Shown here piece after piece: positions 1-44,310 of a stretch of DNA of 44,310 nt. The translations under genes and the position numbers were made by a program. The first letter of the stretch is position 1, and every line of letters starts with the position of its first letter. The stretch spans positions 1-44,310 of the IMG/VR virus record IMGVR_UViG_3300029892_000005. The stretch is one strand, 5' to 3'. This DNA comes from a virus. Under the pieces are notes generated by a model. It worked only from the letters and a program-made list of their open reading frames with translations. It was not told the DNA's origin and searched no databases.

Positions 1-2
1 GA

Positions 3-161
3 GCAGAACGCGGCGCCGCTGTTTCCGAGGGTAAAAGAAGACAGCTGGTCAAAAACCATGTTGTCTTTGGCGTTGACACTGTGGAAAGGCGGGAAGATGT
101 TTGGTGCCTCACAGTGCCTGGAACCCATACCTACTTCACAAACGGTATTGCCAGTCATAAC
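3..161 (+). other. C-terminal fragment of an intein (protein-splicing element) in folE
   Basis: The segment ends with [17 protein letters not shown] and then IASHN, followed at once by Cys (codon 162). This matches intein blocks F and G: a hydrophobic strand with a His, then the terminal His-Asn and a +1 Cys nucleophile. The +1 residue is the FolE zinc-ligand Cys of CEHH, the most conserved position of the host protein, which is a typical intein insertion choice. Only 53 intein residues are in view, so whether it carries a homing endonuclease cannot be said. Confidence 0.88.
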
Positions 162-518
162 TGCGAACACCACATGGCCCCTTTCTGGGGTCTCGCCCAC
201 ATTGGTTACATTCCTAACAAGCGGATCGTAGGCCTGTCCAAGTTCAGCCGTCTGGTGGATGTCTTCTCCCGGCGACTGCAAGTTCAGGAACGACTGACCA
301 CGCAGATCGCGACCACCATTTGGGAGAAGCTGGAGCCCGCTGGCGTCGGTGTGGTTCTCGAATGTCGCCATATGTGCATGGAGTCCCGCGGCATTCGGCG
401 GCCTGGGGTCGTTACCATGACGTCCTCCGTCAAGGGGGTTTTCGAGAGCGATCCAGCAACTCGCGCTGAGTTCATGGCGTTGGTCGCTCATTCTTCTGAT
501 TCACGCAAGGGGCTCTGA
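3..518 (+). CDS. folE: GTP cyclohydrolase I (FolE), 3' part, interrupted by an intein; 5' end outside window
   Basis: The reading frame is open from base 3 with no real start, so the gene begins upstream. Codons up to base 161 encode the C-terminal end of an intein. From Cys at 162 the protein is the C-terminal 118 residues of GTP cyclohydrolase [11 protein letters not shown] (zinc-ligand Cys and catalytic His region), [11 protein letters not shown] and the second zinc Cys in HMCMESRG. FolE converts GTP to dihydroneopterin triphosphate, the first step to preQ0-type 7-deazaguanines and to folate. The neighbouring QueD-like gene and dpdA indicate the deazaguanine DNA-modification role. The GTG at 81 lies inside the intein and is not a credible start. 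Stop at 516-518, two bases before the next ATG. Family assignment is firm; function requires protein splicing. Confidence 0.92.
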
Positions 519-520
519 TC

Positions 521-958
521 ATGAACCAACAAGCAATCGAAATTGACCTCGACACATTGCTCAAGGTCTGCCGGGCAGCAAGCGACGGCGATGCGGCTGC
601 GACCGCAGTATGGGTCACGGCGCAGTTTGACGCCCTTCACTACTGGCCGGAAGCGCCGGACAATGTCGCCTTCCTCCGTTGTCCCCATCGGCATGTCTTC
701 CACGTCAAGGTATCAGTGATGGTCGAGCACGATAACCGTGATGTGGAGTTCTTCAAGCTGAAGGGGGACTTGCAAGCGGTCTTGTCGCAGTTTGTGGGAA
801 CGACTTCGACCTTGTCCTGCGAGCAGTGGTGTCACGTGATCCGCGGCCAGCTGTGCTTCACTTTTGGCTACTCGCATGTCCTCGAGGTTGAGGTGTCAGA
901 GGACGGAGAGAACGGCGCTGTGGTGTTCTTCGACGAATGCGATCAGTCGGTCGAGTAA
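521..958 (+). CDS. QueD/PTPS-like protein of unknown exact activity
   Basis: 145 residues. The middle reads CPHRHVFHVKV, then DVEFFKLK, SCEQ and VEVSEDGENGAVV. This order parallels the 6-pyruvoyl-tetrahydropterin synthase/QueD fold (HGHNY metal site, DF..LK, PTAEN, V.V.E), so I infer a diverged member of that superfamily. The spacing of the Cys to the His pair differs from true QueD, and a canonical QueD is encoded separately at 15,603-16,067, so this copy may do a different reaction or be non-catalytic. It starts two bases after the folE stop and lies in the same operon as dpdA. Confidence 0.7.
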   Translation: MNQQAIEIDLDTLLKVCRAASDGDAAATAVWVTAQFDALHYWPEAPDNVAFLRCPHRHVFHVKVSVMVEHDNRDVEFFKLKGDLQAVLSQFVGTTSTLSCEQWCHVIRGQLCFTFGYSHVLEVEVSEDGENGAVVFFDECDQSVE

Positions 959-968
959 GGAGACTATC

Positions 969-1538
969 ATGAGGCCTAAGGTCACTGTAGCGCGTCCAAA
1001 GGTGGCCGCTAGGCCGGTAGTTCCCAACCGGCCGTCCTCGGCGCGCAAAGAGGGCGTCCGGTTCTTTACCGGCAAAGAAGTAGAACGTACCGTAGCTGAT
1101 GGCTTGGACACCCTCTTTGTCGTCGGCTGTATGGGGTCAAAAACCGTCTACAAGCGGTTTTCGGGGCTCGGGTATAAGCATGTCTTCCTCGGAGCCAATC
1201 GAAGCGTTAAAACCGGCGATCCGCAGTTGGACGAGTACATGCAAACGGCCCAAGAGCTTCTGGAGATGGGTGTTCCGTTTGTCAGCCTCGATATCCCCCA
1301 TACGGAATGGCCTCGAATCGCTGACCACCCGATCGTGCAGAATGTCAGGTTCATTGTCCTCATCTCCGTCATGCTGCCTAAGATACGCAAAGCGCCAGCG
1401 CTGAACGTCGTCCTCAAGATCGACGACACCTTTGGCGGCACGAACGGCGGAGTCTGGTGCCATTGGATTGAGCAGTGGTTGCAGCCCTATGCCTACACTC
1501 CTTGGTCCGCTTACATGAAAGATCACGTCATCGATTGA
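969..1538 (+). CDS. conserved-looking protein of unknown function in the modification cluster
   Basis: 189 residues. The ATG at 969 follows AAGGAGA (957-963), a good ribosome site, so upstream in-frame codons are not used. The N-terminal 40 residues are basic and Pro/Arg-rich. The rest is a globular alpha/beta sequence with LFVVGCMGSK, GYKHVFLGANR, VVLKIDDTFGG and GGVWCHW as the most motif-like stretches. I do not recognise a family. Its place between the QueD-like gene and the glycosyltransferase, with tight spacing on both sides, suggests a part in making or attaching the modified base; that is inference from context only. Confidence 0.75.
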   Translation: MRPKVTVARPKVAARPVVPNRPSSARKEGVRFFTGKEVERTVADGLDTLFVVGCMGSKTVYKRFSGLGYKHVFLGANRSVKTGDPQLDEYMQTAQELLEMGVPFVSLDIPHTEWPRIADHPIVQNVRFIVLISVMLPKIRKAPALNVVLKIDDTFGGTNGGVWCHWIEQWLQPYAYTPWSAYMKDHVID

Positions 1539-1553
1539 AAGGAGAAACCCGCA

Positions 1554-2579
1554 ATGCTTATCAACGTCCCCATCGAATCCCTTGAAGAACGATACTCGGC
1601 GCAGTGGAACAAGTGGTTCCCGTCCGAGTTCGAGCGCCTGGGGGTTGATTATCTCACCATCGATCCGAATGGCGGTCAACTGTCGCGCATCGAGAACGGC
1701 CAGTTCCTCGACGTGGTGCGGACGAACATCTACAAGGCCGCTCAACTGCAAACCCTATGCCGTTTGATCGCGGAGGGGAGAATCACGTCAGGCGACACCA
1801 TCTTCTTCCACGACCTGTGGTTCCCCGGCATCGAGATGCTGTTCTACATCCGCGATGGGCTTGACCTCGACATCAAGATTTCCGGGATGCTTCACGCCGG
1901 CACTTACGACCCACACGACTTCCTGACGCAGAGCGGGATGGGGCGATGGGCTAAGGACATCGAGACGGCTTGGTTCAACGAGGTCGACAACATCTTCCTG
2001 GCGACCAACTTCCATGCGTCGCTGTTGCGTGACCGCTACCGGAAAGGCAGTCGGGCGCGAGTGCATGTGACGCCCTTCCCGCTGATGTGGAAGAACCCGT
2101 ACATGGAGGCAGTCGAAAAGAACAACATCGTGGTCTTCCCGCACCGTCTCGCTCCTGAGAAAGACCCGGAGATGTTCGACCAACTGACCGAGGTCCTAGA
2201 GCCTGAGTTTCCGGACTGGCAGTTCGTCGCCACCAAAAAGTATTGCGTGGATAAGGCCGACTACTGGCTGACGCTTGCGCGAGCGAAAGTGGCTATCTCT
2301 TGCGCCAAGCAGGAGACCTGGGGCATCGCGCAACAGGAGGCAGTGCTATCAGACTGCATCCCAGTGGTCCCTGATCGCTTGTCCTACCATGAGCTGTACG
2401 ACCACCGCTATACCTACGTGACGTTCGCAGAATTGGTCAGCAAGACACGCAATGCGATGGCGGCCTACGACGACATCCTCTTTGGCAACGCTTTTCAGTC
2501 TCAACAAGAACGTTTCGTTCGAGACGGCGAGCAGGCTATCGAGCGGATGCTGCGGTTGTTGCGCGTGGTGCCGTCGTGA
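1554..2579 (+). CDS. glycosyltransferase, GT4-like (GT-B fold)
   Basis: 341 residues, ATG preceded by AAAGGAG. The C-terminal half has the nucleotide-sugar side of a GT-B enzyme: VVFPHRLAPEKDPEMF (residues ~193-208), then QETWGIAQQEA holding an E-x7-E pair (Glu254/Glu262), and IPVVPDRLSYHELY. These are typical of retaining group 1 glycosyltransferases that bind an NDP-sugar. The gene overlaps dpdA by four bases (GTGA), implying coupled translation with the enzyme that puts deazaguanine into DNA. It could glycosylate the modified base, but a target on host or virion surfaces is not excluded. Donor and acceptor cannot be told from sequence. Confidence 0.83.
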   Translation: MLINVPIESLEERYSAQWNKWFPSEFERLGVDYLTIDPNGGQLSRIENGQFLDVVRTNIYKAAQLQTLCRLIAEGRITSGDTIFFHDLWFPGIEMLFYIRDGLDLDIKISGMLHAGTYDPHDFLTQSGMGRWAKDIETAWFNEVDNIFLATNFHASLLRDRYRKGSRARVHVTPFPLMWKNPYMEAVEKNNIVVFPHRLAPEKDPEMFDQLTEVLEPEFPDWQFVATKKYCVDKADYWLTLARAKVAISCAKQETWGIAQQEAVLSDCIPVVPDRLSYHELYDHRYTYVTFAELVSKTRNAMAAYDDILFGNAFQSQQERFVRDGEQAIERMLRLLRVVPS

Positions 2580-3625
2580 AAATCCATGTCGCCCTTGACA
2601 GCGGGGCCCACTCGCTGTTCAGTAAGTACGCCGCCCCAGGGATGGATTGGGAACGGATGGACTTCTCCTTCTACGACTCCGCGAAGTTTGACCAGTACCT
2701 GGACAAGTTCGTTGCCTTCGTCAAGCAACACCAACAGCACTTCGAGTTCTACGTGACCATCGACGTCATTTTCAACCCGGAAAAAACGTGGGAGATCTTC
2801 AAGCGACTGGAGGCTGTAGGCCTGAAGCCGCTTCCCATCCTCCACTACGGCGAAGACCTTAAATGGCTGAAGAAGTTTTGCGACAGGTACGAGTACATCG
2901 GCCTTGGCGGACTTGGCCAGATGGTTACGCGGAACTCCTACCTCAAGTTTGGTGACGAGGTCTTTGGATACTTGACCGACGACAAAGGGCGCTGCACTCA
3001 CAAGGTGCATGGCTTTGCGATGACGGCCTACGGGCTGTTGATGCGCTACCCGTGGCACTCAGTCGATTCCACGACGCCGTTCTCCTTCTCCCGTTACGGA
3101 GGCATCCAAGTCCCGCGCACCAGGAACGGTCGGTTTGACTTCCTGAGCATTCCGTTCATGACCCCAGTCTCGGAGCGGCGCGGGAAAGCCCCGCGACACT
3201 ACCTGCATCTGCCGTCTGTGGTGCAGTCACAGGTTTTGCGGTGGCTCGACCATTGCGGGGTCACCTTACAGGAAGTCATGACGACCTACGATGCTCGCGA
3301 CATTGTCAATCTGATCTACATGGACGGCATGATGAAAGCTATCCGCCAGTCCAAGGACGACGACTTCAGGTACTACGTCAGCGGCAAGCCTTCCGGCAGT
3401 GACGACATGCTGCCTACATTGTTGGACAGCATCGCAGCCAAAGGGGTCGAAGACTTCTACTACCTCGGCACCTACTTCCTTCCCAAACCCACCATGAACG
3501 TTCTCAAGTACAAGGAGTCACGTAATGCAAACCAAACCGCTTCTCGCCGCCCTCAAGTTGGCCGCCCCGTCATTGCACGGGATGGACTTCATTCCCATTC
3601 TCGCCCACTTCTGCTTCGCAAATGA
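2576..3625 (+). CDS. dpdA: DpdA, phage DNA guanine transglycosylase (TGT homologue)
   Basis: 349 residues with a GTG start inside the stop of the glycosyltransferase (GTGA). DpdA is a tRNA-guanine transglycosylase relative that swaps guanine in DNA for a 7-deazaguanine such as preQ0. Seen here: LDSGAHS at residues 7-13 (base-pocket Asp-Ser-Gly), GLGGLGQM near 109-116, and HGFAMTAYGLLMRYPW leading into SVDS with Asp164, the region of the TGT nucleophile in phage DpdA. The length is normal for phage DpdA. The last ~100 bases overlap the sliding-clamp gene in another frame; the tail is Arg-rich and probably not conserved. Family call is strong; the exact base inserted is unknown. Confidence 0.88.
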   Translation: MKIHVALDSGAHSLFSKYAAPGMDWERMDFSFYDSAKFDQYLDKFVAFVKQHQQHFEFYVTIDVIFNPEKTWEIFKRLEAVGLKPLPILHYGEDLKWLKKFCDRYEYIGLGGLGQMVTRNSYLKFGDEVFGYLTDDKGRCTHKVHGFAMTAYGLLMRYPWHSVDSTTPFSFSRYGGIQVPRTRNGRFDFLSIPFMTPVSERRGKAPRHYLHLPSVVQSQVLRWLDHCGVTLQEVMTTYDARDIVNLIYMDGMMKAIRQSKDDDFRYYVSGKPSGSDDMLPTLLDSIAAKGVEDFYYLGTYFLPKPTMNVLKYKESRNANQTASRRPQVGRPVIARDGLHSHSRPLLLRK

Positions 3626-4577
3626 TCTGATCTACGCCTATAACGACAAGACCGCGATTGTCGTTGCCAAGGAGACAGGCCTGGACTGCGCGGTACGCGG
3701 CTCAGTCCTTCTCGACCTGTTGAACACGGCCGGCGACGAGATCGAACTGGAACAGGGCGACAACGAACTGACGATCACCGACAGCAAGAACAAGATGCGC
3801 GTCCCAATCCTCCCTGCGGCCGACTTCCTGTTCGAGATGCCAGACGACGGCGACCTGCAATCTGTCGCCATCACCGATAAACTGATCAAGGGGTTGGAGC
3901 TTTGTGCCATGGCTGCCGGCCTCGATGCTTTGCAGCCTGCCATGACTGGCGTGACAATCCAAAGCGCTGGCAAGAAGATTGCGCTGTACTCCACCGACAA
4001 CCGCACCATCACTCGTTACTTGCTGCCCCAAAAGATCGACGAGCGGATACAGACTATCATTGTCCATAAGCAAGCCTGCGAACAACTCGTGAAGCTGTAC
4101 GGCAGCGTTCAGACTTCCGTCAAGTCCAAGGAGCTGCTCTTTGCGGACGACCACGTCACAGCCCACTTCGTTGCTCTCAACGATGTCTCCCTAGTGGCCA
4201 AACTGGTCCAAGCCGATCCGCTCGACTACGATGACCTGTTTAAGAACTACACGACCGACGTTGAGCTGACAGCCATTCCGGAGGAGTTGGTCACAGTGCT
4301 CAAGCGGACAGTGACCTTCCAGGGCAACGAGCTCCAGAAGTCGATCAAGTTCCGCCTGAGCGGCAGGAAGCTGAACTACGAGGCCAAAGGCCCCTATGGC
4401 GACCACGGCGGCAACATTACCCTCGAGGACAACCTGGACACAGAGTTGACGTTCGAGGTCGATCCTGTCCTACTTCTCCGCATGGTCGAACATGCGACCG
4501 AGATAGGCTTCGGCGAAGGGGCGGTTGTCCTAGAAGGGGAAGGGCTGACGCACTTGGTCTGCCACCTAGCCAGTTAA
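3525..4577 (+). CDS. DNA polymerase sliding clamp (DnaN-like beta subunit)
   Basis: 350 residues, near the usual bacterial beta-clamp length. The start ATG has AAGGAG seven bases upstream. The three-domain clamp pattern is visible: ITDSKNKMRVPILPAADF in domain 1, KKIALYSTDNRTITRYLL (the usual ATDGHRLA-like strand) in domain 2, and a domain 3 ending in LEGEGLTHLVCHLAS in place of the canonical MPMRL end. It would encircle DNA and tether the polymerase encoded just downstream, loaded by the DnaX-like protein at 7,170-8,141. It starts inside dpdA. Confidence 0.85.
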   Translation: MQTKPLLAALKLAAPSLHGMDFIPILAHFCFANDLIYAYNDKTAIVVAKETGLDCAVRGSVLLDLLNTAGDEIELEQGDNELTITDSKNKMRVPILPAADFLFEMPDDGDLQSVAITDKLIKGLELCAMAAGLDALQPAMTGVTIQSAGKKIALYSTDNRTITRYLLPQKIDERIQTIIVHKQACEQLVKLYGSVQTSVKSKELLFADDHVTAHFVALNDVSLVAKLVQADPLDYDDLFKNYTTDVELTAIPEELVTVLKRTVTFQGNELQKSIKFRLSGRKLNYEAKGPYGDHGGNITLEDNLDTELTFEVDPVLLLRMVEHATEIGFGEGAVVLEGEGLTHLVCHLAS

Positions 4578-4587
4578 GGGGCGGATC

Positions 4588-7173
4588 ATGGGGTTCTTTT
4601 ACAAGGACAAGCCCAAAGCTGCGCGGGTAGGTGCAAAGGGGCCGTCGATCGCCTCAAAAAGCGGCCCCCGTAGGGGGTCAAATCGCCCCTACAGCGCGGA
4701 TTTAGCTAAAGCTGGGTGCAGAGCCTGTCCCAACCACCGAAAACCGCTGCAAAGCCCTAAATTAGAGCCGAGCGGAAGCGACTCTCCGTTGGTCTACGTT
4801 TTAGGCACCAGTCCTGGGGAAGCTGAAGACGAGGCCGGCGAGTATTTCGCCTCGAACTCAGGGCGCTGGCTGCGCCGGCAATTTCCCGAAGACCTCGAAG
4901 ACAGTCTTCGCTGGGGAGGGGTGCTCAAGTGCCACACTGGCCACAACCCGACGGCGTTCGAGAAAGACTGCTGCCGTCAATACATCGTGGCTGATATTGA
5001 GGCGTCGCAGCCCAAACTGATTATTGGCCTAGGTCATGCAGCCTTGTCGTGGGCAACAGGCATGACCAACACTCGTGCCTACCGCGGACGGATGATGCCA
5101 GTTCGCATCGGCAGACATGACTGCTGGTTTCTATGTGTCTCTGACCCCGCCGACTTACTGCACAACCAGGAGAAGAAAGGCGGGGACGAAGACCTGCGGT
5201 TCTTCAAGCTGGACATCACGCGGGCGCTGGCAAAGCTGGAGACACTAGACTGGCCAGAGTTGGACTTCGACTTCGACCAAGGGGTGGATCTACTGGACGA
5301 CTTCGATCTGGAGCGGGTGTTGGCAGCGCTGAAAGAGGCCAGCAAGTGGAAGCGATGTGGGATCGACCTCGAGACCAACGGCCTGCGCCCCTTTTTCAAA
5401 GACTCGCGGATCCTTACTGTTTCGATCAGCAACGGCAAGAAGACCTACGCTTTCCCTTTGCGACATAGCCAAGCGAAATGGTCGCCGAAACAACTGGCGG
5501 AGATCGACAAGGCACTCACGTCGTTCCTTCTGGATGTCGGTAGCAATATCGCCCATAACGCCAAATTCGAGCAGGAGTGGTTGTCAGAGAAGTACGGGGA
5601 CGAGGTCGTCTACGAAGGCACCTGGGACGACAGCATGGCGCAGGCCTACGTCCTTGATGAGCGCGAGGGGGCAAAGGGACTGGACGACGTAACCACACTG
5701 TACCTTGGCTTCAACATCAAGAAGCTCTCGAAGGTCGACACCAAGAAGCTGGACTCCACACCGCTCAAGACAGTGCTGCGATATAACGCGCTGGATGCCA
5801 AGTATTGCTATATTGCTTTCCTCAGGCAGAAAGCGGCGATCGAGGCCGAAGGGCTGGAAGCGGTCTACGAACGGCGCAACGGCCGGGCAGGCCCGATTGT
5901 CATTGCTCAACGGCGCGGGGTGGTTCCCGATTCCGCCCAGGCCGCCGTATTCGAGAAGGATTACTCAGCGCGCATCACCGACACGATTAAGAAGATACTG
6001 ACCAACAGCGACGTCAAGGAATTCTCTCGTGAGCACTCCTTCTCTGTTTCGTCGAACCCAGACCTGCTTGCCTTCTTCAAAGAGTTTCTCGGCTGCAAGG
6101 AGACCAAGGTAGGCGAGAACAAATACAGCACTGACGAGTCTGTACTGAACCAGATCGACCACCCTGTAGCCAAGCTCATCCTCGAAATGCGGGCAGCGTC
6201 GAAGATGTACTCCACCTATGTGCTGCCCTACATTCCCAACGGCAAGGTGCAAGGACAAGAGTCAGGGCACCAACTGCACGGCGACGGGCTGATCCACACC
6301 AACTTCAACCACCTGCTCACAAACACCAACCGACTATCCTCGGACGATCCGAACCTGCAGAATTTTCCTAAGCGCAAGGGCAAGCAGCTACGCAAAGTGA
6401 TCAAGGCGCCCGATGGGTACTGGATGGTCTCGATCGACTACGGGCAGATCGAGGCGCGTGTCATTGCGATGGCATCCAACGACAAGACGTTCTTGGATGC
6501 GCTCTGGAACAACCTTGACATCCACATGGATTGGGCAGAGAGGCTGGCTAGCGCCTACCCTAAGCGGGTTGGTGGCAAGAAGTTCCTGGCCGACAAGGAC
6601 GAGATGAAGAAGTTTCGCTCTGACGTCAAGAACCTCTGGACGTTCCCACTGTTCTTTGGCAGCACATTGTCGGCAGTGTCGCGGGGCCTGGAGATTCCGC
6701 AGAATGTCGTCACTCCTTTGTTCGACCAGTTCTGGGTCGAATTCGAAGGGGTGCATCGGTGGCAAGATCGCTTGATCAAGAACTACAGGAAGACCGGCTA
6801 CGTGGAGACACTCACAGGATTCAGGAGGCGTGGGCCGCTCAACCACAACGAAATTATCAACTCGCCAATCCAGGGCACTGCGGCCGACATCGTGACCGAT
6901 GGTATGGTTCGTCTGTCGCACCGCTCCTATGAGATAGACAAGCCGCAGCTACAATTCCGCATCAACATCCACGATGACCTCACGTTCTACCTGCCGGACG
7001 AAACACTGGAGGATGACGTGGGCTACATTGCCAAGGAGATGTGCATGGTGCCCTTCGACTTTGTGACCTGTCCGATCACGGTCGAAGTCAGCGCCGGAAG
7101 AAACTGGGGCGAGCAGGAGGACCTCATGGTATTCAGTTCAACCGACTTCGGTCACAAAAGGAGAAGCAAATGA
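4588..7173 (+). CDS. uracil-DNA glycosylase-like / 3'-5' exonuclease / family A DNA polymerase fusion
   Basis: 861 residues, the replicative polymerase. Residues ~44-215 resemble family 4/5 Fe-S uracil-DNA glycosylases: GCRACPNH (C44xxC47), LGTSPGEAEDEAG, and KCHTGHNPTAFEKDCC with further cluster cysteines (C115, C128/129). Residues ~258-430 are a DnaQ-type exonuclease (GIDLETNGL with Asp260/Glu262; IAHNAKFE). From ~580 comes the PolA core: DDPNLQNFPKRK, motif A SIDYGQIEAR (~614), SPIQGTAADIV, and motif C NIHDDL (Asp796/797). The N-terminal linker (residues ~29-38) is encoded by a copy of the dispersed palindromic element. The stop overlaps the clamp-loader ATG. Confidence 0.92.
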   Translation: MGFFYKDKPKAARVGAKGPSIASKSGPRRGSNRPYSADLAKAGCRACPNHRKPLQSPKLEPSGSDSPLVYVLGTSPGEAEDEAGEYFASNSGRWLRRQFPEDLEDSLRWGGVLKCHTGHNPTAFEKDCCRQYIVADIEASQPKLIIGLGHAALSWATGMTNTRAYRGRMMPVRIGRHDCWFLCVSDPADLLHNQEKKGGDEDLRFFKLDITRALAKLETLDWPELDFDFDQGVDLLDDFDLERVLAALKEASKWKRCGIDLETNGLRPFFKDSRILTVSISNGKKTYAFPLRHSQAKWSPKQLAEIDKALTSFLLDVGSNIAHNAKFEQEWLSEKYGDEVVYEGTWDDSMAQAYVLDEREGAKGLDDVTTLYLGFNIKKLSKVDTKKLDSTPLKTVLRYNALDAKYCYIAFLRQKAAIEAEGLEAVYERRNGRAGPIVIAQRRGVVPDSAQAAVFEKDYSARITDTIKKILTNSDVKEFSREHSFSVSSNPDLLAFFKEFLGCKETKVGENKYSTDESVLNQIDHPVAKLILEMRAASKMYSTYVLPYIPNGKVQGQESGHQLHGDGLIHTNFNHLLTNTNRLSSDDPNLQNFPKRKGKQLRKVIKAPDGYWMVSIDYGQIEARVIAMASNDKTFLDALWNNLDIHMDWAERLASAYPKRVGGKKFLADKDEMKKFRSDVKNLWTFPLFFGSTLSAVSRGLEIPQNVVTPLFDQFWVEFEGVHRWQDRLIKNYRKTGYVETLTGFRRRGPLNHNEIINSPIQGTAADIVTDGMVRLSHRSYEIDKPQLQFRINIHDDLTFYLPDETLEDDVGYIAKEMCMVPFDFVTCPITVEVSAGRNWGEQEDLMVFSSTDFGHKRRSK
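4673..4706 (+). repeat. dispersed palindromic element, copy A (inside the polymerase gene)
   Basis: GGGGGTCAAATCGCCCC, then TACAGCGCG and GATTTAGC. It matches copy B at 12,967 in nearly every base of the first 26 positions. It is read in frame as part of the flexible N-terminal linker of the polymerase fusion. Confidence 0.75.
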
Positions 7174-8141
7174 AACCCAGCATCAAGAAAGTCAAAGCGC
7201 CTGCGAAGCCACTCCACATCAAGTACCGGCCCAAGAACTTCTCCGAAGTGATCGGCCAGGCCGCTGTCGTGCGGTCATTGAAGGACAAGCTAGGAGGCAA
7301 AGCTACGCCACATGCCTACCTCTTCACCGGGCCTAGTGGCTGCGGCAAGACTACGTTGGCACGCATTATCGCTGGTGAGCTGAAATGCCATCCGCAGAAC
7401 ATTGTGGAGATCGATGCTGCTACCCACAGCGGTATCGACAACATGCGCGAGATCACGTCCGCCGCCCGCTACAAGGCCATCGGCGAGTCGTCGATCAAGG
7501 TCTATATCATCGACGAGTGCCATGCGCTGACCAAGGCCACGTGGCAGTCCTTGTTGCTGTCCATTGAGGAGCCGCCGGAGCATGTCTTCTGGGTCTTCTG
7601 CACGACGGAGATCGACAAGGTCCCACAGACCATCAAGACACGCTGCCATTCCTACGACCTCAAACCTGTTCATAAGGACGAGATCTATGAGCTGCTGGAG
7701 AGCGTGGTCGAAGAAGAGGACATGGAACTGGCCGACGGTGTGCTGGATGTCGTCGCCAGTAAAGCGGACGGCAGTGTCCGGCAGGCGCTGGTATATTTAT
7801 CAACAGCGGAAGCGGCCGCGTCACGTCAAGAAGCCTACCAACTCCTGAACACCGTGGAGGAGAACGGCGAGATCATCGACCTGGTTCGCTTCCTTGTTGC
7901 AGGAAAGGGAACGACGTGGCCGGAGGTCATGAAGAAGCTGGAACCGGTAAAGGATCAAAATCCCGAAAGCATCCGTCTAGTGGTCGTCAACTATCTTTCT
8001 TCGGTCCTGCAAAAGGCCAAGAACGAGAAAGAGATCGTCCGCCTGCTGTCGATGCTGGAGGCGTTCGGCAAGCCCTACTACCAGGCCGAGAAGATGGCTC
8101 CGTTGCTATTGTCGATTGGCGTCAGTTTGTTTCAGGAGTGA
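7170..8141 (+). CDS. clamp loader ATPase (DnaX/RFC small subunit-like)
   Basis: 323 residues. The ATG at 7,170 overlaps the polymerase stop (ATGA) and follows AAAAGGAGAAG. AAA+ motifs: KYRPKNFSEVIGQ near residues 18-30, Walker A GPSGCGKT (54-61), Walker B VYIIDECH (111-118), and TRCHS at 157-161 in place of the usual SRC arginine finger. The bacterial DnaX zinc-binding cysteines are absent, so it looks more like a phage/archaeal RFC-type loader. It would load the clamp at 3,525-4,577. No separate large or delta-like loader subunit was recognised. Confidence 0.87.
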   Translation: MKPSIKKVKAPAKPLHIKYRPKNFSEVIGQAAVVRSLKDKLGGKATPHAYLFTGPSGCGKTTLARIIAGELKCHPQNIVEIDAATHSGIDNMREITSAARYKAIGESSIKVYIIDECHALTKATWQSLLLSIEEPPEHVFWVFCTTEIDKVPQTIKTRCHSYDLKPVHKDEIYELLESVVEEEDMELADGVLDVVASKADGSVRQALVYLSTAEAAASRQEAYQLLNTVEENGEIIDLVRFLVAGKGTTWPEVMKKLEPVKDQNPESIRLVVVNYLSSVLQKAKNEKEIVRLLSMLEAFGKPYYQAEKMAPLLLSIGVSLFQE

Positions 8142-8146
8142 GCACT

Positions 8147-8650
8147 GTGGATACCAAAGAGTTCAAGTCAAAGATGGCAAGGTTCAAGTCCAGCCTGGCC
8201 ATCGACAAGCATAGCCTGGACGACCAGATCGAAGAGCAGTCGGCGCTATTCTTCGAGGTCTGCGAAGCCTTTGCCCTAGCCCAGTCGATGCGTGATGAGG
8301 CCAAGACTGCACTGGACGAGCAGTATGCCATCTGCGCTGACGAGTACCGCAGGACGCTGGACAAGGCGACCGAGGGGGCAATCAAGGAAGCGGTGGCAAT
8401 CGACAAGGAGTACCTTGACGCTGTGGCCAACTTGCAGGAACGCCAAAAGCAAATGGCCATGATCGGCGCTATGCGAGACGCCTACGAGTCTCGTGGCAGG
8501 ATGCTGCGCGAACTTGCCCAGCTGTATATCTCGGGCTACTTCACCTTGAGCGGTGTCTCCGGCGGCCAGTCCTCGGTGCGGCAGGCGCGAGCCGACTCCG
8601 CCCGAGCGGCCATGAGCGAAAGGAGACGCCCCCGTGTGGGTAGTGACTGA
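8147..8650 (+). CDS. unknown protein, largely helical/coiled coil
   Basis: 167 residues from a GTG with CAGGAG eight bases upstream; the GTG lies five bases after the clamp-loader stop. The sequence is Lys/Glu/Ala-rich and mostly helix-forming, with long runs without Pro or Gly (residues ~15-130), suggesting a coiled coil. The last ~30 residues are Arg/Ser-rich and disordered-looking. I recognise no family. Its place between the clamp loader and the ssDNA-binding protein suggests a replication accessory role (inference). An alternative start at the ATG near 8,174 lacks a clear ribosome site. Confidence 0.7.
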   Translation: MDTKEFKSKMARFKSSLAIDKHSLDDQIEEQSALFFEVCEAFALAQSMRDEAKTALDEQYAICADEYRRTLDKATEGAIKEAVAIDKEYLDAVANLQERQKQMAMIGAMRDAYESRGRMLRELAQLYISGYFTLSGVSGGQSSVRQARADSARAAMSERRRPRVGSD

Positions 8651-8798
8651 ACCACTTATAGCACTGCTAGCAATCTTTGGCGGGTTGCTTGCAGTCTATG
8701 GCATTGCCAGAATGGTCTTTCTGGCGTATTTCACCACCAAGCAGGACTTCATCAGGAGGTATTACCATGGCACTCAATCGCCCGAAGATGGGCAGTAG
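8634..8798 (+). CDS. small single-pass membrane protein, unknown
   Basis: 54 residues. GTG start at 8,634 after AGGAGACG, overlapping the end of the previous gene by 17 bases; the 3' end overlaps the start of the ssDNA-binding protein gene, whose SD lies within it. After a short N-terminus comes a hydrophobic stretch (LIALLAIFGGLLAVYGIA) followed by a basic/polar tail, the pattern of a one-helix membrane protein. It would be odd in a replication operon. Supported by start signals and composition only. Confidence 0.5.
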   Translation: MWVVTEPLIALLAIFGGLLAVYGIARMVFLAYFTTKQDFIRRYYHGTQSPEDGQ

Positions 8799-9861
8799 CA
8801 AGAAGGGCGGCTTCAAGTACCGCGCTCGCACTGCGGAGCAGGTCAAGAATCGCGCATCCCAATCCGGCGGCTCCCGTGACGCTTTCGTTCAGGACGATGT
8901 GAAGCTGTTCGTTCCGAAGACTGGCGACCACTCGATCCGCATCCTGCCACCTACCTGGGACGACGCTGACCACTTTGGTCTGGACGTCTTCGTCCATTAC
9001 GGCATTGGCGTCGATGGGTCGGCCTACCTGTGCCTGCACAAGATGAAGGGTGAGGACTGCCCCTTGTGCGAGGAGCGGGGACGGGCGGAAAAGGAAGGCG
9101 AGGAAGAACTGGCTGCTGCCCTCAAGCCGACCAAGCGTGTGGGCGTCTACGTCATCGACCGCAACAACGAAAAGGAAGGCCCGAAGCTCTGGACCATGCC
9201 TTGGACGTTCGACCGCGATATGTGCGCTCAGGCCGTCGACAAGAAGACCGGCGAGGTCTACAACCTGGACGATCCGGAGGAGGGCTATGACGTATCCTTC
9301 ACGATCGAAGGTCAGGGGCAGACCAAGAAGTATATCGGCATCCAGATCGACCGGCGTCCGTCGCCGCTGTCCGACGACGAGGATATGGCTGAGGAATGGC
9401 TGGAGTTCATTCAGTCGCACCCCATCCCGGAGATCCTGAACTACTTCGAGCCGGAAGCTCTCGAGAAGGCTGTCTCCGGTGGTGTCCGCTTGCGTGACAA
9501 CAAGGACGGCAAGGACAAAGCCAAGCCGGCGGCCAAAGGCAAGGTTGAGGAACGGCCGCGTCGTGGCAAGAAGGACGAGGTCGATGAGCAGGACGAAGAC
9601 CTCAAGCGCCTCGAGCAGGGGAAGGGCAAGCGGAGCAAGAAGAAGAGCTTCGATGTCGATGACTACGACTGGGACACCGTCCACGAGATGGACGAGGACG
9701 AACTGGCCGAGCTGATCGAAGAAGCTGAGCTCGACCCCGACGATATCGACTTCGATGACGACGTGGCGGATCAGGTCTGCGAACTCCTCGAGATCGAACA
9801 GCCGAAGAAGAAGGCGTCGGGCCTCAAGGATCGCATGGCCAAGCTGCGGGGAGGTAGATAA
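8767..9861 (+). CDS. single-stranded DNA-binding protein, T4 gp32-like
   Basis: 364 residues, ATG after AGGAGGT. The N-terminal core has gp32-type features: HSIRILPPTW, FVHYGIG, then CLHKMKGEDCPLCEE. His77-x11-Cys89-x8-Cys98-x2-Cys101 closely resembles the gp32 zinc site spacing. Residues ~275-350 are a charged linker with many Lys followed by an Asp/Glu-rich segment, like the acidic tail of SSB proteins that recruits partners, and a short basic end. It would coat single-stranded DNA during replication and recombination, next to the recombinase gene. Confidence 0.85.
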   Translation: MALNRPKMGSSKKGGFKYRARTAEQVKNRASQSGGSRDAFVQDDVKLFVPKTGDHSIRILPPTWDDADHFGLDVFVHYGIGVDGSAYLCLHKMKGEDCPLCEERGRAEKEGEEELAAALKPTKRVGVYVIDRNNEKEGPKLWTMPWTFDRDMCAQAVDKKTGEVYNLDDPEEGYDVSFTIEGQGQTKKYIGIQIDRRPSPLSDDEDMAEEWLEFIQSHPIPEILNYFEPEALEKAVSGGVRLRDNKDGKDKAKPAAKGKVEERPRRGKKDEVDEQDEDLKRLEQGKGKRSKKKSFDVDDYDWDTVHEMDEDELAELIEEAELDPDDIDFDDDVADQVCELLEIEQPKKKASGLKDRMAKLRGGR

Positions 9862-9863
9862 CA

Positions 9864-10877
9864 ATGGCGCGCCCCCGTATCGGGAAAGCGAAGGCAGAAG
9901 TGGGCGGGGGCGCCTACTTTGCCTCCCCCAAAACCCACCTGGACTTCATCCCCACTGGCTGCAAGCTGTTTGACTGCGCTCTAGGTGGCGGCTACGTCCT
10001 CGGGCGCATTGCCAACCTGGTCGGCGACAAGTCGACGGGCAAGACGCTCTTGGCAATTGAGGCCTGCGCCAACTTCGTCGCTGCCTACCCGGATGGCAAG
10101 ATCTGGTATAACGAAGTCGAAGCGGCTTTCGATACCCAGTATGCCGAGGAACTCGGCCTACCGACCGCTAAGGTCGACTTCGTGGAGGGCTGCTATACCG
10201 TCGAGGATGTCTTTGAGCACTTGGACAGCCTGCTCAGCGGCAAGGACAAGGATCAGCCTGGTCTGTACATCCTGGACAGCCTTGACGCTCTGTCTGACCG
10301 TTCGGAACTGGAACGCAAGATCGACGAAGGGTCGTATGGGGCGAACAAGGCCAAGCAGCTGTCGCAGATGTTCCGCCGGCTGACGCAGAAGATTGAGAAG
10401 TCCCGCGTGGCTGTGCTCATCATCTCGCAGGTGCGCGATGCCATCGGGGTGACCTTTGGTCGCAAGACGACACGATCCGGCGGCCGTGCCCTGGACTTCT
10501 ACGCTAGCCAGGTCGTCTACCTCGCCCAAATGGGCACGATCAAGCGCACCATCAACAAGGTGGAGCGGCCGATAGGCTTGAACATCAAGGCCAAGATCGA
10601 CAAGAACAAGGTCGGACTGCCACTACGCGAAGTTCAGTTCCCCATCCGCTTTGGCTATGGCATCGATGACCTCAACGCATCAATTGACTGGCTTGACACT
10701 GTCGGCCTGTTGGAGCTCATCGACCAGTCCAAGTCCAAACTGCCCTTCTTCCGCAAGAAGATGGAGCAGATGAGTGATGACGAATACCGGAAAGCTACTC
10801 GCCGCATTGCTGGGATCGTAGAAGGAGAGTGGTACAAGCTGGAACGCGAATTTGTGCCGACCAGACGCAAGTATTGA
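9864..10877 (+). CDS. RecA/UvsX-like recombinase
   Basis: 337 residues, starting two bases after the ssDNA-binding protein gene. Shows FIPTGCKLFDCALGGG, Walker A GDKSTGKT (54-61), a Glu after IWYNEVEAAFD, Walker B LYILDSLDAL, and VAVLIISQVRD, all features of the RecA ATPase core. The lengthy RecA C-terminal domain is replaced by a shorter unrelated end. It would form filaments on ssDNA for strand exchange, with the Mre11/Rad50 homologues downstream preparing ends. Confidence 0.87.
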   Translation: MARPRIGKAKAEVGGGAYFASPKTHLDFIPTGCKLFDCALGGGYVLGRIANLVGDKSTGKTLLAIEACANFVAAYPDGKIWYNEVEAAFDTQYAEELGLPTAKVDFVEGCYTVEDVFEHLDSLLSGKDKDQPGLYILDSLDALSDRSELERKIDEGSYGANKAKQLSQMFRRLTQKIEKSRVAVLIISQVRDAIGVTFGRKTTRSGGRALDFYASQVVYLAQMGTIKRTINKVERPIGLNIKAKIDKNKVGLPLREVQFPIRFGYGIDDLNASIDWLDTVGLLELIDQSKSKLPFFRKKMEQMSDDEYRKATRRIAGIVEGEWYKLEREFVPTRRKY

Positions 10878-10900
10878 TCAACCTGTTTAGGAGGCCTATC

Positions 10901-11119
10901 ATGGCTCTGAAGGTGCAAGTGTATCAACAAGGGGGGCCGGTGCCGACCGGCAAGACGTTCAAGATTCCCGACGTAATGAAAGGTGGCCTGTACGAGGTCA
11001 AAGAGCACACCGCCAATCTGGTTCCCTTGGGTGCTCCTATCGAGGCACACAGCTATGAAGTCGCTTGGGAACAGGCCCGCAAGATGGTCCGTCATCCTGT
11101 TCTGGAGTTCTTGCCATGA
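10901..11119 (+). CDS. small protein of unknown function
   Basis: 72 residues, ATG preceded by TTAGGAGG at good spacing. Soluble, beta-leaning sequence with MALKVQVYQQGG at the start; no family recognised. It overlaps the next gene by ATGA, so it is translated with it. Confidence 0.7.
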   Translation: MALKVQVYQQGGPVPTGKTFKIPDVMKGGLYEVKEHTANLVPLGAPIEAHSYEVAWEQARKMVRHPVLEFLP

Positions 11120-11469
11120 CGAAGGCTAGCTCACGCCAGGTCGGCGGCGACCACTACAAGAACTTGGGGATTGAGCCTTGGACGGTCGTCGATACTTGGC
11201 CGCTCCAACAGCGGATCGGCTACTATCGCGGCAACGCTCTCAAGTACAACATGCGACTTGGGAGCAAAGATGTCGCTCAACAGGAAGCGTTGAAGTCGGC
11301 CCACTACAGCGAGAAGCTCGCGGAGGTGCTGGCTGAGGCTGCGGTACAGGAAGTCGATCACGACCAACTACTCCGTCGAATCGAGGATGCAATCACCTAC
11401 CTAGAGGGCGGCGCGCCGCTGAGCGCCCACTCCTGCCTCTTGGAACTGCTCAAGGACTTGCGGGCATGA
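11116..11469 (+). CDS. DUF3310 family protein
   Basis: 117 residues. The N-terminus has VGGDHYKNLGIEPW, then GNALKYNMRLGSK and KSAHYSEKL, the typical DUF3310 pattern found in many phages (related to T7 gp1.7, a nucleotide kinase). A nucleotide-metabolism role is possible but unproven. The C-terminal third is an extra helical region. Both ends overlap neighbours by ATGA. Confidence 0.83.
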   Translation: MTKASSRQVGGDHYKNLGIEPWTVVDTWPLQQRIGYYRGNALKYNMRLGSKDVAQQEALKSAHYSEKLAEVLAEAAVQEVDHDQLLRRIEDAITYLEGGAPLSAHSCLLELLKDLRA

Positions 11470-12206
11470 AGGCGGGAGGCGGCAAGCAAAAAGGGTCAGC
11501 TTTTGAGAGGGAGATCTGCAAGAAGCTTTCCTCGTGGCTTACTGGCGGACAACGGAATGATATCCTGTGGAGGTCAGCTATGTCTGGTGGTCGCGCAACC
11601 GTAGCGGCGAAGAAGGGCGAAGCCATCGATCACGTGGCCGGCGACATCTGTGCAGTGCATGAGGATGGCTACGGGTTCATCGAAAAGGTCTTCACTGAGT
11701 GCAAGCACTACAAGAAGCTGGAGCTCCAGAGCGTCATCACGACCAACGGCGGCCAGTTCAGCAAGTTTTGGAAGATCGCCCAAGACAAGGCTGTCCAGCA
11801 CAATAAGGTCCCGTTGATCATTGCGAAGCAGAATCTTCTGCCCTGTCTTGTAGGCACCAACGAGGCTGGCTGCGAACTGTTTCAGTTGGGTAGTACCTTG
11901 CGGCAGGCCTACATTCCCGCCCTCCAACTCCACATCTTCTCCTTGGAGCAATTCCTTACTGGAGCGAATCATGAAATCTTCCGTCCTGGTTTCCGATCTG
12001 CACTTGACGAGCCTGGTGCGCGACGAGTACCGCTGGAACCTTTTTCCGTGGCTAAAAAAACTGATCGACCGCGAGTCCGTGTCAAGGGTGTGGATCGTCG
12101 GGGATCTGACGGACGCGAAGGACTACCACCCCAGCAGCCTGGTCAACAGAGTGGTAAAGGAACTGACAGACCTCGCGTCTTACTGCGACGAACTGATCGT
12201 TCTTAA
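11466..12206 (+). CDS. putative PDDEXK-type nuclease / Holliday-junction-resolvase-like, with long out-of-frame tail
   Basis: 246 residues as an open frame. Residues 1-170 look like a phage endonuclease: KGSAFEREICKKLSSWLTGG, RSAMSGGRAT, DHVAGDICAV, FTECKHYKKLEL. The Glu/Asp/ECK arrangement fits a PDDEXK nuclease core. From residue ~170 the frame runs 236 bases into the Mre11 gene in another frame; the tail is Arg/Gly/Pro-rich, as expected for off-frame coding. The family's natural end would be near base 11,970, so either the ancestral stop was lost or a base is wrong. Activity is inferred. Confidence 0.75.
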   Translation: MKAGGGKQKGSAFEREICKKLSSWLTGGQRNDILWRSAMSGGRATVAAKKGEAIDHVAGDICAVHEDGYGFIEKVFTECKHYKKLELQSVITTNGGQFSKFWKIAQDKAVQHNKVPLIIAKQNLLPCLVGTNEAGCELFQLGSTLRQAYIPALQLHIFSLEQFLTGANHEIFRPGFRSALDEPGARRVPLEPFSVAKKTDRPRVRVKGVDRRGSDGREGLPPQQPGQQSGKGTDRPRVLLRRTDRS

Positions 12207-12978
12207 GGGCAACCACGATGGGGTAGATGAAAATCTGCCCTACTTTGCCTTCCTGAATGCGATCCCCAAACTCCGGTTCATCGTGAAGCCTACGGTGTTG
12301 CGGGAGGAGGGGATTCTCCTTTTACCTCACACCAAGACCCCGGAAGAGGACTGGAAGGAACGTGACATCAGCCGCGCCAAGTACATCCTGATCCACGCTA
12401 CGGTCACCGGCTGCATCAGCGAAAGCGGTCAACAGCTGGAAGGTGTATCGCGCGGTTGGTTCATGAATACGGCGGCCAAGATCTACGCTGGCGACATTCA
12501 CGTGCCGCAGACTGTAGGCCAGGTCGAATATGTAGGGGCCCCCTACCATGTGCGCTTCGGGGACAAGTTTGAGCCTCGCGTGGTCTACATCGACGAGAAG
12601 GGCAAAGCTCAAAGCATCAAGACAGAGAACGTCCGACGGCATACATTGACCATCAGTTCTCCTGACGCCCTCGACGCTGCCGCGAAAGGCGCCCGAATTG
12701 GCGACCAAGTGAAAGTTCGTATCAAGCTAGCCAGGTCAGACTACAGCAACTGGCACCAGTACAAGAAGGAAGTCACAGCCTTCTGCAAAGAGATGGGGTT
12801 TCAACTGGTCGCCATCGACCTCGAGCGTGAGCCGGAGACTTCTATTGCGCGTCCGCGCATGACCACGAACACCAAGAAGACGCCCACAGCACTGCTGGAG
12901 AAGTACGGGAAAGCCAAAGGACTGCCGGATCCGCTGCTCGCATTGGGGAAAACAATCCTGCAACAAGGGGTCAAATAG
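11971..12978 (+). CDS. Mre11/SbcD-like metallophosphoesterase nuclease subunit
   Basis: 335 residues. Calcineurin-like metallophosphoesterase motifs are in order: VSDLHLT (residues 8-14), VGDLTD (~43), LKGNHD (~78), LIHATV (~126) and AGDIHVPQ (~159). This is the SbcD/T4 gp47 nuclease that works with the SbcC/gp46 ATPase encoded next. The stop codon TAG lies within copy B of the dispersed palindromic element, so the gene's end was set or reshaped by the element. It starts within the preceding nuclease gene. Confidence 0.87.
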   Translation: MKSSVLVSDLHLTSLVRDEYRWNLFPWLKKLIDRESVSRVWIVGDLTDAKDYHPSSLVNRVVKELTDLASYCDELIVLKGNHDGVDENLPYFAFLNAIPKLRFIVKPTVLREEGILLLPHTKTPEEDWKERDISRAKYILIHATVTGCISESGQQLEGVSRGWFMNTAAKIYAGDIHVPQTVGQVEYVGAPYHVRFGDKFEPRVVYIDEKGKAQSIKTENVRRHTLTISSPDALDAAAKGARIGDQVKVRIKLARSDYSNWHQYKKEVTAFCKEMGFQLVAIDLEREPETSIARPRMTTNTKKTPTALLEKYGKAKGLPDPLLALGKTILQQGVK

Positions 12979-13001
12979 CCCCTACAGCGCGTTTTAAGCG
13001 C
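12967..13001 (+). repeat. dispersed palindromic element, copy B
   Basis: GGGGTCAAATAGCCCC, TACA, then GCGCGTTTTAAGCGC: two small hairpins in a row. Supplies the TAG stop of the Mre11-like gene and fills the gap before the Rad50-like gene. Confidence 0.8.
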
Positions 13002-13020
13002 CCACCTGGAGTCTGAGTAC

Positions 13021-14850
13021 ATGCGAATCCTAAAATTGACGCTACAGGGCTTCAAATCCTATGCGAAGGAAGTCACGATAGACTTCGCTGGCCGCAAAGG
13101 GTTGATCTATGTCACTGGAGAGAATCAGGCCGAACCAGCGCTAGGGCGTAACGGGACAGGCAAGAGCACCATCTTCGAAGGCCTGTTCTGGATGCTCTAT
13201 GGCAAGACCAGTAGAAACCTCAAGGCTGGTGCAGTGGCGACCTGGGGTAGCAATGTCAAGTGCAAGGGCAGCCTGTTCTTCGAGAACAACGGCCACACCT
13301 ACAACCTACTGCGGACCTGGTCGCCCAACAAGCTGTTCTTGTCAATAGGGGCAGACGAGGGGCGTGACATTGACCAACAGGAACTTGAGAACGTCATAGG
13401 TTATGGCCCCGACCTCTTCCTGCATTCGATCTACCATGCCCAGTCGGCGAAGATGTTCTTGGATCTTAGTCCTAGCGACCAGTTGGCTCTATTCTCTGAT
13501 GCGTTGAACCTTAGCGTCTGGGAGCGGGCAAGCGAAACAGCCTCGCACTTGGCCAGAGACAAGGAGTCTCGTGCGGCGGGTTTGCGCAGCGCACTGGACC
13601 GCGGAATCGGCCAACTGCAATCACTTGGTAACGAAATCGCCGACCTCGAGGACGACCAGCACCTCTGGGAACGGGAGCGGTACCGCGAACTCCTGAAGCG
13701 CCACGGGGAACTCAACGAAGCGAAACGGGCGTTGGCGACAGGCAAGAAGAAGTTGGTCAAGGCCGCCGACGCCGACACCGAGGAGCTCGCCAAAGCTGAA
13801 GGTAGGTTGGACAGGGCGCAAGACATGTATGTGAAAGCGGTGGCCGAATACAGTAAGGTCGAGGCTGCGGTTTCTAGGCTGACACGCGAGGCCGCCGACT
13901 TGAAGCGGCAACGACGTGAATTCGAGAGCAACGACGAAGCGGTCTGTTCTCGCTGCGGTCAATCTATCCCACGCAAAGAAGCGCCAGCTCACTTGGCGTC
14001 GGAGGCAGACCGTATTGCCGGCGAACTCGACGCCCTCTTCCGCAAGGAGCGTGGCGCGCAGAAAGCAGTGGCCGCAGCACGAGAGGCTTTCGACAACTGC
14101 AAAGACGCTGTCGGCATCTTGCGCGAGGAACAAGAAACTTCCGAGGCTGCGGTCTTACGGCGCAGCATCGACGAGCTAAGCAACGAGATTGCACGGGCAG
14201 AGCAGGAGTTGGTCAGTATCGCCCAAGAGGCGTGGCGACACGACGACAAGCTACAGCGCCGGACCAAGGAGTATGCTGTACGCTTGCAGGACGTCAACGA
14301 AGCGAAAGCCGATATCAAGCGAACGCTGGGCGAGGCCGAAGGATTTAAGCATTGGGTCAAGGGGTTCAAGGAGGTGCGGCTATTCCTCATCGAGGAGAGT
14401 TTGGCCCAACTGGAGGTCGAGACCAACGCTTGCCTGTACGACTTAGGCTTAGAGGAATGGGCGATTGAGTTTGCCGTAGAAGGCGAGACCAAGGGAGGGA
14501 CAATCAAGAAGGGATTCACTGCCAACATCCGCTCCCCACATAACGAAGAAGTGGTACCTTGGGAAGCGTGGAGTGGCGGCGAAGCCCAGCGCCTGCGTCT
14601 TGCGATGGCGATGGGCATGTCCAGCCTTATTGCTACGCAGACCGGCATCATGTCGAACATAGAGATCTGGGATGAACCTTGCCAACACTTGTCGGAGGAA
14701 GGTATCAGCGGCCTACTGACTGCCTTAGAGACACGGGCAGCGCAGACTGGGCGCCAGATCTGGATTGTTGAGCACCATGCGCTGGACTTCGGGCGCTTCG
14801 CAGACGTAGTGAAAGTCACCAAAACCGCAGCAGGCAGCACATTGGTATAG
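13021..14850 (+). CDS. Rad50/SbcC-like SMC ATPase (T4 gp46-type)
   Basis: 609 residues. The N-terminus is typical (MRILKLTLQGFKSY). Walker A GRNGTGKST is at residues ~42-50. Long coiled coils (~180-300 and ~315-430) flank a zinc hook CSRC (Cys309/Cys312). ABC signature WSGGEAQRLRLA follows, then Walker B-like IEIWDEP and a switch His in EHHALDF. It would form the end-processing complex with the Mre11-like protein, feeding the phage recombinase. It is shorter than cellular SbcC, as usual for phages. Confidence 0.9.
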   Translation: MRILKLTLQGFKSYAKEVTIDFAGRKGLIYVTGENQAEPALGRNGTGKSTIFEGLFWMLYGKTSRNLKAGAVATWGSNVKCKGSLFFENNGHTYNLLRTWSPNKLFLSIGADEGRDIDQQELENVIGYGPDLFLHSIYHAQSAKMFLDLSPSDQLALFSDALNLSVWERASETASHLARDKESRAAGLRSALDRGIGQLQSLGNEIADLEDDQHLWERERYRELLKRHGELNEAKRALATGKKKLVKAADADTEELAKAEGRLDRAQDMYVKAVAEYSKVEAAVSRLTREAADLKRQRREFESNDEAVCSRCGQSIPRKEAPAHLASEADRIAGELDALFRKERGAQKAVAAAREAFDNCKDAVGILREEQETSEAAVLRRSIDELSNEIARAEQELVSIAQEAWRHDDKLQRRTKEYAVRLQDVNEAKADIKRTLGEAEGFKHWVKGFKEVRLFLIEESLAQLEVETNACLYDLGLEEWAIEFAVEGETKGGTIKKGFTANIRSPHNEEVVPWEAWSGGEAQRLRLAMAMGMSSLIATQTGIMSNIEIWDEPCQHLSEEGISGLLTALETRAAQTGRQIWIVEHHALDFGRFADVVKVTKTAAGSTLV

Positions 14851-14884
14851 TTCCCAGAGTAAGTCAACCAAAGGAGTTTCGGCC

Positions 14885-15076
14885 ATGGCCAAGACAGTCG
14901 TTCTGTATCCGCGCAAGATCGCCGCATCCCTTGCGATCCACTTCAACCCCAAGAACCGCAACCAGTGGCCGCCAGTTATCGTGGCTACTGACCGCGAACT
15001 GACAGAGGGTGCCAGGCAGCTGGCGAAAGCTGATGCCCTCATTGCCGCCAATGCTAGACAGGCCGCTCACAGTTAA
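14885..15076 (+). CDS. small protein of unknown function
   Basis: 63 residues with a strong AAAGGAG ribosome site. Basic N-terminal part, Ala-rich helical C-terminus; no family recognised. Probably real because of start signal and operon position. Confidence 0.6.
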   Translation: MAKTVVLYPRKIAASLAIHFNPKNRNQWPPVIVATDRELTEGARQLAKADALIAANARQAAHS

Positions 15077-15086
15077 GAAGGTGGTC

Positions 15087-15164
15087 GTGTTCTTGTCTGT
15101 CAAGATCTTGGACACGACCATCATCCTCATCCTACTGAAGTTCATGCAATACCTTTTTCCATAG
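15087..15164 (+). CDS. possible 25-residue hydrophobic peptide
   Basis: A GTG at 15,087 with GAAGG five bases upstream opens a short frame with a hydrophobic core (TTIILILLKFM) that ends at 15,164, just before the ribosome site of the MazG-like gene. It could be a tiny membrane peptide or simply a leader. Support is weak. Confidence 0.25.
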   Translation: MFLSVKILDTTIILILLKFMQYLFP

Positions 15165-15172
15165 GAGCAACA

Positions 15173-15601
15173 ATGAAGACGCAATCCAACAACGATGTCC
15201 CTGTACCGTATATCGAGGACATGGCTGCAAGCATCAACGACCTCGTCATCCTGGCCCACGTCAAGTCGAAGAACAGCGGCTGGTGGCACGACTCGAAGAC
15301 TGGCGAGTCGCTTCTCGGTCAGTCCTACACTCCGTATGTCATCGGAACGAAGCTGATGCTCCAGGTCAGTGAGATCTCCGAAGCGATGGAAGGCCACAGG
15401 AAGGGCAAGATGGACGACAAGCTGCCACACCGGCCGATGATCGAAGTGGAACTGGCCGACGCGGTGATCCGCATTGCCGACTTGGCTGGGGCGCTTGGGC
15501 TTGACCTTGGTGGGGCGATCATCGAGAAAATGGACTACAACGACAATCGCGTCGACCACAAGATCGAGCATCGTAACGCCGCTGGCGGAAAGGCCTACTG
15601 A
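15173..15601 (+). CDS. MazG-like nucleotide pyrophosphohydrolase
   Basis: 142 residues. KLMLQVSEISEAMEGHRKG and VELADAVIRIADLAG carry the acidic EExxE/ExxD-type metal-binding pattern of all-alpha NTP pyrophosphatases, followed by KMDYNDNRVDHK. Such enzymes hydrolyse (d)NTPs to monophosphates. Next to queD, it could act on pools during deazaguanine synthesis, or lower ppGpp or dNTP pools as other phage MazG proteins are proposed to do. Stop at 15,599-15,601, one base before the queD ATG. Confidence 0.83.
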   Translation: MKTQSNNDVPVPYIEDMAASINDLVILAHVKSKNSGWWHDSKTGESLLGQSYTPYVIGTKLMLQVSEISEAMEGHRKGKMDDKLPHRPMIEVELADAVIRIADLAGALGLDLGGAIIEKMDYNDNRVDHKIEHRNAAGGKAY

Positions 15602-15602
15602 C

Positions 15603-16067
15603 ATGGTCACGACTGCCGAACGATACCACGACATCTCTTGCGGCCATCGTGTGGTCGGCCACGAGAGCGCTTGCTCCAGACTTCATGGACACAATTACCG
15701 CGTCCATTTCGTCGTAGCTCCCGACAACGGCCTCGACGACCTTGGCCGAGTGCTGGACTTCTCCGTAATCAAGTCGCGGTTGTGCATGTGGCTTGAGGAC
15801 AACTGGGATCACAAGTTTTTGGCCTGGGAAGAAGATCCGCTGATGAACGCCATATGGGCGCAGGCAGGGGACTGGGAAAATCGGCGGGAGGATCGGGATA
15901 TGCTGCGCCAGTCCATCGTCTGGGTCCCTTTCAACCCGACTGCCGAAAACATGGCCGAATTCCTGCTCAATACTATCGCTCCGCAAGAGCTTGCTGGTAC
16001 TGGCTGCAAGCTGGTCGAGGTGCGGATCGAAGAAACCCGCAAGTGCTCAGTCACCTCGTCACTCTAA
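15603..16067 (+). CDS. queD: 6-carboxy-tetrahydropterin synthase (QueD)
   Basis: 154 residues. Zinc ligands His15 (CGHRV), His28 and His30 (RLHGHNY) and the catalytic Cys24 are present, with VLDFSVIK, WDHKFL, PTAENMA and VEVRIEET in order. QueD turns dihydroneopterin triphosphate (FolE product) into 6-carboxy-tetrahydropterin, step two of preQ0 synthesis. Residues ~75-105 form an insertion between WDHKFL and PTAEN with many charged residues. It is 15 kb from folE, next to the MazG-like and radical SAM genes. Confidence 0.9.
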   Translation: MVTTAERYHDISCGHRVVGHESACSRLHGHNYRVHFVVAPDNGLDDLGRVLDFSVIKSRLCMWLEDNWDHKFLAWEEDPLMNAIWAQAGDWENRREDRDMLRQSIVWVPFNPTAENMAEFLLNTIAPQELAGTGCKLVEVRIEETRKCSVTSSL

Positions 16068-16077
16068 GGAGACAGCC

Positions 16078-16401
16078 ATGACGCGATATGCAGACGCCCA
16101 TGGTGCCTACCACATCGAGTACATGCCTAGTCAGCCGCAGCTTGCCTTGTGCCATGGCTTTTACATCAAGACGACCGATCGAGGGCAGGGGCTAGGGCAT
16201 AGCCTGAAACGGCTGCAGGAACGCCAGTTGGACTTGCTCGGGTTCGACTATGCGATCTGCACTGTCGACGGTGCCAACGACAAGCAACAACGAGTTCTGA
16301 CTGCGGGAGGTTGGACGAAGCTCACTGAGTTTCACAATACCAAGACAGGCGGGCCGACTCAGATCTGGGGGAGAGCTTCCGGTGCCCAGCAGCAACGCTA
16401 A
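16078..16401 (+). CDS. GNAT-like acetyltransferase, small
   Basis: 107 residues, ATG after AAGGAGA. HGFYIKTTDRGQGLGHSL contains the RGQGLG acetyl-CoA binding motif of GNAT enzymes followed by a helix, and ICTVDGANDKQQRVLTAGGW resembles the later GNAT strand-helix. It is short for a GNAT and lacks the first helices. The substrate is unknown; in this setting it could acylate a modified base, a nucleotide or a host protein. Confidence 0.65.
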   Translation: MTRYADAHGAYHIEYMPSQPQLALCHGFYIKTTDRGQGLGHSLKRLQERQLDLLGFDYAICTVDGANDKQQRVLTAGGWTKLTEFHNTKTGGPTQIWGRASGAQQQR

Positions 16402-16762
16402 TCTCAAAAACCTTGTCCTCCGCGAGGAGGATTGGTTTGACAGCGATAGCTATACGCTGGAGGCCTGGGTTCGGCAGAAACTGCTGGACGCTGGCTTCAA
16501 GCTTCTTCCGCCTGACAACAAACTCAACATCTACGAACTGCCGCGACTGCTGCCCCCGTGGATTCTTTTCCGCGACCCACTGACCGGCGACATCCACATC
16601 CAACAGGAGGTCACACAATGTGGCACGATGCACGAATCAACATCTACCAAGTCGAATCTACCAGCAAATGCTCAGCGCGATGCGACTTCTGTCCTCACCC
16701 TGACATGGAGCGGAAGAAAGCCCATATGCCGTTGGAGACTTTCGACCAAGTCCTCAAGGTAA
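16382..16762 (+). CDS. unknown protein, C-terminal part overlaps radical SAM gene
   Basis: 126 residues as an open frame, GTG start with GGGGGAGAG upstream, overlapping the GNAT gene by 20 bases. Residues 1-80 (with WILFRDPLTGDIHIQQE) look like a genuine small protein. The last ~48 residues lie inside the radical SAM gene in another frame and look like off-frame sequence. No family recognised. It resembles the nuclease/Mre11 case in having lost its expected stop before the next gene. Confidence 0.6.
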   Translation: MPSSNANLKNLVLREEDWFDSDSYTLEAWVRQKLLDAGFKLLPPDNKLNIYELPRLLPPWILFRDPLTGDIHIQQEVTQCGTMHESTSTKSNLPANAQRDATSVLTLTWSGRKPICRWRLSTKSSR

Positions 16763-17319
16763 TGGCCAACGACTACTTCGCCCTCCACCACTTTGGCGAG
16801 CCGTTGCTCAACCCTAACTTGCCGGAGATGCTGCGTCGTGCGGGCCAGGCCGGGAAGAAGGTAGAGTTCTCAACCAACGGCTACGGCCTGCAGGACGACG
16901 CGTTCTTGCGCGAGGTACTGGAAGCGCGGCCCTACATGATTCGCATTGCCTACGACTACTTCAAACCAGACGAGTTCATTCGTAAGGTTCTCAACTACAA
17001 CCGCACCAGCGTGATCAAGCTTCATGCAGTTACCCCTGGCCTTCTCCCGGACGTCAAGCCATTGAACAACTGGGCCGGCCAAAAGCCGTGGGACAGCCAG
17101 GTCAAGGGGGCCTGCTACTTCCTCGACTACGATTACTTCGCAGTTCTGCAGAATGGAGCGATCGTTCGTTGCTGCCAAGATTACGAAGGAAACCATGTGC
17201 TGGGCACTGTTTGGTCAGTCGAAGAACTGGAGAGGCCTGAGCTTCCCTCGCCTATTCCGCTTTGCCGCACCTGTTCTGGGATGCAGTTTGCCCAGGACGG
17301 GTTGTGGAAGACCTTGTGA
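16618..17319 (+). CDS. radical SAM / SPASM-type enzyme
   Basis: 233 residues, ATG after AGGAGG. The SAM 4Fe-4S motif C18-x3-C22-x2-C25 sits in ESTSKCSARCDFCPHP, followed by FGEPLLNP (GGEP-like) and FSTNGYGL. The C-terminal part has GACYF, VRCCQDYEGN, LGTVW and CRTCSG, a cysteine set like SPASM/twitch domains that bind extra Fe-S clusters. It does not look like canonical QueE. The overlap with the preceding gene and nearness to queD suggest a role in the modified-base pathway, perhaps replacing or extending QueE; this is inference. Confidence 0.85.
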   Translation: MWHDARINIYQVESTSKCSARCDFCPHPDMERKKAHMPLETFDQVLKVMANDYFALHHFGEPLLNPNLPEMLRRAGQAGKKVEFSTNGYGLQDDAFLREVLEARPYMIRIAYDYFKPDEFIRKVLNYNRTSVIKLHAVTPGLLPDVKPLNNWAGQKPWDSQVKGACYFLDYDYFAVLQNGAIVRCCQDYEGNHVLGTVWSVEELERPELPSPIPLCRTCSGMQFAQDGLWKTL

Positions 17320-17335
17320 CCTAGAAGGACGGAGC

Positions 17336-17665
17336 ATGCCTAGCGATCAGAAAAAGTACGGACTTGGGTTCGTTGAGCTGTTGCTTATGCACCATCGCCA
17401 GCTAGAACGCGACGGTAAGCTACTTCCCGACGAGCCCTACGAAGATATCGCTCTGCGGCATCTCCAAAGAAACCCACGGCGCATTTGCACCCTCCGAGAA
17501 ATTCAGAAGTTGATGCCAGCAGTGGAAGAGGCTGACCTACTGGTTGCGATGAAACTGCTGGCTGATCGCGGCATGGTCGACTGCCTACCGGCCGGGCCGA
17601 AGCGGTTCAACTACCGCTTGCGCCCTAGGTACCGTCCTGTGGTTGTCATTCGAGGCAAAAAATAG
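17336..17665 (+). CDS. unknown protein, possible winged-helix
   Basis: 109 residues, last gene of the rightward operon. Residues ~45-95 alternate helices with a basic beta end (LREIQKLMP, LLVAMKLLADRGMVDCLP, FNYRLRPRY), compatible with a small winged-helix DNA-binding fold. No family recognised. The stop codon TAG lies in the left arm of the terminator repeat. Confidence 0.6.
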   Translation: MPSDQKKYGLGFVELLLMHHRQLERDGKLLPDEPYEDIALRHLQRNPRRICTLREIQKLMPAVEEADLLVAMKLLADRGMVDCLPAGPKRFNYRLRPRYRPVVVIRGKK

Positions 17666-17743
17666 CCCCTACAGCGCGTTTTTACCAGTACCCGTAGGGG
17701 TAGGGCTACCCGCCCCAATAAAAACGCGCTGTAGGGGCTATTT
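17660..17743. terminator. bidirectional terminator formed by two inverted copies of the dispersed element
   Basis: Bases 17,660-17,684 and 17,719-17,743 are a perfect 25-bp inverted repeat containing AGCCCCTACAGCGCG with T-runs on the inner side and A-runs on the outer side. The loop holds a smaller hairpin, GGGTAGGGCTACCC. It lies between the convergent rightward replication operon and leftward lysis operon, so it likely stops transcription from both sides. The right arm extends to 17,749 with the full GGGGTCAAAT end of the element. Confidence 0.75.
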
Positions 17744-17749
17744 GACCCC
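17719..17749 (-). repeat. dispersed palindromic element, copy C (right arm; left arm at 17,660-17,684)
   Basis: Read on the minus strand this is GGGGTCAAATAGCCCC followed by TACAGCGCGTTTTTA, matching copy B at 12,967 over about 30 bases. The left arm repeats the last 25 bases in the opposite orientation. Confidence 0.8.
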
Positions 17750-17755
17750 GTTTCC

Positions 17756-18040
17756 CTACCGGGGAAACTCAATCCCCCAGGGGAAACCCGACTTTTTCAA
17801 TCCACTGCCGGCAGAGTCGGACTTTTCCGGCGTCATCGGCACAGTCTTGGATGAACTGGCTGTCGGGCTCGCAGGCAGCAGCAACCACTCGTTCTTCGCC
17901 GGTTCCGTGAGTGCCTTGGGGGCTGGCGGTAGGCTCGGACACTTGACCGCCACAGGGCTTGCACAGGCGGCTAGGGTAACGAGCAAGATAAGCGGCAACA
18001 GCTTTGTTCCTGATCTCAGGTAGTTGGGTTTCCCACGCAT
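17756..18040 (-). CDS. Rz1: Rz1-like outer-membrane spanin lipoprotein
   Basis: 94 residues, read in another frame within the Rz gene and ending 13 bases beyond it. ATG preceded by AAGGAG inside Rz. The N-terminus has a basic start, a hydrophobic stretch LLPLILLVTL and the lipobox LAAC, then a Pro-rich mature part. This nested arrangement is the classic Rz/Rz1 pair that fuses inner and outer membranes in the last step of Gram-negative lysis. Confidence 0.9.
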   Translation of the reverse strand: MRGKPNYLRSGTKLLPLILLVTLAACASPVAVKCPSLPPAPKALTEPAKNEWLLLPASPTASSSKTVPMTPEKSDSAGSGLKKSGFPWGIEFPR

Positions 18041-18236
18041 TGCTGAACTCCTTCATGGTCTGTTGATGTCTGGCCTCGGTTTCCTTGGCCTCCTTTTCTG
18101 CGGCTTTTGCTACAGCAGCGACCTCGGCCTTGTAAGTAACGAAGGAGGTCACTTCGTGTTGCCAGGCCCAGGTGGCAACCACCGCCCAAATTAGCACAGC
18201 GCCAGCTATGGCCAGTTTCACTGCGGTAGGGTTCAT
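17769..18236 (-). CDS. Rz: Rz-like inner-membrane spanin
   Basis: 155 residues. N-terminal transmembrane helix (residues ~8-25, AIAGAVLIWAVVATWAW), then a long Ala/Glu/Lys helix (~35-75) suited to the periplasmic coiled coil, and a Cys-containing C-terminal part. Starts by ATGA overlap with the preceding small gene. Contains the Rz1 gene in another frame. Confidence 0.9.
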   Translation of the reverse strand: MNPTAVKLAIAGAVLIWAVVATWAWQHEVTSFVTYKAEVAAVAKAAEKEAKETEARHQQTMKEFSNAWETQLPEIRNKAVAAYLARYPSRLCKPCGGQVSEPTASPQGTHGTGEERVVAAACEPDSQFIQDCADDAGKVRLCRQWIEKVGFPLGD

Positions 18237-18580
18237 GTCCCTTCTCCGGTGCGGCGAACAAAGAAAGGGAGGACATAGAAATGGCCAGGGAAGGCAATGT
18301 TGGCAAAGCCCCCGTTGACGAGCTCGATGAACTCTTTGACATGGTTAGGTCGGAAGTGCTGGAAGTAGACCTTCTGATTGCTGAGGTACATCTTATAGGA
18401 CTTGTCCGTAGGTGTGACCTCTTCCCGGTTGGCCATCTTTTCGAGGACAAGGTCGGGGTGGAGGCTACCACAGTAGGAACAGGTACCATCTTCCCTCCAG
18501 TGGTCTTCAACCCTATCAGGGGGAGGCATACCGGTTTCTTGACGCCGTGGGCAAAGCATGTCGAGTCTCCTAAGCTTCAT
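18233..18580 (-). CDS. unknown protein with a CxxC pair, in the lysis cassette
   Basis: 115 residues between endolysin and Rz, overlapping both (11 and 4 bases). DGTCSYCGSLHPD resembles half of a zinc ribbon, and KMYLSNQKVYFQHF and FYVLPFFVRR are hydrophobic/aromatic. The pattern is common in phage genomes but I assign no function. Confidence 0.7.
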   Translation of the reverse strand: MKLRRLDMLCPRRQETGMPPPDRVEDHWREDGTCSYCGSLHPDLVLEKMANREEVTPTDKSYKMYLSNQKVYFQHFRPNHVKEFIELVNGGFANIAFPGHFYVLPFFVRRTGEGT

Positions 18581-19055
18581 TCGTTGAAAGGGATTCCGCT
18601 ACCAGGATTGGCAAGGGAGCGACCGGAGGCAGACGATGCCCCAGCGGCCAACGGTACCCAGTCACGCGGGCATAGTCGAACGCTTTGACGTTGACCGCAT
18701 CGGCTTGGTTGCCGCCAAGGATGAGCAGGTGTCCTGCTTTGTCCCGGCCTACAACGAACCCAACGTGACCTCCTCCTTGGCGCTCGAAGACGGCAATGCA
18801 GCCTATCTCCGGGTGCTCGAGGCCTACACCCCAGGATAGGTACGACTTGGCAGACTCGAAGCGGCTGGAGACTACACCTGCCTCTTCCAAGCAGTGGCCG
18901 ACGAAAGCAGCACACCAGGGTGTCTCGTCGTCCTTGATACCTCCGCGCTTGATTGACTTCCACATTTGGAGAACCGCCGGGTTGTGGTCGGGGCCTTTGA
19001 CCTCGACTGTCCCGATCAACCTCCGTGCCTCTTTCATCCAAGGTGCTTCTTGCAT
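18570..19055 (-). CDS. endolysin, CHAP/NlpC-P60-like (TIGR02594-type) cell-wall peptidase or amidase
   Basis: 161 residues. Catalytic Cys48 in ETPWCAAFVGHCL, SYLSWG, then His97 in RQGGGHVGFVVG, and LILGGNQADAVNV. The order Cys then GGHVGF, followed by GGNQ, is typical of this endolysin group, which cleaves peptidoglycan. No signal peptide is seen, so it needs the holin to reach the wall. The ATG at 19,055 has a GGAGA ribosome site; the GTG three bases upstream is too close. It overlaps the upstream stop (TGATG). Confidence 0.87.
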   Translation of the reverse strand: MQEAPWMKEARRLIGTVEVKGPDHNPAVLQMWKSIKRGGIKDDETPWCAAFVGHCLEEAGVVSSRFESAKSYLSWGVGLEHPEIGCIAVFERQGGGHVGFVVGRDKAGHLLILGGNQADAVNVKAFDYARVTGYRWPLGHRLPPVAPLPILVAESLSTNEA

Positions 19056-19315
19056 CACCGTCTCCTTTCCACGTACAGGTTAATGGCGACTGCCATAAGG
19101 AAAATGATGGCCAATGTCGGCAAGCGATTCTCAATCGCATGAGCGCTCGCTTGGAAGGCGGCGGTTGCCATCAGGATATTGCCGCCCCCAATGAGAACAA
19201 AGCGCCAATGCGGCATGGCGCTGTCCTTCCATTTCAGGTGGTACAGCACACAGACACATTTACTCAGCACCAACGCACTGAGGCCTAAGGTCAGCAGTAG
19301 GAGAAGGGTGTTCAT
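19055..19315 (-). CDS. small membrane protein, holin or antiholin candidate
   Basis: 86 residues with two to three hydrophobic segments: MNTLLLLLTLGLSALVLS, a central FVLIGGGNILMATAAF, and LPTLAIIFLMAVAINLYV, ending in a basic tail (ERRR). Size, three-helix topology and position directly upstream of the endolysin match class I holins. It starts by ATGA overlap with the preceding membrane protein. Confidence 0.8.
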   Translation of the reverse strand: MNTLLLLLTLGLSALVLSKCVCVLYHLKWKDSAMPHWRFVLIGGGNILMATAAFQASAHAIENRLPTLAIIFLMAVAINLYVERRR

Positions 19316-19710
19316 TGTGTTTCCCCCTTACCGAACAGGCGATTTACAAAGGAGATAATGAGCGGCGCCGCCCCGTGGCCGAGAAGGCCGATGGACAAAG
19401 GGCTTCCTACCCGTAAGGCGGGTTCCAGCGCTGCAAGTCCTGGCCACTGCGATACAGCCAGGCCGGAAGCAACTGGTCCAAAGACGCCGCCGAAGATGGA
19501 CGAGGCAGCTACGACACCAAACACCCGTAATGGGGTTTTCACGGCCTCGGGGTTCTTCGGCTCCAAGTACATCAAAGAAATGAGGCCGCCGACCATCCCC
19601 CACATCAGCGCTTCGTACTGAACACCGAAGATGCTGCCGGTGAGGGAGATAGTGGAGGCCGCTAGAACAATTCCGGCGGTCGTGTTGCTAACAGGCTCAG
19701 GCGGGATCAA
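19312..19710 (-). CDS. membrane protein of the lysis cassette, holin candidate
   Basis: 132 residues from a TTG at 19,710, chosen because GAAAGGAG lies seven bases upstream; a TTG at 19,740 extends the frame but lacks a ribosome site. Several hydrophobic stretches (GIVLAASTISLTGSIF, EALMWGMVGGLISLMYL, VFGVVAASSIFGGVFGPVASG, SIGLLGHGAAPLIISFV) give about four membrane segments and a short charged end. With the next gene it forms a pair of membrane proteins, likely holin and antiholin or pinholin; which is which cannot be told. Confidence 0.75.
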   Translation of the reverse strand: MIPPEPVSNTTAGIVLAASTISLTGSIFGVQYEALMWGMVGGLISLMYLEPKNPEAVKTPLRVFGVVAASSIFGGVFGPVASGLAVSQWPGLAALEPALRVGSPLSIGLLGHGAAPLIISFVNRLFGKGETQ

Positions 19711-19783
19711 GATGAGGCTCCTTTCTATAGTGATGATCAAATATCAGTTTAACGAACAAGGGTAGGTCTTATGCCGCGAAAGG

Positions 19784-20308
19784 TTAGCCTACGACACGTG
19801 CTGTGAAGCCCCCGTCGAGATATTGAACGGCATCCCAACCGGAATCGCCGTTCGTCCAAACATCCATGGCGACGATGTATCGATCATGGCCTGTCATGAG
19901 AAACATCCCACTCTGGGACATCATCGAATCGATAAACCAGTCGAGCTTAAGTTCTCGGAGGAGCAGCTCAATAGTGCCGCCAGCAACAGTGTAGCCATAG
20001 ACACGCAAGCGCAGCAGTTGCCTAGCGTCACCAGGAAACCCCCCGGAGAACACCCAGTCGAGTAATATCTTCAAGCTAGGGCTAGCGGCGTTAATAACAG
20101 CGAAGATAAGAGCGGAATCTATAGACCCTTTCCAAGGCCCAGGAATGCCGCTGAAGGGCGGCGTACCAACAAGAAAGCACGACAAGGGCAGCGGCAAGGT
20201 GCCGCCGAGCGTGGTACCACCAACGGCGACATCTTGCGTAATGCCAAGCGAATCGAAGGCTTGGACGTTACCTGTGGTCAACAAACGGACATCGTCGATA
20301 TAGATCAT
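19784..20308 (-). CDS. tail-tip accessory protein, third of a related set, unknown
   Basis: 174 residues. Begins MIYIDDVRL, matching the starts of the two genes upstream (MIAFDNIDL and MIYFNSVQL), and like them it is beta-rich with aromatic residues. Placed after the tail tip gene, it is likely a virion surface or receptor-binding component. Starts by ATGA overlap with the preceding gene. Confidence 0.68.
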   Translation of the reverse strand: MIYIDDVRLLTTGNVQAFDSLGITQDVAVGGTTLGGTLPLPLSCFLVGTPPFSGIPGPWKGSIDSALIFAVINAASPSLKILLDWVFSGGFPGDARQLLRLRVYGYTVAGGTIELLLRELKLDWFIDSMMSQSGMFLMTGHDRYIVAMDVWTNGDSGWDAVQYLDGGFTARVVG

Positions 20309-20763
20309 GGAAACACCACCAGCACTAGGTCTAAGGTAGGACTGTAAGTGGGCGCCGCGGTGCCTAGTTGGAATTCAGCCCGAATGGACAGCTCACCGTC
20401 TTCTGGTAGTACATATTGAAAGTGAGCAATCTTGGAACGGGTATTCCAGCCGAAACCTAGATATTGTTGCAGCCCCAGGTAGGCGTCCGTGACGTGGTTG
20501 TAGAGCGCGACGCTAATGGGGTCGTCATAGTACGTGCTGAGCATCACCGAAGCGGCAATATGGCATGGTCGGCGGCCTATTAGATCGGCGGTGACTACTA
20601 GAGCTTTCTTAGCAGGTGGTGTGACGTCTGTCGCAGGGCAGCGGACAGACACTGCCTTCGGTGAAACAATCCGATCATAAGGAGTTAGGAGCCGATCCGT
20701 CGTGATGGCGCGGCACAGCGTGCGCGGCGTCACGGTAAGGTCAATATTGTCGAATGCGATCAT
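20305..20763 (-). CDS. tail-tip accessory protein, second of the set, unknown
   Basis: 152 residues, beginning MIAFDNIDLTV. Beta-rich; the C-terminal half (HFQYVLPEDGELSIRAEF, LDLVLVVFP) looks like a beta-sandwich of a carbohydrate- or capsid-decoration type. No family recognised. Two bases after the preceding stop. Confidence 0.68.
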   Translation of the reverse strand: MIAFDNIDLTVTPRTLCRAITTDRLLTPYDRIVSPKAVSVRCPATDVTPPAKKALVVTADLIGRRPCHIAASVMLSTYYDDPISVALYNHVTDAYLGLQQYLGFGWNTRSKIAHFQYVLPEDGELSIRAEFQLGTAAPTYSPTLDLVLVVFP

Positions 20764-20765
20764 CG

Positions 20766-21434
20766 TTACCCCGCCATGATTGCCAGGTTCCTGGCCTTGT
20801 TGTTGAAGTCGGTCAAGTTATAGGCAGCGAGGTTAGCGAAGATGCCAAACTTAAAGTCTACCAATTCGCCGGCCGCAACACCGGACACCTGCGGCCGGAA
20901 GAACAGCTTGTATTGCCACTGACGTGGAACGTCTGACGGCATCGGATCTGGGCTCGTGTCGCCGCTGTAGATGTAGTCGTCCCAATACGTGTCGAACACG
21001 GTGTAGGAGCTCTCGGTCAGCGTCCAGGAGGGGCTTGCCTCCGAGAGGTCGAGGGCCATGAATACCACGACGGGGTGGGCGACCGCCGAGAAGTCGCGCC
21101 AGTGCATGTAGGCACATATCGGAGTGACGAAGCCGTTGCGGAGCCGCACGCTGAGCTCCAGCAGCTTGTAGTAGGCCGGGTCCGGAGTACGCCTGACCAC
21201 GGCGGTGCGCGGTAGCCAGGCTTTGCGGATCGCGTCGACGCGGGGAAACCGTCCGTCCTCATAGGGCGTCCAGGTTGATACCCAGCCCAACCTAGCATAG
21301 CCGGAAAAGGCGTCCTCGATACCGGCGGGCGCCCGCAGCTTGTCGGTCACTAGGATGCGGTCGGCGGTGATCTTGCCGCCGGCCGGCCCTGAATCGCGCC
21401 GCCCCTTCAACTGTACGGAGTTGAAGTAAATCAT
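20766..21434 (-). CDS. tail-tip accessory protein, first of the set, unknown
   Basis: 222 residues, beginning MIYFNSVQLKGRR. Contains many Trp/Tyr residues (GWVSTWTPY, MHWRDFSA, TYWDDYIY) typical of tail surface proteins. Overlaps the stop of the J-like tail protein by ATGA. Function inferred from position only. Confidence 0.7.
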   Translation of the reverse strand: MIYFNSVQLKGRRDSGPAGGKITADRILVTDKLRAPAGIEDAFSGYARLGWVSTWTPYEDGRFPRVDAIRKAWLPRTAVVRRTPDPAYYKLLELSVRLRNGFVTPICAYMHWRDFSAVAHPVVVFMALDLSEASPSWTLTESSYTVFDTYWDDYIYSGDTSPDPMPSDVPRQWQYKLFFRPQVSGVAAGELVDFKFGIFANLAAYNLTDFNNKARNLAIMAG

Positions 21435-24400
21435 ACGATATCCTCAAGCACCAAAAGCATTATATTGGCCCACACCGCGCCCACGGGAACCACGTCGTTC
21501 AGGGTGAAGGTCTGCGGATCGGTCAGCGCGGGCACGAACTGCGTCAGCAGCTCCATGGAAAGGACGCCAGCGCCGCCGTACAGGTAGTCGCCGACGAAAG
21601 CCGGATCGGTCGAATACTGCAGGAAGACCGAGATATTGGCGTCGTTAGCCGGCGCAGTGACCTGCATCGAGAAGGCGAAGGATTCTCCGGCCACCACAGC
21701 AAACTTCCGACATTCAATAGCTCCAGTGGCTCCCGGAGCGGTTCCTGTGAATTTGGCCTGGACGCTGCTATTGTACGTCTCCGACGTCCATGAGCCGTTA
21801 ACCTGCTCCGCGACCACAATGTTCCAATTGGTGAGGCCTACTGCAAAATCGTTGTTCACGATCAACTGGCTGTCGGCGACGCTGTTGATCGTGAGGTTGC
21901 CGGTGATCCGCAGGCCGGTCTCGTCGAAGGTCAAAGAGTCGTCCGACGGGTTGGCCAGCGAGAACTTGTACTTGCCGTCAACGGTGTCGTAGCCCAGCCA
22001 GTAGCCGGCGCCGGCGTTGAAGGCCACCTGGCCGCCGCGAATGTGGCCGGCAGCGTCGTTGATGATTGTCCCCGCATAAACAGTGCCGAGGTAGGCTTGG
22101 ATCGCTGCCAACGTAGAGACTGCAATCTTCGCCGCTGTCACACTACCGGCCACTAGGTTGTCGGTAGTGACTGAGTTCGCAGCCAATTGTCCATTAACAA
22201 TCTGCCCAGTCAAATCGCCAGTAGCCACGGCCTTCGTCCAGGCGCCGAGGTAGTAGCGGTAGAGCTTACCATCGGTGGTCAGGAAAACGATGCGGCCTTC
22301 GTAGTTGCCTACCGTAGGCAAGGTAGATACAATCTCCACGCCGCCGGAGAAGGAGTTGGTGTTGGCATTGTATTCACTGCTGATGCTCAGATTGTCCTTG
22401 CCGAAGATGTCGTAGTGGGCCATCCGAATGTAGTAGGTCTCGTTCGGATCTAGGTCAAGCAGGTTGCAATAGTTGTCAGCGCCATCGTAGACCAACGATA
22501 GACTGTCAGGAGTGAAACCTGTTGTCGTCGACATCCACACCAGCGTCCCTGCGTAGTCGAGGGCGGTCGGCGGTTCGGCAAAGACGGAGATAGAGGTCAG
22601 CGCAGAAGCGACAGCGATGCCTACCGGGAGTCCTATTTGGGTGTTGACCGCAGCGAGGATCGCGGGGGCGGAGGACTCGCCAGTAGCATTAACAGCGTAG
22701 ACCCTAAACTCGAGGCTCCGTGCTGCACCGCCATCCGCCAATGCTGCATCTAGCGTATAGGTGTATCGTGGAGCGGTCAGATTTGAAACACTACGGCGGA
22801 GGGTGAGTCCAGAATACACCTCAACGCGATAGCTCGAAGCGCCGAGGTAGGCCCCCCACTTGATCGCGCAATCAGGACCGTTAAAAGGCTGCTCAAGAAC
22901 GAGGTTGCTCACCGACCCAATCGGAGCGCCGAGGACGGTGTAGGTGTAGGGCGTCAGCGACTCTAGGTCTTGAATGCCCCCGCCGTAGATGTTGAACGAC
23001 CGCAGCTTGACGTAGATCGTCTTGCCCACATAGTCCGGGGTATAGGGCAACTTGAACACGCCCGCATCGCAGCGCACGAAGGTGGCGCCTGAAGCGTGAT
23101 TCACAATCGTGGTGCCATAAGCACCTCGGCGCAGGCTAGCGAGGTCGTAGGCGCTCGGACCAGTCAGTGTTGCCGTCTGGTAGGAGACTAGCTCACCACC
23201 AACATAGGCCAGGGTATTGTAGAGGTCGCGGTCAAGCTGAGTACCTCCCACCAAGGTCCCGCCGGAGATCGACAGGTCGACCTTCAACGTGTTGGCTAAG
23301 TCGGGGTCAAGTCCGACCGGCAAGGCTGCGGTTATTACCCCATGCTTACTGCTACCAAAGACAGTACCTGCGCGTCCGTAGGAACTACCGTCCATCGACA
23401 GCCAGATTTCAGCGCCGCCCCAATTAGCCCCGCCACTCATTGCTAACCAAACCTGCGGGGTATCCGTCAACGCTAAGGGAGGCTCGAAGAAGACCGGGGC
23501 GTTGGTATTGCCTGGGGAGACATTAAAGTCGACTGAAAACCCTCCAGAGACCTCCCCATCGATCTCCGCAGCAGATGCCGTCACACCAGGAACCTCTTCA
23601 GCTCTGATCGAGATGCTACCGTCCTCTTTTTCGACGACCTCAATAATGCGAACCAGTTGGCGATCCAGCCCCTGCGGCAAGTCGGTGATGGTCACTAGGT
23701 CCATCGGCTCCAGTAGTCCGTACTTCCACGACAGCTCGAACTCAAACTCGTTGCGGATATACAGTGCGCGGCGGAGAAGGATGTCGGCGATGTTGCCGGC
23801 AGTGTCATCACGGCAGATGAGGTGCAGCTTCCGTACCGCTTGCGCTCGCAGACCAAACTGCTCAATATTGGCCTGATCCTTGCGCTCAACAGGGGTGACA
23901 TTGTATTCGTTGGCCCGCGAGAGGTACTCGACCTGCACCTGGTTGTAGGCATCAGCGGGCGACTTGCGAATAATGCGAACAGGGTCTTCTCCTTTGGCCG
24001 GACAGAAATCGTCGTCGTCCAAATCGTAGAGCGGGGTCATGTCGGGCGTCCAGCTACCATAGCTGCTGGTCACCGCTGCATCCCCGTAGGGAATAACCTT
24101 GACCAACCCTTCTGACCACACCACCTCAGAGTTCGTCGCGTCAAGAATGTCTTTGAAGAACTCGTGGGCAGAGGTTTGGGCGGATACCGCCGGGCTCAAG
24201 AAGAACTTGGAGGCCTTGCAGTAGTTCGCCCAGTTCGTCAGGTCCCCCAGCGAATCGCTAGGGAAAGCGACGCCAAGTCTGGCGTTGGACAAAGCGTCGA
24301 TCACGATGTCTTTCGGCAGAGCGTCAACGACACCGCTGCCGTAGATCTGACGCCCTTGGATCTCAAACCCGTATTGGGAGATCGAGCCATTGCTACCTAG

Positions 24401-24895
24401 GTCTAGTACGGCATTGGCGACATAGGCAATGTCGCGGTACGCCAGCGCCTCGGTCGGATGGGCAGTAGTCAAATAGCTCCAGGCGTTCTGCACAGACGAG
24501 CCTACGAAGAGCGAGCCAACATCGCCAATACCGACCTTGTCCTTGTCCTTCCAAACCTGACCTATGCCTGCGATTTGGCCCCAGCACAAGGCAAGCATCG
24601 TTGCTGCGGTGTAGGTGTAAGTAGTATTGGTCTGAGTGATCGTTCCACCGCCACCCCCACCGCCACCTCCTTTACCGCCCCCGCCACCCCCAGTGCTAGT
24701 AGTCGTCGACGTGGTATGCGCGATCGCTCTAAAGTCGTCATACCAGATCATATTGCCAGGAATGCGGTTGGTGCCCCAAACAACAGGCACCGCTAGACCG
24801 TAAGCCGAGGTCTGGATTCGCAGGTTGAGTACCCGCGGCTCCTCGTGACTGACGGTCGTGTTCTGTGCGCCCCCGCTATCGCCACCAAAGCTCAT
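21431..24895 (-). CDS. J-like tail tip / central fiber protein
   Basis: 1,154 residues, the largest gene. The N-terminus has VPVVWGTNRIPGNMIWY, usual for J-type hub proteins, then a Gly-run of 15 Gly and one Lys (residues 69-84), followed by GQIAGIGQVWKDKDKVGIG. The middle (~250-430) is the hub region; ~640-740 shows fibronectin type III-like strands; the C-terminal part has SVTTDNLVAGSVTAAKI and AGTIINDAAGHIRGGQ, common in host-specificity proteins, and ends in a beta-sandwich-like domain that may bind the receptor. Starts by overlap with the NlpC/P60 gene. Confidence 0.88.
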   Translation of the reverse strand: MSFGGDSGGAQNTTVSHEEPRVLNLRIQTSAYGLAVPVVWGTNRIPGNMIWYDDFRAIAHTTSTTTSTGGGGGGKGGGGGGGGGTITQTNTTYTYTAATMLALCWGQIAGIGQVWKDKDKVGIGDVGSLFVGSSVQNAWSYLTTAHPTEALAYRDIAYVANAVLDLGSNGSISQYGFEIQGRQIYGSGVVDALPKDIVIDALSNARLGVAFPSDSLGDLTNWANYCKASKFFLSPAVSAQTSAHEFFKDILDATNSEVVWSEGLVKVIPYGDAAVTSSYGSWTPDMTPLYDLDDDDFCPAKGEDPVRIIRKSPADAYNQVQVEYLSRANEYNVTPVERKDQANIEQFGLRAQAVRKLHLICRDDTAGNIADILLRRALYIRNEFEFELSWKYGLLEPMDLVTITDLPQGLDRQLVRIIEVVEKEDGSISIRAEEVPGVTASAAEIDGEVSGGFSVDFNVSPGNTNAPVFFEPPLALTDTPQVWLAMSGGANWGGAEIWLSMDGSSYGRAGTVFGSSKHGVITAALPVGLDPDLANTLKVDLSISGGTLVGGTQLDRDLYNTLAYVGGELVSYQTATLTGPSAYDLASLRRGAYGTTIVNHASGATFVRCDAGVFKLPYTPDYVGKTIYVKLRSFNIYGGGIQDLESLTPYTYTVLGAPIGSVSNLVLEQPFNGPDCAIKWGAYLGASSYRVEVYSGLTLRRSVSNLTAPRYTYTLDAALADGGAARSLEFRVYAVNATGESSAPAILAAVNTQIGLPVGIAVASALTSISVFAEPPTALDYAGTLVWMSTTTGFTPDSLSLVYDGADNYCNLLDLDPNETYYIRMAHYDIFGKDNLSISSEYNANTNSFSGGVEIVSTLPTVGNYEGRIVFLTTDGKLYRYYLGAWTKAVATGDLTGQIVNGQLAANSVTTDNLVAGSVTAAKIAVSTLAAIQAYLGTVYAGTIINDAAGHIRGGQVAFNAGAGYWLGYDTVDGKYKFSLANPSDDSLTFDETGLRITGNLTINSVADSQLIVNNDFAVGLTNWNIVVAEQVNGSWTSETYNSSVQAKFTGTAPGATGAIECRKFAVVAGESFAFSMQVTAPANDANISVFLQYSTDPAFVGDYLYGGAGVLSMELLTQFVPALTDPQTFTLNDVVPVGAVWANIMLLVLEDIV

Positions 24896-25323
24896 TGTTC
24901 AGTCCTCCACGCATTAGGGCGCCAAAACCGGCGCGGCCTCGCTGACAGCTTGCCCATGTCGCCTTCCTCGTAGACCACCCCTACACCGACTCGCGAGTGG
25001 ATGATCAACGGCCAGTCGACGACAATGCCTCCATGAGCAAAAGAGCGCCCCACACGGTAGAGAACTGCGTCGCCCGGCAACGGTGTTTCGATCTCGAAGG
25101 CATGCTTCTCCACATAGGACAGGAGGCGCTCGTCGTCCCGGTGCAGCATGAAGTCGGGAGGATAGTCCTCCACGTCCATTACCGGCACCACCCCCGCCTC
25201 ATTGTAGACCGCCAACAGGAACATGGCACAATCAACACCAGCCCCACGCACCATAGCGCGATGGTGGTACGGTGTCTTGAGCCACAGTTTGGCCACTTCA
25301 AGAACATGCTCACGGGTAGTCAT
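24892..25323 (-). CDS. NlpC/P60-type tail peptidase
   Basis: 143 residues. Catalytic Cys32 in GAGVDCAMFL, His97 in FAHGGIVVDW and a third polar residue region at IIHSRVG (His109). Such tail-associated peptidases cut cell-wall peptides during DNA entry or assist tail tip assembly (lambda K-like). Linked by ATGA overlaps to the genes on each side. Confidence 0.87.
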   Translation of the reverse strand: MTTREHVLEVAKLWLKTPYHHRAMVRGAGVDCAMFLLAVYNEAGVVPVMDVEDYPPDFMLHRDDERLLSYVEKHAFEIETPLPGDAVLYRVGRSFAHGGIVVDWPLIIHSRVGVGVVYEEGDMGKLSARPRRFWRPNAWRTEQ

Positions 25324-26174
25324 AGTCCAGTCTCCGGCATCGGCACAAAGGGGAATCCTTTGAAGTTGGCCTTGTTGTTGAATCGCGAGGCGCAGGTGGC
25401 CACGGTTTTGTCGCAGCCTGGGTAGGCGGTAAAGGTGTCGCCTACTGCGGGTTGGTATTGCAAGGGGTAGGCGAGGTCGATGATGCCTGGCGAATAGTTC
25501 TTGATGGTCCTCGTCACACTGGAGTTGGGGCCGGAGGAAAAAGTGATCGTCCCGCCCGAGAAGTAGCCGGCGGCCGGTGTCAACGAGCAGAGCAGGCGCG
25601 TCTTGGTGCTGCCACTATTGACACTGGTGCCTACTCCCCAAGCTGACTTCGTCAAACTGCAAGCAGTGTCGAACAGAGTATTGGTGCAGCTCGCCTGGTA
25701 GAGGATGCGCGGGAACTGGACGTTGAGCAGCTCGAGATCAGACGCGACAACCAATTCCGCTTTCGAGCGGCTGTTACTGGTCTCAGACACGCGCCCTTTG
25801 AACAAGATCACAGGATCGATCGAGGTGTCTCCAGGCGTAGCCATGTAGAGCCGCTGAAGCAGTATGCGAGCGCCGTCGAACATGCCGGAGGCTACGGCCT
25901 GCATCATCGGCACACCGAGGACGGTATGAGTTTCACTCGCATAGATGGTGAGGGTCAAGGAATCCACCTCCACCCCGCGCACTGTACGAATGGTCTCGCG
26001 CTCGAGGATAGAGCCGCCTGGGTAGAACGTCAGTCCGCCCACTACTAGCGCTAGGTCATAGTTCGTATAGCGCAGTTGGGTGCCGCCGATCAAGGTGATC
26101 GTGTAGAGATCGGCCATGACGACCTTTGTCGCTGTGGCCAACAAACTGATCAAGGCAGGGGATGCAGTTTTCAT
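25320..26174 (-). CDS. DUF2163 / BR0599-type tail tip protein
   Basis: 284 residues. MKTASPALISLLA, LTFYPGGSILERETIR and VEVDSLTLTIYA at the N-terminus and the C-terminal AYPGCDKTVATCASRFNNKANFKGFP (quoted in pieces: YPGCDKTVATCASRF then NNKANFKGFP) identify the DUF2163/BR0599 family, found between DUF2460 and NlpC/P60 genes in siphoviruses and gene transfer agents. Thought to be part of the baseplate hub (lambda L-like, Fe-S binding in some; Cys pairs are present here). Confidence 0.88.
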   Translation of the reverse strand: MKTASPALISLLATATKVVMADLYTITLIGGTQLRYTNYDLALVVGGLTFYPGGSILERETIRTVRGVEVDSLTLTIYASETHTVLGVPMMQAVASGMFDGARILLQRLYMATPGDTSIDPVILFKGRVSETSNSRSKAELVVASDLELLNVQFPRILYQASCTNTLFDTACSLTKSAWGVGTSVNSGSTKTRLLCSLTPAAGYFSGGTITFSSGPNSSVTRTIKNYSPGIIDLAYPLQYQPAVGDTFTAYPGCDKTVATCASRFNNKANFKGFPFVPMPETGL

Positions 26175-26770
26175 ACCTTCACACTCCGTAGTTCAACCTT
26201 CTTCGCTTCCCACAGTTGGTACAAGAAACGATCAAAGTCGATCGAGTCCTTCTTGAACCTCACTCGCTGGTAGTACTCGCCGCTCCATTTCAGAGTATGC
26301 CCTGCGGTAGGCGGTGTGGTAAAGGATACCATGCCTGTTGCAGAAATGGTATAGTCGGCGGTCACGACCAACAGGACGTCGTTCTTGTAGAGCTGCGGCG
26401 TTCCTTTGACATCGTAGACCGGCTCAATGAAACCACCAAAGGATTTCAGCAATTGGAAGTTGGACTGAGAGCCATTCCCCGTGCCAAACTGGTACAGGGT
26501 AGCGACACTGTCGTCGGGAACAAGGAACAGGAAATCGTCCCACGCACCGCGGCGCGAGTTGAAGAAGCCAACAATAGATTGCAGCTCACCAAACGAGGAG
26601 GCGGCGCGCAGGAACTCATAGCTCAACGTGAAGTCCCACAAGGGGTAGGCCATGTAGCTGTTGCGTACCTCCCTGCCGCTGACGGATTCCTTGATTCCAG
26701 TCTTCCACAGCGGGGCACGAGTGACCTTCATATGGAGACCAGGCAAATCTGGATAGACAGCATTGCTCAT
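26171..26770 (-). CDS. DUF2460-type distal tail protein
   Basis: 199 residues. YMAYPLWDFTLSYEFL, FFNSRRGAWDDFLFLVPDD and RVRFKKDSIDFDRF fit the DUF2460 family, the distal tail/baseplate hub protein following the tape measure gene. The C-terminal LWEAKKVELRSVKV is the usual end. ATGA overlap with the next gene. Confidence 0.87.
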   Translation of the reverse strand: MSNAVYPDLPGLHMKVTRAPLWKTGIKESVSGREVRNSYMAYPLWDFTLSYEFLRAASSFGELQSIVGFFNSRRGAWDDFLFLVPDDSVATLYQFGTGNGSQSNFQLLKSFGGFIEPVYDVKGTPQLYKNDVLLVVTADYTISATGMVSFTTPPTAGHTLKWSGEYYQRVRFKKDSIDFDRFLYQLWEAKKVELRSVKV

Positions 26771-26776
26771 TTGTTC

Positions 26777-29287
26777 TTACCCCGCTGACGTAAAGTTTCG
26801 AGCCATCCGACGCAAGCCTGGCGCAAGATTGTGGGACTCGCGCTTCAGGTAGTCGCGGAAGGAGCGAGCGTCGATGGCGTTGATCTGGTATGTATCACCG
26901 CCGCCGCCAGCGCCGCCACCTGAGGCCATGTCACGCACCGCTTGCGCTTCTTGGGCAGGCAGCACCATTTCCTTCTTGTGGATCTGCATCATCTGGTCGC
27001 CAGGGACTTCCCACCAGCCACCTTCCGCTGACGCCATTACCATCGGAGCGTAGGCCATTGCCGCAGCGTAGTCCATTGCACCTGCCGCTGGCGCAATCTG
27101 CCAACCGATTAACGGGATAGCAGCCGCTGACGCAACACCGGCGGCGCCGGCTACCGCCGCGTAGGCCGCAATAGAACCGGCGGCCGCCATCTTCTGCGCT
27201 GCCTGGGAAGCGAGCGCCGCCATAGTGTCGGTCGCCGTCCGAGTCGCGGTCTCGGTCTTGTGAAAGATGGTCATGAGGATCTGCCGCTTCATCCAATCGG
27301 CCACGATCTGAACGCCCATCGAAACGAACTGCCCCACAATGGCGGTGCCGATGTTGGCCAAAGCCTTTTGCATGGTGGTGGTACCAAGGATGATGCCTTT
27401 GACGCTAGTCTCCACTGCGCCTGTAATCGCCCCCAATACACTGTCCCACGTCTTTTTGGTCTCCAGCGCTTGCATCTGCTGGTTCTTCTCGACGCGGAGG
27501 TTGTACTCGAAGTCCAGCCTCTCCTTCTCGTTCAAGATGCGTTGATGCTCCAACAAGTCTTCCTCGGCCAGGATTGCTTTGCGGTCAAGGAGCTCGCGCT
27601 TCATCTGGTACTCACGCTCGTCGACCTCGGCTAGCGCCCGCAGCCTGTCCTCCTGAGACAGGAACGTCATCTGCGCTTCGTAATCGATACGCTGACGCTC
27701 GCTTTGAATCCGGAGGTCGTTCAGCGAGCCTTGGTGGTTGAGGATCTGTTCAGCGATACGCTTCTGCTCGTCGGCCAGCTCCTGAACTGCCTTGACCTTC
27801 TCCTTCTCTGCTGCGCGGAACTGCTTGGAGTCCTCCCCGTAGATAGTCTTCATCAAAGCGACCTTCGCTTCGACGATCTTCACCACCTCGGCCTTGTTCT
27901 TCGATACCGCTTCCTTCTGTTGGTCCAAGTTAGCGATGGCGTCCTTGAGTTCTTCCTGAGCGACCTTGCGGTTGGTTGAGGCCAACTCATGTTCGGCTTT
28001 CTGACGGTCCTTCGATCCTACATCCGCTAGCTTGACCTTCTCTTCCCAGAACGCCTGTTCCGCTTTCAACTCCAAACCGCGGTAGACGTCGGCCGCATCT
28101 TTCATTGCTTGCAGCTCAGCCTTCCACTCGTCGAACTGACCGTTGTCCTTGGCTGTCTTCCCAGGCTTGTCTTTCTCCGTCCACGATTTGGTGCCTGTCT
28201 TGGCTGAGTCCTGCGAGCCATCAGGCAAGAACAGGTCATGGACATACTTGTTGGTCTTCTCGGCTTCGACACCGATCTTCGCTAAAGCGCCGGCGACAGA
28301 GTTCCCAACGTCGACATACCCCTTCTTCAGCGCCGAAGCGGCACCGCTGAAATCCCCTTGCACGAACTTGGACAGCGCAGTGAAAGCGCCACCAAGGTGG
28401 TCGCCGATCCCTTTACCGAGACCTATAGCTAGTTCCCAAATGGTGATGAGGCCTAGCCGCAAGTAGGACATGAATGCAAGCACGCCCCCAATAGCTCCTT
28501 TGAGCACCACAAAGGCGTAAGGAAGCACATCGCGCACAATCTGCGCGAGGTCGGTCAGGATGGGGATCAACATCCGTCCGATGGTGACGAACATAGCTTC
28601 GAGGGCAGCGCCTAGGTCGTTGGTCGTCAGCTCAAACTTGCGAGCGGCTTCCACGTCCTGCTGGGTCATTACTGCACCGAAGTCCTCGAGGGTATTCATC
28701 CCGCCCTCAAGCAGCTCGTTGGTCAGTTCAAGGAACTTGCCGAGATCCTGCGTCCCACGCCCCAGTAGCTCGGTCGCGGCCAACTGACGATCGGTGCCCT
28801 CCTTGTATTGCTTGAGCGCCCCCACCACGTTCATGATGAGGTCTTTGCCACTAAGGAGTTGGTTGTTCGAGTCGCGAGTGGCGACCCCCATCTGATTGAA
28901 CCGCTCCTCATTCTCACGAAGGCGCATGGTCATGCGCTGCGCCATGCCGCCAAACTGCTCGGCAGACATGCCCACGTCGTCGAGGGAAGCGCGGAGGGCA
29001 GAGGTCTCGGCCTTGGTCGTCCCCAGCTGCTCGGACAGGGCGCGAACCTGGTCTGCCGACTGCTGATAGTCTCCGATGGTTCGTTTCAGTGCGGCGCCCA
29101 AGCCAGACAGTACCTGTTGGGTCAGCGCTTGCATGACCCCCGAAACTGCACCAGCAACTGTTGCAAGGCCGGTCATGCTGCCGGACATAGCAGAAACCGC
29201 CCCCTGGACTACGGAGGCGGCATTCCGCATGCCTTCTTCAACCCCTTCGGTCTGTGCTCCTACCTTGACATCTACTTGGTCAGTCAT
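26777..29287 (-). CDS. tail tape measure protein
   Basis: About 836 residues. Long helical and coiled-coil sequence (~400-640, Lys/Glu/Gln-rich), a first hydrophobic segment near 235-285 (PYAFVVLKGAIGGVLAF) and a second Ala-rich one near 695-760, then the typical C-terminal MQIHKKEMVLPAQEA and Gly-rich loop. It sets tail length and may enter the membrane during DNA ejection. Two adjacent ATGs exist (29,290 and 29,287); the second is better spaced from GGGAGG. It overlaps the end of the frameshifted GT chaperone. Confidence 0.9.
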   Translation of the reverse strand: MTDQVDVKVGAQTEGVEEGMRNAASVVQGAVSAMSGSMTGLATVAGAVSGVMQALTQQVLSGLGAALKRTIGDYQQSADQVRALSEQLGTTKAETSALRASLDDVGMSAEQFGGMAQRMTMRLRENEERFNQMGVATRDSNNQLLSGKDLIMNVVGALKQYKEGTDRQLAATELLGRGTQDLGKFLELTNELLEGGMNTLEDFGAVMTQQDVEAARKFELTTNDLGAALEAMFVTIGRMLIPILTDLAQIVRDVLPYAFVVLKGAIGGVLAFMSYLRLGLITIWELAIGLGKGIGDHLGGAFTALSKFVQGDFSGAASALKKGYVDVGNSVAGALAKIGVEAEKTNKYVHDLFLPDGSQDSAKTGTKSWTEKDKPGKTAKDNGQFDEWKAELQAMKDAADVYRGLELKAEQAFWEEKVKLADVGSKDRQKAEHELASTNRKVAQEELKDAIANLDQQKEAVSKNKAEVVKIVEAKVALMKTIYGEDSKQFRAAEKEKVKAVQELADEQKRIAEQILNHQGSLNDLRIQSERQRIDYEAQMTFLSQEDRLRALAEVDEREYQMKRELLDRKAILAEEDLLEHQRILNEKERLDFEYNLRVEKNQQMQALETKKTWDSVLGAITGAVETSVKGIILGTTTMQKALANIGTAIVGQFVSMGVQIVADWMKRQILMTIFHKTETATRTATDTMAALASQAAQKMAAAGSIAAYAAVAGAAGVASAAAIPLIGWQIAPAAGAMDYAAAMAYAPMVMASAEGGWWEVPGDQMMQIHKKEMVLPAQEAQAVRDMASGGGAGGGGDTYQINAIDARSFRDYLKRESHNLAPGLRRMARNFTSAG

Positions 29288-29870
29288 CATCCACCTCCCG
29301 AAAGCGATTGCGCTGCTGCTACGAACTCGTCAAGGGATGCTTCTTTGTCTTTCCTGGAGCCCTTGAACCCCATCCAGGAAGCTACAAGTTTATGAACAGG
29401 AGGCCACTCCCTCCAATACTCTACGAGAACCAGGTAGCGAGGGATGGTCATATTGTCGTCGATGTACTCCCACGACCATCCCGTACTCGCAATCAGATCT
29501 GCGTAGAGGGTATCCCAGCTAAAGGGACACCATCGCCGGCACCCCCTTCGCCGAGCAGCTTGCGGAAGCCCGAGACGCCCATGACGGCGTTGACCACAGG
29601 CAGCACATTGCTGAGGTCAATCAGGTCTTCGAGATCGTCGCGCGACAGCTGCGGATAGTTACGGGACAGGGCAGCATGGACGACGGTGATCAGGGCGTTG
29701 AACTTCTCCTGGGTTTCGCCAGGCCGGATGTCTCCGGAGCCCATGAGCTTGATCTGCGGCTCCAGGTTTCGGATCTGCTTGAATGTGAGGGGCGGGACGA
29801 CGAACTCGCGGTCACCAATCGTGACCTTGTCGCCGGGGAATCGCGGGGCTTGGTTTTCGGGGCTTTGCAT
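29287..29870 (-). CDS. tail assembly chaperone GT (long product by -1 frameshift)
   Basis: The G frame (stop at 29,493) continues in the -1 frame as an open, well-formed ORF of about 85 residues ending at 29,287. The extension reads SWDTLYADLIASTGWSW, then EYWREWPPVHKLVASWMG and a charged, helical end. It has no start codon of its own near its beginning, and it lies exactly between G and the tape measure gene, as in lambda G/GT and most siphoviruses. The GT form would link the tape measure to the major tail protein. Verified by reading the minus strand through the whole interval. Confidence 0.82.
29493..29870 (-). CDS. tail assembly chaperone G (short product)
   Basis: 125 residues. FVVPPLTFKQIRNLEPQIK is the typical start of this chaperone family; the rest is helical and acidic. 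It coats the tape measure protein during tail assembly. Located between the major tail protein and tape measure genes. Confidence 0.87.
   Translation of the reverse strand: MQSPENQAPRFPGDKVTIGDREFVVPPLTFKQIRNLEPQIKLMGSGDIRPGETQEKFNALITVVHAALSRNYPQLSRDDLEDLIDLSNVLPVVNAVMGVSGFRKLLGEGGAGDGVPLAGIPSTQI
29541..29549 (-). promoter_or_regulatory. probable -1 ribosomal frameshift site
   Basis: On the minus strand the sequence is GAAGGGGGTGCC with codons GAA GGG GGT. A one-base backward slip on the five-G run gives GGG then the -1 frame TGC CGG. It is not a perfect X-XXY-YYZ heptamer, but homopolymeric G slips are plausible. The -1 frame is also open upstream, so the exact slip point needs testing. 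Confidence 0.6.
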
Positions 29871-29901
29871 GGTTTGAGGCTCCTAGGGTAGGGGTAGGCA
29901 T

Positions 29902-29953
29902 CCCCCTGCGCCCGAAAACCCGTTGTAGGGGCTATACGAGGGGCGCAGGGGTA
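29902..29953 (-). terminator. stem-loop after the major tail protein gene, holding element copy D
   Basis: CCCCTGCGCCC and its complement GGGCGCAGGGG flank an inner sequence which on the minus strand reads ATAGCCCCTACAACGGGTTTT, a degenerate copy of the dispersed element. It lies between the major tail protein stop and gene G, where partial termination would lower expression of chaperones relative to tail subunits. Confidence 0.55.
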
Positions 29954-29958
29954 TGGAA

Positions 29959-30720
29959 TTACTCGGAAACAGCCAGCGTCAACACCTTGCCGGTCGAATC
30001 CGCAAAGGCCGAGAAGTCAAACTCCGGCACCATGAAGTCGTCCAGCTTGGTCGGGAAGGTGAGCTTCGTGCCCACGCATTGCGGCAGGGTGAGGATCAAG
30101 CTCTTGCCGCTGTAGGGCGCGTAGAGCTCGGCCTTGAACGTCGGCACATAGCCCATAGGCTGGTTCATGACGTCGATCTTCTTGGCCGCCGCACTGGTGG
30201 CCGTGTATTGGAAGTTGATGAACACGGTCTGCGTGGTATCGGCGGCCGCGAACGTATAGACACCGGCGGCCACGCTGTACTGGCCAGTCGCAGGGGCTGA
30301 CGCCACACGAGTCATCGGAGTACCGTTGGAGTTGATCACGCCCAGGTCCTGCGTCCAGGTGCCAGACGACGGAACGGTCGGCGTGATCGTGTAAGGTGTA
30401 CCAGGAATGGCAGCGCCAGTGGTGTCAATGTAGTCCGAGGTCAGCGTACCCGAGGACAGCGTCTGGCCGAAGAACAGGCTGTTATAGGCCGCACCAAAGA
30501 TCTGTGCGAACTTGGCCTTGCCTGTCACCTTGCCCTTGGAACGGCCAACGGCCACCGGGTACTGGTTCTGGCCGAAGAGTTCCTTCACGTCAAAGGACAG
30601 CTCGACCGAGCACTCCTGCAGGGTGCCGAATTTGATCGGCGTGGGGTTGGAAATAGTGTTACCGACGGCGTCCGTGAGAGGGATGCCCCACAGGGTGCCG
30701 GAACCGAACGAGTATTGCAT
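29959..30720 (-). CDS. major tail tube protein
   Basis: 253 residues, beta-rich and Gly/Thr/Ser-rich. KFGTLQECSVELSFDVKELFGQNQYP is split as KFGTLQECSVELSFD and VKELFGQNQYPVAVGRSKGK, which with GKAKFAQIFGAAYNSLFFG is usual for tail tube proteins of this type. Residues ~100-170 may be an inserted surface domain. Positioned upstream of G/GT and tape measure. Confidence 0.85.
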   Translation of the reverse strand: MQYSFGSGTLWGIPLTDAVGNTISNPTPIKFGTLQECSVELSFDVKELFGQNQYPVAVGRSKGKVTGKAKFAQIFGAAYNSLFFGQTLSSGTLTSDYIDTTGAAIPGTPYTITPTVPSSGTWTQDLGVINSNGTPMTRVASAPATGQYSVAAGVYTFAAADTTQTVFINFQYTATSAAAKKIDVMNQPMGYVPTFKAELYAPYSGKSLILTLPQCVGTKLTFPTKLDDFMVPEFDFSAFADSTGKVLTLAVSE

Positions 30721-30731
30721 GATGAAACCTC

Positions 30732-31163
30732 CTATTGCGGAACAAACATAGTCACGGGAATGATGACGACAGCCTGGTCTCCCAGGACGCCTTCATCGGT
30801 TTCGATTTGGCCGTCGATACGGCACCGCTCAACAAGGCCGTTCAGCGTTTGCTCGCCGATGTGACCTGGAGGAACGAGTTTGTTGACGATCGCATCGATG
30901 AGCGGGTTGAGCAGGCTCATCGGCACGACGGAACGGTCAGCGGAAGTGTTCGCGTACAGCCACAGCTCACAGCGCAGCTCCCACTTGGTCGGGATCTTCG
31001 TCTGCACGATTGCGGTCTCACCCTTCTGCACAAGGAACAGAGCGGGCTGCTGCTCAGCGGACAGATTTGACCAGTGCTCCAAGCGACGGCTGCTGGTGCG
31101 CCAGGTCAGTCCGGTCGTCACAAGGGAGAACAGCGCTTGGTAGATTGTTTCGCGGGTGTTCAT
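30732..31163 (-). CDS. tail terminator / completion protein
   Basis: 143 residues. MNTRETIYQALFSLV at the start, a polar middle, and DAIVNKLVPPG and VVIIPVTMFV at the end match the small proteins encoded between the gp10-like and major tail genes (lambda U/gp11-like), which cap the tail tube. Family assigned by position and pattern. ATGA overlap upstream. Confidence 0.78.
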   Translation of the reverse strand: MNTRETIYQALFSLVTTGLTWRTSSRRLEHWSNLSAEQQPALFLVQKGETAIVQTKIPTKWELRCELWLYANTSADRSVVPMSLLNPLIDAIVNKLVPPGHIGEQTLNGLVERCRIDGQIETDEGVLGDQAVVIIPVTMFVPQ

Positions 31164-31651
31164 TGTGCAGCCCTCACAGTATTGGCAACCGCATTGGTGA
31201 ATTCGTCCCTGATCTGCGGGGCCATGTCGAACAGGGCAGAGCGCAGGAACGACCGCACGGGCAGCTTGACTTGGCGGCTATGGGCTTGCACTTGGATCTT
31301 GCGCGGCTCACGGACGGGCTTGCCCCAGGCCTGCTTCATCATCCTGAGGTGGGCCTTGATCGCCACCGGACCCTCGAAGCCGAACTCATGCACTCGCGCA
31401 TAGCGCACATTAGTACCGACGCGGCCGATCACGCTGGCAGGGTTGTCCTGAACGTCAGCGTGGATGGAGCGGCGCAATGTGCCGGAGCGAACATGGAGGA
31501 CCTGACCAGATAGCTTGCCTTCTTTCACATGTCGCTGAAGGCGTAGGACGATTCGCCAGATCGACTTCTTGAGCTCGCCACGCAGGGTTTGGTTCAGCCC
31601 CTTGACCTTAGCGATGACCCCCTCATGGCCGACGACGGTGCCGTAGATCAC
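31160..31651 (-). CDS. HK97 gp10-like head-tail joining protein
   Basis: 163 residues. VKGLNQTLRGELKKSI, VRSGTLRRSIHAD, VGTNVRYARVHEFG and RSFLRSALFDM are the hallmarks of the HK97 gp10 family. Residues ~85-120 carry an extra basic segment. It overlaps its neighbours by ATGA. Confidence 0.88.
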   Translation of the reverse strand: MIYGTVVGHEGVIAKVKGLNQTLRGELKKSIWRIVLRLQRHVKEGKLSGQVLHVRSGTLRRSIHADVQDNPASVIGRVGTNVRYARVHEFGFEGPVAIKAHLRMMKQAWGKPVREPRKIQVQAHSRQVKLPVRSFLRSALFDMAPQIRDEFTNAVANTVRAAQ

Positions 31652-32202
31652 AGCGGGATCCTCCGCATGTAATTCTTGAGGATGGCGTCAGCAAAAGGTG
31701 TAACCTCCTTGCGAAGGTAGGATGTCGAAGCCCCAGCGAGACCTTCTGAGGACTTGTCCAAGTGTGAGCGCTCGCGGAAGCGAACGGCAACCAGCTCGCA
31801 GCAGCACTGAACGAGATCGGCAGGCACCGCGGCAAAGCCGGCATTGTAGGTCACTGCCACGTTCTGGCAACCGCGCGAGAAGGTGTAGCCAGTGACGAAT
31901 ACACTGTAGCTATCGTGGCGGTAGCCAACATCATTGACATAGGCCGAGGCAGGAATGACCACGCCGTCAATGCTTACGGCTGCGACTGAGACCACTGGGT
32001 ACTGCCGCAGCATCTGCCGCTTACTGCCAGAGCCGTTGTAGGACTCGGTGTAGGTCGCCAGTTTGATGGTGCGGGAGAGCTCGTTTTCGATGAAGGAGCT
32101 AGCTGCCTCGATCAGGCGGCTGAGCAAAGTGTCGTCCTCGCTGCCCTTGTGGGGCAGGTACTCCTTCACTTGAGCGAGAGTCGCGAGATCGTTGGCAGCC
32201 AT
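31648..32202 (-). CDS. head-tail connector, HK97 gp6-like
   Basis: 184 residues. ATLAQVKEYLPHKGSEDDTLLSRLIEAA (first as LAQVKEYLPHKG) with SFIENELSRTI, YTESYNGSGSKRQMLRQYPVV (YNGSG..QMLRQYPV) and the C-terminal AVRFRERSHLDKSSEG are typical. Forms the ring on the portal during head completion. Confidence 0.87.
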   Translation of the reverse strand: MAANDLATLAQVKEYLPHKGSEDDTLLSRLIEAASSFIENELSRTIKLATYTESYNGSGSKRQMLRQYPVVSVAAVSIDGVVIPASAYVNDVGYRHDSYSVFVTGYTFSRGCQNVAVTYNAGFAAVPADLVQCCCELVAVRFRERSHLDKSSEGLAGASTSYLRKEVTPFADAILKNYMRRIPL

Positions 32203-32205
32203 GCC

Positions 32206-32400
32206 TTACTCCTTGATTGCCGGCTTGAGCTTCACGGGAGCGTCTTCCACCACCGTAAAGCCGAGGCCGAAAAGGTTGTCCGGAACCTTGCCTTCCGGCA
32301 GCTCCGGCTTGACCTCGCCATTCGCCACACGGTACGGCACGCCGTCCTGGACGAAGGTGAGTTCTACGTCTTTGGGTCCGACCAGCTTGACGGTTTTCAC
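32206..32400 (-). CDS. small structural-region protein, unknown
   Basis: 64 residues, beginning MKTVKLVGPKDVELTF. Short beta-type protein in the head gene cluster; may be a small decoration or connector accessory. Overlaps the preceding gene by ATGA. Confidence 0.65.
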   Translation of the reverse strand: MKTVKLVGPKDVELTFVQDGVPYRVANGEVKPELPEGKVPDNLFGLGFTVVEDAPVKLKPAIKE

Positions 32401-32609
32401 TTGTCACCGTCCTTGGTCTCTTCCTTGGACTTGGCCTTGCCGGCCAGCTTCGGACGGGCGCCTTCGCCCTTGACTTCGGTGAAGCCGTGAGCCTTCAACT
32501 GCTCGACGGTAGCTGCGCTGGAGACCTCGACCATGCCTTCCTTGTCGACCACCAGCTCTTCGCCGCCAACGGAAATGCTGCACAGATCTTCGGGGGCTTT
32601 CATTTTCAT
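32397..32609 (-). CDS. small structural-region protein, unknown
   Basis: 70 residues; N-terminal SVGGEELVVDKEGMVEVS followed by a helix (ATVEQLKAHGF) and a Lys/Glu-rich tail. Resembles small head proteins encoded after capsid genes. Start has a ribosome site TAAGGAG. Confidence 0.67.
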   Translation of the reverse strand: MKMKAPEDLCSISVGGEELVVDKEGMVEVSSAATVEQLKAHGFTEVKGEGARPKLAGKAKSKEETKDGDK

Positions 32610-32627
32610 CTTGATACTCCTTAAGGA

Positions 32628-32657
32628 AATGGGAAAAGGGAAGGCCCCGAAGGGCCG
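32628..32657 (-). terminator. hairpin after the major capsid gene
   Basis: On the minus strand GGCCC-TTCG-GGGCC forms a stable hairpin, followed by TTCCCTTTTCCC. It lies directly after the capsid stop, where a partial terminator would help set capsid excess. Confidence 0.6.
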
Positions 32658-32678
32658 ACCCTAGTTGCTGCTCACCGT

Positions 32679-34166
32679 TTAGCCGTTGGCGATGTTGGTG
32701 ATCTGCGCGAACGCCGGCGGGAAGTAGTTCTGCAGGACGCCGTCGCAGTAGACGCCGTATTCGTACTTCCGCGAACGGAGCGGCCACTCGATCTGGTAGT
32801 AGTCGCGACGCATGGCCATCCGCAACACGCTCGGCACGTTGGACAGCGGATAGGGCAGCACGTCCGTGTAGAACATGATGGTACCCGCCGGCATGTTGGG
32901 ATGCAGAAGGATCGGGATCTCCTGCGCGCCGTTCATGGAGAACGGGTTGAGGTAGCTGCGAACCATCACACCACCAGCAATCATGCCCTGGTCAATGTTG
33001 AAGGTGAAGCGCTGCGCGGAGTTGGCCGCACCAGCAAGGATCTTCTTGCTGATGTTCTTCTGCTCACGGCTGTTGACGTAGATCGCGGTCGGCGACAGAC
33101 GGTAGTTGTCCCACAGGTACTTCAGGACATTGTCGATCTCGACCACGCCACCAGCGCCGTCGGCAGTCAGCGGCGTACCAGTGCCCGCAGTGCCGGTAGG
33201 CATCTGATAGACGTAGCTGCCCAGACCCTTGTTCATCTGCGTGAGCAGGCCATCGAACACGAGCAGGTTCTGGCTGTAGTCCGTCGTCGGCATGGCCGAA
33301 GCGTTCTGCGTACCGGTGGCCGCGGCAGTGATCGCCACAGAGTTGATCGTGGTGATCGCACCGAGCAATTCGCTCCCGGAAGCGCCCCAGTACCAAGCGT
33401 AGGCTACAGCGCCCGGAACCAGCGCCACGGAAGCGGTCAGCGAACCAGTCGTGCCGGAAGCGACAGCAGCGGTACCGGCGGCCGACTTGCGAGCGCAACC
33501 CGAACCATAGGTGTCCGTCGAGCCGTCCGCGTTGGTACGAGAGATCTGGCCAGTGAGGCCGCTGGAGACACTGAACGCCATGTAAGCCTGAAGCGTCAGT
33601 GCCACACAGATCACACTGTAGGTCGCAGCAGCCAGCGAACCACCAGTGATCGAGCCAGCGACCGTCGGCGTGGGAGTGGTACCGAGGGCCAGCGAACTGT
33701 TACCACCAACGATCAGGCCTTCTTCCTGGATCATCAGCGAACGCAGGTTGCCTTCGACAGCCAGCGCCTTGACATCCTCGAAGCCCTTGGCAGCCATGTC
33801 CGCTTCGAAGGTGACGTAGTCTTCCAGACCGAGGCCGCGGAAGACGGCATTGTAGTCCGCAGTCGAGGTCGCGATCACGCCACCACGATTGCCTTGCGAC
33901 ACGCCGGGGGAGACATTGCCAGTGTTGATACCGGTGATGGCCTTCCAGTTGGCCTGGATGCCCATGCCGCCGACAATACGCGGGATCTTATTGCGAAGGG
34001 GTGTGATGACCGGGTAGAGCTTCTTGGAAGGCGCTTCCAGGTCGTAAGCAGTGATGCCAGTGGTGGCAGTTCCCGATTGCGTCCAGGCCTTGGCCAGGTC
34101 CGCATTCGGCGTCTGCTGGGAGCTCTTGATGAGGTCCAGCGTTTCTTGCGTGGTGTTACCCGACAT
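32679..34166 (-). CDS. major capsid protein
   Basis: 495 residues. Follows the protease-scaffold gene. The outer parts (PRIVGGMGIQANWKAITG, GLEDYVTFEADMAAKG near the start, and VLRMAMRRDYYQIEWPLRSR near the end) look like an HK97-fold capsid. Residues ~165-310 are Ala/Gly/Thr/Ser-rich, almost without charge, and read like an inserted Ig-like or beta-sandwich domain exposed on the shell. No delta domain is evident. Confidence 0.85.
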   Translation of the reverse strand: MSGNTTQETLDLIKSSQQTPNADLAKAWTQSGTATTGITAYDLEAPSKKLYPVITPLRNKIPRIVGGMGIQANWKAITGINTGNVSPGVSQGNRGGVIATSTADYNAVFRGLGLEDYVTFEADMAAKGFEDVKALAVEGNLRSLMIQEEGLIVGGNSSLALGTTPTPTVAGSITGGSLAAATYSVICVALTLQAYMAFSVSSGLTGQISRTNADGSTDTYGSGCARKSAAGTAAVASGTTGSLTASVALVPGAVAYAWYWGASGSELLGAITTINSVAITAAATGTQNASAMPTTDYSQNLLVFDGLLTQMNKGLGSYVYQMPTGTAGTGTPLTADGAGGVVEIDNVLKYLWDNYRLSPTAIYVNSREQKNISKKILAGAANSAQRFTFNIDQGMIAGGVMVRSYLNPFSMNGAQEIPILLHPNMPAGTIMFYTDVLPYPLSNVPSVLRMAMRRDYYQIEWPLRSRKYEYGVYCDGVLQNYFPPAFAQITNIANG

Positions 34167-34205
34167 GGTTGATTCTCCTATATAGGCAGGTTGGTGAAGT
34201 GAAGG

Positions 34206-35657
34206 TCAGTTTGCGTTCGACCGGCCGGTGACGAACGCCAACGGCTGGCCCCCAGAGCGATGCAGCTTCTTGATGGCGGTGGCTGCATCATCCACTTCGC
34301 CATTCTTCATGACCGGAACCATCTCCGGCTCCTTACTCTTGCCGTCGACCGTGTCCTGCGACTTGTCGATGACTTTCAGCACACCACGCGGAGTCGCGGG
34401 CTGCGCCTCCAGCTTAGCGATCTTGTCCGACTGCTCGGCGATGGTCTTCTGCAACGGCTCGACCATCTTCGCCAGCGCAGCATCCACAGCCTTCTGCAAA
34501 GCGTCGCCGTCGACCTTGGTCAGGTCACCACCATCGGCAGCTTCCTTGGTCGGAACGGTAGCGCCCAGCTCAATTGCGAGGTCAAGGATCTTCTGGATGC
34601 GTTCCTGGTCAGCCTTGGCATTGCGGGCACCGACCTTCTCGAGGCCGCCGACCTTGTCGGCCATCGCCAACACTTGCGGGGAAGGATCGGCAGTCTTCTC
34701 GCCTAGCATCTCAGCCACTTCCTCGACCACCATCGCCTTGAGCGCGTCGCTCATTGCAGACAACAGGCCTTTCATCTTCGCCGGCAGAACCGAGGTGTAA
34801 TCGTTTTCCCGCTGCTCTTCGCTAACCACGCTGTCCGTCAGGTACCCGACAGACTGAAGCAGGTCGGCCAGCCGCGACACCGCATACATGCCCTTCCGCA
34901 GTTCGCCGCTCGCTTCCAGCTTCAACAGGTCAGCGTCGACAACCGCTTGGGCTTGAGCAGCCAGGCCGACTTCTACCATCTTCACAACCGAAGCGACATC
35001 CAGCTTGTTGTCTTCCATGACCGCGGCCAGCTTCTGCACATCGTCGGCACTGCCGGCCACTTGATACTCCTTGTCGGTCTTGTTGACCTCCGGATCGGTA
35101 TCGACCTCGTCTTCCTCGTTTTCGTCGGTCGGCTCTTCCGTACCGTTGACCTTCTGGAAGGTGACTTCCGCAGTGGTGCCGTCGGCCTTTTGCACTTGGA
35201 AGAAGCTCGACGTCGGAACACAAGGGCGATCGACAAGGGACAGTTCGCTAGGCTTGGCAGTGTAGCGCTTCACTTCCTGCCCGTTGGCCAATTTCTCGAC
35301 CTTCGGCTTACCAACGTAGCTGCCGCCGATGCTGAAGCCGGTATAGACGCCCTCGAGCACTTTCTTCCACTCGTTGTCGTCGACCACTTTGGCGACCACG
35401 TCGATGGACTTCTCAGCGTCGTTGAACTGGATGTCGGTCAGCTTGCCGGCGGCCACCTTGCCGTGCATTGCGCGGAGGTTGCCAACACTGGCGCCGTCTG
35501 TGGCCTTGGCCACTTCGTCAGACCAGCTCTTGAAATACGGGACGGAGGATTCGTAGTCGAAGACTTCGCCGGAGCGGTCAGGGGTTTCGTCGACCGCACG
35601 ACCAAAGACAAGGCGCTTCTCTTCGTCCACCTTGGTCAGTTGAGCAAACACTTTCAT
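34206..35657 (-). CDS. prohead protease fused to scaffold (XkdF-like protease domain)
   Basis: 483 residues. Residues 1-150 resemble XkdF-type head maturation proteases: RLVFGRAVDETPDRSGEVFDY in pieces (LVFGRAVDETPDR), His65 in AMHGKVAAGK, Ser109 in GVYTGFSIGGSYVG and ELSLVDRPCVP. The rest is acidic and helical (coiled coil ~370-430), as a scaffold that the protease cuts away. A combined protease-scaffold gene right before the capsid is a known arrangement. Confidence 0.85.
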   Translation of the reverse strand: MKVFAQLTKVDEEKRLVFGRAVDETPDRSGEVFDYESSVPYFKSWSDEVAKATDGASVGNLRAMHGKVAAGKLTDIQFNDAEKSIDVVAKVVDDNEWKKVLEGVYTGFSIGGSYVGKPKVEKLANGQEVKRYTAKPSELSLVDRPCVPTSSFFQVQKADGTTAEVTFQKVNGTEEPTDENEEDEVDTDPEVNKTDKEYQVAGSADDVQKLAAVMEDNKLDVASVVKMVEVGLAAQAQAVVDADLLKLEASGELRKGMYAVSRLADLLQSVGYLTDSVVSEEQRENDYTSVLPAKMKGLLSAMSDALKAMVVEEVAEMLGEKTADPSPQVLAMADKVGGLEKVGARNAKADQERIQKILDLAIELGATVPTKEAADGGDLTKVDGDALQKAVDAALAKMVEPLQKTIAEQSDKIAKLEAQPATPRGVLKVIDKSQDTVDGKSKEPEMVPVMKNGEVDDAATAIKKLHRSGGQPLAFVTGRSNAN

Positions 35658-35745
35658 TTAGTAACTCCTTTTCGGCATGGAGAGGTTGAAGGCAGACGCC
35701 TTGGGTAAGATTGTGGCAACTACAAACTGGTCAACGCGACCAGGG

Positions 35746-36738
35746 CTAAACTTCATCGTCCAGTACAGGCACGATGGAGCATAAGCAGTTCGGGTGGTAG
35801 GGTGGGCCTTGGGTACCACTGCTCGCGAAGGGTGTCTCCAGAGGAACTACGCCCTCGGCCTCGCACTCATCGCAGACGTCCTCGAAGGGATGAGTATCAG
35901 CGAGGATTGACCGCTTGCCTACGACCACCCCTGTGTCCTTCCAGCCTGCAAGGTTGCCCTGCACATGAGCAAAGGCCAGTTCCGTACGGGCGATCATCTC
36001 GGCCCGTGCATCGCTAAAGAAGAAGCTGTCGAGGATGCGGCTTTGCAGGTCGCCTGCTGACCAGCCCTGTTCGATTGCGTCGCTGACCAGTTTGCGGAGG
36101 CCTTCACGTGTGGTGTTAGGGACAGACCACTTCGCATTCGGATTGTCGATCAGCTTGCCCTTCTTGTCCTTGGTCTTGCCGACTAGCTCGGCGGCGCGGT
36201 CTACTGCAAAGCGCAGGGCGTCTTCGTCCATCAGTTCGACCATCGCTTCGGCATCGTTCTCGAGGCCTACCATCTTGCGGGCTTGCAGGCCGCCGTCCTT
36301 GAAGGCTTGGCGCATTGCAGGACTGACGCCATCCATGAGGGCGACACTGAATCCGTCCATGTCGATCTCATCGAGGATTTGTTCGATAGTCTTGGTCGAG
36401 GCCTTGATCAACAGACCTAGGTCAACCTTCTCCGGTTTGGGGAGGCCTTTAGCCAACTGCTTCGCCCATTTCTTGCCCCAGGCTTGGAGTAGTTTATGGA
36501 CGGGGGTTTTTAGCCCCTTTAAGCGGGGCTCGACGTAGTCACGTACTCTGGACCCAGCTGCCGCTTTCAAAACGGCTGTAGGGGCGGTATGGCCCCCGCA
36601 CGAACACTTCGCAACAGGGGCGGAGTAGTCGTATTGGCGTTTCGCTACCGGCCGACTGAGCAAAGCCGCAAGATCGACCTTAGCGACCGGCTTGGTCACG
36701 ACCTTGCCCCCTAACAGGACTGCCAAGGTGGTCTTCAC
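35746..36738 (-). CDS. minor head protein (Mu F-like / SPP1 gp7-like morphogenesis protein)
   Basis: 330 residues. The C-terminal third has ARTELAFAHVQGNLAGWKDTG, split here as RTELAFAHVQGN and LAGWKDTG, then ILADTHPFEDVCDECEAEG and HPNCLCSIVPVL, the typical phage head morphogenesis module. The N-terminal ~60 residues are basic and contain CSCGGH and an in-frame copy of the dispersed palindromic element. Overlaps the portal gene by ATGA. Confidence 0.85.
   Translation of the reverse strand: MKTTLAVLLGGKVVTKPVAKVDLAALLSRPVAKRQYDYSAPVAKCSCGGHTAPTAVLKAAAGSRVRDYVEPRLKGLKTPVHKLLQAWGKKWAKQLAKGLPKPEKVDLGLLIKASTKTIEQILDEIDMDGFSVALMDGVSPAMRQAFKDGGLQARKMVGLENDAEAMVELMDEDALRFAVDRAAELVGKTKDKKGKLIDNPNAKWSVPNTTREGLRKLVSDAIEQGWSAGDLQSRILDSFFFSDARAEMIARTELAFAHVQGNLAGWKDTGVVVGKRSILADTHPFEDVCDECEAEGVVPLETPFASSGTQGPPYHPNCLCSIVPVLDDEV
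36561..36598 (-). repeat. dispersed palindromic element, copy E (inside the minor head gene)
   Basis: Minus strand reads GGGGGCCATACCGCCCC, TACAGCCGTTTT, GAAAGCGG: same layout as copy B with several changes. A nearby hairpin (AGCCCC..GGGGCT at ~36,511-36,530) may be a second remnant. Read in frame as part of the protein's N-terminal region. Confidence 0.6.
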
Positions 36739-38216
36739 TCCACTTCTCCTTCAGGAGGCAGCTTGCCCTTTCCCTTGCCCTTTGGCTTGTCCTTTGGCTT
36801 GTCCTCAGGCGGAGGTACGACAGGGTGTTGGGGAGGGACGGGGTCCTTGTACGGTAGGCCTGTAAGAGGATCGATCTTGCCGACAGGGGCGACTGGCGGT
36901 GTTGGGTTGAGCTTCTCCTGTTGCTCAGGAGTAAGTGGCGGTAGGCCGTTGCGCTCACGCACCTCCTCGGGCAGCATGACCTTAGCGCTGATATAGACCT
37001 GATCCACTTGCGCCTGCTTGAGCGGGTCGAGGTCTTTGGCCAAGTCCCACTCGAACTCAACGTCCGGCAGCTTGAGGTAGAACGTGAGCAGATAGTCGAA
37101 GAACTTCTTCAGGAAGTTCAGCAGTGGGACAGTGCCCTCCTGCATTGCGGTCTCTTGCACGGTATCAGCCGTTGCCCTGTTGGTCTCCTTCACAAGCATC
37201 GTCGGGCTGATCGAGAAGGCGAAGCAGACCACCCTGGCTAGCCACTCGTCGTACATGTCCTTGAGTGCCTGCTCTTGGGTGAATTTGATCTTGTTCGGAT
37301 CGAAGGGGACGAACTTCATGTGGCGCCGTTGCGCGAGGTTGCCCTCAAGCAACGTGTCCCAATAGAGCTGGAACTGTTCGATCTGGTCAGTGGTCCAGCT
37401 CTCCGGCAAGCCGCAAATGGCCTCAGGAATGTTCCCCTCCGTGTAGAAGTTCAGTTGATGCACCTGGCGGCGCAGGGCGATGTTGACCGTCATGATGATC
37501 TGCTCAACAGGGGACAGGCCATAGACGCGGGAGACACGCGGGTTCCGCATCATGTAGACCAGTTCCTCCTTCGTGTAGTCGACCGCCGGTAGGCCTTTGA
37601 GCACTTGCTGGTAGGCCGCTTCCGGGGGGATTGGCGTGCGACCGGTGTCGTCCAACAGCCGCTTCACTGTAGCACCGTCCATCAGTTCGAAGGAGTACAG
37701 TTGACCGCCTTTCGTCATGCGCGGGTAGATGCAGACTGTGTCGATGACGAAGATCTCCTCGAGCAGTTGGCGCAGCCAGGTATTCCACATCTGCTCCTTG
37801 TCCGGCGACTCGAAGAACTCCTTCGCAGCCTGCAAGGTAGCCTCTGCGACCTTCTTGCCCTTCTTCGCCCGAATGTCCCAACTGTAGGACTCGATCTGAT
37901 CCTTGCGCGTTTCGATGACTAGGCGCAGTAGGTCGTAGCTGTCAGCGAGGCCGCGCAGTTGGTTGAAGGAGATGCCCTCATAGGCGCGCGGGGAGAGCGT
38001 CGTATTGTAGAAGGTGGGATAGTCGAAGCGACGACCGGCGACCTGAGGAGGGGCAATCGGCGAGAGCGACTGACCTGGCCCAAACCAACTGTTGGTCATG
38101 TCTCCCGACTTCGCTGACCAGGTCACTCCTGTTACCCGCGCCACCGTCCCCTCCGGCACTGCAAAGCCCTTGGTCTCGCGGCCAGACTGGCCTGGTGTCT
38201 TACGATCGATCGCCAT
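36735..38216 (-). CDS. portal protein
   Basis: 493 residues. LADSYDLLRLVIETRKDQI, MMRNPRVSRVYGLSPVEQII, FYTEGNIPEAICGLPESW and the long helix region identify a phage portal. The C-terminal ~70 residues are Pro/Lys-rich and disordered. It forms the dodecameric DNA channel and follows terminase in the packaging block. ATG after AGGAG. Confidence 0.9.
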   Translation of the reverse strand: MAIDRKTPGQSGRETKGFAVPEGTVARVTGVTWSAKSGDMTNSWFGPGQSLSPIAPPQVAGRRFDYPTFYNTTLSPRAYEGISFNQLRGLADSYDLLRLVIETRKDQIESYSWDIRAKKGKKVAEATLQAAKEFFESPDKEQMWNTWLRQLLEEIFVIDTVCIYPRMTKGGQLYSFELMDGATVKRLLDDTGRTPIPPEAAYQQVLKGLPAVDYTKEELVYMMRNPRVSRVYGLSPVEQIIMTVNIALRRQVHQLNFYTEGNIPEAICGLPESWTTDQIEQFQLYWDTLLEGNLAQRRHMKFVPFDPNKIKFTQEQALKDMYDEWLARVVCFAFSISPTMLVKETNRATADTVQETAMQEGTVPLLNFLKKFFDYLLTFYLKLPDVEFEWDLAKDLDPLKQAQVDQVYISAKVMLPEEVRERNGLPPLTPEQQEKLNPTPPVAPVGKIDPLTGLPYKDPVPPQHPVVPPPEDKPKDKPKGKGKGKLPPEGEVE

Positions 38217-38619
38217 CAGTTGCTCCTGGGGTAGTGGTAGGGGTGAAATGCTTGCGGATGAAGTCCTCGGCCAGCCAGTAGATCAGAACTGGGAGAAACA
38301 GCACGAGGAACACAACAGCGATGATGGGCTCCAGCAATCGGTATAGTGACCACCACATGCGCTTCTCCTTTAGGTTCCGCTGAGCATCGACCGAAGCGAC
38401 CGCAGGGGTTTCACTCTCGAATGTTGCTCCCGGAGTCTCGATCTTGAAGTTGTTGTCCGAAGCGGCCATGATCTGCGTATCCCAGGTCACATCATTTGTG
38501 ACCAGCGTCGAAGTCGTGCCGCCATCAGCAGGCGGGGTCTCGACCACAGAGACAACGAAATCGCGATCCGGGGTAGGGCCGGCGACCTGTGCTGCGCCTG
38601 TTTGCCATTGGATGACCAT
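38200..38619 (-). CDS. membrane-anchored protein of unknown function
   Basis: 139 residues from the ATG at 38,619, which overlaps the preceding stop (TAATG). One transmembrane helix near the C-terminus (IIAVVFLVLFLPVLIYWL), with a beta-rich N-terminal part. It lies between portal and a tail-fiber-like gene; possible superinfection or attachment-related protein, but no family recognised. Confidence 0.68.
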   Translation of the reverse strand: MVIQWQTGAAQVAGPTPDRDFVVSVVETPPADGGTTSTLVTNDVTWDTQIMAASDNNFKIETPGATFESETPAVASVDAQRNLKEKRMWWSLYRLLEPIIAVVFLVLFLPVLIYWLAEDFIRKHFTPTTTPGATDGDRS

Positions 38620-39416
38620 TATGCGAAAGCCCACCAGCGAACGATGACGCCGCTGGTGACCATAGTGCCAGGCGTGATATTGTTGATCAAGAAACCATCG
38701 GAGGTCAGTGATGCCGTGAAGTCGTCTACTGCAAAACTATCAGCGGTGACCGGAACAACGATTGCTGCGCCATCAAGTCTTACAGACGCAGGGACGGTCA
38801 TTCCTAACGCGGTACAGATGCCGTCCACTGCCCCTCCTGCGATGAACGAAAGCGACCACCCGAGGCTGCCACCAATATCACCAGCCAGAACAATTACCAG
38901 CTTTGGCGCAAAGCCGAGGCCAGTCACCGCGATGTTCTTGGCGGTGTTTGAGTTCGACCAGAACAATGTGGTGGTATCAATCCCACTTGCTACCTGCATA
39001 CCTGTGACGACCTTTGCTCCGGCAGCTAGTACAGACACCAGCTGACCGGCATTCACGCCGTCCGTCGCCATCGCAATTTCCCCCTGTGGTGCGACCAAGG
39101 ACATGAGGTCGGCCAGCGTTCCGGTGCGATGCACTACGACGGCCTGCATGTTACCATCTGCATTTAGGCCAGCGACGCCGTTGGCTGCGTTCTTCTGGTA
39201 GCCGTTCGCAAGGAGGATTGGTTCGAGGGTAGGCCAATCCACACCACTCGCTACTGCTGACCACACTGTTCCATTACTGTGGTAGAGCGTAAGGGGGGAG
39301 ATCACTAAATACAGGCCAACGAACTTCGTAGGATCGGGGAGGTCATTCACAGTCTGGACAGTGAGGATCGGAGTCTGGTCAACTACACCGCTGGGGAGCA
39401 CATCGCCAAAGGCCAT
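38619..39416 (-). CDS. virion surface / fiber-like protein, unknown
   Basis: 265 residues. GVAGLNADGNMQ resembles the linker motif found in phage tail fibers, and GLGFAPKLVIVLAG plus a C-terminal VIVRWWAFA are patterns seen in fiber tip and decoration proteins. Its place between terminase and portal, away from the tail genes, is unusual, and the DNA just upstream is AT-richer. Function inferred. Confidence 0.68.
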   Translation of the reverse strand: MAFGDVLPSGVVDQTPILTVQTVNDLPDPTKFVGLYLVISPLTLYHSNGTVWSAVASGVDWPTLEPILLANGYQKNAANGVAGLNADGNMQAVVVHRTGTLADLMSLVAPQGEIAMATDGVNAGQLVSVLAAGAKVVTGMQVASGIDTTTLFWSNSNTAKNIAVTGLGFAPKLVIVLAGDIGGSLGWSLSFIAGGAVDGICTALGMTVPASVRLDGAAIVVPVTADSFAVDDFTASLTSDGFLINNITPGTMVTSGVIVRWWAFA

Positions 39417-39562
39417 TTCATTTCTCCTAATTAAGAGGTCTACTACAAGTGGAATTCCAAGGTAGAAGTATTGATTGATCCTACTGGTCTAATCTACTGG
39501 TCAAGTTTTAGGCAATGGCAGAGTGGCCTAGGTACTAATGACTGTCAGCGCATGGGTAGCTA

Positions 39563-39685
39563 CTACGCTATGCCTACTGCTATGTTGAGCCACGCTATCT
39601 CTACGAACCACAGGCCATCTTCATCTAGGCCAATAGCCATAGTTGGCAACACGAAAAACACTTTCTCGTTAATGCGGTAATACAT
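39563..39685 (-). CDS. small 40-residue protein, unknown
   Basis: ATG at 39,685 preceded by GAAAGGAGAGTA, an excellent ribosome site lying in the end of the terminase gene. The peptide MYYRINEKVFFVLPTMAIG and then LDEDGLWFVEIAWLNIAVGI is well composed (acidic and aromatic, hydrophobic end). It sits in an AT-richer 270-base stretch (39,417-39,690); the remaining 39,417-39,562 has no gene I can support. Confidence 0.55.
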   Translation of the reverse strand: MYYRINEKVFFVLPTMAIGLDEDGLWFVEIAWLNIAVGIA

Positions 39686-39690
39686 TTGGT

Positions 39691-41331
39691 CTACTCTCCT
39701 TTCTTTCGTCGTTCCTCTTCTTCCTCTTTCTGTTTGTGCTCTGCATACTGCTTCTTCATGTAGTCGAACAGGCCTTGGCCAGGCATCGTGGATACTGCAT
39801 AGGCGTAGACCATGCTGTCGCCCTTGTCAGGTGACCTCAGGAGCCTGGCCTTGATTTCGTCTTTGGACTCGACCTTGATGCCCCTGGCTGTCAGCTCGAA
39901 CTTCGCAGCGCATAGGTCAATTAACAGTTCCTTGTCGTTCGGTAGCGCTAGGTCAAGGCCGGACTCGGGGTCTAAGGCTTCTCTAAACTTCCACATCCAC
40001 TCTGACCTCTTGTTGTAGAAGCCGAACATGCCCGTCTTATCCCTGGCGTCACTGGCCTCCGAGGCTATGAGCTTCATTACTGCAAAGCCGCCTGCCTTGA
40101 GAATGTCGTAGGGGGAAGAGCCCACGCCGATTGCGTCGATGGCCACGATCGTGCCTGGTTGAATGTTCAGCGGCTTGCCTGTGGGATTCAGTGGTGTCCT
40201 CAATTGGACGATCAAGGTCGCGGCTTTGTTGCCGTCCTCGACCGTTACGCCAGGGTGGATGTGCTGCTCATGAAAGTAGTTTCCAGTTCGTGGGGAGAGC
40301 ACAAGGCGGTCGTTGCCTCCTCGTGCAATGTCTGCCCCCACTTGGTTGACCGGCTCGGGTGGGACTGGCCTTTCTTTCCACCTGGCCTGTGCTGCCTTTA
40401 CCCAAGCGCTGGGAATCAGCTGCCAACTGTCCTCTTTGATGCCGGCCTTGAAGTCGCCATAGAGCAGCTTACTGCGGAGGGGCTCGGGCAAGGCCTGTAG
40501 CTGCGCTTTGTAGCCGGCCTGTATCAGGTATGGGTTGTCCTCAATGCTCGCAGGAATGAACGTGCGGGACTTGGGGACGATCAGTTCTCCCTTCCTCATG
40601 AACGGCTCGGGACTGTCGACCTCCACATCCTTGCCATCGATGTTCGAGAAGTAGCGAAGTTCGCCTAGCACGGCCGGGTTAGGGTGGTCATCCCTCAGCC
40701 ACGGTCCGAAGAAATCCAGGACCCATTCCCCGTCCTTGGTCGTGGGCGGGTTGCCGGTGCCTACAATGCGGCACCTGACCTTAACGTCTTGGCGCAGTGG
40801 TCTATTCCAGGCCGTGACATACCTGACCATATACTCCGTGAATTCTGTGATCTCGTCGAAGCCATAGAAGTCGTGTGGCTGACCTTGCCAGTCTAAGACA
40901 TTCTTCTCGTGCTGAATTGAGCCGAAGCGGATGGTGCGGCCATCTTTGAACCGCCAACAGAAGCGGGATTCATTGAATGAGTCCCTCTTGGCGTCTGTCC
41001 CGTCCCGCTGGTACAGGGCACGACTGCGCTCAATGATTGCTCGCAGGGAAGGGAAGACCCGACGAAAGATCAGAGCACGGTAATGGACTAAGGCCAAGCC
41101 TAGTAACAGGTCAGTCTTGCCGCCGCCGGCCGCCCCCCCGTAGAAGAGGAAGTCGGCTGGGCTGTGGTAGGCTAAGGTCTGCGGGCCGGGAAGTGGGGCC
41201 CAGGCAGCGGTAACGCTACTCAGTAAGCTGTCCAGCTCCAGCTGCTCGCTTAGCGTTAATGAGTTGAAGAACTCTGACAAATCGCTCTTCGTCATTGAGC
41301 TGCACTGCTCCAACAGTTTCGATAGGTCCAC
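39691..41331 (-). CDS. terL: terminase large subunit
   Basis: 546 residues. Walker A GGAAGGGKT (residues 65-73), IFRRVFPSLRAIIERSR, Walker B YGFDEIT, and the nuclease part with GADIARGGND and AIDAIGVGSS. Drives DNA packaging. GTG start at 41,331 with AGGGG upstream; the gene overlaps the small subunit by 116 bases. The C-terminus is highly charged. Confidence 0.92.
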   Translation of the reverse strand: MDLSKLLEQCSSMTKSDLSEFFNSLTLSEQLELDSLLSSVTAAWAPLPGPQTLAYHSPADFLFYGGAAGGGKTDLLLGLALVHYRALIFRRVFPSLRAIIERSRALYQRDGTDAKRDSFNESRFCWRFKDGRTIRFGSIQHEKNVLDWQGQPHDFYGFDEITEFTEYMVRYVTAWNRPLRQDVKVRCRIVGTGNPPTTKDGEWVLDFFGPWLRDDHPNPAVLGELRYFSNIDGKDVEVDSPEPFMRKGELIVPKSRTFIPASIEDNPYLIQAGYKAQLQALPEPLRSKLLYGDFKAGIKEDSWQLIPSAWVKAAQARWKERPVPPEPVNQVGADIARGGNDRLVLSPRTGNYFHEQHIHPGVTVEDGNKAATLIVQLRTPLNPTGKPLNIQPGTIVAIDAIGVGSSPYDILKAGGFAVMKLIASEASDARDKTGMFGFYNKRSEWMWKFREALDPESGLDLALPNDKELLIDLCAAKFELTARGIKVESKDEIKARLLRSPDKGDSMVYAYAVSTMPGQGLFDYMKKQYAEHKQKEEEEERRKKGE

Positions 41332-41695
41332 TATTTGCCCCTGTGAGTTCCACTTGAGAATTCTCCTTCCACCCTGCTCGCGTCTTAAGCCAAAAGATCA
41401 TTGCTGTGATTGCTTCACGGCCTTGGGACTTGGTCGCCACATCGTACAGCCGCTGAGCGACCTTGATAGTGGCCAAGGACGCCCCGGTGTCCAACTCCTG
41501 GCGGTACTTGTCGCGAAGGGTGACCTCACCGATGCCTATGATTGAGGACATGATGGGTTGGGGGATTCCGAAGGCAGACATCTGGCGCACCTGCCAACGC
41601 TGATAGTCTGTAGGGGTGTGGCCGCCGGGGTCAGCGGTTCGCAGTTTGATCCGCTGCTCAATCGGAGGCTTGATCTTGAGGCGTGGTCTGTCCAT
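41216..41695 (-). CDS. terS: terminase small subunit
   Basis: 159 residues. QMSAFGIPQPIMSSIIGIGEVTLRDKY, in parts QMSAFGIPQPIMSSIIGIG and EVTLRDKYRQELDTG, is a helix-turn-helix followed by VAQRLYDVATKSQGREAITAMIFWLKTRAGWKE (core AMIFWLKTRAGWKE), typical of this TerS group. It recognises the packaging site and is often found near it; the neighbouring 41,696-42,306 region is a candidate site. Confidence 0.87.
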   Translation of the reverse strand: MDRPRLKIKPPIEQRIKLRTADPGGHTPTDYQRWQVRQMSAFGIPQPIMSSIIGIGEVTLRDKYRQELDTGASLATIKVAQRLYDVATKSQGREAITAMIFWLKTRAGWKENSQVELTGANSGPIETVGAVQLNDEERFVRVLQLINAKRAAGAGQLTE

Positions 41696-41737
41696 ATTGG
41701 TCTGTTCCTTAAGTGATGATTACCATAAGCAGGGGCA

Positions 41738-41767
41738 GTAATAGGGCGCTGACCGAGACCACGTCAA
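41738..41767 (-). promoter_or_regulatory. probable leftward promoter for the packaging/late operon
   Basis: On the minus strand TTGACG (41,767-41,762), an 18-base spacer, then TATTAC (41,743-41,738). Transcription would start some 25-30 bases before the terS ATG. Another TTGACT lies at 41,913-41,908 but without a good -10. Confidence 0.5.
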
Positions 41768-41837
41768 CGACCTGGCCACCGTTTGCGGCGGTTGCAGATA
41801 CTCCAGAAAAACCGGTTGCCCGTGTTTTTCCCAAGTC

Positions 41838-41866
41838 TTGACCAGTTTCCCGAAAGTATCTACAAT
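41838..41866 (+). promoter_or_regulatory. strong sigma70-type rightward promoter
   Basis: TTGACC at 41,838-41,843, a 17-base spacer, TACAAT at 41,861-41,866. Near-consensus. It points toward the small genes from 42,307, leaving a leader of over 400 bases that contains the structured region. Confidence 0.7.
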
Positions 41867-41911
41867 AGGCCGTAAGGTAGTTAGGATGTAGTCGTAGGTT
41901 AGTTAAAAGTC

Positions 41912-42278
41912 AAGTCCCTAATAGCTAACTACCGAGCATAGATGCACTAGGCCCCCGAGCCCCTCGTGATGAGGACGCCAACAAGGGACTTCCAAGTCGC
42001 ATGCCGTTGAACTCGGTCGCAACTGAAGAGGACTATGCTCGGCCTGCTTGAAGGCTGAGGCATGTGGTCGCAAGATACCAGTTGAACCACCCACCACATG
42101 AGTGACACTTATGCCTCCAGGCCGCCGACCAGCAACGGCGCACCTGCAGAAGCCTGCAGACTAGCGAATAGGGAGACCTCCCCGAGTACCTAGTCTGCAG
42201 GACGAGTAGGGAAACAACGAAAGACACTGCGGATGCAGTGCAGGCGGCATATAACAATGTACCGCCTGTCGTGCATCC
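41912..42278 (+). ncRNA. candidate large structured RNA / leader (or packaging site)
   Basis: The only stretch longer than 300 bases without a supported gene (41,696-42,306). Perfect inverted repeats, left arm/right arm: 41,912-41,919/41,984-41,991 (8 bp); 41,932-41,941/42,033-42,042 (10 bp), interleaved with the first, i.e. a pseudoknot; 42,040-42,046/42,118-42,124 (7 bp) enclosing 42,057-42,063/42,111-42,117 (7 bp) and 42,064-42,068/42,093-42,097; 42,153-42,164/42,190-42,201 (12 bp) enclosing GGGA-GACC-TCCC; 42,231-42,237/42,272-42,278 plus 42,241-42,247/42,262-42,268. It lies directly downstream of the strong promoter. Could be a cis-acting antiterminator, a trans-acting RNA, or DNA repeats of a pac/cos or origin site. 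Confidence 0.5.
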
Positions 42279-42306
42279 ACCCATCCAATAACTTAGGAGC
42301 AACATC

Positions 42307-42528
42307 ATGACACGGAAACTCATCGACGGCGACTTCACTGCCACTCACGAACTCAAGGTCTACCGCGACAGCGAATGGAACGAGTACATCGCCCAAGTGC
42401 GCTGCAAGGCGAACAACAAGATTGTCAGCAGCTACCACAGCGACGACAAGGAAGACGCGAAGAGCAGTGGCCGGAAGGAACTGGCCGTCTGCACCGAAAA
42501 GAACATCCGCAAGCAAGCCATCCTCTAA
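42307..42528 (+). CDS. small unknown protein, first of the early cluster
   Basis: 73 residues, ATG after TTAGGAG. Beta-rich start and a charged, helical end (HSDDKEDAKSSGRKELAVCT). No family recognised. Its translation start lies 28 bases after the last hairpin of the structured leader. Confidence 0.7.
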   Translation: MTRKLIDGDFTATHELKVYRDSEWNEYIAQVRCKANNKIVSSYHSDDKEDAKSSGRKELAVCTEKNIRKQAIL

Positions 42529-42538
42529 GGAGCATACC

Positions 42539-42958
42539 ATGGAAAACACCAACACCAATACCAACCTCGAGTCCCCTGTTGCAGCTGACCAGGCTGTTGC
42601 TGAGCCTGTGAAAGCCGTGCCCGCCCAACAACCGCTTGTCTCCCTCGAGACCGAGATCCTAGTGTCTGCGCTGACCGCGCTGCTGATGCCGAAGCTGGAA
42701 GTGATGGTCGACCGACTGCTGGAAAAGAAACTGCAAGGATTGGTCCTGCCTGACCACGAGGAGTTCGACGAAGCGGTGGTCGCTGCCGTCGTCCATCGGC
42801 AGGAGGCAATCATTGAGGGGCTGAAGGACGGCATTGTCTCGTGCCTGGATATAAATGCGATCGTCGAATCCGACGACTTCAGCGGTGCAGTGGAGAGCGT
42901 CGTCGAAAACATGGACATCTCGATCAGTGTCAACGGCAGCGCCCGGAGGTATCGCTAA
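42539..42958 (+). CDS. acidic unknown protein
   Basis: 139 residues, ATG after AAGGAG. Asn/Thr-rich N-terminus (MENTNTNTNLE), then acidic helices (residues ~35-125) with heptad-like leucines and valines. No family recognised; predicted helical, possibly oligomeric. Stop overlaps next ATG (TAATG). Confidence 0.7.
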   Translation: MENTNTNTNLESPVAADQAVAEPVKAVPAQQPLVSLETEILVSALTALLMPKLEVMVDRLLEKKLQGLVLPDHEEFDEAVVAAVVHRQEAIIEGLKDGIVSCLDINAIVESDDFSGAVESVVENMDISISVNGSARRYR

Positions 42959-43146
42959 TGCCTAGCACAACAGAAATGATTGGTGCCCTCGAGGCCAAAC
43001 TCGGCAAGGAGGAACTGCGCCGACGTATTGATGAGGGGCGCCGCGATGGGGACGGCTACATTCACACTGGTGCAATGAAAGTGATCTACCGCCTCTACTT
43101 CGAGGAGTTCCCTGAGTCCGACACCGCAAAGGAGCATCGACCATGA
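42958..43146 (+). CDS. small unknown protein
   Basis: 62 residues; helical, charged (EELRRRIDEGRRDGDGY). ATG coupled to the preceding stop and stop overlapping the next ATG (ATGA). Unknown function. Confidence 0.65.
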   Translation: MPSTTEMIGALEAKLGKEELRRRIDEGRRDGDGYIHTGAMKVIYRLYFEEFPESDTAKEHRP

Positions 43147-43343
43147 CTGACCTAGCGCAAGGTTTTGTTTTAAGGCATGTCGCACAAGGCTTCCTCGTAT
43201 CAATCGAACACCAAGTCTTCGCCCCAACAAGCGAGCGGGCGCACTTGTTCGAGACGATCGACGACCTCCTCGACACAGCATTGGACATCTGGGGAGAAGA
43301 CGCTCTTGCGATCCATTTCCAAATCCTTCGCGTGAGGCACTGA
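43143..43343 (+). CDS. small unknown protein
   Basis: 66 residues; VLRHVAQGFLVSIEHQVFAP followed by an acidic helix (FETIDDLLDTALDIW). The gene is preceded by AAAGGAG. No family recognised. Confidence 0.65.
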   Translation: MTDLAQGFVLRHVAQGFLVSIEHQVFAPTSERAHLFETIDDLLDTALDIWGEDALAIHFQILRVRH

Positions 43344-43345
43344 CC

Positions 43346-43600
43346 GTGGCTGCCAATCTACGCGAGCGGTATGCAGTGGGGGCGGAGGCCATGGGGTTCA
43401 AGCGAATTGAAACCAGGAGCGAGCGGTACTGGGTCTATCGCAAACCTGACTGGGGCTTCTTGTTCCTCGGCAAGGCTGGTGCGGTGCGAGGGGGCAAGAC
43501 GGCAAGGGTGGCTATGTCCTTCCCATTGAGCCCGAAGACCAAAGAGGTGATGCTGAGTAAGGCAGACGCCTTGGAACAGAAGCAACCTGCGTTGATCTGA
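43346..43600 (+). CDS. small unknown protein
   Basis: 84 residues from GTG two bases after the preceding stop. Basic, beta-rich (RYWVYRKPDWGFLFLGKAGAV). No family recognised. The following 84-base gap holds a short GAGG..CCTC hairpin and no gene. Confidence 0.6.
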   Translation: MAANLRERYAVGAEAMGFKRIETRSERYWVYRKPDWGFLFLGKAGAVRGGKTARVAMSFPLSPKTKEVMLSKADALEQKQPALI

Positions 43601-43684
43601 GTGCAGCCTAGAGGTCGTTCCTCCCGGAGCGGCCTCAGGGGTGCATCCCGCACCAACTCAAACAACTAAAGAAAGGTTCAAGCC

Positions 43685-44310
43685 ATGATTACGATTACCA
43701 AGGAAATGCTAAAAGGGTGGGACGCTTGCCGAGATGGCTACGAGTGGTTCCTGCGTAGGTTCCCAACCGGCAAGTCGGAATACCAAACTGTCCTCAATGC
43801 GCTGGCTGAGGACGACCGCCCCGGCGACGCCGATTGGTTGATGAGTCGCGTCGGAGCGACCGCCGGATATGTTCTCAAGGTTGAGGCCATCGCCAACTGT
43901 AAGCACTTCTTTGCTGCGGGGAGCCTTATTGTCAAGGCTGGAGTGCAGGTTACTGGTGCGCTGAAGGCCGGGAGGGGTATCGAGGCCGGGAGTGGTATCG
44001 AGGCCGGGAGTGGTATCAAGGCCGGGAGTGGTATCAAGGCCGGGGAGGGTATCGAGGCCGGGGAGGGTATCGAGGCCGGGAGTGGTATCGAGGCCGGGTG
44101 GGGTATCAAGGCCGGGGAGGGTATCGAGGCCGGGGAGGGTATCGAGGCCGGGAGTGGTATCGAGGCCGGGAGTGGTATCAAGGCCGGGAGTGGTATCGAG
44201 GCCGGGAGTGGTATCAAGGCCGGGTGGGGTATCAAGGCCGGGTGGGGTATCAAGGCCGGGGAGGGTATCGAGGCCGGGAGTGGTATCGAGGCCGGGTGGG
44301 GTATCAAGGC
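43685..44310 (+). CDS. hexapeptide-repeat protein, 3' end outside window
   Basis: Open frame from the ATG at 43,685 (AAAGAAAGG upstream) to the window end. Residues 1-75 form a non-repetitive head (LKGWDACRDGYEWFLRRF; DADWLMSRVG) of a kind seen at the start of some phage repeat proteins. From residue ~98 on, a six-residue unit GI(E/K)AG(S/E/W) repeats over 18 times, matching the I-x-x-x-S-x periodicity of a left-handed beta-helix or related solenoid. Likely a rod or surface protein. The opposite strand is also open across the repeat but that is a by-product of the repetition. Confidence 0.78.
   Translation, partial: MITITKEMLKGWDACRDGYEWFLRRFPTGKSEYQTVLNALAEDDRPGDADWLMSRVGATAGYVLKVEAIANCKHFFAAGSLIVKAGVQVTGALKAGRGIEAGSGIEAGSGIKAGSGIKAGEGIEAGEGIEAGSGIEAGWGIKAGEGIEAGEGIEAGSGIEAGSGIKAGSGIEAGSGIKAGWGIKAGWGIKAGEGIEAGSGIEAGWGIK
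43976..44310. repeat. 18-bp tandem repeat, about 18.6 units in view
   Basis: Unit GGTATC(G/A)AGGCCGGG plus a variable triplet: AGT (Ser), GAG (Glu) or TGG (Trp). Only two codon positions change: E/K at residue 3 and S/E/W at residue 6 of the unit. Unit order read off: ES, ES, KS, KE, EE, ES, EW, KE, EE, ES, ES, KS, ES, KW, KW, KE, ES, EW, K-. Continues past the window end. Confidence 0.92.

Follow-up and report, generated by a model that had tools for sequence, protein, structure and literature searches.

A candidate structured 5' leader RNA at the head of a probable early phage operon

Genomic Setting of the Locus

The window, that is, the whole stretch of DNA analyzed, is a complete IMG/VR virus record of 44310 bases. 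Near its right end, two gene blocks diverge from a noncoding region (Table 1): a leftward block of structural genes that runs from terS and terL onward, and a rightward block that opens with a gene for a 73-aa protein. The DNA polymerase, the clamp, the clamp loader, and a UvsX-like recombinase are coded by a rightward block at the opposite end of the contig; only on a circular or circularly permuted genome would that block lie downstream of the region. Judged by gene content and the host-type promoter, the rightward operon is probably early.

Table 1. Features at and around the candidate leader (coordinates of the window)
Feature	Position	Strand	Description
terL	39691-41331	-	3' of terS in the leftward block
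terS	41216-41695	-	divergent from the rightward genes
Promoter, sigma-70-type	41838-41866	+	TTGACC-17-TACAAT; 10/12 consensus positions, spacer 17
Candidate structured 5' leader RNA of the rightward operon	41873-42306	+	about 434 nt; from the fold and the homologue in L006
H1 hairpin	41876-41933	+	outer stem GGTAGTTAG/CTAACTACC, apical TAGG/CCTA, 18-nt loop with AAAGTCAAGTC
B1 conserved block	42003-42028	+	GCCGTTGAACTCGGTCGCAACTGAAG; 24/26 bases identical in L006
HB2 bulged hairpin	42123-42141	+	stem CGCCG/CGGCG, loop A(C/T)CAGCAA
H2 long hairpin	42143-42210	+	outer CCTGC/GTAGG; 12-bp perfect inner stem 42153-42164/42190-42201
H3 hairpin	42231-42278	+	loop region CATATAACAATG; CATACAACAATG in L006
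First rightward gene (73 aa)	42307-42528	+	PHROG 7884, E = 2.1e-8

The promoter is the sole sigma-70-like site within 41600-42600, and from its position transcription is expected to start near 41873; the other limit of the region is the ribosome-binding site (RBS) of the 73-aa gene, which forms its 3' end. A first-pass annotation had described a structured region between divergent promoters, lying just behind a near-consensus one. The near-consensus promoter is there and points rightward, but a minus-strand counterpart for terS was not found in 41600-42600. Since the sole promoter-like site found lies on the plus strand, with none for terS, the feature is best regarded as a 5' leader belonging to the rightward operon.

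Several other elements of the contig deserve mention. A 41-aa frame upstream of terS (41709-41834, minus strand) has a hydrophobic stretch at its end and may code for a small membrane protein or for nothing. At the right edge, a gene made of 18-nt tandem repeats (43685-44308) runs off the contig, and the assembly probably broke there. A putative 7-deazaguanine gene set occupies the plus strand at 3-518, 2576-3625, about 15594-16067, and 16558-17319; it codes for a radical SAM protein, a PTPS/QueD-like protein, a DpdA-like queuine tRNA-ribosyltransferase-like protein, and a GTP cyclohydrolase I that carries the end of a probable intein, which together likely constitute a DNA modification system. 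Further, a repeated element, GGGGTCAAATMGCCCCTACAGCGCG, occurs at 4674-4698 (plus), 12967-12991 (plus), 17654-17686 (plus, partial), and 17719-17749 (minus). Where the rightward and leftward blocks end, two copies lie in opposing orientation within the gap that separates them, and two copies overlap stop codons; the element may serve as a terminator or as a site specific to the phage.

Inverted Repeats and Fold Signal

The segment 41912-42278 had been singled out for eight perfect inverted repeats of 7-12 bp, a density taken to be beyond chance. By our count it holds 12 such repeats of at least 7 bp, and the claim of density is borne out by dinucleotide shuffles, which average 2.8 and in 0 of 300 cases reach 12. 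Five of the repeats are at least 8 bp long (the longest being 12 and 10), and when the whole contig is tiled, the tile richest in repeats of that length is the 367-nt one starting at 41839. The plus strand of the segment folds at -142.6 kcal/mol (z = -6.2, with 0 of 100 shuffles as good), and the minus strand has z = -3.4. A sliding scan in 200-nt steps peaks at 42001-42300, and the signal is gone in the flanking coding sequence on both sides. For the leader as delimited in Table 1, z is -5.2, and a repeat run gave -6.7 for the plus strand versus -3.1 for the minus strand. The originally annotated extent is structured but too short: the 5' hairpin begins at 41876 and the leader continues to 42306.

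A Homologous Leader in a Related Phage

Among the relatives, L006 stands nearest: this 4.6-kb contig codes for a TerL 70% identical to that of the window. It features a promoter (TTGACA-17-TAGAAT) at the same place, again the sole promoter-like site there, followed by a 544-nt leader (z = -4.7) in the same position and orientation, divergent from terS. An nhmmer search of eight loci, with the window as the query, recovers this leader at 1.1e-12. The TerL of L006 (1660-4299) is interrupted in frame by about 330 residues resembling an intein.

The four hairpins of the window correspond to hairpins in L006, and their loop motifs are constant while their stems vary. First, the outer stem of H1 reads GTGATGTT/AACATCAC in L006, and the hairpin as a whole has two-sided changes in 6 of 12 pairs; its loop is 18 nt in both phages and retains AAAGTCAAG. 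Taken alone, H1 is stable in L006 (0/500 shuffles) and not significant in the window (77/500). Second, the bulged hairpin HB2 has the stem CGCGG/CCGCG in L006, with one pair going from C-G in the window to G-C; on its own it is significant in no single sequence (51 to 88 of 500 shuffles). Third, H2, directly 3' of HB2, has a stability of -33.8 kcal/mol in the window and -31.0 in its counterpart, each unmatched by any of 300 shuffles, and its outer stem shows two-sided changes in 3 of 5 pairs. Fourth, H3 is unmatched in 500 shuffles of either phage, and its middle stem has two-sided changes in 6 of 7 pairs; its apical part allows two alternative registers. The distance from H3 to the first start codon is 28 nt in the window and 40 nt in L006.

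The spacing between the elements is likewise similar, with 69 versus 70 nt from H1 to B1 and 118 versus 122 nt from B1 to HB2. B1 may form a small hairpin of its own (GCCG-7 nt-CGGT). Between H1 and HB2, the middle domain (about 190 nt) is without an agreed fold, with z = -0.8 in the window and -2.0 in L006. In the predicted folds of both phages, the 5' end may pair with the tail that follows H3.

Across 40 hand-aligned pairs, we counted 17 two-sided changes, 2 one-sided changes, and 21 unchanged pairs, with none broken; this count leans towards structure because the structure was in view when the stems were aligned by hand, and the shuffle tests on single hairpins are the more independent evidence. 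Compensatory changes in relatives, whose absence had been named beforehand among the grounds for giving up the RNA proposal, are thus present in L006. The helix-keeping changes that mark a conserved structured RNA come mainly from two sequences, the window and its clear homologue L006, with a distant and partial contribution from a third contig, L007.

In L007 (TerL 54% identical), the same position is occupied by a noncoding stretch of about 780 nt with little sequence similarity, which folds with z = -3.1 (-2.2 when repeated on a smaller number of shuffles). It shares with the other two the layout and one hairpin, HB2, here with the stem TGCCG/CGGCA and the loop ACAGCAA, a motif produced by only 14 of 20000 shuffled versions of the L007 leader. 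The first gene downstream differs among all three phages, which fits a leader of the operon better than one of a single gene and fits an independent RNA gene equally well.

The independent contig with a homologous leader, together with the 0/300 and 0/100 shuffles, makes chance or an assembly artefact a highly improbable source of the pattern, even with a contig that ends in repeats and has no close relative in the collections searched. Another reading is that the region acts as DNA, as a pac/cos packaging site near terS or as a replication origin. It adjoins terS between divergent gene blocks, and inverted repeats are common at such sites; yet it opens at a promoter and closes at an RBS, and in the window as well as in L006 it is the transcribed strand that folds better when measured against shuffles, for which reasons we consider a packaging site or origin less likely than an RNA leader. 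Constant loops on changing stems also point to RNA, and no clear skew switch of the kind expected for an origin is seen at the region. A DNA element is, on this evidence, improbable.

Pseudoknot and Coding Potential

A pseudoknot of an 8-bp with a 10-bp helix had also been proposed. The interleaved repeats exist in the window (41912-41919/41984-41991 and 41932-41941/42033-42042), but the pseudoknot is not supported by L006: no equivalent of the 10-bp helix is seen in the predicted fold of L006, and at the corresponding position of that leader there is no 6-bp complement to the H1 loop.

The earlier view that no coding frame is supported agrees with the comparison of the two phages. B1 and HB2 share one frame in L006 and, owing to the different spacing, not in the window. 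The conservation of B1 extends to third codon positions, so it is not a coding signal. A conserved peptide is accordingly unlikely.

Searches for Further Homologues

The structured region had not been recognized as a known RNA family, and Rfam 15 likewise returned no match at the gathering threshold for the window, L006, L007, or a fourth contig, L002; a relaxed search gave only chance matches far below threshold, mostly to microRNA models. The window has no tRNA genes. Searches by DNA similarity recovered no homologues from GenBank phages and plasmids. Motif scans of viral contigs with B1, B1 plus HB2, and HB2 found, besides L006, only unrelated or coding sequence. In bacterial genomes, the B1 plus HB2 pattern picked out nine stretches, none similar to the two-sequence profile, and a TerL profile found no relative. 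Among TerL relatives other than L006 and L007 there was no recognizable leader; one of them, L031, was set aside after its sequence had been read. In GenBank phages with a related TerL or 73-aa gene, the arrangement was absent from the five regions read.

L002 has a first gene 66% identical to that of the window, preceded by a 264-nt leader (about 2735-2998) that holds the sole copy on its 41-kb contig of CAGCAACGGC, a 10-mer of the HB2 motif. The fold of this leader is not significant (z = -0.9), and it was therefore not counted as a homologue. A likeness of HB2 to the 530 loop of 16S rRNA was dropped as weak.

Proposed Function of the Leader

The leader is probably a working RNA, because its folds are kept in a related phage despite many changed letters, and its layout suggests action in cis on its own transcript. 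We accordingly favor, with a probability of roughly 0.55, the reading of the region as a conserved structured 5' leader RNA that acts in cis on the early transcript; the promoter motif, the fold signal, the compensatory changes in L006, and the constant position are observed directly, and its transcription, early timing, cis action, and binding partner are all things that we infer from the DNA. Host RNA polymerase would start at the promoter and transcribe about 430 nt, which would fold into H1, the middle domain with B1, HB2, H2, and H3 as the polymerase continues into the early genes. H3, just ahead of the first start codon, might serve as a processing or stabilizing hairpin. The domain upstream of it, with its fixed loops (AAAGUCAAG, GUCGCAACUGAAG, and AYCAGCAA), might be bound by RNA polymerase, a ribonuclease, the ribosome, or another host or phage factor, and such binding would govern elongation or decide what becomes of the early message. 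If the leader does act in cis, the odds are about even between control of processing, stability, or translation on the one hand and RNA-based control of elongation or antitermination on the other.

One form of the latter is a put-like RNA that modifies RNA polymerase so that it reads through terminators. Its position just after the early promoter and its fixed loops on changeable stems would suit this role, as would an operon that, on a circular or circularly permuted genome, would extend from 42307 across the contig ends as far as 17665. Against it, put is far smaller (about 70 nt with two stem-loops; PMC9378689), and no terminator-like site was found on the plus strand of the operon's first 2 kb; for antitermination as such, this absence is neutral, speaking neither for nor against it. 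The repeats at 4674 and 12967 might be terminators. We hold the put-like version only tentatively.

An alternative to cis action is a stand-alone phage RNA, trans-acting or a scaffold, that is freed from the leader by cleavage at H3. The large size, the several fixed loop motifs, and a 5' end that, in both predicted folds, may pair with the sequence behind H3 are compatible with such an RNA, and the large phage RNAs GOLLD and ROOL provide precedents (PMC12286853). However, no intrinsic terminator was found on the plus strand of the leader, including after H3, and the leader instead runs straight to the RBS; the lack of an Rfam match and of tRNA genes in the window also weighs against it, and we regard it as doubtful.

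Returning to the cis-acting leader, a bolder version would place it in a novel family of large phage leader RNAs, whose members steer the host RNA polymerase or ribosome directly through their fixed loops, with the RNA replacing a protein antiterminator or takeover factor; this proposal we deem unlikely at present. Few large structured phage RNAs are known, most of which still lack an assigned function. Here, the location at the start of a probable early operon suggests the job of the RNA, and its fixed loop motifs can be mutated one by one.

Comparison with Known Systems

The RNase III sites of the phage T7 early transcript are isolated hairpins between genes. H3 resembles them in being long, irregular, and placed just before the first early gene, and it is kept in L006; unlike the T7 sites, it is preceded by a large conserved domain, and it is a candidate processing site only. 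With GOLLD and ROOL the leader shares the character of a large structured phage RNA. These RNAs are often found near tRNA islands and are represented in Rfam, with GOLLD often exceeding 800 nt (PMC12286853), whereas the leader matches neither Rfam model, has no tRNA gene in its window, and falls outside both families. The put RNA of HK022, which acts on elongating RNA polymerase (PMC9378689), is similarly a structured RNA placed after a phage early promoter and upstream of the early genes. The leader, with about 430 nt and at least four hairpins, differs from it in both size and hairpin number. Should it modify RNA polymerase, it would match put in function at a much larger size; otherwise, it would still be a candidate for a new RNA family whose fold shows evidence of selection.
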